A stretch of DNA of 33,394 bases, taken from Chitinophagales bacterium. GTDB taxonomy: Bacteria; Bacteroidota; Bacteroidia; Chitinophagales; Chitinophagaceae. Shown here in pieces: positions 1-33,394 of the stretch; the stretch's first letter is position 1; every line of letters starts with the position of its first letter. Made by a program: the position numbers and the translations under genes. The notes beneath the pieces are model-generated. The model did not search any database. It was given only the letters and a program-made list of their open reading frames with translations, and was not told where the DNA came from. Location of the stretch: positions 1 through 33,394 of the forward strand of contig JAATGJ010000150.1 in assembly GCA_015654695.1 (NCBI GenBank). The letters run 5' to 3'.

Positions 1-7
1 CTTTATA

Positions 8-400
8 TTATTCAGCAAAACTTATTTTATGATGATGTTCCTGTTGATTAAGTATGTATTTACAAACCTTGTCAATATCTGACTTTGATACTGAAAATGC
101 TGATGCAGATTCCTGCCAGGCAAATGTGGTGTTAGATAATTTATTTTGGTTGATGAATCGTTGAGAACTTTCAGCAACTATTGATGCCAGTGTTTCTTCT
201 GATAATTTCGGGGAACGGGATATAAGAAAATGAATATGCTCAGGATTAGCGTATATGGCATATAAATGGGAATCATTATTGTTCACGATGCCGGTAATGT
301 ATTTTTCAATTCTTTCCCTGTATTTTTCGGAAATAACAGGCAAGCGATGCAGGGTAGTAAAGATAAAATGGGTGTATAGATTATTGTACTCTATTTTCAT
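8..400 (-). CDS. tnpA: Y1-type transposase (IS200/IS605 TnpA or REP-associated RAYT)
   Basis: A 130-residue protein with the features of a single-tyrosine HUH transposase. It shows PEHIHFLIS around residues 53-61 (the HxH metal-binding pair), a helix near the C-terminus with YILNQQEHH (candidate catalytic Tyr near residue 115), and the short length usual for IS200-like TnpA. Such enzymes cut and join single-stranded DNA at small subterminal hairpins. The reading frame is complete, with its stop only 7 bases inside the window edge. No tnpB-like gene is visible, though one could lie outside. A 55-bp repeat found again at 10.7 kb starts 17 bases upstream of the ATG, which favours a REP-associated (RAYT-like) reading over a free insertion sequence. 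The choice between the two is open. Confidence 0.88.
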   Translation of the reverse strand: MKIEYNNLYTHFIFTTLHRLPVISEKYRERIEKYITGIVNNNDSHLYAIYANPEHIHFLISRSPKLSEETLASIVAESSQRFINQNKLSNTTFAWQESASAFSVSKSDIDKVCKYILNQQEHHHKISFAE

Positions 401-416
401 TTTATTTAGGAATAAA

Positions 417-471
417 GTAATAAGGTTGAATCCCTGATTAAATTTCTTTTCTGCTAAGGTTTACCAGAGAC
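417..471. repeat. Dispersed intergenic repeat, copy 1 (REP-like)
   Basis: This 55-bp stretch begins GTAATAAGGTTGAATCCCTG and matches 10744-10797 at nearly 90 % by eye, with about five substitutions and one 1-base indel. Its 3' part can form an imperfect stem (CTGATTAAA with TTTACCAG). At one stem position copy 1 has T-A where copy 2 has T-G, so pairing is kept. It lies directly upstream of the Y1 transposase start codon. Confidence 0.75.
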
Positions 472-555
472 GGATTGAGCGGCTAATAATATCATTCCTC
501 GTAATGGATAACATAAAATTAATATCCTTTTTCACTAACTCAAAATAAGAATTAA

Positions 556-590
556 CAAAAAGATCCCTAGCCGTCAGACCAGGGATCTTA
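556..590 (-). terminator. Rho-independent terminator of the DUF2807 gene
   Basis: On the minus strand the 9-bp stem AAGATCCCT / AGGGATCTT (581-589 and 560-568), with a 12-base loop, runs straight into a T tract. It lies 26 bases past the DUF2807 stop codon and closes the sigma/FecR/TonB block. Confidence 0.85.
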
Positions 591-615
591 TAAAATTAGT
601 TTTATCGTTTGCCCC

Positions 616-1332
616 TTAGAAAGGTTGTACTTTACCAGAGCCGGAAATATGTGTGCTGATTAACGGGTTCCCACGATAGTATACAGAACCGCTGCCGGAA
701 ATAAAAGCATCCAGTTTTTGTGAAAGATTCACTTTCATATCACCTGAACCACTGATCTCGGTAGTTGCCTTTTCAGCCACTACATTTGACAAGTCCATCT
801 TTCCACTGCCACTGATCTTCAGGCTTTCGTTCTTGCTGGTGCCATTCAACACTTTGATATTACCCGAACCGCTGATAGTAGCTGTCAGTTTATCTGTCAA
901 CGTGGCCTGGAACACGTTGATATTTCCTGAACCACTGACACGAAGATTAAGGTTAGATGCTGTAAGCATATTAATAAGATCAAATTGAGCAGATCCGCTC
1001 AGGTTTACCCCTTCTGCAAACGGGGCGCTGATGGTAACAAGGATATCTTCATGTTCTTTCACTCTTTTACCGTCCTGGAATTTGATCACCAGTTCATCTC
1101 CTATTTTATTTGTTTGCAATATATCCAGGATATTTTGCTGCGCCTGTATTTCCACTTTATATACAGGATCAATTTTGTAATTTACTTTTCCGCTTATACT
1201 TACTGATACACTTTTAAAGCCTGTCACACTTCTTGTTTCCGTGACGATGGGCCCCTCGCCTATTACTTTTTCACAGGAACTAAAGAATAACATGCTAACG
1301 GCGGACAATACAATAATAACTGACTTTTTCAT
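616..1332 (-). CDS. DUF2807 (GIN-domain) lipoprotein
   Basis: A 238-residue lipoprotein: MKK start, hydrophobic segment and lipobox ending FFSSC (Cys20). The mature part is the head-GIN / DUF2807 fold, recognisable from an N-terminal VTGFKSVSVSISGKVNY strand pair and then repeated ISGSG turns about every 20 residues (VSGSGNINV, ISGSGNIKV, ISGSGKMDL, ISGSGDMKV, ISGSGSVYY, ISGSGKVQPF). That spacing implies one beta-helix rung per repeat. The family is widespread in Bacteroidota envelopes and its function is not established. It lies 147 bases downstream of the TonB receptor with its own promoter-like boxes and a good terminator, so it may be transcribed separately. Confidence 0.9.
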   Translation of the reverse strand: MKKSVIIVLSAVSMLFFSSCEKVIGEGPIVTETRSVTGFKSVSVSISGKVNYKIDPVYKVEIQAQQNILDILQTNKIGDELVIKFQDGKRVKEHEDILVTISAPFAEGVNLSGSAQFDLINMLTASNLNLRVSGSGNINVFQATLTDKLTATISGSGNIKVLNGTSKNESLKISGSGKMDLSNVVAEKATTEISGSGDMKVNLSQKLDAFISGSGSVYYRGNPLISTHISGSGKVQPF

Positions 1333-1384
1333 TTTTACGTGGTTTTGATTTTTGATAAGGTTAAATACCCTGATTTCTATTTTA

Positions 1385-1415
1385 CAAAGATTTTAAAATG
1401 TGACCGGCTTATCAA
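1385..1415 (-). promoter_or_regulatory. Candidate Bacteroidota-type promoter for the DUF2807 gene
   Basis: On the minus strand TTG (1415-1413) is followed after 20 bases by AATCTTTG (1392-1385). This is one mismatch from the TAnnTTTG -7 box, at the usual -33/-7 distance, 53 bases upstream of the ATG. Prediction only. Confidence 0.4.
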
Positions 1416-1479
1416 CAGCATGCAGCATGAATTGCTGTCATTCCCGGATGAATTGAGTAACTATTTTGTTTATTAATAA

Positions 1480-3822
1480 TCAGAATTCAATTTTATAGTT
1501 CAATATGGGGATCAGGCCTGTCTGGTACTGGTTGGTTACCTTATCCTTTTCCTCATCATAGTACTGGTTGAAAATATTCAGCCTGTTCGTCAGGTTCTGT
1601 ATGTCCAGCGAAAGCGTACTGGTAAGACGCCTGCGGTTCCATTTTATACTCACCCGCAGATCGCTGCGGAAATAAGCGGGATTCTGTAAACTGTAAGCTT
1701 CCTTTTCTTTGAATACTGTATAACCTGCCTGGCGGGAAGCTGCCAGGTCAATAGGCGTTGTTCGTAAGCCGCCTGCATAGATCGTTTTGATATTGACCCC
1801 AATAACTTTTGATTTGCGTTCATTGATAAATTCTTTACCTGTGATAAACGTAATGATGTAGTTGCCGTTAAATCTCGTGTTCCTCTCCACTCCATCAGTC
1901 GCAGTATATTTCGACTGGTAAAAAGAATTGCTGAGAGTGAGATAAAAATTGTTGTGGAGATAGCGCTCCAGGGAAATCTCTATTCCATAATTTCTGCCTT
2001 TTCCTTTGTTCACCAGCGGATCTGTGATATAATCATATTCGATATTGATAGCTGATAAAGTGCTGCTATCATCAGTAGCTACCGGTACATTGAACAACCG
2101 CTGGTAATAGAGCTCTGTTTTTAACTGCATATTCTTCGCCAGCCTGTAACTATACGACAGAACATAATGATGCGACTTTGTCAGATCTAAATTCCTGTTT
2201 GACATCAGCACATTACCATTGGGCAATTGCTGTTGAGCAAAATAAACATTGAGTGTTTGTACCTGGCTGTGCAACCCATACCCTGCAGCCATGCTGCTCC
2301 GGTTATTGATATTCCATTTGGCAGAGAACCTCGGCTCCGCAGATGATGTATTATTATGCGCCATCCTCAGGTAGTGTAACCCGGCGTTAAAGGATAGCTC
2401 ATTAGTGGGTTTATATTGCCATTGAGCAAAAGCCTGCTGAGTTGATGTATTGCCGCGGCTGTTTAATTTTTCTTCCATGGGTTCGCCATCATGTTCTGCT
2501 GACAAGCGGTAAAATTTATAATGGATCTGTTTATTGATAAGCCCTGCACGTAGGTTAAGCCTGTTGCTGAATTTATAATGCAGCGTAGTATTAAATGACA
2601 GGTTGCGGGTAGCAAATTTATCAAGATACGATTTGGTTAATGAGAGATCATCTTCAGTAAAATCTTCGTCATAACCAATCTTTGTATAAGAAATTCCAAC
2701 ACCTGAATTTATTTTTAGCTTCTCCCCCGCAAGAATGGAATGAGTAATGCCGCTCATGGCAGTATTGGAAATGAATCTGGAAACATAACGGTCGCTCTTG
2801 CTTTCCCATTTGGTCGAATCTATATCAGGCTGAAAAGTCTGGTCGCTAAGCCCGCCAAAACCAAACAATGTAAATGTGCCAAGTTTTGCAGTGGGCAAAT
2901 AGATATTATAAGCCAGGTCCTGGAAATTGGTTGCGTTATTATCAGGTAATACACCAAGCTTGTTCAGCAAAGTGAGCGTGGAGTAACGATAGTTAACCAG
3001 GTAAGAACCTTTATATTTTTTTGAAAAAGGGCCTTCGATGGCCGCATTCAATCCAAGCACACCTGCCTGCAAAGTATATTCTCTCTTTTCATTATTACCT
3101 TTTCTCAGCTTGAGATCAAACACACCGCTCAACGCATTGCCATACTCTGCAGCAAATGCAGCAGTCACAAAATCTGAGTTGGATAATAACTGGGAACTGA
3201 GAATAGAGATGCCGCCACCACTTTGCCCCGGCTGGTCAAAATGATTGGGATTGGGAATATCCATGCCTTCCATACGCCAGAGTAAACCGGTAGGTGAATT
3301 GCCTCGGATGATTATATTATTATTACCATCATCATTCGCCATGACACCGGGAAAAGCTGCCGCCATCCTCAAAGGATCATTCACGGCTGCTGCGTAGCGT
3401 TGTGTTTCTTCCACGGTAAATGCCCTTGCACTAACGGCGCTCATATCATTAAGCGGTTTATTTTTTTTGCTACTGGCTTTAAGCAGTACTTCACTTTCCA
3501 CTTTCACCAATGCTTCCAGTGGAATAGTTACTACTGTTTCTTTTCCTGAATTGGTACCAATGTTTTCCAGTGTCGCCTCTTTAAAGCCAGAATAGGTAAC
3601 AGTGATTCTGTACGAACCAATTGACAGGTCTTTAAACCGGAATACACCTTCTTCATCCGTCATAACAGGTTGGCTGAGGCCGGCAATGCTAACTGTTGCC
3701 CCCGCTAATGGTTTTTGTAATACCTGGTCCACCACGGTGCCGCGTAACTGTTGTTTGTATTGAGCCTGCACGATTGAGGTTAAAAGGGATAAGGCAAAAA
3801 ATAATCTGATCTTCATGTTCAT
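1480..3822 (-). CDS. TonB-dependent outer-membrane receptor with carboxypeptidase-like N-domain
   Basis: A 780-residue receptor. Residues 1-20 are a signal peptide ending VQAQ. Residues ~24-110 form a CarboxypepD_reg-like beta-sandwich (LRGTVVDQVLQKPLAGATV, TDEEGVFRFKDLSIGSY). Residues ~130-240 form the plug (NNNIIIRGNSPTGLLWRMEG, AEYGNALSGVFDLKLRKG). The rest is a 22-strand-type barrel ending in the typical aromatic C-terminus NYKIEF. It imports an unknown ligand using TonB energy. It lacks an STN signalling domain; the STN domain in this locus sits on the protein encoded just upstream (3898-5736). The size is normal for a non-SusC receptor and no SusD partner is present. An alternative start is the second Met, two codons later. 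Confidence 0.92.
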   Translation of the reverse strand: MNMKIRLFFALSLLTSIVQAQYKQQLRGTVVDQVLQKPLAGATVSIAGLSQPVMTDEEGVFRFKDLSIGSYRITVTYSGFKEATLENIGTNSGKETVVTIPLEALVKVESEVLLKASSKKNKPLNDMSAVSARAFTVEETQRYAAAVNDPLRMAAAFPGVMANDDGNNNIIIRGNSPTGLLWRMEGMDIPNPNHFDQPGQSGGGISILSSQLLSNSDFVTAAFAAEYGNALSGVFDLKLRKGNNEKREYTLQAGVLGLNAAIEGPFSKKYKGSYLVNYRYSTLTLLNKLGVLPDNNATNFQDLAYNIYLPTAKLGTFTLFGFGGLSDQTFQPDIDSTKWESKSDRYVSRFISNTAMSGITHSILAGEKLKINSGVGISYTKIGYDEDFTEDDLSLTKSYLDKFATRNLSFNTTLHYKFSNRLNLRAGLINKQIHYKFYRLSAEHDGEPMEEKLNSRGNTSTQQAFAQWQYKPTNELSFNAGLHYLRMAHNNTSSAEPRFSAKWNINNRSSMAAGYGLHSQVQTLNVYFAQQQLPNGNVLMSNRNLDLTKSHHYVLSYSYRLAKNMQLKTELYYQRLFNVPVATDDSSTLSAINIEYDYITDPLVNKGKGRNYGIEISLERYLHNNFYLTLSNSFYQSKYTATDGVERNTRFNGNYIITFITGKEFINERKSKVIGVNIKTIYAGGLRTTPIDLAASRQAGYTVFKEKEAYSLQNPAYFRSDLRVSIKWNRRRLTSTLSLDIQNLTNRLNIFNQYYDEEKDKVTNQYQTGLIPILNYKIEF

Positions 3823-3897
3823 CTTCTTTTGTCGTTGATTAATGGTTTATTGGTAAAACAACCAACGAAGATGATACCCCTAGCCGTTAACAAAATT

Positions 3898-5736
3898 TTA
3901 GAAAAAATTGATACCGGCGTTCCAGCCAAACCAACCAGATACTTTATTACTGAAAGAAATAGTTTTATAACCCGAAGGCGGAATGGGGAAACGATAACCG
4001 GCTATGCCAGTTTGCTGATCGGAGATCAACACGGAAAAGGAAGGCCCCGCAAAAAGCGATACATACTTGTTGAGCCTGGCATTCAGGTTCAACTGAAATT
4101 TATTTAAAATATTAGTGTAATCCCATGACCCCAGGTAGAGATACTGTGAACCCAGCTCAGGATTGATGAAAAAATTTTTCTTTTTGTTCAACGGCAGCTC
4201 ACTTCCTAATCCATAGCCGAATGAATATACTCTTTCTGTATTGCCGGTATTCAATCCTGCCTGCAGGATGCTATACAGTTTTGCATTACCCGATTTAAAA
4301 GCGGCATTTACATTTGATATCTCATTGGTGGAGAAACTTAGTTTATGATAACCTTTCAAAACAATATTGATCAGTCCAATGCTATACCCGTCTGATGAAT
4401 CTGATATATTGATCAGCCCGATCTGCACACCTTTTAATCTTTTTGAATAATTAAAAACACCGGATACCTGGACACCATCCGTTTCTTTATTGCTGAAATT
4501 GATCACCCCGGCTATTTGTACACCGCTCACTTTCTTCCGGGCAAAATTAGCGACGCCCGCTACCTGCATTCCCTTTACACTATCCGTAACAAGATTATTG
4601 ACACCGGCGATCTGCAGGCCATGGAATTTTCCCCTTACAAAATTATTGACACCGGCAGCCTGCAAAGCTTTGACCGTATCAAGCACGGTGTTATTGATAC
4701 CAGCGATCTGCAATCCTTTTACTTGTCCGCCAACTACATTGAATAAGCCGGCAGCCTGCAAGTACTTCACCTCTTTCTTATCAATATTAAATAACCCACC
4801 GATCTCCAAGCCATTTGTTCCGGCAGTATAGCCACCAAAAACATTGAAAGAAAAATTATTGACAACCTGCCCGCTCATGCTGCCATGCGAACCAAGACCC
4901 GGTACTAACGAAAACTGGAAAGGACGCGTAGTGAAAAATTTGCGCAGGTTAACGCTTTGGATCTTTTGTTTGGTGGAAAGCAGGAACCTTCCCATTCCTG
5001 TTCGTTCTACTTTTGCCGAATCAGCAGCAGATACAACAGCTTTCTTTACAATGGTATCAATAGCCAATTCTTTTCTGACAGAATCGGGAACCAGGTAATC
5101 TTCAGGGGCGATGATCACTTTATCCTCTTCCCTTTCTACCGGCATCATGGTAATAGTCAGCTCCTGGCTATGACGCGGTTCAATGATGATACTTGTATCT
5201 TCATAAAATTCTTTACTGATATTTAATATGGCTGTACTGGCTTTACTGCTCTTTAGTTTCAATTTAAAATAGCCTTCATTATTGGTCAACGCAGCAGCCA
5301 GTAATTTTTTTTCATAAACACTCGCTTCATTAATGGCCAAACCTGATTGGTCGTCATATACATAACCGCTTACTGAATACACTTTTTCTACCACCACTGC
5401 TTTGTTAGTAACAATGGTCATGCGGATCGGCGCTTTACGAATGATCACATATTTACCGCTTTCTTTAAATTCGAAAGTAGTATTGAATAATAATGCCAGG
5501 ATTTCTTTTACTGATTTATTCCGGGCACTTAAACTGACCAGGCTGTCTTTCTTTATAATATGGGAACTGTAAGAAAAATAAAAGTCGCCTTTATTACTGA
5601 GTATCTCCAGTACATTATCCAATCGCTGGCGGTTAACATCCAGTGATATGCTTTTTGACAAGAGCCCTTGACCGAAAGAAGAAATACTGATAAAAGAAAT
5701 GAATATCAATACGTGTAAAGCCCTGCTCTTTTTCAT
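3898..5736 (-). CDS. STN / carboxypeptidase-regulatory-like protein with 16-residue surface repeats
   Basis: A 612-residue protein starting at MKKSRALHV. The upstream 14 codons overlap the end of FecR and would spoil the signal peptide, so the ATG at 5736 was chosen. After the signal peptide comes an STN domain (~residues 28-100: ISLDVNRQRLDNVLEILSNK, SLSARNKSVKEILALLF), then a CarboxypepD_reg-like domain (~120-200). Residues ~310-466 hold about ten 16-residue units of the form LQIAGVNNxxxxxVKG. The C-terminus resembles an outer-membrane barrel. STN domains normally let a receptor signal to FecR, and the gene directly follows fecR (16 bases). The repeat recalls surface repeats annotated in Leptospira and Bacteroidota proteins; its function is unknown. 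Confidence 0.82.
   Translation of the reverse strand: MKKSRALHVLIFISFISISSFGQGLLSKSISLDVNRQRLDNVLEILSNKGDFYFSYSSHIIKKDSLVSLSARNKSVKEILALLFNTTFEFKESGKYVIIRKAPIRMTIVTNKAVVVEKVYSVSGYVYDDQSGLAINEASVYEKKLLAAALTNNEGYFKLKLKSSKASTAILNISKEFYEDTSIIIEPRHSQELTITMMPVEREEDKVIIAPEDYLVPDSVRKELAIDTIVKKAVVSAADSAKVERTGMGRFLLSTKQKIQSVNLRKFFTTRPFQFSLVPGLGSHGSMSGQVVNNFSFNVFGGYTAGTNGLEIGGLFNIDKKEVKYLQAAGLFNVVGGQVKGLQIAGINNTVLDTVKALQAAGVNNFVRGKFHGLQIAGVNNLVTDSVKGMQVAGVANFARKKVSGVQIAGVINFSNKETDGVQVSGVFNYSKRLKGVQIGLINISDSSDGYSIGLINIVLKGYHKLSFSTNEISNVNAAFKSGNAKLYSILQAGLNTGNTERVYSFGYGLGSELPLNKKKNFFINPELGSQYLYLGSWDYTNILNKFQLNLNARLNKYVSLFAGPSFSVLISDQQTGIAGYRFPIPPSGYKTISFSNKVSGWFGWNAGINFF
4339..4809 (-). repeat. In-gene tandem repeat encoding ~10 x 16-residue LQIAGVNN units
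   Basis: Within the STN protein the unit L/V-Q-x-A/S-G-hydrophobic-x-N followed by 8 variable residues recurs with a strict 16-residue (48-base) period. The first copies read LEIGGLFN, LQAAGLFN, LQIAGINN, LQAAGVNN, and the last two are shortened to 14-15 residues. The protein period is conserved while the DNA has diverged, so selection is on structure, for example one strand-turn per repeat. Confidence 0.8.
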
Positions 5737-5752
5737 TGTCCAAAATTCCCGG

Positions 5753-6784
5753 TTATTGTAATAGTATGGTATCCCCATCTTTGGTGATCTTTATACTGAA
5801 TGTGAGGCTGATCACATTCAATACCTGGTCCAGTGATTCATTATAAAAAGTAGTATTCAGCCGCAGGTCTCTTAGTTCCTTTCTGCCGATAACAATATTT
5901 GCGTTGTAGGCTTCATTCAATACTTCCACCAGCTTCCACAGCGGTGTATCATCGCAAACAAATTCTTTGGTACGGTAATAATTATATAAATGATCGCTTA
6001 CCTGTTCTTTTACTAAAACGGTATCTTTTGCTTCTGCCATCAATTTTTCTTCAGCTTTCAGCTCAATAGTTCTTCCTGCCTTTGTAACACGAACAATACC
6101 TGTCTCCACTACCACTTCTGTATTGCCATTGATACTTTTTATATTAAAAGAAGTTCCTACAACAGTTACTTGTACATCGTTTACCGAAATAACAAAGGGC
6201 TTCTTTTTATCAGGCGTTACAGTGAAGAAGGCTTCTCCCTTCAGCGCTATTTTTCTTGTACTTCCTTTGAACTTCGACGGGTAAGAAAGGGATGAACCTT
6301 TATTAACCGTAACAACAGAACCATCCGGTAATGTATCGTTAACCACGGCCTGTTGTGCCAGCACAGTCATCTCTTTTACAACTGTATTATTATATAACCA
6401 ATAACCCGTTAAACCAAGACCAGTAACCAGGATAATGGAGGCTGCAATTTTCATCCACCCAAAACGTACAGAACGAGCCGGAGTTTTATTTTCCTTTGCG
6501 CCGTTGATCCGCTGCTGAAATTTCTCCCATGCCTTATTTTCATCAGCATTGGAGGTGGTTGCCAGTTGCCTGCTTGTGTCCCACACTTTTTTCAACTGGT
6601 TGTAGTAAATAATGTTGGAGGCATCAGCATCCAGCCATTGCTTTACCTGTTCTTCTTCACCGGCTGTTATTTCGCCGAGCAGGTATTTCACCAGCAGGTC
6701 ATCGTTAATATGGTAAAATTTTTCTTCCAGGGTGTTGGTATTAAAAATTAAAAAATATAAGCAGTAATGGTAAAAAATCAACAA
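5753..6784 (-). CDS. FecR-family anti-sigma factor
   Basis: A single-pass inner-membrane anti-sigma factor. The N-terminal cytoplasmic part (INDDLLVKYLLGEITAGEEEQVKQWL) binds sigma. A membrane span lies at about residues 111-131. The periplasmic FecR domain (~140-235: TLPDGSVVTVNKGSSLSYPS, FKGSTRKIALKGEAFF) is followed by the C-terminal DUF4974 domain that meets an STN domain (~270-343). No ATG exists before the conserved region. The listed start is a TTG overlapping the sigma gene by 44 bases. A CTG at 6730, just after the sigma stop, would give the start usual for the family. Translation is probably coupled to the sigma gene. Confidence 0.9.
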   Translation of the reverse strand: MLIFYHYCLYFLIFNTNTLEEKFYHINDDLLVKYLLGEITAGEEEQVKQWLDADASNIIYYNQLKKVWDTSRQLATTSNADENKAWEKFQQRINGAKENKTPARSVRFGWMKIAASIILVTGLGLTGYWLYNNTVVKEMTVLAQQAVVNDTLPDGSVVTVNKGSSLSYPSKFKGSTRKIALKGEAFFTVTPDKKKPFVISVNDVQVTVVGTSFNIKSINGNTEVVVETGIVRVTKAGRTIELKAEEKLMAEAKDTVLVKEQVSDHLYNYYRTKEFVCDDTPLWKLVEVLNEAYNANIVIGRKELRDLRLNTTFYNESLDQVLNVISLTFSIKITKDGDTILLQ

Positions 6785-7310
6785 GTTTGGTACGCAGCAG
6801 TTTCAATGCTTTGCCCATGTGGTTCTCCACTGTCTTTACAGAAATATCCAGTTTATCGGCGATCTCCCTGTACTTCAATTCTTCAAACCGGCTCAATTGG
6901 AAAACAGTACGGCATTGTTCGGGCAATTCACTCATCGCCTCCCGGAACTTATGCTCCAGTTCCTTACTCATCATCTTCCCGGGTCCATGTTCTGCCTGGT
7001 TCTTCATACTATACGCTACATGTAACTGATGATTGGCTTTTACTTTCTGATGCTTCAGGTAATTCAGGCTTTCGTTATGTACAGCCCGGTAGAGGTAGGC
7101 CGTGATCGTACCTGAAAATGACAGGTTATCCGCTCTTTCCCATAACTTGAAGAAAACCTGCTGCACCATTTCTTCGGCTTCCGCTTCATCCTTCAGTAGG
7201 GTAAAGGCATAGGCATGCAGGCTCTTAAAATGTGATTTAAAAACCTGTTCAAATGCTGATTCATCCTTTTTGATCAGCAATGCACTAATGGAGTGATCCT
7301 GTAATTCCAT
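6741..7310 (-). CDS. ECF RNA polymerase sigma-70 factor (Bacteroidota expansion family)
   Basis: 189 residues from the ATG at 7310; an upstream in-frame start adds 15 unlikely residues. Region 2 is FKSHFKSLHAYAFTLLKDEAEAEEMVQQVFFKLW. Region 4 includes LPEQCRTVFQLSRFEELKYREIADKLDISVKTVENHMGKAL, a clear helix-turn-helix. It is the first gene of a run sigma, fecR, STN protein, TonB receptor on the same strand, the classical arrangement for cell-surface signalling. It would drive its own locus when the FecR brake is released. The C-terminal tail is unusually hydrophobic (DFLPLLLIFFNF). Confidence 0.93.
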   Translation of the reverse strand: MELQDHSISALLIKKDESAFEQVFKSHFKSLHAYAFTLLKDEAEAEEMVQQVFFKLWERADNLSFSGTITAYLYRAVHNESLNYLKHQKVKANHQLHVAYSMKNQAEHGPGKMMSKELEHKFREAMSELPEQCRTVFQLSRFEELKYREIADKLDISVKTVENHMGKALKLLRTKLVDFLPLLLIFFNF

Positions 7311-7352
7311 TCTTATGGCCCGGTATCCTGTTTCTGCAATTAAAGCTGCGCC

Positions 7353-7360
7353 CAAAAGTA
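7353..7360 (-). promoter_or_regulatory. Possible -7 box for the sigma/FecR locus
   Basis: On the minus strand TACTTTTG matches the TAnnTTTG consensus exactly, 43 bases upstream of the sigma ATG. No well-spaced TTG -33 box was found (the nearest is only 13 bases away), so support is partial. Confidence 0.3.
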
Positions 7361-7475
7361 ATTTTTAATATAACAACCGGGGAGCCGTTCACCCCTATTC
7401 CTTTTTGAAAATGTATGGATTGGGTATTTGTACGGATAGAATGGAAGGGATAAGAAGAATGGGCCTTTTTCAAAT

Positions 7476-7653
7476 GTGTGCATTTCAAATTGTCATTCAA
7501 CATTTCCTAAACTGTAGCGAATTTTTAGCGCAAAGAACAAGAGAACCAAGAGAAATTGCGGAGAAACCAGTCATTTAAGGATACTACTCTGCATTTCCTC
7601 CTTTTCTTATTTCTCTGCGATTAAATAATATTTTGATAATTTGAAATGCACAC
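7476..7653. mobile_element. MITE-like element with 16-bp perfect terminal inverted repeats
   Basis: GTGTGCATTTCAAATT at 7476-7491 is repeated exactly in inverse orientation at 7638-7653, enclosing 146 bases with no plausible gene. Inside is a second imperfect palindrome with purine-rich arms (7528-7566 and 7587-7619; GCGCAAAG..., CGCAGAG...). It fills most of the 343-base gap upstream of the sigma gene and its right end touches the stop codon of the next gene. No obvious target-site duplication was found. Confidence 0.6.
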
Positions 7654-8673
7654 TCACAAACTCAATATTTCTTCCCACACCTGTTTTATTACCGGGATTC
7701 CATGTTGCAGGTTTTGTCTTCTTGTTTGCAATACTCTTTCCCCGGGATAAACAATTTTCCGGGAACCATCAATTGTTTCTGACTGATGATAATCTTGTAT
7801 GATGTCTTCTAAAACCTGTGTAATAGCTGAACTGCTCCCCAGCTTTGAAATATCAATGGCAATGAATACCTGTGACAATCCATACTCTACTTTCTCCTTA
7901 CTTATCTCATGGGTGGCCCAGCCCCCGGATAAAATTGCAGCCAGCATATCCAGCAATAAAGCCATCCCTGCCCCTTTCCAATAGCCAACCGGTAATAACC
8001 GCCCTGATTCAATAATAGCCGCCGGATCATCCGACAGTTTTCCGTGGCTATCAAATCCCCCGTTTACAGCAAGCGTTTCATTTTTCATTTTAGCCTGTTG
8101 CATGGCGCCAAATGAATACTGGCTCATCGCCATATCCAGAACAATAGCTTTGTCCTTATAAGGCAGGGCAATGACCAGTGGATTGTTTCCTAATTTTCTA
8201 TCCCTGGCTCCCCATGCGGGCATGTTTGCAATGGTATTGGTAAAACCAATAAATACATACCCCGCTTTGGCAGCATGCCAGCCATAGGTGCCACCCCGCA
8301 TCCAATGGTTAGTATTGCTCAATGCAACACAACCGATACCGGTCTCATTGGAAAGTTGCATGGCCCTTTCAGTGGCAATGATGGCATTCAATATGCCGGG
8401 CCCCAGGTTACCGTTCCATTGTTCTATCGCCCCGAGTTTATTTTTTAAAGCTGGCTCCGCATCCGCTTTTACGTACCCTTCTCTTACATAGTTCACAAAT
8501 GTGGGGAAACGATTTACACCATGCGTATAAACTCCGTCCACACTACTGGCCGTAAAAATTGCAGCGCATTGTTTTGCTTTTGTTGCTATGAACCCATGCT
8601 TTATTAATATGCGTTCGAACTCAGCCTGCATGTCAACAGCAGAAATAATCAACCTGTCATTTTGAAAAGCCAT
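7654..8673 (-). CDS. dlgD: 2,3-diketo-L-gulonate reductase-like dehydrogenase (malate/L-lactate DH type 2 family)
   Basis: 339 residues, full length for the Ldh_2 (malate/L-lactate dehydrogenase type 2) family of NAD(P)H enzymes. SSVDGVYTHGVNRFP (catalytic-His region), ALSNTNHWMRGGTYGWHAAK and NPLVIALPYKD are characteristic, and the NTNHWMRGGTYGW stretch is typical of the YiaK/DlgD branch (3-dehydro-L-gulonate 2-dehydrogenase). The protein is cytoplasmic with no signal peptide. It stands alone here; the nearby ulosonate or ascorbate genes that would fix its substrate are absent. It could be another family member acting on a related 2-oxo acid. Confidence 0.85.
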   Translation of the reverse strand: MAFQNDRLIISAVDMQAEFERILIKHGFIATKAKQCAAIFTASSVDGVYTHGVNRFPTFVNYVREGYVKADAEPALKNKLGAIEQWNGNLGPGILNAIIATERAMQLSNETGIGCVALSNTNHWMRGGTYGWHAAKAGYVFIGFTNTIANMPAWGARDRKLGNNPLVIALPYKDKAIVLDMAMSQYSFGAMQQAKMKNETLAVNGGFDSHGKLSDDPAAIIESGRLLPVGYWKGAGMALLLDMLAAILSGGWATHEISKEKVEYGLSQVFIAIDISKLGSSSAITQVLEDIIQDYHQSETIDGSRKIVYPGERVLQTRRQNLQHGIPVIKQVWEEILSL

Positions 8674-8976
8674 AGATAATTAATAAATGAGTTTTTAAAA
8701 CAGCACCAAAGATCTAAAATACATCATTGATTGATATTAAAGAGTTGTCAAGGCTGGTAAAGGGATTTATAAGTTGAAATGAACTCTTCCAGGATTGGCC
8801 ACCCTTGTGACAAATCCGTTAATAGTGCACCTGTTAAAGTCCCCGCGTAACAAACTACTGAATCAGAGGTGATTGAGATATTATCAACACGCATTTTAAC
8901 AATGTGGATTTGTATGGCACGGTTTTTCAATAGTATGTTCCGTCAACCAGTTTTTTATTAATCTAAAATCAGAATC
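8674..8976. other. Intergenic gap, 303 bases, nothing recognisable
   Basis: The gap separates the divergent reductase and glycine-zipper genes. The only open frame (8748-8930, minus) has no family likeness. Promoters for both flanking genes are expected here, but I could not find a clean -33/-7 pair. Confidence 0.5.
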
Positions 8977-9450
8977 ATGAAAAGAACATTACCCATTTTA
9001 AGTGCTGCGTTAATTGTAACAGCAGCAGTGATGATGACAGCCTGCAGCAGCAAGCAGAAAACGGATGTGGAAAAGAATCTTGTGTTATCCGCATCAGATA
9101 CTGCAGGCCTTGCTGATTTCCAGGAATGGAAAGCCCAGAACGAAAGGAAAGATCCCAACCTGTATTATGCAACAGGCAATGCCGCTGCTCCTGTGAGTAC
9201 AGTACATAAAAAAAGTGCTGTACAAAAAAACACAGGTACTACCGCAACAAAACCCGTTGCAGCAGCAAAGAAAAAAGGCTGGAGCAAAGCTGCTAAAGGC
9301 GCTGCGATCGGTACGGCTGCCGGAGCAATAGCGGGAGTTATCATCAGCAAAAAGAACCCGGTACTTGGTGGAATTATCGGTGGTGTAGCTGGCGGAGGTA
9401 TTGGTTATGGTATAGGCCGTGGTATGGATAAAAAAGACGGTCGTTATTAA
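8977..9450 (+). CDS. Glycine-zipper (YMGG-like) lipoprotein
   Basis: 157 residues. The signal peptide ends in a lipobox (MMTAC, Cys23). An unstructured Ala/Lys/Thr-rich linker follows. The C-terminal glycine zipper at about residues 105-150 (KGAAIGTAAGAIAGVIISKK, GGIIGGVAGGGIGYGIGRGMD) resembles YMGG / glycine-zipper 2TM proteins that span or pack against a membrane. Its role is unknown; relatives are often envelope-stress or structural lipoproteins. It is monocistronic, with a strong terminator 70 bases downstream. Confidence 0.85.
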   Translation: MKRTLPILSAALIVTAAVMMTACSSKQKTDVEKNLVLSASDTAGLADFQEWKAQNERKDPNLYYATGNAAAPVSTVHKKSAVQKNTGTTATKPVAAAKKKGWSKAAKGAAIGTAAGAIAGVIISKKNPVLGGIIGGVAGGGIGYGIGRGMDKKDGRY

Positions 9451-9519
9451 AAATACAAATATGAATACAGTTTTACTCTTTCCACAGGCTATATAAATAA
9501 CCCTTCCACAACAATCAAT

Positions 9520-9551
9520 AAGTCCCCCGATATATCGGGGGACTTTTTTTT
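9520..9551 (+). terminator. Strong rho-independent terminator
   Basis: A perfect palindrome, AGTCCCCCGATATATCGGGG plus GACT, is flanked by one more A-T pair and followed by a run of eight T. It ends transcription of the glycine-zipper lipoprotein gene. The opposite strand lacks a T tract on the far side, so it acts on plus-strand transcripts only. Confidence 0.93.
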
Positions 9552-9662
9552 GCAGCACCTTAACACCAAATTTATCCGGGTTAAATGAATAAGTACGTTA
9601 TTCACCATCCACAAGCCAATGTAATGAATAAATTACCTGCTTCCTGCTGCATACCGCAGGAT

Positions 9663-10712
9663 ATGAGGACAGGGATTAACTATCTTCTTACAACGGCCTT
9701 ACTCATGTCTTTCAGCACGATATCTTTCGTAAGCATTGCACAAACATCTGCTCCTGTAAAACGAGATCACAAACCAGCGATTCTTTCCATCGCTTACTTT
9801 ATTGAAAGCGCCAATAATTCGATCAATTCATTAAACAGCCTGCTAAAGAAAGATAACTACCGCAACAAGATCACCACGTTAAATAACCCTGTCAACAATG
9901 AACTCGGTTTCAGCCTCAAAAATGAAATACTCGCTGCGTTGAAGCCGATACTGGATAAAGTAAAAAGAACAGACACTAAGAAATTCAAAGACGTGATTGA
10001 AAATTTCCTGGGCAACCCGGAAGAGAACGGGATCAGCTCAGTTAAAAAATATTTACCGGTGCTGGGTATTTTCAGTACGGTACTATCGCTGGTGGGCAAT
10101 CTTGTCATTGCGGAAAGAAGTATCACACGGGAAGACCTGAATCAATTTATCGCTAAAGTACAACAGTATTTTTCGCAGTATGAAAAACTGAATACCATCA
10201 ACGAGCAATTCGGCATACAACTGCAGAAACTGGTGGAACGGTCAGAAGATATAAAGGAAGAACTAAAAGAATTCCTGGTGGACTGTATCTCTACCATGGA
10301 TAAAACAATTACAAAACAATCCCTGAAAAATATCCAGGTGGAAGCGCTGGTACAACGGTACTATGACCCGCAAAAATTACAGGGCTGGCTGGATACTGCA
10401 AGACTAAAGTCAGACGGATTGTTATATCCGTTTGATGCGCCTACCAGTGCAAAACTGCTTACGTCAGGAATTAAAAAACTGCAAAAAGAATTTGAAACGC
10501 TCTATAGTGATAATTACAAACAGCTAAAAGAACTGATCGCTTCCCTGAAAAATACGATCCCGGACCTGGATGAAGAACAGCTCGCCAGGACAAATACTGA
10601 AATAGACAAATTATACAATGACAGCCGCCAGGCCGATGTCACCAACCTTAATATTAACCATGTGGACGAAAGGATGAATACCGTCTGCAGGATAATCAAT
10701 GCGAATAAGTAG
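9663..10712 (+). CDS. Exported helical protein of unknown function
   Basis: I do not recognise this family. The frame opens at 9585, but the Met at 9663 gives a normal signal peptide (MRTGINYLLTTALLMSFSTI, ending SIAQ), so that start was preferred. The mature part (~320 residues) is almost entirely predicted amphipathic helix: Lys/Glu/Leu heptads such as KLVERSEDIKEELKEFL and KKLQKEFETLYSDNYKQLKEL. It contains one uncharged stretch, KYLPVLGIFSTVLSLVGNLVIAER, long enough to be a membrane span or hairpin. Long helices around a hydrophobic hairpin recall alpha-helical pore-forming proteins, but this is only a shape argument. It has no operon partner. Confidence 0.75.
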   Translation: MRTGINYLLTTALLMSFSTISFVSIAQTSAPVKRDHKPAILSIAYFIESANNSINSLNSLLKKDNYRNKITTLNNPVNNELGFSLKNEILAALKPILDKVKRTDTKKFKDVIENFLGNPEENGISSVKKYLPVLGIFSTVLSLVGNLVIAERSITREDLNQFIAKVQQYFSQYEKLNTINEQFGIQLQKLVERSEDIKEELKEFLVDCISTMDKTITKQSLKNIQVEALVQRYYDPQKLQGWLDTARLKSDGLLYPFDAPTSAKLLTSGIKKLQKEFETLYSDNYKQLKELIASLKNTIPDLDEEQLARTNTEIDKLYNDSRQADVTNLNINHVDERMNTVCRIINANK

Positions 10713-10743
10713 ATTCCCGGTTTATGTTTTTGAATACATTGAT

Positions 10744-10797
10744 GTAATAAGGTTGAATCCCTGGTTAAATTTTTTTCTACTAAAGTTTGCCAGATAC
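10744..10797. repeat. Dispersed intergenic repeat, copy 2 (REP-like)
   Basis: The second copy of the repeat at 417-471, in the same orientation and 54 bases long. It lies between convergent genes with no transposase beside it, so it exists apart from the Y1 gene. The stem CTGG-T-(T)-AAA / TTTGCCAG is better formed than in copy 1. Confidence 0.75.
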
Positions 10798-10851
10798 AAA
10801 TCAGACATCAAAAAAATATCTTTTGACGTTGAGCTTACTGCTAAATCTTTT

Positions 10852-10927
10852 ACCACATTAGGCACATAGAAACATAGAAATACACACATAGAACTCTATA
10901 CGAAAACCTGTGTGCCTATGTTTCAAA
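10852..10927. repeat. Intergenic hairpin B (CACATAG-type arms)
   Basis: An imperfect inverted repeat between convergent genes. GAAACATAG at 10869-10877 pairs with CTATGTTTC at 10916-10924, and the neighbouring arm sequence consists of repeated CACATAG-like heptamers. It may terminate transcription from both sides. It belongs with the similar hairpins at 7528, 15376 and 19481. Confidence 0.6.
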
Positions 10928-10983
10928 ATAAAAATCAGCCTGCGGTTATCCGGATATTTCGTGCTGAAAATGAGTCTCACTTT

Positions 10984-11571
10984 TTATTGGCCAGCTTTTA
11001 CCGTTTTTCCCGCCTCAAGAGAGATGGCAGCACGATGGAGTATCAATTCTCCTGAACCAGTGTTGAAAGAAAGCTCTACCCAGCCATTATAGCGAAGATT
11101 ATTTTTTCTTACCTGCACCGGTAAATATTTATGATCCGCATTTTTCCAGTTGCCTTCCCAGTGATCGGGGCCGTTTTCTTCAATAATTTTTTCCGCCAGA
11201 ACAGGAGAATTGGCATTAAACCAATTGTAGCCGGGATGATTCTGGATAGTGATCGCATCACCGGCGTTCAATGCAGGTGTTTCTTCCCCGCCATTTATCA
11301 GCAAAAAAACATCGAATGCAGCGGATACGAAATATTTTCTTTTGTCAACCCTGAAAATAGGGTCGCCTACCAGCATGGTGGAAAACAATAGATCATCTGT
11401 ATGATCCCCATCCATATTCAGGGTTTTGTGCTGGCCGAATTGTATGGACAAATTATTCATGTCCGTATATTTCATTTGCGGATGAGTGGGTAGCGGCTGA
11501 ATGACTATCTCTTTATCATTACAGGCAATGATCAGCAAAACGGGCAACAGGAATACAACGATTTTTTTCAT
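10984..11571 (-). CDS. Lipoprotein of unknown function
   Basis: 195 residues from the MKKIVVFLLP start at 11571; 35 upstream in-frame residues look non-coding. The lipobox LLIIAC gives Cys17. The mature part has alternating beta-type segments (RKYFVSAAFDVFLLINGGEE, NNLRYNGWVELSFNTGSGEL) and ends LHRAAISLEAGKTVKAGQ, so it is probably a small beta-sandwich. Asp-rich DGDHTDDLLFS near residue 54 could bind a cation. No known family was recognised. It follows the DoxX-like gene by 121 bases on the same strand. Confidence 0.8.
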   Translation of the reverse strand: MKKIVVFLLPVLLIIACNDKEIVIQPLPTHPQMKYTDMNNLSIQFGQHKTLNMDGDHTDDLLFSTMLVGDPIFRVDKRKYFVSAAFDVFLLINGGEETPALNAGDAITIQNHPGYNWFNANSPVLAEKIIEENGPDHWEGNWKNADHKYLPVQVRKNNLRYNGWVELSFNTGSGELILHRAAISLEAGKTVKAGQ

Positions 11572-11692
11572 ACAATAATTTTGTATAAAAATATTCCTGT
11601 ATGAAATGAGGCAATTGCCCTGCCTGTATGAAATGGCAAAAAGAAGCCATGAACTGCGATAGCAATTTCTTAACATCTTAAAGCCGGTTATC

Positions 11693-12085
11693 TCAAAACT
11701 TCATTCCATGACTGTCCACACTGCCGGCGATATGCAAGGCAAAAGCAGCCAAAGCAAGATCTTTCAGCAAACTGATCAATGCCGTTTGTTTCATTTCAAC
11801 ATCACCCGCCTGGTTATAATTGGGCAGGTGTACTGTGAGTACAAACAGGAAAAGCATTAATGCCAGCAGGTAAGCTGCCAGTTTGACGAATTTATTAAAG
11901 ATAAAGGCGATAGCGGCGAGTATAAATGCAATGCCTACCACGTACACCCATGTGATGCCTCCCGGCAGGTTGTCCGGTACAAATACGAGCATATTGCGTG
12001 GATGCTGAATATGATAATAGCCGAATACTATCATAACAACGGATAAGAGGTAGATAGCAACCCTGGAAATGATGCGCTGGGTCAT
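11693..12085 (-). CDS. DoxX-like four-helix membrane protein
   Basis: 130 residues starting at MTQRIISRVAIYLL; the 15 codons upstream are excluded because they would precede the first membrane span with unlikely sequence. Four spans are visible (VAIYLLSVVMIVFGYYH, WVYVVGIAFILAAIAFIF, LAAYLLALMLFLFVLTV, LISLLKDLALAAFALHIAG), and IFNKFVKLAAYLLALML after span 2 fits the DoxX / DoxD superfamily. Members serve varied, mostly unknown roles in the inner membrane. Confidence 0.82.
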   Translation of the reverse strand: MTQRIISRVAIYLLSVVMIVFGYYHIQHPRNMLVFVPDNLPGGITWVYVVGIAFILAAIAFIFNKFVKLAAYLLALMLFLFVLTVHLPNYNQAGDVEMKQTALISLLKDLALAAFALHIAGSVDSHGMKF

Positions 12086-12525
12086 AACTGAAGTTTTAAA
12101 GGTTATCCAATTATTATTGTTTCCAACCAAACTAACTTCTGATTAGCGTCCTCATCTTCTGTTGATATTTCATCAGGGTAGGGAGAGATAAATTACACTG
12201 TCAGTATCTGGGAGCCGCGGGGTGGAGATAAATGACCGGGGACTAACAGATATTTCGAAGAACTCATTTTAAAGTTACGATTATTTTATACTTACCAAAT
12301 AAAACAATAAATACTATAGTGTCTCAGGTTCAGGGATCAGATATGCCGCAAAGCAGGCGATTTGGTAAAAACCATTTTACTCAATAAAGCGAGTGAAATG
12401 CTTAGGCATTGTCTCGAGGTGATTTGTTCTATTTAGTGTTGAAATTTAAGTAAGTTTGGAAGAAGAAATAAAGGCAATACAGCCGTTGGTGCCAATAATA
12501 ACATAAACCTTATCATGCTTTTTAT
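12086..12525. other. Intergenic gap upstream of the propeller lipoprotein
   Basis: 440 bases between divergent genes with no credible reading frame. It is AT-rich towards the right. The only features found are the promoter-like boxes near 12424-12458 and the sequence CAGCCGTTGGTGCC at 12480-12493, for which no inverted partner was found. Confidence 0.5.
12424..12458 (+). promoter_or_regulatory. Candidate promoter for the Asp-box lipoprotein gene
   Basis: TTG at 12424-12426 and a perfect TAAGTTTG -7 box at 12451-12458, 67 bases before the ATG. The 24-base spacer is slightly longer than usual for Bacteroidota promoters. Confidence 0.4.
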
Positions 12526-13782
12526 ATGAAACTCTCAACTTTAATTTATTTCGTTGCTATCATTTTCTTTTCGTCCTGTAAAAAAAACAGTATTGACGAA
12601 ACAGATCACAACTTCAGGATTGAAGTAATTGCTGGTAATAATCAAAGTGACACCATAGGCCAGGTATTAGCAGATAGCGTAAAAATCAGGGCACTCATGG
12701 GGAATTACGCTTTTCCAAAAGCTAAGATAAAAGTTGTCCAACCTGGATGTGCCTACACAAAAGAAGATATTTTACTTACTAATAATGATGGGATTGTTTC
12801 ATTTTCATGGCAATTAAACGGCGGAATCGGAGACCAGGCGCTTAAGTTATTCTTGCTCGATTCATTAAACAATGTGTTAGATTCTGCAATTGCTGAAGCA
12901 AAAGGCCTTTTTTTTGAACGTTGTTGGCTTCCTGCTGATTGTATTCCAGTAAGTGCCAGCCCACAATCAATTGTTGAATTAGCTGATGGTACTATATTAA
13001 GCGGATTGGGTAAACTTTACAGGTCAAATAATAATGGCTATGCATGGCATCCACATCAAACTTATCCGAATCAATTTTTGACTTATAAGGTTGTCACTTA
13101 TGGGAGGCATGTCGTCACCTTAAATAATACGAACATTCAACATTCTTCAGATAATGGGCAAACCTGGGTGTCTGCAAGCAATTTGCAAGGTAGTACGCTG
13201 GACATAACTAACACTGGAAAACTATTTTTAAGTACAATTAGCGGTGTATATATGTCCACTGACTTTGGTCAAAATTGGACTAATATTTCAACAATTGCGC
13301 ATGGGTTGGGATATTCAGCCTACTATCTTGATTTTTGTGAACTAACAAATGGAAGAATTTATGCTGTTAATGATCGGCATGAGTTATGGATATCTCCAGA
13401 TGGAGGCAATACATGGACTTCTTCCTTCGTGAATGACAATGTATCCGCATTTGTTGATAATGATGATGTTTACATTGGGAAAAACGGATTAAATCAAGGA
13501 GAATTATATAGAATGAAGAAAAACGAAACTAGTTGGACGCTTATTTGTTCATTTCCAAATATAGGAAGTCAAGCAGCAAATATAACTCATATTTCAAAGG
13601 TTAATGACAGTTTCTACTTTTTAGTTTCAGGCTATGGATTAATAAAAACACCGGATTTTATTTCATTTCAAAATTTGAGACCTTATCCAATTGAAACTTA
13701 TTTAATAACCAAATCAAACACTGCGATAGTAGCAGGCGCAGGATTCAACATTGGACAAATTGTTTACAATACAAATCCCTAG
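12526..13782 (+). CDS. Lipoprotein with Ig-like domain and Asp-box (BNR) beta-propeller
   Basis: 418 residues with lipobox FFSSC (Cys18). Residues ~30-125 look like an invasin/Big1-type Ig domain (DSVKIRALMGNYAFPKAKIKVV, LTNNDGIVSFSWQL). Residues ~140-418 contain Asp-box motifs SSDNGQTW, STDFGQNW and SPDGGNTW plus weaker copies, the hallmark of sialidase-like or Vps10-like propellers. Asp boxes are structural, so no enzyme activity is implied. It is anchored in the envelope. The gene is clearly more AT-rich than its neighbours (about 27-39 % GC in three 60-base samples counted by eye), suggesting more recent acquisition. Confidence 0.85.
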   Translation: MKLSTLIYFVAIIFFSSCKKNSIDETDHNFRIEVIAGNNQSDTIGQVLADSVKIRALMGNYAFPKAKIKVVQPGCAYTKEDILLTNNDGIVSFSWQLNGGIGDQALKLFLLDSLNNVLDSAIAEAKGLFFERCWLPADCIPVSASPQSIVELADGTILSGLGKLYRSNNNGYAWHPHQTYPNQFLTYKVVTYGRHVVTLNNTNIQHSSDNGQTWVSASNLQGSTLDITNTGKLFLSTISGVYMSTDFGQNWTNISTIAHGLGYSAYYLDFCELTNGRIYAVNDRHELWISPDGGNTWTSSFVNDNVSAFVDNDDVYIGKNGLNQGELYRMKKNETSWTLICSFPNIGSQAANITHISKVNDSFYFLVSGYGLIKTPDFISFQNLRPYPIETYLITKSNTAIVAGAGFNIGQIVYNTNP

Positions 13783-13916
13783 AATTTAATATTTGACTGG
13801 TATATCCTAAATTGATAAAAATAGCCGCCGACAAGGTTCCTGTTATATATAGCATCATAGAAGAATCATATCATAACGGTATCTTCAACAAGCATTTTCA
13901 GACCAACATTATCAAA

Positions 13917-15269
13917 ATGAATAAAAGAACATTTTTGAAAACATCATCAGCATTAACAGGTGCCGCTTTGCTTTCACGATTTGCAGGCTGTGCACCTGAA
14001 GAAAGTAAGGCGCATTTAAACAACTGGGCGGGCAACTTGGAATACAGCACAGGAAATGTTTATTATCCCAAAACAGTTGAGGAGGTGCAAGAAGTTGTAA
14101 AAAAGTGTAAACAACTTACTGCGCTTGGTTCAAGGCATTCCTTCAACAAAATAGCAGACAGCACCGAAAACCAGGTTTCACTACAGGATCTCAATAAAGC
14201 AGTATCGTTAGATACAGCATCAAATACAGTAACTGTAGAAGCGGGTATGAAGTATGGTGAGCTGGCTCCCTATCTTCATGAAAATGGTTATGCTCTTCAC
14301 AACCTGGCTTCATTGCCTCATATTTCTATTGCAGGAGCAATAGCTACCGCCACGCATGGTTCAGGTATAAAAAATGGTAACATGTCAACAGGTGTTTCAG
14401 CTATTGAATTTGTAAATGCCGCCGGTGACCTGGTTACTTTATCAAAGAAGAAAGATGGTGAGCAGTTTAATGGAGCTGTTGTAGCATTGGGAGCATTGGG
14501 TGTTGTAACAAAAGTTACACTTGATCTGCAGCCCACTTTTAATATGGCGCAGGTAGTGTATCGCAACCTACCGATGAGCGAACTAGAAAAGAATTTTGAA
14601 ACAATTATGTCAGGTGGCTATAGCATCAGCCTGTTTACTGATTGGAAAAATAAAAACATCAATGAAGTCTGGGTCAAGAGCCGGGCAGTGGATGGTGATA
14701 CTGAAGCAGCGACAGAATTATTTGGAGCAAAGCTTGCCACGCAGAATCTGCATCCCATAGAAATAGAATCCGCGGAAAATTGTACCGATCAAATGGGTGT
14801 CCCCGGGCCCTGGTATGAAAGAATGCCGCATTTTAAAATGGGTTTTAAACCAAGCGCCGGTAAAGAATTGCAATCTGAATATTTTGTGCCTGTCGAACAT
14901 GGTTATGATGCCATGATGGCTATGGAAAAATTACATGAAAAAATAACACCGCATTTGTTTATCTCTGAGATCAGGACTGTTAATGCAGATGATCTCTGGA
15001 TGAGTCCCTGTTACCAACAAACCTGTGCAGTACTTCATACTACATGGAAACAGGAAGTGGATACTGTTATGAATTTGCTCCCGCTTATTGAAGAACAACT
15101 GGCACCTTTTAATGCCCGGCCTCACTGGGCAAAGCTATTTACAATGCCGCCGCCGGTACTGCAATCCCGGTATGAAAAACTGGACGACTTTAAGCAATTG
15201 ATCAGCCAGTACGATCCTAACGGTAAATTCAGGAATGATTTTTTGAACAGGAATCTTTATAGTAGCTGA
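13917..15269 (+). CDS. FAD-linked alditol oxidase / aldono-lactone oxidase-like enzyme
   Basis: 450 residues from MNKRTFLKTSSAL at 13917; the 35 codons upstream lie before the export signal. The N-terminus is Tat-like (KR rather than RR) and carries a lipobox (SRFAGC, Cys25), so the enzyme is probably exported and lipid-anchored. The FAD-binding PCMH domain spans ~35-210. GSRHSF (His74) matches the histidine that carries covalent FAD in alditol oxidase, and ATATHGSG follows. The C-terminal D-arabinono-lactone-oxidase domain ends with RPHWAKLF. Characterised relatives oxidise sugar alcohols or aldonolactones with O2, giving H2O2. The substrate here is unknown; it may act beside the sugar cluster downstream. 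Confidence 0.88.
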   Translation: MNKRTFLKTSSALTGAALLSRFAGCAPEESKAHLNNWAGNLEYSTGNVYYPKTVEEVQEVVKKCKQLTALGSRHSFNKIADSTENQVSLQDLNKAVSLDTASNTVTVEAGMKYGELAPYLHENGYALHNLASLPHISIAGAIATATHGSGIKNGNMSTGVSAIEFVNAAGDLVTLSKKKDGEQFNGAVVALGALGVVTKVTLDLQPTFNMAQVVYRNLPMSELEKNFETIMSGGYSISLFTDWKNKNINEVWVKSRAVDGDTEAATELFGAKLATQNLHPIEIESAENCTDQMGVPGPWYERMPHFKMGFKPSAGKELQSEYFVPVEHGYDAMMAMEKLHEKITPHLFISEIRTVNADDLWMSPCYQQTCAVLHTTWKQEVDTVMNLLPLIEEQLAPFNARPHWAKLFTMPPPVLQSRYEKLDDFKQLISQYDPNGKFRNDFLNRNLYSS

Positions 15270-15622
15270 ATAGTTTATTCTGGCGAAAGTGAGTCGTGTA
15301 TTTTGGGATGAATCAACCATTCATTTAACTCACTGCTCGGTTTGATGATTTTTCACTTTAAAATAAATTATGAAATACGAAGGCACGAAGACAGGAAGAA
15401 ACGAAGTAAAAAAGACTTTGTGCCTCTGTGCCTTACTGTCTTTGTGTTTTAATAAAGAAAAAACTAAGTTGAGGCACCGCCTTCTTTTTTTCCATTGTGG
15501 ATATCCCAAACAGTTATTACCTTAGATTCCCCTTCCTGAAAACGTCCGTCTCCCGGTAGCATTTTACTTTCCGTCCACTTTATTTCTTATTAAGTTCATT
15601 ACTTAACCAAAATACAACAAAC
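15270..15622. other. Intergenic gap holding hairpin C
   Basis: 353 bases between two plus-strand genes. Apart from the hairpin at 15376-15450, a small nested inverted repeat (AGTGAGT...ACTCACT with ATGAAT/ATTCAT inside, about 15288-15335) lies just after the oxidase stop and may help termination, although no T run follows. Confidence 0.45.
15376..15450. repeat. Intergenic hairpin C (CACGAAG/CACAAAG arms)
   Basis: Left arm 15376-15406 (CGAAGGCACGAAGACAGGAAG) pairs imperfectly with right arm 15416-15450 (CTTTGTGCCTCTGTGCC, CTGTCTTTGTG), leaving a 9-base A-rich loop. The arms are made of repeating CACRAAG-type heptamers and match the style of hairpins A, B and D. Confidence 0.6.
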
Positions 15623-16159
15623 ATGAAACAGATTCTTTCTCTTCTCACCGGATGTATTCTTTGCTGCTGCATGGCCTGCAACAACGAAAAAACTGCCGCG
15701 GAAACTAAAGACAATTCTAAAGCAGAAAAAAACCTCGCGGCAGTACACGCCGTCAATAAAGCTTTTGAAACCGGGGATGTAAGTGTATTAGACAGTGTTG
15801 TCGCTGATGATTTCGTTGACCATACGGATCGGGGTGACAAGACAGGCAAGGATAGTCTAAAAGCTGCAATTGCCTGGTCACGTGCTGACAGCAAGGATAT
15901 GAAAGCGACAATAATAAAAGAACTAGCTGATGACGAATATGCAATGGTCTGGCAGCGGTACACAGGGACAAGTAACGGCGGCATGGGTAAGCCCGGGCCT
16001 TATGATATGAAAAGCCTTGAAGTGGTAAGGTTCAGGGATGGCAAAGCAGTAGAGCATTGGGCGTTTACGGAAATGCAGGATGTAATGAAAATGATGACTC
16101 AAATGCCTGCTCCCGCTAACGGTGCAGGGAAAGAAGATGAAAAAAAGAAAAGTAATTAA
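15623..16159 (+). CDS. SnoaL-like (NTF2-fold) lipoprotein
   Basis: 178 residues with lipobox CCMAC (Cys19). The mature domain (~40-155) is a SnoaL / NTF2-like cone: AVNKAFETGDVSVLDSVVADDFVDH, then AIAWSRADSKDMKATIIKELADDEYAMVWQRYTG and EVVRFRDGKAVEHWAF. These motifs are typical of the ester-cyclase-like SnoaL group, but many members are non-catalytic ligand binders. The tail is charged and low-complexity (KEDEKKKSN). It is an envelope protein with no functional clue from the neighbours. Confidence 0.87.
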   Translation: MKQILSLLTGCILCCCMACNNEKTAAETKDNSKAEKNLAAVHAVNKAFETGDVSVLDSVVADDFVDHTDRGDKTGKDSLKAAIAWSRADSKDMKATIIKELADDEYAMVWQRYTGTSNGGMGKPGPYDMKSLEVVRFRDGKAVEHWAFTEMQDVMKMMTQMPAPANGAGKEDEKKKSN

Positions 16160-16166
16160 GCCATAA

Positions 16167-16290
16167 GAAAATAGAGGCTGCCTCAAAAGTTATTTATTGC
16201 CGGGAAGGCGGAAAGAAAATGGTAATTAAATTTCAATACTTACCGTCTTATCGCCTTACCGGCATATATGAGGCAGACTCTTTTCTATTT
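16167..16290. mobile_element. 124-bp palindromic MITE-like element
   Basis: The ends are inverted copies: AAAATAGAGGCTGCCTCA (16167-16184) and TGAGGCAGACTCTTTTCTAT (from 16268). A second matched pair lies inside (GCCGGGAAGGCGG at 16198-16210 with CGCCTTACCGGC at 16251-16262). The AGGCTGCCTCA end resembles transposon ends commonly seen in Bacteroidota. The whole unit folds as one long hairpin between convergent genes and could also work as a terminator. No clear target duplication was seen. Confidence 0.65.
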
Positions 16291-16332
16291 TAAGGAATGA
16301 CCCTTCCTGCTGCTATTAAAACGTTTACAAAC

Positions 16333-16755
16333 TCATTTAGGCCATACGGCAATAATGATCCCGGCGATGACGCAGCCAAAAATATTATAAAAGCCGTTGA
16401 TCAGGTGAAGACCTGTTGGCTTTTTCTCATACAAATAAGAAATGGAAATAGCCGTTGCGGAAAAACAAATACCGACGAGCAATCCTACTTTACAGCCGGT
16501 CATCCAGCCGGATGATCCGATGCGGGTAATCAATATGCCAAGACCGATACTGGCAATGATCATTAAAAGTAACGAGGCCAGCATGGTTTGTGCCACACCT
16601 GTTTTCACATTTGGATCATTCATGCTGATCCCTGATAATTTGATCCATGCGTTTTTAAAAAGAAAGGAATACCATACGGCTCCCAGTACGAAGTAGGCGA
16701 GGCCGCCGGCAAGTACGGCCAGCCAGTTGATGTCTGAAAAAATTACTGTATTCAT
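16333..16755 (-). CDS. DUF1761 membrane protein
   Basis: 140 residues from MNTVIFSDINWLAV at 16755; 12 upstream codons are rejected because the family begins with this motif. Four membrane spans are present: WLAVLAGGLAYFVLGAVWYS, TMLASLLLMIIASIGLGIL, VGLLVGICFSATAISISYL and LINGFYNIFGCVIAGIIIAVW. The pattern GGLAYFVLGAVWYSFLF is diagnostic of DUF1761. It is an inner-membrane protein of unknown function and appears unrelated to the sugar operon that ends upstream of it. Confidence 0.88.
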   Translation of the reverse strand: MNTVIFSDINWLAVLAGGLAYFVLGAVWYSFLFKNAWIKLSGISMNDPNVKTGVAQTMLASLLLMIIASIGLGILITRIGSSGWMTGCKVGLLVGICFSATAISISYLYEKKPTGLHLINGFYNIFGCVIAGIIIAVWPK

Positions 16756-16777
16756 GATAGTTGGTTTTAGTACCTGT

Positions 16778-16825
16778 AAAAGATAAGCCATTTCCCGTTA
16801 ATGACAACGGCGGAAATGGCTTATC
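16778..16825 (-). terminator. Terminator of the minus-strand sugar operon
   Basis: GATAAGCCATTTCC (16782-16795) pairs perfectly with 16812-16825, extended inside by CGTT/AACG around a 6-base loop. On the minus strand the stem is followed by TTTT, 20 bases after the DUF1080 stop codon. It separates the operon from the DUF1761 gene. Confidence 0.7.
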
Positions 16826-16845
16826 CAATTCGTAATGCTGTATGA

Positions 16846-17622
16846 CTACAATTTTCTTATCCTGATATTCCGGTAAGAGACCTCATTGCCGTGATCCTGC
16901 AGGCATATCTTCCCTTTTTTGTAGGTAGCAAAATCTTTCCATTGTTTAAACTTGCTCCCTGCTACCATTTTGTTCCAGTTATCATTCCACATAGTGGTGG
17001 AAACTACATTCTCCCCATTAAGATAAAAGTCGAGTTTACCATTAAGACATTTTATTTCGGCAAGATTCCATTCGCCTACCGGCTTCACGGTTTCCTTACT
17101 GCAGGAGATCAGGTCATACAGGTCACCGGCCCTGTGTTTAATAATTTTACCATCAGAATGGCCATCATTATCCAGCACCTGCATTTCAGGGCCTGTATAA
17201 TAAGGCTCTTTATATTTTACGGTGTCTTCATTTACATAAAACAAAATACCGCTGTTACCATTCTTCGAAATTTTCCACTCCAGCTTCAGATGAAAATTTT
17301 CAAATTCATCATCGGTTAAGAGATTTCCACCACTTTTAATTCCCCCGGTTACTTTGACAGTAGTGTCCAGCATTAATGCACCGTCAGCTGCTTTCCATCT
17401 GCCGTTTCCAACTCCACCCCCGTAGCTATGCCAGCCATTGGAAGTGTTTCCATCAAACAATGATTGCCATCCTTCAGATTTTTCCTGGTCGGTTAATGCA
17501 TTCATAGTTGTTTCTATTTCTTGTTTTGCAGTATCAATACCAACGTTTTCTTCTGAATCAGGATTGTTATTACAGGCTGCAACAGCCAGCAAAAAAATAC
17601 AACCGGTCAATTGTTTTATCAT
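16846..17622 (-). CDS. DUF1080 lipoprotein (3-keto-disaccharide hydrolase / 3-keto-glycoside lyase family)
   Basis: 258 residues with lipobox LAVAAC (Cys17). The mature part is the concanavalin-like DUF1080 domain (PF06439): GWQSLFDGNTSNGWHSYGGG, DDEFENFHLKLEWKISKNGNSGILF, GPEMQVLDNDGH, GEWNLAEIKCLNGKLDFYLNG and ICLQDHGNEVSYRNIRIRKL. These are all core signatures (LFDGxxxxGW, SGI, EMQVLD, LQDHG...FRNI). Characterised members act on glycosides already oxidised at C3, cleaving the glycosidic bond by elimination or hydrolysis. Location would be the periplasm or outer membrane. It overlaps the upstream cytochrome gene by 4 bases, so the two are translationally coupled. Confidence 0.92.
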   Translation of the reverse strand: MIKQLTGCIFLLAVAACNNNPDSEENVGIDTAKQEIETTMNALTDQEKSEGWQSLFDGNTSNGWHSYGGGVGNGRWKAADGALMLDTTVKVTGGIKSGGNLLTDDEFENFHLKLEWKISKNGNSGILFYVNEDTVKYKEPYYTGPEMQVLDNDGHSDGKIIKHRAGDLYDLISCSKETVKPVGEWNLAEIKCLNGKLDFYLNGENVVSTTMWNDNWNKMVAGSKFKQWKDFATYKKGKICLQDHGNEVSYRNIRIRKL

Positions 17623-17990
17623 TGATTTTGTTTTTTAAGTGAGAAAATATATTTCAATATAGATTTTACGATTTCAACAGATATTGACGGGTGTGGTGTC
17701 ATAGGAATTCTTCCCCATGAACCGTTTCCGCCATTAATTATTTTGCTGGAAAGTTTATCCATATTAGTATCGTTAAGCGCATACTTCTTTGCTATATCTG
17801 TAAATGATGGCCCAATCAATTTTTCTTCTACTTTATGACAAGTAACACAATCGCTCCTTTTAACTATATCCAATCCTGCAAGACTATCAGATTTATCCGG
17901 ATAGATTAAAGTAGTATTTGTCATTTTTTTGGATATGCTGCACGCAATTAAACAAGTAAGGAAACAAATTATTCCTATACTTAAACGCAT
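17619..17990 (-). CDS. Small c-type cytochrome (lipoprotein-like)
   Basis: 123 residues. The signal peptide has a lipobox-like LIAC (Cys17). The haem c site CVTCH is at 48-52, and the distal Met ligand is likely Met97 in IPMTPHP. The sequence around them (GPSFTDIAKKY, KIINGGNGSWG) is of the cytochrome c551/c552 type. It would carry electrons in the periplasm from a dehydrogenase. It is a paralogue of the next gene upstream (4 bases away), sharing KSDC-x-TCHKV-EEK, GPS and the PMTPHP segment. Its position beside DUF1080 fits a role as acceptor for the GMC sugar dehydrogenase encoded in the other arm. Confidence 0.92.
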   Translation of the reverse strand: MRLSIGIICFLTCLIACSISKKMTNTTLIYPDKSDSLAGLDIVKRSDCVTCHKVEEKLIGPSFTDIAKKYALNDTNMDKLSSKIINGGNGSWGRIPMTPHPSISVEIVKSILKYIFSLKKQNQ

Positions 17991-17994
17991 GAAT

Positions 17995-18393
17995 CTAATT
18001 TTTAAGCAAAAGAATATATTTCACGGCCGCTTCTGCATCCTCTTTCGAAATAGCAGGGTGAGGTGTCATAGGAACTTCTCCCCAAACGCCGTATCCCCCG
18101 TTGATGATCTTACCGGCGAGATGTGCTACAATCGTATCTGAATAACTGGCATATTTATTAGCCACTTCCCTGTAAGAAGGGCCGGTAATTTTTTCATCTA
18201 CTTTGTGACAGGTAAGGCAATCGCTTTTAGCAACAACAGCCAAACCCGCCTGGTAATCGGGATTGTCAGAAGGATCAGCCCCTTCTTTTTTCTCTTCAGT
18301 ACCAGCCTCTTTCTTTTCTTCTTTACTTCCCCCGCCATTGCAAGCCACCAGTGAAACAGCAATGACAAATGTAATAATGATAATTTTTTTCAT
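17995..18393 (-). CDS. Small c-type cytochrome lipoprotein
   Basis: 132 residues with lipobox SLVAC (Cys18). A Lys/Glu/Gly-rich flexible linker (about residues 20-45) suits a tethered electron shuttle. The haem motif CLTCH is at 59-63 and the axial Met109 lies in VPMTPHP. GPSYREVANKY and KIINGGYGVWGEVPM match the cytochrome c551/552 family. It lies 27 bases after the TIM-barrel gene and 4 bases before its paralogue, so it is clearly co-transcribed. The two proteins differ mainly in the linker, which is much longer here. Confidence 0.93.
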   Translation of the reverse strand: MKKIIIITFVIAVSLVACNGGGSKEEKKEAGTEEKKEGADPSDNPDYQAGLAVVAKSDCLTCHKVDEKITGPSYREVANKYASYSDTIVAHLAGKIINGGYGVWGEVPMTPHPAISKEDAEAAVKYILLLKN

Positions 18394-18420
18394 GATTGAT
18401 AATGATTGATATTAATAAAG

Positions 18421-19476
18421 TTATTGTAATCCAAGAACTGAACGGTTAAAATTTTCATCTGTTTTAGCGCCGGCAAAATCGTCAAACGCTTTCTCCGTTA
18501 CCCGTATAATATTTTTTTGAATGAACTCCGCTCCTTCTTTGGCGCCATCTTCCGGGTGTTTTAAACAACATTCCCATTCCATCACGGCCCATCCTTTATA
18601 ATCGTATTGCGTCAGCTTACTGAAGATAGATTTAAAATCCACCTGTCCGTCACCCAATGAACGAAACCTTCCGGCCCGGTCTATCCAGCCCTGGTAACCG
18701 CCATATACTCCCTGTCTTCCGGTTGGATTAAATTCAGCATCTTTTACATGAAACATTTTTATCCGTTCGTGGTAAATATCTATATAAGAAAGATAGTCCA
18801 GGCACTGCAATACAAAATGTGAAGGGTCATATAATAAACATGCCCTTGTATGGTTCTTTACTTTTTCCAAAAATAATTCATAACTCACCCCGTCATGCAG
18901 GTCCTCACCCGGATGAATTTCATAACAAAGATCAATACCATTTTCATCAAATACATTTAGTATAGGTAACCAGCGGTTGGCTAATTCAGTGAACCCTGTT
19001 TCTACCAACCCGGCGGGGCGCTGCGGCCACGGATACATCATCGGCCAGAGTAATGCACCACTGAACGTTGCATGTGCATTCAATCCCAGGTGCTGCGAAG
19101 CTTTTGCCGCCCACTTTAATTGTTGCACAGCCCATTCTGTTCTTGCTTTACTGTTGCCATGCACACTGGCTGGTGCAAAGCCGTCAAATAATTTATCGTA
19201 AACAGGATTTACAGCTACCAGTTGACCCTGCAAATGTGTAGAGAGTTCGGATATTTCCAATCCACATTCATTTACGATACCTTTAATTTCATCTGCATAC
19301 GTTTTACTTTCCGCTGCTTTTTGCAGGTCAATACATCTTGCATCCCATGTGGGTAGCTGCACGGCTTTGAATCCTAATGATTCCGCCCAGAGACAAATGG
19401 AACGAAGATTATTAAATGGCGCAGCATCACCTAAGAACTGCGCTAAAAAAATTCCGGGGCCTTTGATTGTAGTCAT
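18421..19476 (-). CDS. Cytoplasmic TIM-barrel sugar isomerase/epimerase-like protein
   Basis: 351 residues, no signal peptide. It belongs to the AP-endonuclease-2-like TIM-barrel family (PF01261; IolE / xylose-isomerase-like). Candidate metal and active-site residues lie in CYEIHPGEDLHDG (Glu, His), LLYDPSHFVLQ (Asp, His), MFHVKDAEF (His, Asp) and WAVMEWECCLKHPEDG (Glu). In related keto-sugar clusters such proteins hydrate or isomerise the sugar released by DUF1080 enzymes; a plain isomerase role is equally possible. Its start codon sits 4 bases inside the left repeat of the GxxExxY insertion, which has probably replaced its original ribosome-binding region. Confidence 0.9.
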   Translation of the reverse strand: MTTIKGPGIFLAQFLGDAAPFNNLRSICLWAESLGFKAVQLPTWDARCIDLQKAAESKTYADEIKGIVNECGLEISELSTHLQGQLVAVNPVYDKLFDGFAPASVHGNSKARTEWAVQQLKWAAKASQHLGLNAHATFSGALLWPMMYPWPQRPAGLVETGFTELANRWLPILNVFDENGIDLCYEIHPGEDLHDGVSYELFLEKVKNHTRACLLYDPSHFVLQCLDYLSYIDIYHERIKMFHVKDAEFNPTGRQGVYGGYQGWIDRAGRFRSLGDGQVDFKSIFSKLTQYDYKGWAVMEWECCLKHPEDGAKEGAEFIQKNIIRVTEKAFDDFAGAKTDENFNRSVLGLQ

Positions 19477-19480
19477 AATA

Positions 19481-19520
19481 TTTCACGCAATGACGGCTAA
19501 GTTTACGCTAAGCCGCAAAG
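19481..19520. repeat. Left arm of inverted repeat flanking the GxxExxY gene (hairpin D)
   Basis: TTTCACGCAATGACGGCTAA and the following bases match the inverse of 19915-19948 at 17 of 21 outer positions, plus an inner CGCAAAG. GCTAAG occurs twice within the arm. Confidence 0.65.
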
Positions 19521-19522
19521 TT

Positions 19523-19900
19523 TTATAAATTGTTTACGATTCTATGAATTCCATCTTTAATAAGGGGTACATTAAAATTAATAAGTAATCCTAACTTAAG
19601 GTTTGTAAGCCGCAAATAAGTAAGCAATTGTTTGTAATGTACGGGTGCCAATGCTTCGACTGATTTAAATTCTATAATCACTTTATTATCCAGAATAATA
19701 TCAGGAATAAAACCAATACCCATATCAATTCCTTTGTGAATTACTTTTATTCCCTGCTGTTTTACAAAAGAAATCTTTGTCTCCGTCCACTCAAAAGCAA
19801 AAATCTGTTCATATACACTTTCAAAAAGTCCCGGTCCATAATCTTTATGGATATTAAAACAAATATTTACTGCAATTTTTGCAATTTCATTCTCTGACAT
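19523..19900 (-). CDS. GxxExxY-family protein (PD-(D/E)XK nuclease-like)
   Basis: 125 residues. The family signature GLFESVY (GxxExxY) is near residue 24, and a PD-(D/E)XK-type core follows: IGFIPDIILDNKVIIEFKSVE, where Asp, Glu and Lys occupy the nuclease positions. The end LKLGLLINFNVPLIKDGIHRIVNN is typical. Function is not established for the family; the fold suggests DNA cleavage. The gene lies inside a sugar operon and is closely bounded by inverted repeats on both sides, so it looks like cargo of, or an enzyme acting on, that repeat. It has no metabolic link to its neighbours. Confidence 0.9.
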   Translation of the reverse strand: MSENEIAKIAVNICFNIHKDYGPGLFESVYEQIFAFEWTETKISFVKQQGIKVIHKGIDMGIGFIPDIILDNKVIIEFKSVEALAPVHYKQLLTYLRLTNLKLGLLINFNVPLIKDGIHRIVNNL

Positions 19901-19914
19901 AAGAAATTAAATAT

Positions 19915-19948
19915 TTCCTTTGCGGGTCTTTGCTGTCTTTGCGTGGAA
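19915..19948. repeat. Right arm of inverted repeat flanking the GxxExxY gene (hairpin D)
   Basis: The reverse complement starts TTCCACGCAAAGACAGCAAA and mirrors the left arm at 19481-19520. It ends one base before the stop codon of the Gfo/Idh/MocA gene, so the repeat-bounded unit occupies the whole space between two operon genes. Confidence 0.65.
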
Positions 19949-21118
19949 CTATACAACAAAGTCAGTCCACTTCTCATCGCTTGTATTACTCTTCACCACC
20001 GTATCAATAAACGCCATCCCTCTTATTCCATCTTCCACTCCGGGGAAATCAAGCATTTCTTTTGTCGCTTTTTCACCGTCAAGTTTTGCCAATAATGTCA
20101 GTGCGAAATTTCTATAAATATTTCCAAAAGCCTCAAGATAACCTTCCGGGTGGCCACCGGGAGTGCGGCAATTATGAGTAGCATAACTGCTTAAGCGATC
20201 CCCATAATTTCCACCGGCCCTTAGTATCTGCGTTGGCTGATCCAGCCATTTTACCAATAAAGTATTAGGTTCATGCTGCGCCCATTCTATTCCGCCTTTT
20301 TCTCCATAGATACGGATCTTTAGCGCATTCTCTTCACCAGCCGCTACCTGCGACGCCATCAATACACCCGCAGCGCCATTATCAAAACGCAATAATACAT
20401 TACCATCATCATCCAATGCACGTCCTTCTACCATTATATTCAGGTCGGCGCAAAGCTTTGTTATTTTAAGCCCGGAAATATATTCAGCCAGGTGCGCCGC
20501 ATGTGTTCCTATATCACCCATTGCTCCGCTCTTCCCGCTTTTTTTCGGATCAGTTCTCCATGCGGCCTGCGCATTGCCTTCTCTTTCTGATAATTTGCTC
20601 AGCCATCCCTGCGGGTATTCCACCCATATCTTCCTGATCTTTCCCAATACACCATCCTTGGCCATAGCACGTGCCTGCTTCACCATCGGGTAACCGGAAT
20701 AGGTATGTGTAAGGCAAAGTATCAAACCTGTCTCTTCCACTTTTTTCTTTAATTGTTTGGCTTCATCGAGTGTAAAAGTGATGGGCTTTTCGATCACCAC
20801 ATTAAAACCATTATCCAATGCCATCATAGCCGGGGCGAAGTGTGCGAAGTTGGGAGTAACGATGGTAATAAAATCTATACGCTTATCAGCCGGGAGTGCC
20901 GCTTCTTTTTTTATCATTTCATCGTAGGTCAGGTAAATCCTGTCTTCCGGCAGGTATAATAATTTTCCTGATTGTTTAGCTATTTCAGGATTAATACTCA
21001 GTGCCCCGCAGGCCAGTTCTATTTGCCCGTCCATATTAGCGGCAATACGGTGAATAGCGCCGATGAAGGCGTCTGTGCCGCCACCAACCATTCCCATTTT
21101 TAATTTACGTGTCGCCAT
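19949..21118 (-). CDS. Gfo/Idh/MocA-family sugar oxidoreductase
   Basis: 389 residues. The N-terminal Rossmann fold has GMVGGGTDAFIG (NAD(P) binding, residues 9-20) and TPNFAH. The signature EKPI at 110-113 holds the catalytic-type Lys. The C-terminal substrate domain has GDIGTHAAHLAEYISG (Asp/His motif). It is cytoplasmic. Members interconvert hydroxyl and keto groups on sugars with NAD(P)H; in 3-keto-sugar pathways one reduces the 3-keto product back to the plain sugar. It is the first gene of the minus arm, and the rest of the arm is separated from it by the GxxExxY unit. The divergent partner is an MFS transporter 103 bases away. Confidence 0.92.
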   Translation of the reverse strand: MATRKLKMGMVGGGTDAFIGAIHRIAANMDGQIELACGALSINPEIAKQSGKLLYLPEDRIYLTYDEMIKKEAALPADKRIDFITIVTPNFAHFAPAMMALDNGFNVVIEKPITFTLDEAKQLKKKVEETGLILCLTHTYSGYPMVKQARAMAKDGVLGKIRKIWVEYPQGWLSKLSEREGNAQAAWRTDPKKSGKSGAMGDIGTHAAHLAEYISGLKITKLCADLNIMVEGRALDDDGNVLLRFDNGAAGVLMASQVAAGEENALKIRIYGEKGGIEWAQHEPNTLLVKWLDQPTQILRAGGNYGDRLSSYATHNCRTPGGHPEGYLEAFGNIYRNFALTLLAKLDGEKATKEMLDFPGVEDGIRGMAFIDTVVKSNTSDEKWTDFVV

Positions 21119-21221
21119 CGCAATCGTTTAAAGTGAATAATTTTTTTATGCAAACTTAAATGTGTGGCTAAAAATAGTACATTTAGCTTTTACAACCATC
21201 TTAATTGCAAAAACTAACGAC
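21119..21221. promoter_or_regulatory. Divergent promoter region of the sugar cluster
   Basis: 103 bases between the Gfo/Idh/MocA gene (minus) and the first MFS gene (plus); both arms must start here. On the minus strand TTG (21195-21193) and TATTTTTA (21176-21169) with a 16-base spacer are a weak -33/-7 candidate. No regulator gene or clear operator is visible nearby. Confidence 0.35.
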
Positions 21222-22505
21222 ATGCAAGCCATCAACAAGAACCAACTTTTTATTGCCAGTTGCCTGGCATTATTAGTCACATCACTTTCTTTTGGAATAA
21301 GGGCCGGGATACTTGGCCGGCTTGGAGTTGAGTTCGGCCTTGATAAGGCAGAACTTGGAACCATTGCCGCTACTGCCTTCTGGGGATTTCCGCTGGCAGT
21401 CATCATTGGCGGGATGGTAGTTGACATCATTGGAATGAAACGTTTGCTGGTGATTGCTTTTATTTTTCATATTGCCGGTATAGTACTGACGATCTTTGCC
21501 GGTAAATTTGCTAATCCATTCTGGTCATTATTTATTTCCACCCTTTTTATTGGTATTGCGAACGGTACGGTAGAAGCTGCCTGCAATCCGTTGGTCACGG
21601 CTTTATACCCGGATAATAAAACTACTAAATTGAATCACTTCCATTTATGGTTCCCCGGTGGTATCGTAATAGGAACACTGATCGTTTACTTTTTTGACAA
21701 AGCAGCCATCGGCTGGGAAGTTCAAATGGCAATGATGATCCTACCCGCTATATTATATGGTTTGATATTTATCCGTCAGAAATTTCCTCTTACGGAGAGG
21801 GTTTCCAGCGGAGTCTCCACGGCTGAGATGTATAAATCATTAGTCAATCCGCTTTTTATTTTTATGATCATATGTATGTTTGGAACGGCGATCACGGAAT
21901 TATTCACTGGTCAGTGGATTGATTTATTATTAAGAAATGTTACTGACAATGCAATACTTATACTGACTGTTTCTACGGGTGTAATGGCAATCGGAAGGGC
22001 TTTTGCAGGACCTATTGTACACAGGCTTGCACCCCAGGGTGTTTTATTAATGTCTGCCATTCTTGCTACTGCCGGTTTATATATGCTCGGCAACACTTCA
22101 GGCAATATGATTTTCGCTGGCGCTATTGTTTTTGGAATGGGGGTTTGCTATTTCTGGCCTACCATGCTTGGTTTTGTTTCAGAAAATTTGCCTAAGACAG
22201 GCGCGGTAGGAATTAACCTGATGGGCGGTGCGGGCATGTTCGCCGTTTCATTGTATATGATGTTCATGGGAGGCCGTTATGATAAACTGATCGCCGCCAA
22301 ACTTCCTGCAGGGGCTGATCTGAAATTATATAATGCCCCGGAAGCAACAGCTGATATGAAAGCAGCGCTGGGAGAAGCCAATAAAGCAGCAGGCCCGGAA
22401 ATAATTAATGCCACATTAATTATTCCTATTATACTCATTGTTGCTTTTGCCGCACTTTATTTTTATATGCGCAACAGGAAAAAATCTGCTTTGCAGGCAG
22501 CGTAA
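21222..22505 (+). CDS. MFS sugar transporter
   Basis: 427 residues from MQAINKNQLFIASC at 21222; 20 further upstream codons are unlikely. About twelve membrane spans fall in two halves. The loop motif after span 2 (GGMVVDIIGMKRLL) is MFS-like. GIANGTVEAACNPLVTALYPDNKTTKLNHFHLWFPGG recalls the FucP / glucose-galactose permease branch. The stretch between ~355 and 395 (ADLKLYNAPEATADMKAALG) is a soluble loop before the last span. It probably imports a sugar or keto-sugar made by the exported enzymes of the cluster; the substrate is not determined by sequence. Confidence 0.9.
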   Translation: MQAINKNQLFIASCLALLVTSLSFGIRAGILGRLGVEFGLDKAELGTIAATAFWGFPLAVIIGGMVVDIIGMKRLLVIAFIFHIAGIVLTIFAGKFANPFWSLFISTLFIGIANGTVEAACNPLVTALYPDNKTTKLNHFHLWFPGGIVIGTLIVYFFDKAAIGWEVQMAMMILPAILYGLIFIRQKFPLTERVSSGVSTAEMYKSLVNPLFIFMIICMFGTAITELFTGQWIDLLLRNVTDNAILILTVSTGVMAIGRAFAGPIVHRLAPQGVLLMSAILATAGLYMLGNTSGNMIFAGAIVFGMGVCYFWPTMLGFVSENLPKTGAVGINLMGGAGMFAVSLYMMFMGGRYDKLIAAKLPAGADLKLYNAPEATADMKAALGEANKAAGPEIINATLIIPIILIVAFAALYFYMRNRKKSALQAA

Positions 22506-22535
22506 TTTTTTAAATCTTTATAGCTTTTATACTTT

Positions 22536-23762
22536 ATGAAGCAAACAACCCGTATCCGGTTATCCGCTATGATGTTCCTGGAATTTTTTATCTGGGGAGG
22601 ATGGTTTGTAACACTTAGTCCTTTTCTGACTAATAATTTTAAAGCCAGTGGCAGCACACAGGCTACTGTATTCTCCACCCAATCCTGGGGAGCTATTATT
22701 GCCCCTTTTGTGATAGGACTGATCGCTGACCGTTTTTTTAATGCCGAAAAAATATTAGGTGTATTGCACATCATCGGTGCTGCGCTGATGTACAAATTGT
22801 ACACAGCGGACAATGTAAGCGCCTTTTATCCATATGTCCTGGCCTATATGATCCTCTATATGCCCACGATTGCATTGGTAAATTCCGTCTCATTTAAACA
22901 AATGAAAGATCCGGAAAAGGAATTTTCAAGTATCCGTGTATGGGGAACGATCGGCTGGGTAGTGGCAGGCTTATTGATCAGTTATCTTTTTCACTGGGAC
23001 TCCAAAGAAAATGCAGCTAACGGGCTTTTAAAAAACACATTCCTGATGACGGCTATTGTATCATTGCTGCTGGGATTATACAGTTTTACGTTGCCTAATA
23101 CTCCACCCGCAAAAACCGCAGGTGGTAAAATAAACCTGCGGGAAATTATCGGGTTGGATGCACTAAAGCTTTTAAAAGATAAAAACTTTTTTATCTTTTT
23201 TTTCGCTTCCATTCTCATTTGCATTCCTCTTGCATTTTACTACCAAGTTGCTCCCGATTTTATTTCTAATATCGGCGTTAAAAATCCAACCGGCAAAATG
23301 GCCATTGGCCAGGTTTCTGAAATATTATTCATGTTATTACTTCCTGTATTTTTTTCAAGATTCGGTTTCAAGAAGACCATCCTTTTGGGTATGCTGGCCT
23401 GGGCGGTACGTTATATATTGTTCGCTTTTGGCAATGCCGGGGATTTAAGCTTCATGTTGCTGACCGGTATCGCACTGCATGGAGTTTGTTATGATTTCTT
23501 TTTTGTATCAGGATATATCTATACCAATTCCAAAGCCGGTGAAAAATATAAAAGCGCCGCGCAGGGGCTGATTACCTTAGCCACCTATGGTATCGGGATG
23601 CTGATCGGGTTTGAAGTAGCCGGAAAAATAACCGACGTTTATAAAATAGCTGACAACTCTTTTGATTATAAAATGATCTGGATAATACCTGCTGCGATAG
23701 CGGCAGCCATATTTTTGTTATTCGCCCTTTTTTTCAAAGACGAAAAAAAACAATTACAGTAA
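22536..23762 (+). CDS. MFS transporter, nucleoside:H+ symporter-like (NupG/LacY branch)
   Basis: 408 residues with twelve spans. MMFLEFFIWGGWFVTLSPFL at the first span, SWGAIIAPFVIGLIADRFFNAEKILG, and FSSIRVWGTIGWVVAGLLIS in span 5 are the markers of the Nuc_H_symport family. Members carry nucleosides, but Bacteroidota relatives are often linked to sugar operons. It starts 30 bases after the first MFS gene and is co-transcribed with it. Two importers in one operon suggest two products to take up, or one substrate and one product. Confidence 0.9.
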   Translation: MKQTTRIRLSAMMFLEFFIWGGWFVTLSPFLTNNFKASGSTQATVFSTQSWGAIIAPFVIGLIADRFFNAEKILGVLHIIGAALMYKLYTADNVSAFYPYVLAYMILYMPTIALVNSVSFKQMKDPEKEFSSIRVWGTIGWVVAGLLISYLFHWDSKENAANGLLKNTFLMTAIVSLLLGLYSFTLPNTPPAKTAGGKINLREIIGLDALKLLKDKNFFIFFFASILICIPLAFYYQVAPDFISNIGVKNPTGKMAIGQVSEILFMLLLPVFFSRFGFKKTILLGMLAWAVRYILFAFGNAGDLSFMLLTGIALHGVCYDFFFVSGYIYTNSKAGEKYKSAAQGLITLATYGIGMLIGFEVAGKITDVYKIADNSFDYKMIWIIPAAIAAAIFLLFALFFKDEKKQLQ

Positions 23763-23807
23763 TCTTACCATATTAAATAATCATCGTAACTTGAATCGCT
23801 TGTTAAT

Positions 23808-24704
23808 ATGAATAATCAAAGCTCCCGTCGTAAATTACTGAAGCAATTGGCTGCCGGTTCCCTTGCCGCTGCCGCTTTATCTCCCCTGGATGTATTTGCA
23901 AAAGAAGATATGAATGAAGTTTATAAATTAAAAGGCAATATCAATCATTCAGTTTGTCAATGGACATATAATTTTTTATCCTTAGATGAGCTCTGCGCTG
24001 TAGTAAAAGAAACCGGTTTTTCCGCTATTGACCTGATCGCTCCCAAAGACTGGCCCACCCTTCAAAAACATGGCATCTTCTCTTCGATGTGCTACTCAGC
24101 AGGTAAAATAAGCCTGACCGAAGGCTGGAATAACAAAAATTTTCATGAAGGGCTGATAAAAGATTTTACTGAAAGCATACCGTTAGTATCAAAAGCCGGG
24201 TATAAGAACCTGATCTGTTTCAGCGGCAACCGCAAAGGCATGGATGATGAAACTGGTTTGAAGAATTGTACGGAAGGATTAAAGCAGATCATTGGCCTGG
24301 CTGAAAAAAATAATGTGATCATACAGATGGAACTGCTGAACAGCAAAGTGAACCATGTTGATTATATGTGCGATAAAACACCCTGGGGTGTTGAACTCTG
24401 TAAACGTATTGGTTCGCCCAATTTCAAATTGTTGTATGATATTTATCACATGCAGATTGATGAAGGAGATGTGATCCATACGATCCGTGATAATCACCAG
24501 TACATTGGTCATTATCATACAGGCGGCGTACCGGGCAGGCACATTATTGATGAAACGCAGGAACTGTATTACCCGGCTATTATGAAAGCCATTTTAGAAA
24601 CAGGCTATAAAGAATATGTAGCACAGGAATTTGTTCCTAATGAGAAAGACAATGAGTCAAAGATAGCAGCGCTGAAGAAGGCGGTGAAGATATGTGATGT
24701 GTAG
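23808..24704 (+). CDS. Tat-exported TIM-barrel protein, hydroxypyruvate-isomerase-like
   Basis: 298 residues. A Tat signal SSRRKLLKQLAAGSLAAAAL is followed by LDVFAK, so the folded enzyme is exported. The domain is the AP-endonuclease-2-like TIM barrel (Hyi branch): HSVCQWTYNFLSLDELC at the first strand, IQMELLNSKVNH, LLYDIYHMQIDEGDV (Asp/His), YIGHYHTGGVPGRH and YVAQEFVPN (final Glu). The metal-ligand set seems intact. Cytosolic Hyi enzymes act on hydroxypyruvate; export and operon context point instead to a sugar-derived keto substrate in the periplasm. It follows the second MFS gene by 45 bases. Confidence 0.9.
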   Translation: MNNQSSRRKLLKQLAAGSLAAAALSPLDVFAKEDMNEVYKLKGNINHSVCQWTYNFLSLDELCAVVKETGFSAIDLIAPKDWPTLQKHGIFSSMCYSAGKISLTEGWNNKNFHEGLIKDFTESIPLVSKAGYKNLICFSGNRKGMDDETGLKNCTEGLKQIIGLAEKNNVIIQMELLNSKVNHVDYMCDKTPWGVELCKRIGSPNFKLLYDIYHMQIDEGDVIHTIRDNHQYIGHYHTGGVPGRHIIDETQELYYPAIMKAILETGYKEYVAQEFVPNEKDNESKIAALKKAVKICDV

Positions 24705-24978
24705 AGAGGCCCCGCCCTGGCTCTCTCCAAAGGATAGGGTCATCAGGGTACAGCCCCTGGCTACCGGCAGGCAGGCTCGTTTTTCGGAATCGTTCATATT
24801 TATTAGTATTTCCGAAAGCGGTGAATAGAGAACAAAAGCTGATGTGGTAGTTATGAAGTTGGTTAAAGAGATGAAGCACCGCTCCCTCTCCCGTCATTGC
24901 GAGCAAAGCGAAGCAAGAAGAGGGAGAAGGAGAGCGAGGTAACAAAAAAATAAAAACAATAAACGATAAACTTCTTTT
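24705..24978. repeat. Intergenic composite of dispersed repeats, including a CATTGCGAGC-type REP hairpin
   Basis: Two repeat-like parts lie inside the plus-arm operon. At 24703-24728 a hairpin AGAGAGGCC / GGCTCTCT runs into CTCTCCAAAGGAT, a motif scattered in many Bacteroidota genomes. At 24882-24926 CTCCCTCT pairs with AGAGGGAG around CGTCATTGCGAGCAAAGCGA AGCAA, the well-known dispersed REP-type sequence with TTGC/GCAA as inner stem. No gene is visible. Transcription may continue through to the GMC gene. Confidence 0.6.
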
Positions 24979-26661
24979 ATGCCTGATAATGAATATGACG
25001 CAATCGTAGTTGGCTCCGGTATCAGCGGTGGATGGGCCGCCAAAGAGCTTACAGAAAAAGGATTGAAAGTCCTGATGCTGGAACGCGGCCGTGATATTGT
25101 GCACGTCAAAGATTATGTGAACGCCAATAAAGATAGCTGGGAGTATGAACATCGTGGCGGACGCACACAGCAAATGATCCATGATTATCCCGCATTGAAA
25201 AGGGATTATCCGCTGAATGAAAAAAACCTTGATTACTGGGCCAGTGATAAAGATTCGCCTTATACAGAAATAAAACGCTTCGACTGGTTCCGTGGTTATC
25301 ATGTGGGTGGCCGCTCACTCATGTGGGGCAGGCAGAGCTATCGCCTGAGTCAACTTGATTTTGAAGCGAATGCCAAAGAGGGTATTGCTATTGACTGGCC
25401 TATCCGTTATAATGAGATCGCCCCATGGTATGATTATGTAGAAAAATTCGCTGGTATCAGCGGCTCAATTGAGGGCATGCCACAATTACCGGATGGACAA
25501 TTTTTACCCGCCATGGAAATGAATGTGGTGGAAAAAGATGTCGCCCAAAGAATGAATGCGCATTATAAAAAAGAATTCCGGAGAATGATCATTGGCAGAA
25601 CGGCTAATTTAACCCAGCCTCACGAGGGACGCACCAATTGCCAGTTCAGGAACAGGTGCTGGTTAGGTTGCCCCTTTGGCGCTTACTTCAGCACACAATC
25701 TTCTACATTACCCGCAGCACAAAAAACAGGCAACCTGACACTCCGCCCCTGGAGCATTGTTACTAAAATTTTATATGATAAGGATAAGAAAAAAGCGACA
25801 GGTGTAGAGGTGCTGGATGCGGAGAACAATCAAACTTATATATATAACGCTAAAATAATTTTCTTAAACGCATCAACCCTTAACAGCGCCTGGGTATTGA
25901 TGAATTCGGCTACGGATGTATGGCCTGATGGATTAGGCAGCAGCAGCGGAGAACTTGGTCATAACATCATGGACCATCACCTTGGAGTAGGCGCCAGTGG
26001 CATAGTGGAAGGCTTTGAAGATAAATATATTTATGGCAGAAGACCCAATGGTATTTATATTCCCCGTTACAGGAATTATTTTGGTGATAAAAGAGATTAC
26101 CTGCGGGGCTTTGGCTACCAGGGTGGAGCCAGCCGCTCCGGCTGGAGCAGGAATATTCCGGAATTAAGTCTTGGCGCGGATTTTAAAGATGCACTTACAG
26201 AACCCGGTGAATGGAGAATGGGCATTGGAGGTTTTGGAGAAACCTTGCCTTACCATGAAAACAAAATAACGCTGGATAAAACTAAAAAAGATAAATGGGG
26301 GCTTAATGTGCTGGCTTTTGATGTGGAATACAAAGAAAATGAAAAAAAGATGCGGGTAGATATGGCTAATGACGCAGTCGAAATGCTCACCATAGCCGGC
26401 GTAAAAGACGTCAAGGCCAATATAGGTGATGGTACACTGGGCAGGGGCATTCATGAAATGGGTTCGGCACGTATGGGCAAAGACCCAAAGACTTCTGTGC
26501 TGAATAATTTTAACCAGGTATGGGATGCGCCCAATGTATTTGTTACTGATGGGGCATTCATGACATCAGCAGGTTGTCAAAATCCTTCCTTAGGCTATAT
26601 GGCTTTTACTGCAAGAGCGGCGGACCATGCTGTAAAGGAATTGAAGAAAATGAATTTGTAA
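24979..26661 (+). CDS. GMC flavoprotein sugar dehydrogenase, catalytic subunit (glucoside 3-dehydrogenase-like)
   Basis: 560 residues. FAD-binding VGSGISGG (11-18) and VLMLERG. GGRSLMWGRQSYRLS (110-124) marks the GMC fold, and the C-terminal domain has HEMGSARMG (492-500) and GCQNPSLGYMA (532-542) around the catalytic residues. Cys221, Cys227 and Cys231 form C-x5-C-x3-C (NCQFRNRC, WLGCPFGAY), the spacing that holds a 3Fe-4S cluster in FAD-dependent glucose dehydrogenase. It lacks its own signal peptide, and its partner subunit (next gene) carries a Tat signal, so it is probably exported as a hitch-hiker. The likely role is C3 (or C1) oxidation of sugars with electrons going to cytochrome c. 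Confidence 0.92.
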   Translation: MPDNEYDAIVVGSGISGGWAAKELTEKGLKVLMLERGRDIVHVKDYVNANKDSWEYEHRGGRTQQMIHDYPALKRDYPLNEKNLDYWASDKDSPYTEIKRFDWFRGYHVGGRSLMWGRQSYRLSQLDFEANAKEGIAIDWPIRYNEIAPWYDYVEKFAGISGSIEGMPQLPDGQFLPAMEMNVVEKDVAQRMNAHYKKEFRRMIIGRTANLTQPHEGRTNCQFRNRCWLGCPFGAYFSTQSSTLPAAQKTGNLTLRPWSIVTKILYDKDKKKATGVEVLDAENNQTYIYNAKIIFLNASTLNSAWVLMNSATDVWPDGLGSSSGELGHNIMDHHLGVGASGIVEGFEDKYIYGRRPNGIYIPRYRNYFGDKRDYLRGFGYQGGASRSGWSRNIPELSLGADFKDALTEPGEWRMGIGGFGETLPYHENKITLDKTKKDKWGLNVLAFDVEYKENEKKMRVDMANDAVEMLTIAGVKDVKANIGDGTLGRGIHEMGSARMGKDPKTSVLNNFNQVWDAPNVFVTDGAFMTSAGCQNPSLGYMAFTARAADHAVKELKKMNL

Positions 26662-26721
26662 AAAAAGCAATGAGCTGTGAGCTACGGGTAGTACCTAAAT
26701 TATAAACATTAAACTCTTGAT

Positions 26722-27342
26722 ATGGATCGCAGAGAACTTTTAAAAATGATCGCACTGGCAACGGGTGCCGTGGTAGTGGGTGGCGAGGTTTTTTTAACCG
26801 GTTGTAAAACGGGAGCCAAAACAGAAGCTGGTTTTACAGCGGCCAATATTTCTTTGTTGGATGAAATAGGCGAAACCATTTTACCAGCTACCTCCTCCCC
26901 AGGCGCCAAAGCGGCACAAATAGGTCAATTCATGAAAATATATGTAACGGACTGTTATACACAGGCAAGCCAGGATGAATTTACAAAAGGGATCGTAGCC
27001 CTGGAAGAAGCCTGTAAAAAAATGCATGGCAAAACATTTATGGATTGTACACCGGAACAACGCCGTGAACTTTTACTAAGCCTCGAAAAGGAGGCCAAAG
27101 AATTTAATAAGGGGCCGGAGGAAAAAGATAAAACATTGCGTGAGGAATTGAAAGGCCAGAATAAAGTATATGATTTTGTCGCTTCACCAAAGCATTATTA
27201 TACGATGATGAAACAACTGACCCTTCTTGGTTTCTTTACTTCAAAGCCAGGCGCTACACAGGCATTACGCCATGTTGCAGTTCCCGGAAAATATGATGGC
27301 GCCCTCCCTTATAAAAAAGGAGATAAAGCCTGGGCTGAATAA
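26722..27342 (+). CDS. Gluconate 2-dehydrogenase subunit 3-like Tat-signal small subunit
   Basis: 206 residues. A Tat signal (DRRELLKMIALATGAVVVGG) ends in a lipobox LTGC (Cys28), and a helical domain (PF13618 type) follows with ISLLDEIGETILPATSSPGAKAAQIGQFM, DEFTKGIVALEE and LTLLGFFTSKPGATQALR. Such proteins accompany GMC catalytic subunits, stabilise them and bring them through the Tat system. It lies 60 bases after the GMC gene. The lipobox would anchor the complex to a membrane close to the cytochromes. Confidence 0.92.
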   Translation: MDRRELLKMIALATGAVVVGGEVFLTGCKTGAKTEAGFTAANISLLDEIGETILPATSSPGAKAAQIGQFMKIYVTDCYTQASQDEFTKGIVALEEACKKMHGKTFMDCTPEQRRELLLSLEKEAKEFNKGPEEKDKTLREELKGQNKVYDFVASPKHYYTMMKQLTLLGFFTSKPGATQALRHVAVPGKYDGALPYKKGDKAWAE

Positions 27343-27371
27343 TCAATCATTACCCTTAAAAAAAACATACT

Positions 27372-28250
27372 ATGCATTACGATCGCAGAAAGTTCATTAA
27401 AATATCCGGCGGCATTACCACCGGACTTGCTTTAAGCTCATTAACCGGCATCTCATTGTTCAGCGCCGAAGAGGATGCGAAAAAAATAAAGAAATTCGGG
27501 TTGCAGCTTTATTCTTTGCGTGATGTATTGCCTGCAAATCCCAAAGATGTTTTAAAACAGGTAGCCTCATTTGGCTATAAACAGGTAGAAAGTTACGAAG
27601 GCAAAGACGGCATGTTCTGGGGTTTGGGCCATACAGGGTTTAAGCAGTATATGGATGAACTCGGCATGACGATCATCTCTTCTCATTGCGATATCAATAA
27701 AGATTTCGAAAGGAAAGCCGCCGAAGCGGCTGCTATTGGTATGAAGTACCTGATCTGTCCGTATAAAGGGCCGCAGAAGTCACTGGACAATTACAAAAAG
27801 TTTGCGGAGGAGTTTAATCAGAAGGGAGAGATATGTAAAAAGAACGGTATCCGGTTCGCCTATCATAACCATGATTATTCTTTCAAACCCATGGAAGGGC
27901 AATTGCCGCAGGATGTAATGATGAATGGCACTGACCCTTCACTGGTGGATTTTGAAATAGATATGTACATGGTGGCTGTGGCTGGCCAGGATATAGAAGC
28001 CTGGTTGAAAAAATACAGCCCCCGTTTCCGTCTTTGTCATATCAAGGACTTCAGTAAGACGCCGGGAGAGAATAATGGTAAAAATTCCGTTGATGTAGGA
28101 ACCGGTTCTATTGATTTCAAAAAAATATTAAAAACGGCAAAAGCGAACGGTATGGAATATTATATAGTAGAACAGGAAGCCTATCCTAACGGCAGCCCGC
28201 TGAAGGCCGCAGAAGTTTCAGCCGCATATATGAAAAAGCTGAAAATTTAA
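27372..28250 (+). CDS. Tat-exported TIM-barrel sugar isomerase/epimerase-like protein
   Basis: 292 residues with Tat signal YDRRKFIKISGGITTGLALS. The AP-endonuclease-2-like barrel has FGLQLYSLRDVLPANPKDVL, GYKQVESYEG, FAYHNHDYSF (His), VDFEIDMYMV (Asp), FRLCHIKDFS (His-x-x-Asp) and YIVEQEAY (Glu), so the metal ligands are present. It is the third member of this family in the cluster and the second that is exported. It starts 29 bases after the small subunit and ends 3 bases before the convergent glycosyltransferase. It probably processes the 3-keto or enol sugar in the periplasm. Confidence 0.92.
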   Translation: MHYDRRKFIKISGGITTGLALSSLTGISLFSAEEDAKKIKKFGLQLYSLRDVLPANPKDVLKQVASFGYKQVESYEGKDGMFWGLGHTGFKQYMDELGMTIISSHCDINKDFERKAAEAAAIGMKYLICPYKGPQKSLDNYKKFAEEFNQKGEICKKNGIRFAYHNHDYSFKPMEGQLPQDVMMNGTDPSLVDFEIDMYMVAVAGQDIEAWLKKYSPRFRLCHIKDFSKTPGENNGKNSVDVGTGSIDFKKILKTAKANGMEYYIVEQEAYPNGSPLKAAEVSAAYMKKLKI

Positions 28251-28253
28251 CAC

Positions 28254-29297
28254 TCAGACCCATTTCATTATTTCGTCCATTGCATTACCAAGGCATTCGC
28301 CGTTACTGATCTTTTCAGCAAGTGGCTGCATATTGATTTGCATTTCCTGGTATTCATCCGCGGTAATCGTGCTGATACGGTCTTCAATTTCATACATGCT
28401 GTTAACCAGTATCCCGATCCTGTATTTTTCAATTAAAGGAGCTGAACCCGCTGAAGCAGGGGCGATAATGGGCAGCTTGCTGAGTATATACAGCGATAGT
28501 TTATGGTGACTGATGAACTGCAAGTAATAACCGAAATTTCCACCCGGTTTATCAATACTATCTCCATCCCACAGCAATCCAAATGAACCTTGTAATTTAC
28601 CCGGTAGATCATAGGGTTTTTCAACACCATGCCAGGTTACATCCTTTTGTGTAAGTACTTCATCCCCCTGTCCTGCGCCATACAAGTGAAAATGCAATGC
28701 GGAATTATTTTTGCCTAACAAATGAAGGTCTCTCAGGAAGGAACTTTTTTCCAGGTTACCTGCAAATACTATGTTATACGAGATATCTCTTTGACCTGCG
28801 ACCGGCGCTGTTAAAAAATCAAAGAATTCAATAGTCACCACTTTGGTATCAGCTAACCCATTTTTATACAACCATTCTTTCATGCTATCATTGTGTACAA
28901 TGAAATAGCTGAACTGCTTTAAAAACCTGGTTTCTTTTACCAGCAATTTTTCATCGCCATCCTTGATGCCATTTATATCAGCGATGAAACAAACCAGGGA
29001 AATACCTTTCTTTTTTCTTAAAAAATACAACAGCAGGGTATTCATGCCGGCATATACAGGAAAAAGAAAGACAAGCACAGACCCCTTTCTTATTCTAAAA
29101 AACATTCTGATGAGAAAAAAGAAGCGGCTAAACTTGGCTGCCAACGAAAAACTATGCTGATGCGGAAACAATACCGGCTCAAATCCTTTTGCCAGCAATA
29201 TCTTCTCTGCATCTCTAACTCCTACCCCGCCATGCAGGTATTCTTCCTGCAGGAATTGCTGTATAAAGTATTTTTTTCTTTCCTTAGTATTCACCAT
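28254..29297 (-). CDS. Glycosyltransferase, galactofuranosyl/Gtf3-like
   Basis: 347 residues starting at MVNTKERKKYFIQQFL (29297); the 52 codons before it read through the promoter region. GT-B type: N-terminal EYLHGGVGVRDAEKILLAKGFEPVLF, middle FIADINGIKDGD and FIVHNDSMKEWL. The C-terminal nucleotide-sugar region has LLWDGDSIDKPGGNFGYYLQF, HKLSLYILSKLPIIAPASAG and EKYRIGILVNSMYEI. The HKLSLYILSKLPII pattern is shared by WbbI-like beta-1,6-galactofuranosyltransferases and streptococcal Gtf3. It is cytoplasmic and presumably builds the polysaccharide exported by the divergent ABC transporter. Confidence 0.85.
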   Translation of the reverse strand: MVNTKERKKYFIQQFLQEEYLHGGVGVRDAEKILLAKGFEPVLFPHQHSFSLAAKFSRFFFLIRMFFRIRKGSVLVFLFPVYAGMNTLLLYFLRKKKGISLVCFIADINGIKDGDEKLLVKETRFLKQFSYFIVHNDSMKEWLYKNGLADTKVVTIEFFDFLTAPVAGQRDISYNIVFAGNLEKSSFLRDLHLLGKNNSALHFHLYGAGQGDEVLTQKDVTWHGVEKPYDLPGKLQGSFGLLWDGDSIDKPGGNFGYYLQFISHHKLSLYILSKLPIIAPASAGSAPLIEKYRIGILVNSMYEIEDRISTITADEYQEMQINMQPLAEKISNGECLGNAMDEIMKWV

Positions 29298-29459
29298 TTT
29301 TTGCTGATTACCGGATAAAGATAAGTGTATAGAAGATATACCCTGGCGATGGAATGTTTGTTTGCCTGCTATTCCCGGCAGAAGAAGATTATGCCCGATA
29401 TAGCATATCATGCCCCCATTCGTTTTGCCTATATTTACACCACAATTTTGCAATCTTAC

Positions 29460-30281
29460 ATGAAGGAACAGGAAATAAAGATCAGTCCTGCAGGCTCTAC
29501 CTCATTCAGCCTGGCTGAGATATGGGGAAACAGGGAACTTCTTTATTTTTTTGCCTGGCGTGATATAAAAGTAAAATACAAACAAACTTACCTGGGTATC
29601 CTCTGGGCTATAGTCCAGCCCCTGCTGCTGATGGCTATGTTCTATTTTATCTTTTCCAGGACGCTGAATGTATCAGTTGGGATGTCCTACCCCGTATATA
29701 CATTTACCGGCTTGATCCTTTGGGGATTGTTTTCTTCAGGCATCACCCATAGCAGTGAAAGCCTGTTGAGCAGTTCGCAGATCATACGGAAAATCTATTT
29801 TCCCCGCATTCTCATTCCGCTTGCGTCTTTATTAACTGCATTGGTAGATTTCTTTGTCGCTTTCTTATTACTTATTGTTTTACTGATCATTTTCAGGCAG
29901 CCGGTCAACTGGCACGCGGTTTATAGTTTTCCGTTGGCTATCGCACTAACATTTATCGCTTCTTTTGGAATAGGTTCTTTACTGGCTACCTTGAATGTCA
30001 AGTACAGGGATTTCCGCTATTTACTTCCTTTCGCCATACAATTGCTTTTTTTCAGTTCGCAGATTGTGTATTCCATTCATTCATTAGGGCAAGGCTGGCT
30101 TAAGCTGCTGCTCTACTGCAACCCGCTAAACGGGGCGCTGGAGCTTTTTTATTATCCCTTTCATAGCAGGCCATTAAATATTACCGGCATCTTCATCAGC
30201 ACTGCGGTCGCATTTTTTTTTCTTATAACAGGATTGTTTTATTTTAAAAAAACAGAGACCTATTTCGCAGATATCATCTGA
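29460..30281 (+). CDS. wzm: Polysaccharide ABC exporter, membrane subunit (Wzm-like)
   Basis: 273 residues from MKEQEIKISPAG at 29460; the 45 codons upstream lie in the divergent promoter region. It is an ABC-2 permease: the amphipathic entry ELLYFFAWRDIKVKYKQTYLGILWAIVQPLLLMAMFY is diagnostic, and six spans follow (IFSRTLNV, FTGLILWGLFSSGI, ILIPLASLLTALVDFFVAFLLL, ALTFIASFGIGSLLATL, FAIQLLFFSSQIVYSI, FISTAVAFFFLITGLFYF). It exports an undecaprenyl-linked O-antigen or capsule chain with the next gene (3-base gap). Confidence 0.93.
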   Translation: MKEQEIKISPAGSTSFSLAEIWGNRELLYFFAWRDIKVKYKQTYLGILWAIVQPLLLMAMFYFIFSRTLNVSVGMSYPVYTFTGLILWGLFSSGITHSSESLLSSSQIIRKIYFPRILIPLASLLTALVDFFVAFLLLIVLLIIFRQPVNWHAVYSFPLAIALTFIASFGIGSLLATLNVKYRDFRYLLPFAIQLLFFSSQIVYSIHSLGQGWLKLLLYCNPLNGALELFYYPFHSRPLNITGIFISTAVAFFFLITGLFYFKKTETYFADII

Positions 30282-30284
30282 ACT

Positions 30285-31511
30285 ATGAAACCTGTGATTG
30301 AAATAAGCCAACTGGGTAAAAAATACCGTATCCGCAAAGCGGAGCCTTACCTTGCGCTGCGCGATGCTATTACTGATTCGTTTAAATACATACTCAGGAA
30401 AAAAAATAATACCAAAGAAGATTTCTGGGCATTGCAGGATATTAACCTGGCCATCGAACAGGGGGAACGTGTAGGTATCATTGGCAGGAATGGAGCGGGC
30501 AAAAGTACTTTACTGAAGATACTGAGCCGGATAACCTGGCCCACAACAGGGCAAGCTATCATACGGGGAAGACTGGCAAGCCTGCTGGAAGTAGGTACGG
30601 GTTTTCATCCTGAATTAACGGGGAAAGAAAATATTTACCTGAATGGATCTATACTTGGTTTGAAAAAAAGGGAAATAGACAAGCAATTTGACGCCATTGT
30701 TGATTTTAGCGGCGTTGAAAAATTTATTGATATGCCGCTGAAGAATTATAGCAGTGGTATGCAGTTAAGGCTGGCCTTTTCAGTAGCGGCCCATTTGGAA
30801 CCAGAAATATTATTGATTGATGAAGTATTAGCAGTGGGTGATGCAGAATTTCAAAAAAAATGTATTGGCAAGATGGAGGAGGTTAGCAAAAACCATGGCC
30901 GTACAATTATTTTTGTGAGCCACAACATGGCCAGTCTGCAAAATTTTTGTACCAAAGGAGTTCTGCTGGAAAACGGTATCATTAGGGAGGAAAATGATAT
31001 AAACGCTGTCATTAACACCTATCTTTCAAATACGTTAAAGCAAAAATTAAAATTCTCCGAAAGAAAAGACAGGATAGGAAACGGGCAGGTCAAAATAGTA
31101 AATGTCACTCTTTTGAATGAAACGGGAATCAGAACCGGGGAAAGTTTAAAAGTCGAAATTGAATACGCATCTCTTACAAATAACATCGAGGTAACTGAAT
31201 TTGGTGTCAGCATCTGGGATAACAATGAAGGAAAAATCATCAGCCTTTCTTCCACCTTCAAAAACCAATTACACCAAATTTCCAAAAGCGGAAAAGTGGT
31301 TTGTGAAATACCGTATTTGCCGCTGGTGAATGGCTCCTATCTTTTAAATGCTTTTGTGAGTTCCCTTTTTGGCATAGAAGATTATATTGAACGGATTTTT
31401 GAATTTGACGTACATGAAAATGATATTTTTGGGACAGGCAAAATAGTTGACCCGGAATGGGGCAAAATAGCTGTTGAACATAATTGGTTTATACAAAATG
31501 ATACAAAGTAA
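30285..31511 (+). CDS. wzt: Polysaccharide ABC exporter, ATPase subunit with Wzt-type C-terminal domain
   Basis: 408 residues. The ABC ATPase (1-~245) has Walker A GRNGAGKST (67-75), signature YSSGMQLRLAFS (~155), Walker B EILLIDE (174-180) and switch His in FVSHNMA. LLEVGTGFHPELTGKENIYLNGSI is typical of O-antigen exporters. The extra C-terminal domain (~255-408: VNVTLLNETGIRTGESLKVEIEY, FGVSIWDNNEGKIISLSST, LVNGSYLLNAFVSS) is the Wzt_C beta-sandwich that reads the chain's end group. This implies a capped polymer. The neighbouring methyltransferase may add that cap. Confidence 0.94.
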   Translation: MKPVIEISQLGKKYRIRKAEPYLALRDAITDSFKYILRKKNNTKEDFWALQDINLAIEQGERVGIIGRNGAGKSTLLKILSRITWPTTGQAIIRGRLASLLEVGTGFHPELTGKENIYLNGSILGLKKREIDKQFDAIVDFSGVEKFIDMPLKNYSSGMQLRLAFSVAAHLEPEILLIDEVLAVGDAEFQKKCIGKMEEVSKNHGRTIIFVSHNMASLQNFCTKGVLLENGIIREENDINAVINTYLSNTLKQKLKFSERKDRIGNGQVKIVNVTLLNETGIRTGESLKVEIEYASLTNNIEVTEFGVSIWDNNEGKIISLSSTFKNQLHQISKSGKVVCEIPYLPLVNGSYLLNAFVSSLFGIEDYIERIFEFDVHENDIFGTGKIVDPEWGKIAVEHNWFIQNDTK

Positions 31512-32028
31512 AACAGAACTTGATTTATTTCATACCACTGAAGATCCATGGGGTTACGAAAACAATAATGAGGATCTGATACGAAAAGAAATTTTGCTTA
31601 ATGAAATTCCGAAACAGCCGTATAAGAATGTATTGGATATCGGATGCGGCCAGGGATTTATTACCCAATATTTACCCGGTGAAACTATCTGGGGCGTTGA
31701 CTTATCTCAGAATGCCATTGAGTTTGCAAAGAAAAATTGTACGGGCAATAAATTTAATTTTATACAGGGCTCTATATTCGAAATTGACAAGCTGGTTGAT
31801 TTAAAATTCGACCTGGTGGTTATAACCGGCGTGCTGTACCCACAATATATTGGCAATTCTTCCAGCCTGATATATTTATTGGTAGATAAAATCCTTGCGA
31901 CCAACGGCACACTTATATCAGTTCATATTAATGAGTGGTATACCTGCCAGTTCCCTTATTTAAGAAGCAAACAAACTTTCTATAATTACAGGGAGTATAT
32001 ACACCATTTAGAAACATACATTAAATGA
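31498..32028 (+). CDS. SAM-dependent methyltransferase
   Basis: 176 residues from MIQSKTELDLF at 31498, overlapping the end of wzt by 14 bases; an earlier in-frame ATG at 31474 would overlap more. Class I methyltransferase: SAM motif NVLDIGCGQGF (~44-54), then IWGVDLSQNAIEFAKK and FDLVVITGVLYPQY. NodS / SAM-dependent sugar methyltransferases of similar length share the N-terminal DLFHTTEDPWGYE. Between a Wzt_C exporter and a deacetylase-GT fusion it could methylate the non-reducing end of the chain. The last codons share ATGA with the next gene. Confidence 0.87.
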   Translation: MIQSKTELDLFHTTEDPWGYENNNEDLIRKEILLNEIPKQPYKNVLDIGCGQGFITQYLPGETIWGVDLSQNAIEFAKKNCTGNKFNFIQGSIFEIDKLVDLKFDLVVITGVLYPQYIGNSSSLIYLLVDKILATNGTLISVHINEWYTCQFPYLRSKQTFYNYREYIHHLETYIK

Positions 32029-33394
32029 TTCTCTTATATCATAAGATACACCCTGATCATCCAACTGACTGGTGGGTTACGGTTAATAGTTTTTACAGGC
32101 AAATGGCTGAATTGCAGAATATGGACGTAGTGTACCTTGACGATTACGATTCCGCAAACCCCAGACATGCAGTAATTACTTTTGATGGCATTTATAAAAA
32201 TGTATGGCAATATGCCTTGCCGGTTCTAAAGCACTTTAACTATCCCTTTGAACTGTTTGTAACTTCTGATTATGTGGGGTTGGATAATAAATTTGATGCT
32301 GTTGAACCTCATGCTGCTTTCACGTCAAAAGAAGAACTATCAGAACTGGTTGCAACAGGAGGAAGATTACAGTGGCATACGAAAAGCCATTTAAACCTGA
32401 AACAGGTAAACGATAGTGATACAATAACAAAAGAATTGACGGTACCTGGAGACCTTCTCACAATAGATAAAAAAGGTTTCAAATGGTTTGCTTATCCTTA
32501 TGGAGAATATAACGAAATTGTTGTACAGGAGGTAAAGAAAAGATTTACCGGCGCAGTTAGTTGTAATCAGGGTAACGAATCGGATAAGTACATCTTAAAC
32601 AGGTTAACGGTTTTAAATGATACATCGTTGAGAAAACAAAAAATAGCCTGCATCATTGCATCTTACAACTATGGCGAATACCTTATTGATGCGGTAGAAT
32701 CTGTAGTAAGACAAACAATTTTACCCGATGAAATATTAATTACGGATGATGCCTCATCTGACGAAACACAACTCATTGCTGAAAACTATGCCAAGAAGTT
32801 TCCCCATCTTGTCCGGTACAACAGAAACGAAAAGAATTTAGGAATTATTGAACATTTTAATAAGGCAGTTGCTATGACCACTGCTGACTATATACTGATT
32901 TTAGGTGCAGACAACAGGCTGGCCAGCAATTATATTGAAGAGTGCGCAAAAACACTGGAAAGCAATGAAAATACAGGGATAGCTTACACAGACTTCGTCC
33001 TTTTTGGAAACCGGGCAAAAATCATTTATTTATCATTTGATGAAAGTTACAAGGGAAATATCATTAACAATACGCTTTTCCGGATAAACTTTCCCCGCTT
33101 CAATACTGCCAAGGAAATGTTAGCCGAAATGAAGAAAAGGAATTTTATTCATGGTTCATCCATGTACAGGAGAGAGGCTTATAACAAGGCTGGAGGGTAT
33201 AAAAAATCAGATGGCCCGGAAGACCACCATTTGTTTACAAAAATTATTGAAGCAGGATATAATGCAATAAAAGTACCGAAAACATTCCTGGAATACCGTC
33301 AGCATTCTGTTGAACAGGCAAATAATATTGCCAGCCTGCATCAGCAAATTAATTTTTACAAAAGCTTAAGTGTGCAAAAAAATAATTTTGAAAG
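32025..33394 (+). CDS. Polysaccharide deacetylase-like / GT2 glycosyltransferase fusion (cut by window end)
   Basis: The frame is open to the window edge (456 codons seen). It begins in an ATGA overlap with the methyltransferase. Residues 1-~190 resemble a NodB polysaccharide deacetylase: MILLYHKIHPDHP, AVITFDGIYKNVWQYALPVLKHF, LQWHTKSHLNL (HxxxH) and FAYPYGEYN. The usual TFDD motif reads TFDG, so one metal ligand is missing. From residue ~206 a GT2 domain follows: IACIIASYNYGEYLIDAVESV, ITDDASSDETQ, LGADNRLASNYIEE (DxD-like) and GPEDHHLF. It modifies or extends the surface polysaccharide. The C-terminus is outside the window. Confidence 0.85.
   Translation, partial: MILLYHKIHPDHPTDWWVTVNSFYRQMAELQNMDVVYLDDYDSANPRHAVITFDGIYKNVWQYALPVLKHFNYPFELFVTSDYVGLDNKFDAVEPHAAFTSKEELSELVATGGRLQWHTKSHLNLKQVNDSDTITKELTVPGDLLTIDKKGFKWFAYPYGEYNEIVVQEVKKRFTGAVSCNQGNESDKYILNRLTVLNDTSLRKQKIACIIASYNYGEYLIDAVESVVRQTILPDEILITDDASSDETQLIAENYAKKFPHLVRYNRNEKNLGIIEHFNKAVAMTTADYILILGADNRLASNYIEECAKTLESNENTGIAYTDFVLFGNRAKIIYLSFDESYKGNIINNTLFRINFPRFNTAKEMLAEMKKRNFIHGSSMYRREAYNKAGGYKKSDGPEDHHLFTKIIEAGYNAIKVPKTFLEYRQHSVEQANNIASLHQQINFYKSLSVQKNNFE

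Follow-up and report, generated by a model that had tools for sequence, protein, structure and literature searches.

A 33,394-nucleotide stretch of DNA from a Chitinophagales bacterium (contig JAATGJ010000150.1), called the window throughout, contains a short nuclease-like gene enclosed by inverted repeats and placed between two genes of a metabolic operon. The locus raises the question of how gene and repeats are related, and whether together they form a mobile or self-maintaining unit, as a first-pass annotation of the window had suggested. The features concerned are the following.

18421..19476, minus strand: downstream neighbor, xylose-isomerase-like TIM barrel (PF01261)
19484..19520, minus strand: 3' arm in gene direction, CTTTGCGGCTTAGCGTAAACTTAGCCGTCATTGCGTG, behind the GxxExxY gene
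19523..19900, minus strand: GxxExxY gene, 125 aa, PD-(D/E)XK nuclease fold (TIGR04256, PF13366, AlphaFold)
19918..19945, minus strand: 5' arm in gene direction, CACGCAAAGACAGCAAAGACCCGCAAAG, preceding the GxxExxY gene
19949..21118, minus strand: upstream neighbor, Gfo/Idh/MocA oxidoreductase (PF01408, PF22725, PF02894)
15384..15446, strand undefined: gene-free hairpin of the same word class, CACGAAG ... CTTTGTGCCTCTGTG (locus L295)

The gene and its arms in the window

The unit is 472 nt long and spans the interval from the Gfo/Idh/MocA stop (19949) to the TIM-barrel start (19476), filling the gap between these genes as had been described. The regions 19481-19520 and 19915-19948, which the annotation had called mutual inverted copies, do correspond: positions 19481-19501 and 19928-19948 show 81% complementarity over 21 nt (17/21), and the word CGCAAAG was located at 19514, with CTTTGCG at 19918 and 19937. 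The spacers flanking the gene, 48 and 46 nt in length, consist largely of CGCAAAG-like words in mirrored arrangement. The inverted-repeat signal is moderate in the window alone, where the spacers score 26 and 27 of 5000 first-order Markov shuffles reach that value, and very strong across relatives. No window match was obtained in Rfam at gathering scores. The GxxExxY gene is the sole ORF of note in the unit, which has no transposase gene and in this differs from a classical transposon, IS or MITE. A gene-free hairpin of the same heptamer style, of the kind that had been reported from elsewhere in the window, was found at approximately 15384-15446. The window also holds a gene-free inverted repeat at 7476-7653 with 20-nt arms and a 138-nt loop, the style of which is less clear. 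At the contig edge (8-400, minus strand) lies an IS200/IS605-type Y1 transposase gene whose readable flank is without such arms; it can be read on one side only, because the contig begins 8 bases beyond the gene.

The assignment of the gene as GxxExxY-like and PD-(D/E)XK-like was upheld. In profile searches the window protein matched TIGR04256 (E 7e-36, 123.1 bits, curated cut-off 35) and PF13366 (E 1e-34, 119.8 bits, cut-off 22), with PF13366 the sole match, and its AlphaFold model has a pLDDT of 96.2. It is a full-length family member in which the G..E..Y motif and the D and E-x-K residues are all present. Across 188 proteins, G, E and Y were kept in 188/188 and the catalytic D, E and K in 187, 187 and 188, respectively; L188 and L222, which have internal stops, were excluded from the structure alignment. 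The PD-(D/E)XK active site of the window protein is intact. The fold is RecB-like PD-(D/E)XK with QxxxY, as in Cas4. A feature of Cas4 is its four Fe-S cysteines, and these are lacking in the window protein, which has one cysteine among 125 residues. No solved structure related by sequence was found at E 0.1. At E 1e-5 the protein matched none of 50,697 phage records and five of 72,556 plasmid records, and PADLOC gave a weak, non-significant match to RTasPDDEXK (E 0.031). The protein family was already known, and a literature passage that carries its name states no function. What is new is that GxxExxY genes are linked to arms and to words specific for the clade: the open-access literature (bioRxiv preprints as such being outside it) yielded no account of arms beside these genes, and a search of that literature for the literal arm-word strings gave a sole match, which was unrelated.

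Arms, words and protein clades among relatives

Two sets of GxxExxY genes were compared. The family set comprised 110 distinct full-length genes from the same family and order (110 of the 114 full-length matches in 120 loci, with fragments and several contig-end matches outside the set). The global set comprised 78 genes from a one-genome-per-species scan, being the best 80 of at least 573 relatives less L219 and L228, which were dropped for short flanks. By record titles it covers at least ten phyla, and it is nearly all clade A because the relatives were found with patterns such as [LY]GPGL[LF]ESV. Clades were assigned by letters (A, GPG or RPG; B, GYG; C, GNG), with 22 of the 110 family-set genes classed as 'other'. 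The inverted-repeat score was obtained by aligning the upstream flank to the reverse complement of the downstream flank, and a threshold of at least 30 was applied. This score was reached by 74/110 family-set genes as compared with 4/73 control ORFs of the same loci, and by 61/78 global-set genes (again from the best 80 of at least 573) as compared with 15/261 control ORFs. The frequency check proposed with the first-pass annotation therefore came out in its favor.

The arms hold two to four copies of a seven-letter word which is tied to the protein clade, CRCNRAG for GPG proteins and CRCRGAT for GYG proteins. In the global set, CRCNRAG was present at least twice in the flanks of 75/76 clade-A genes, on both sides in 66, with a mean of 2.7 and 2.9 copies per 190-nt flank versus 0.33 and 0.11 farther out. 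In the family set at least two copies were found at 36/59 clade-A genes, 23 being without two such words, compared with 0/29 genes of clades B and C together and 3/22 of the others. CRCRGAT was found at 6/8 clade-B genes versus 4/59 of clade A and 1/21 of clade C, and [CA]RGATT at 14/21 clade-C genes versus 9/59 of clade A and 7/8 of clade B (both family set). After thinning to 60% identity (70 genes), CRCNRAG was retained in 18/31 family-set and 20/21 global clade-A genes, and in 0/3 of clades B and C. The gene-arm association stands after this thinning; the clade contrast rests on related sequences and is hardly tested once thinned, because three clade-B and -C genes remain at 60%. Among IS200-like (Y1) genes, for which 26 of 30 loci were readable, the flanks held two or more CRCNRAG words in 1/26 and CRCRGAT in 0/26.

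The 5.42-Mb genome from which the window comes has 14 PF13366 matches, some of which are pieces of one gene and three of which have an internal stop. Most have mirrored arms with differing words, namely CACAGAG, CGCAGAG, CACGGAT and others (by eye). Extra arms were seen at L237, L229, L240, L038 and L053, either as a complete hairpin ahead of the gene or as an additional 3' arm after it. Clade-C arms at L015, L159, L119 and L126 start with TGTCTGAAC or similar (by eye), and the stop codon of the upstream gene can therefore fall inside the arm.

Word units mostly start 8 nt apart (149/216 spacings). Those of one locus tend to share one variant across both arms, with 0.77-0.81 identity at variable positions versus 0.48 between loci. 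The spacing of units is mirrored between arms in 54/55 comparisons; 9-11-9 in one arm is met by 9-11-9 in the other, for instance, and 9-8 by 9-8. When the arms of a locus are compared in other registers the value is 0.75, and this contrast rests on the few mixed-spacing loci. Such mirrored spacing suggests that the two arms come together, either by forming a hairpin in single-stranded DNA or through a bridging protein. Plain pairing of an RNA stem was considered as well. Among the arm mismatches of the 144/188 loci scoring at least 30 there was no G.U excess on the sense strand (231 sense versus 245 antisense, p 0.55), and in-register letter co-variation between arms showed no significant excess (0.813 versus 0.800 permuted, sd 0.0125; 38 loci), both of which speak against it. 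The units lie close to their neighbors, with a median of 11 nt from the upstream stop to the first unit and of 14 nt from the last unit to the next start (75 loci each). Neighbors are mostly co-directional with the gene (n=173: ++ 119, +- 26, -+ 18, -- 10).

The proposed co-variation of arms with protein subfamily, already visible in the clade-specific words, was also apparent on a FastTree tree of 188 proteins, in which 151 rows were labelled for arm type and 107 for word positions. Arm type changes seven times on this tree, whereas 1000 label shuffles gave 33.4 changes (minimum 28). In arms of the CRCNRAG type, word position 2 changes 15 times versus 35.4 shuffled and position 5 changes 21 times versus 30.9, while the free position 4 behaves like chance (29 versus 31.2). 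That positions 2 and 5 track the tree while position 4 is free would be expected if certain fixed positions were recognized; the same pattern would arise under co-inheritance if position 4 drifted faster, and the co-variation of word and protein could be plain co-inheritance. In 104 genes, with shared descent uncorrected, residues 33 and 90 (the latter adjoining Q91) associate with word position 2, and residues 7, 8 and 15 with word position 5.

Occupied junctions, empty junctions and gene-free hairpins

The TIM-barrel gene was matched in 47/99 genomes, and 47 loci from 46 genomes were read, a partial match in G047 remaining outside the count. The Gfo gene precedes the TIM barrel in 39/47 loci, with no Gfo gene within reach in the other eight. 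At this junction a GxxExxY unit was present in 4/39 loci (the window, G004, G006 with an internal stop, and G025) and a unit with a PF05635 gene in 3/39 (G044, G036, G075). The gap measured 0-62 bp in 19/39 and 75-239 bp in 13/39. About 7 of these 13 longer gaps resemble gene-free word hairpins by eye, and L049 among them is of CGCAAAG type. G001 is the congener whose Gfo protein is most alike (90%), and its gap is 24 bp and holds no unit; no target site duplication was seen by eye between the window and G001, a pair too distant for this comparison. The GxxExxY proteins at Gfo-TIM are 68% alike between G000 and G004, and that of G025 is 47-50% like both.

A second junction, between TrpG and TrpD, had both genes in 27 of the 30 loci returned. 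Four of these 27 hold a GxxExxY unit (three of clade C or alike, by eye). In 18 the two genes lie no more than 63 bp apart, and three of these loci belong to the same genus; the other five are intermediate. GxxExxY matches were also found beside two of the three loci with TrpD out of reach (G005, G019). The G000 and G003 proteins at this junction are 92% alike, and all five proteins examined fall in one 11-leaf clade. Within the genus, match counts range from 2 to 14 in assemblies 64-100% complete. The search for empty sites in relatives, same genus included, thus yielded a short unit-free junction at both Gfo-TIM and TrpG-TrpD.

With regard to hairpins without a gene, CRCNRAG-N-CRCNRAG had 39 matches in the whole of the window's own genome versus 3 for the reversed pattern. 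Of 19 pair places examined by eye, about 13 have both arms and one is within an ORF. When 433 kb of this genome were scanned strictly for inverted repeats, 13 pairs were returned versus 2 when shuffled, four of the 13 with at least two words per arm; scanning these 433 kb for word clusters gave one paired class-A cluster, none of class B and none for three control words. At L297, L298, L301, L302 and L305, and in the window at about 12315 and at 15350-15500, hairpins seem by eye to lie within a larger MITE-like repeat with outer ends like GGTAGTGTCTCAATTT ... AAATTGAGGCACTACC.

The congener G004 had 415 word-pair matches versus 16 reversed, 398 of them of CGC type. The only clade-A gene found in this assembly (90% complete) has CGC-type arms and is the one located at the same Gfo-TIM junction as in the window. 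Among the first 100 matches listed, none of which is on the contig of the gene, 28/47 successive same-strand distances equal 18 nt, which is the 8+10 step of the arms of the G004 gene. Among the 28 clusters in the matches listed, 17 are plus-then-minus, none minus-then-plus and 11 single-strand. The sharing of word and spacing between the G004 gene arms and many hairpins elsewhere fits the earlier idea that the gene lies as if set into such a hairpin's loop. In 59 genomes the hairpin excess is moderately correlated with clade-A gene count (0.44, p 5e-4); a class-specific correlation of hairpins and genes at genome level was not found in these 59, values being about equal within and across classes. 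Hairpin excess is also correlated with Y1 counts (0.43). Gene-arm type and hairpin type are weakly related in 17 genomes (Spearman 0.49, p 0.044), with p 0.13 in the 13 genomes with at least 20 pairs. In G022 and G009 the excess of CRCNRAG pairs is 68 and 27, respectively; each of these genomes has one PF01797 match and none to PF13366. In G080 the excess is 44 pairs, with a single GxxExxY gene and nothing matching Y1.

PF05635 (the 23S rRNA intervening-sequence protein, a four-helix bundle) had eight matches in the window's own genome, and the seven tested all score at least 30; these seven loci hold no CRCNRAG, and two were tied by the best of 60 shuffles. PF05635 genes at L019-L025 and at L033, L058 and L184 were seen between inverted arms built of their own words.

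What the unit may be

Several described systems resemble the GxxExxY unit in part. REPIN/RAYT elements share with it inverted pairs of short repeats in many copies, mostly between genes, and a nuclease gene adjoining cognate repeats; in the cited passages a small nuclease gene lies by its cognate repeats, and repeat and nuclease vary together (PMC3116915, PMC8266576). Unlike RAYT, an HUH Y1 protein (PF01797), the GxxExxY protein has a PD-(D/E)XK fold and no PF01797 match. The GxxExxY arms differ in being tandem octamers of mirrored spacing that enclose the gene; the two spacers of the window contain no GTAG or CTAC, and Y1 genes here are without word arms. The intervening sequences (IVS) of 23S rRNA also carry a short ORF between inverted arms, but the window unit lies between two protein genes and not in 23S rRNA, and encodes a PF13366 rather than a PF05635 protein. 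The TAACTGA/heptanucleotide repeats of Beggiatoaceae and Cyanobacteria are likewise seven-letter words repeated between genes; they are described as mainly direct repeats upstream of starts, and the cited passage names no nuclease gene (PMC4679880). CGTC palindromic repeats, reported from several phyla including Bacteroidetes and without a transposase gene (PMC3733652), are likened here by description, with sequences uncompared, and the cited passages carry no link to GxxExxY.

The locus is probably best read as a partnership of the REPIN/RAYT kind, in which the nuclease that goes with the hairpin repeats is RecB/Cas4-like and unrelated to RAYT. We favor, with a probability of about 0.6, the view that gene and arms are one unit, that the protein is a RecB/Cas4-like nuclease cognate to the word, that gene-free arm pairs are its non-autonomous counterparts, and that units are gained, replaced and lost. 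The observations behind it are the gene-arm association, the co-variation of word and clade, the mirrored spacing, the conserved active site and the occurrence of both occupied and empty junctions. The many G004 word pairs, with the word type and step of the gene's arms, and the Y1 flanks without the words also speak for it. The proposed unit would consist of a stand-alone RecB/Cas4-like nuclease gene with the cognate word two to four times in mirror image around it, and the gene-free arm pairs scattered in many genomes would be non-autonomous hairpins. It would settle at compact, mostly co-directional gene junctions, where co-transcription from the host operon may be possible, and would be gained, replaced and lost over evolutionary time. 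We infer that the nuclease may recognize and cut the words, as a single-stranded hairpin or as paired arms, and that cutting could lead to new hairpin copies, whether or not their loop contains the gene, as proposed for RAYT/REPIN. The nuclease would in that case cut the arms or move them. The suggestion of a mobile or self-maintaining unit is supported in part, by the association, the co-variation and the empty junctions; a transposition event, a target duplication or an excision product was not seen. Several findings weigh against the favored view: the excess pairs of G022 and G009 in the face of no PF13366 match, the moderate correlation at genome level (0.44), which is no higher within classes than between them, the comparable correlation with Y1 counts (0.43), the weak agreement of gene-arm type with hairpin type, the 23/59 family-set clade-A genes without two CRCNRAG words, the dependence of the clade contrast on related sequences, and co-inheritance as a possible source of the co-variation.

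Were the unit an RNA-level element like the 23S rRNA IVS, the arms would pair in the transcript, RNase III would excise or insulate the loop, and the protein would be incidental or act elsewhere. Such an element would suit the way gene direction follows the neighbors (++ 119, -- 10, n=173) and the PF05635 genes, which have the same kind of arm (7/7 tested scoring at least 30) and occupy the same junction in three relatives; in the cited passage, moreover, in vitro cleavage by RNase III is described for the arms of the Coxiella element (PMC4990558). We consider it unlikely, however, given the lack of a G.U excess (231 versus 245, p 0.55) and of in-register co-variation (0.813 versus 0.800), and it leaves unexplained why the word follows the protein clade. 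Similarly improbable is that the hairpins are an independent repeat moved by a RAYT/Y1 nuclease or by the host, with GxxExxY and PF05635 genes as passengers in the loops. The many hairpins of G022 and G009, which have no GxxExxY gene and one PF01797 match each, the correlation of hairpin excess with Y1 counts (0.43), the architecture common to two unrelated protein families and the enclosure, by eye, of some own-genome hairpins in a larger repeat that has separate outer ends all agree with it. Y1 flanks are nevertheless without the words (1/26) while GxxExxY flanks carry a clade-specific one, G080 combines 44 excess pairs with one GxxExxY gene and no Y1, and matched words are not expected of random passengers.

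Two further explanations we regard as very unlikely. PD-(D/E)XK nucleases are common in defence, and the protein might have a cellular or defence role in which it acts on foreign DNA while the arms control how it is expressed or serve as a mark of self; the weak RTasPDDEXK match (E 0.031) points the same way, and Rpn proteins, of the PD-(D/E)XK group, are described in the cited passage as anti-phage toxin-antitoxin proteins (PMC10327210). That match is non-significant, however, the units occur singly and patchily in unrelated metabolic operons, and the same kind of arm occurs with no gene. It would equally be surprising if the units were old and immobile, vertically inherited with many losses, arms and protein being simply co-inherited. 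The 92% likeness of the G000 and G003 TrpG-TrpD proteins, the grouping of five in one 11-leaf clade and the 68% likeness of G000 and G004 at Gfo-TIM are compatible with this, but the G025 protein is 47-50% like those two, PF05635 units and gene-free hairpins of differing kinds are likewise found at that junction, and match counts vary from 2 to 14 within the genus (assemblies 64-100% complete).

A bolder form of the favored reading, in which gene and arms make up one unit, is offered tentatively and is on balance doubtful. The unit might represent a second, independently evolved hairpin-repeat system, present in at least ten phyla, in which a 125-residue nuclease of RecB/Cas4 fold recognizes its own octamer word and copies hairpins, sometimes with its own gene, into gene junctions; PF05635 would then be a parallel system with other words, making the 23S rRNA IVS a special case. 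At the level of the family, the findings tie a large group of proteins of unknown function to a short word that can be synthesized and tested, and the pairing of clade and word predicts specificity residues, namely 33 and 90 for position 2 and 7, 8 and 15 for position 5 (descent uncorrected). They would account for one class of the hairpins that lie between genes in many environmental bacteria, and they provide a case for studying the matching of nuclease and repeat over deep time.
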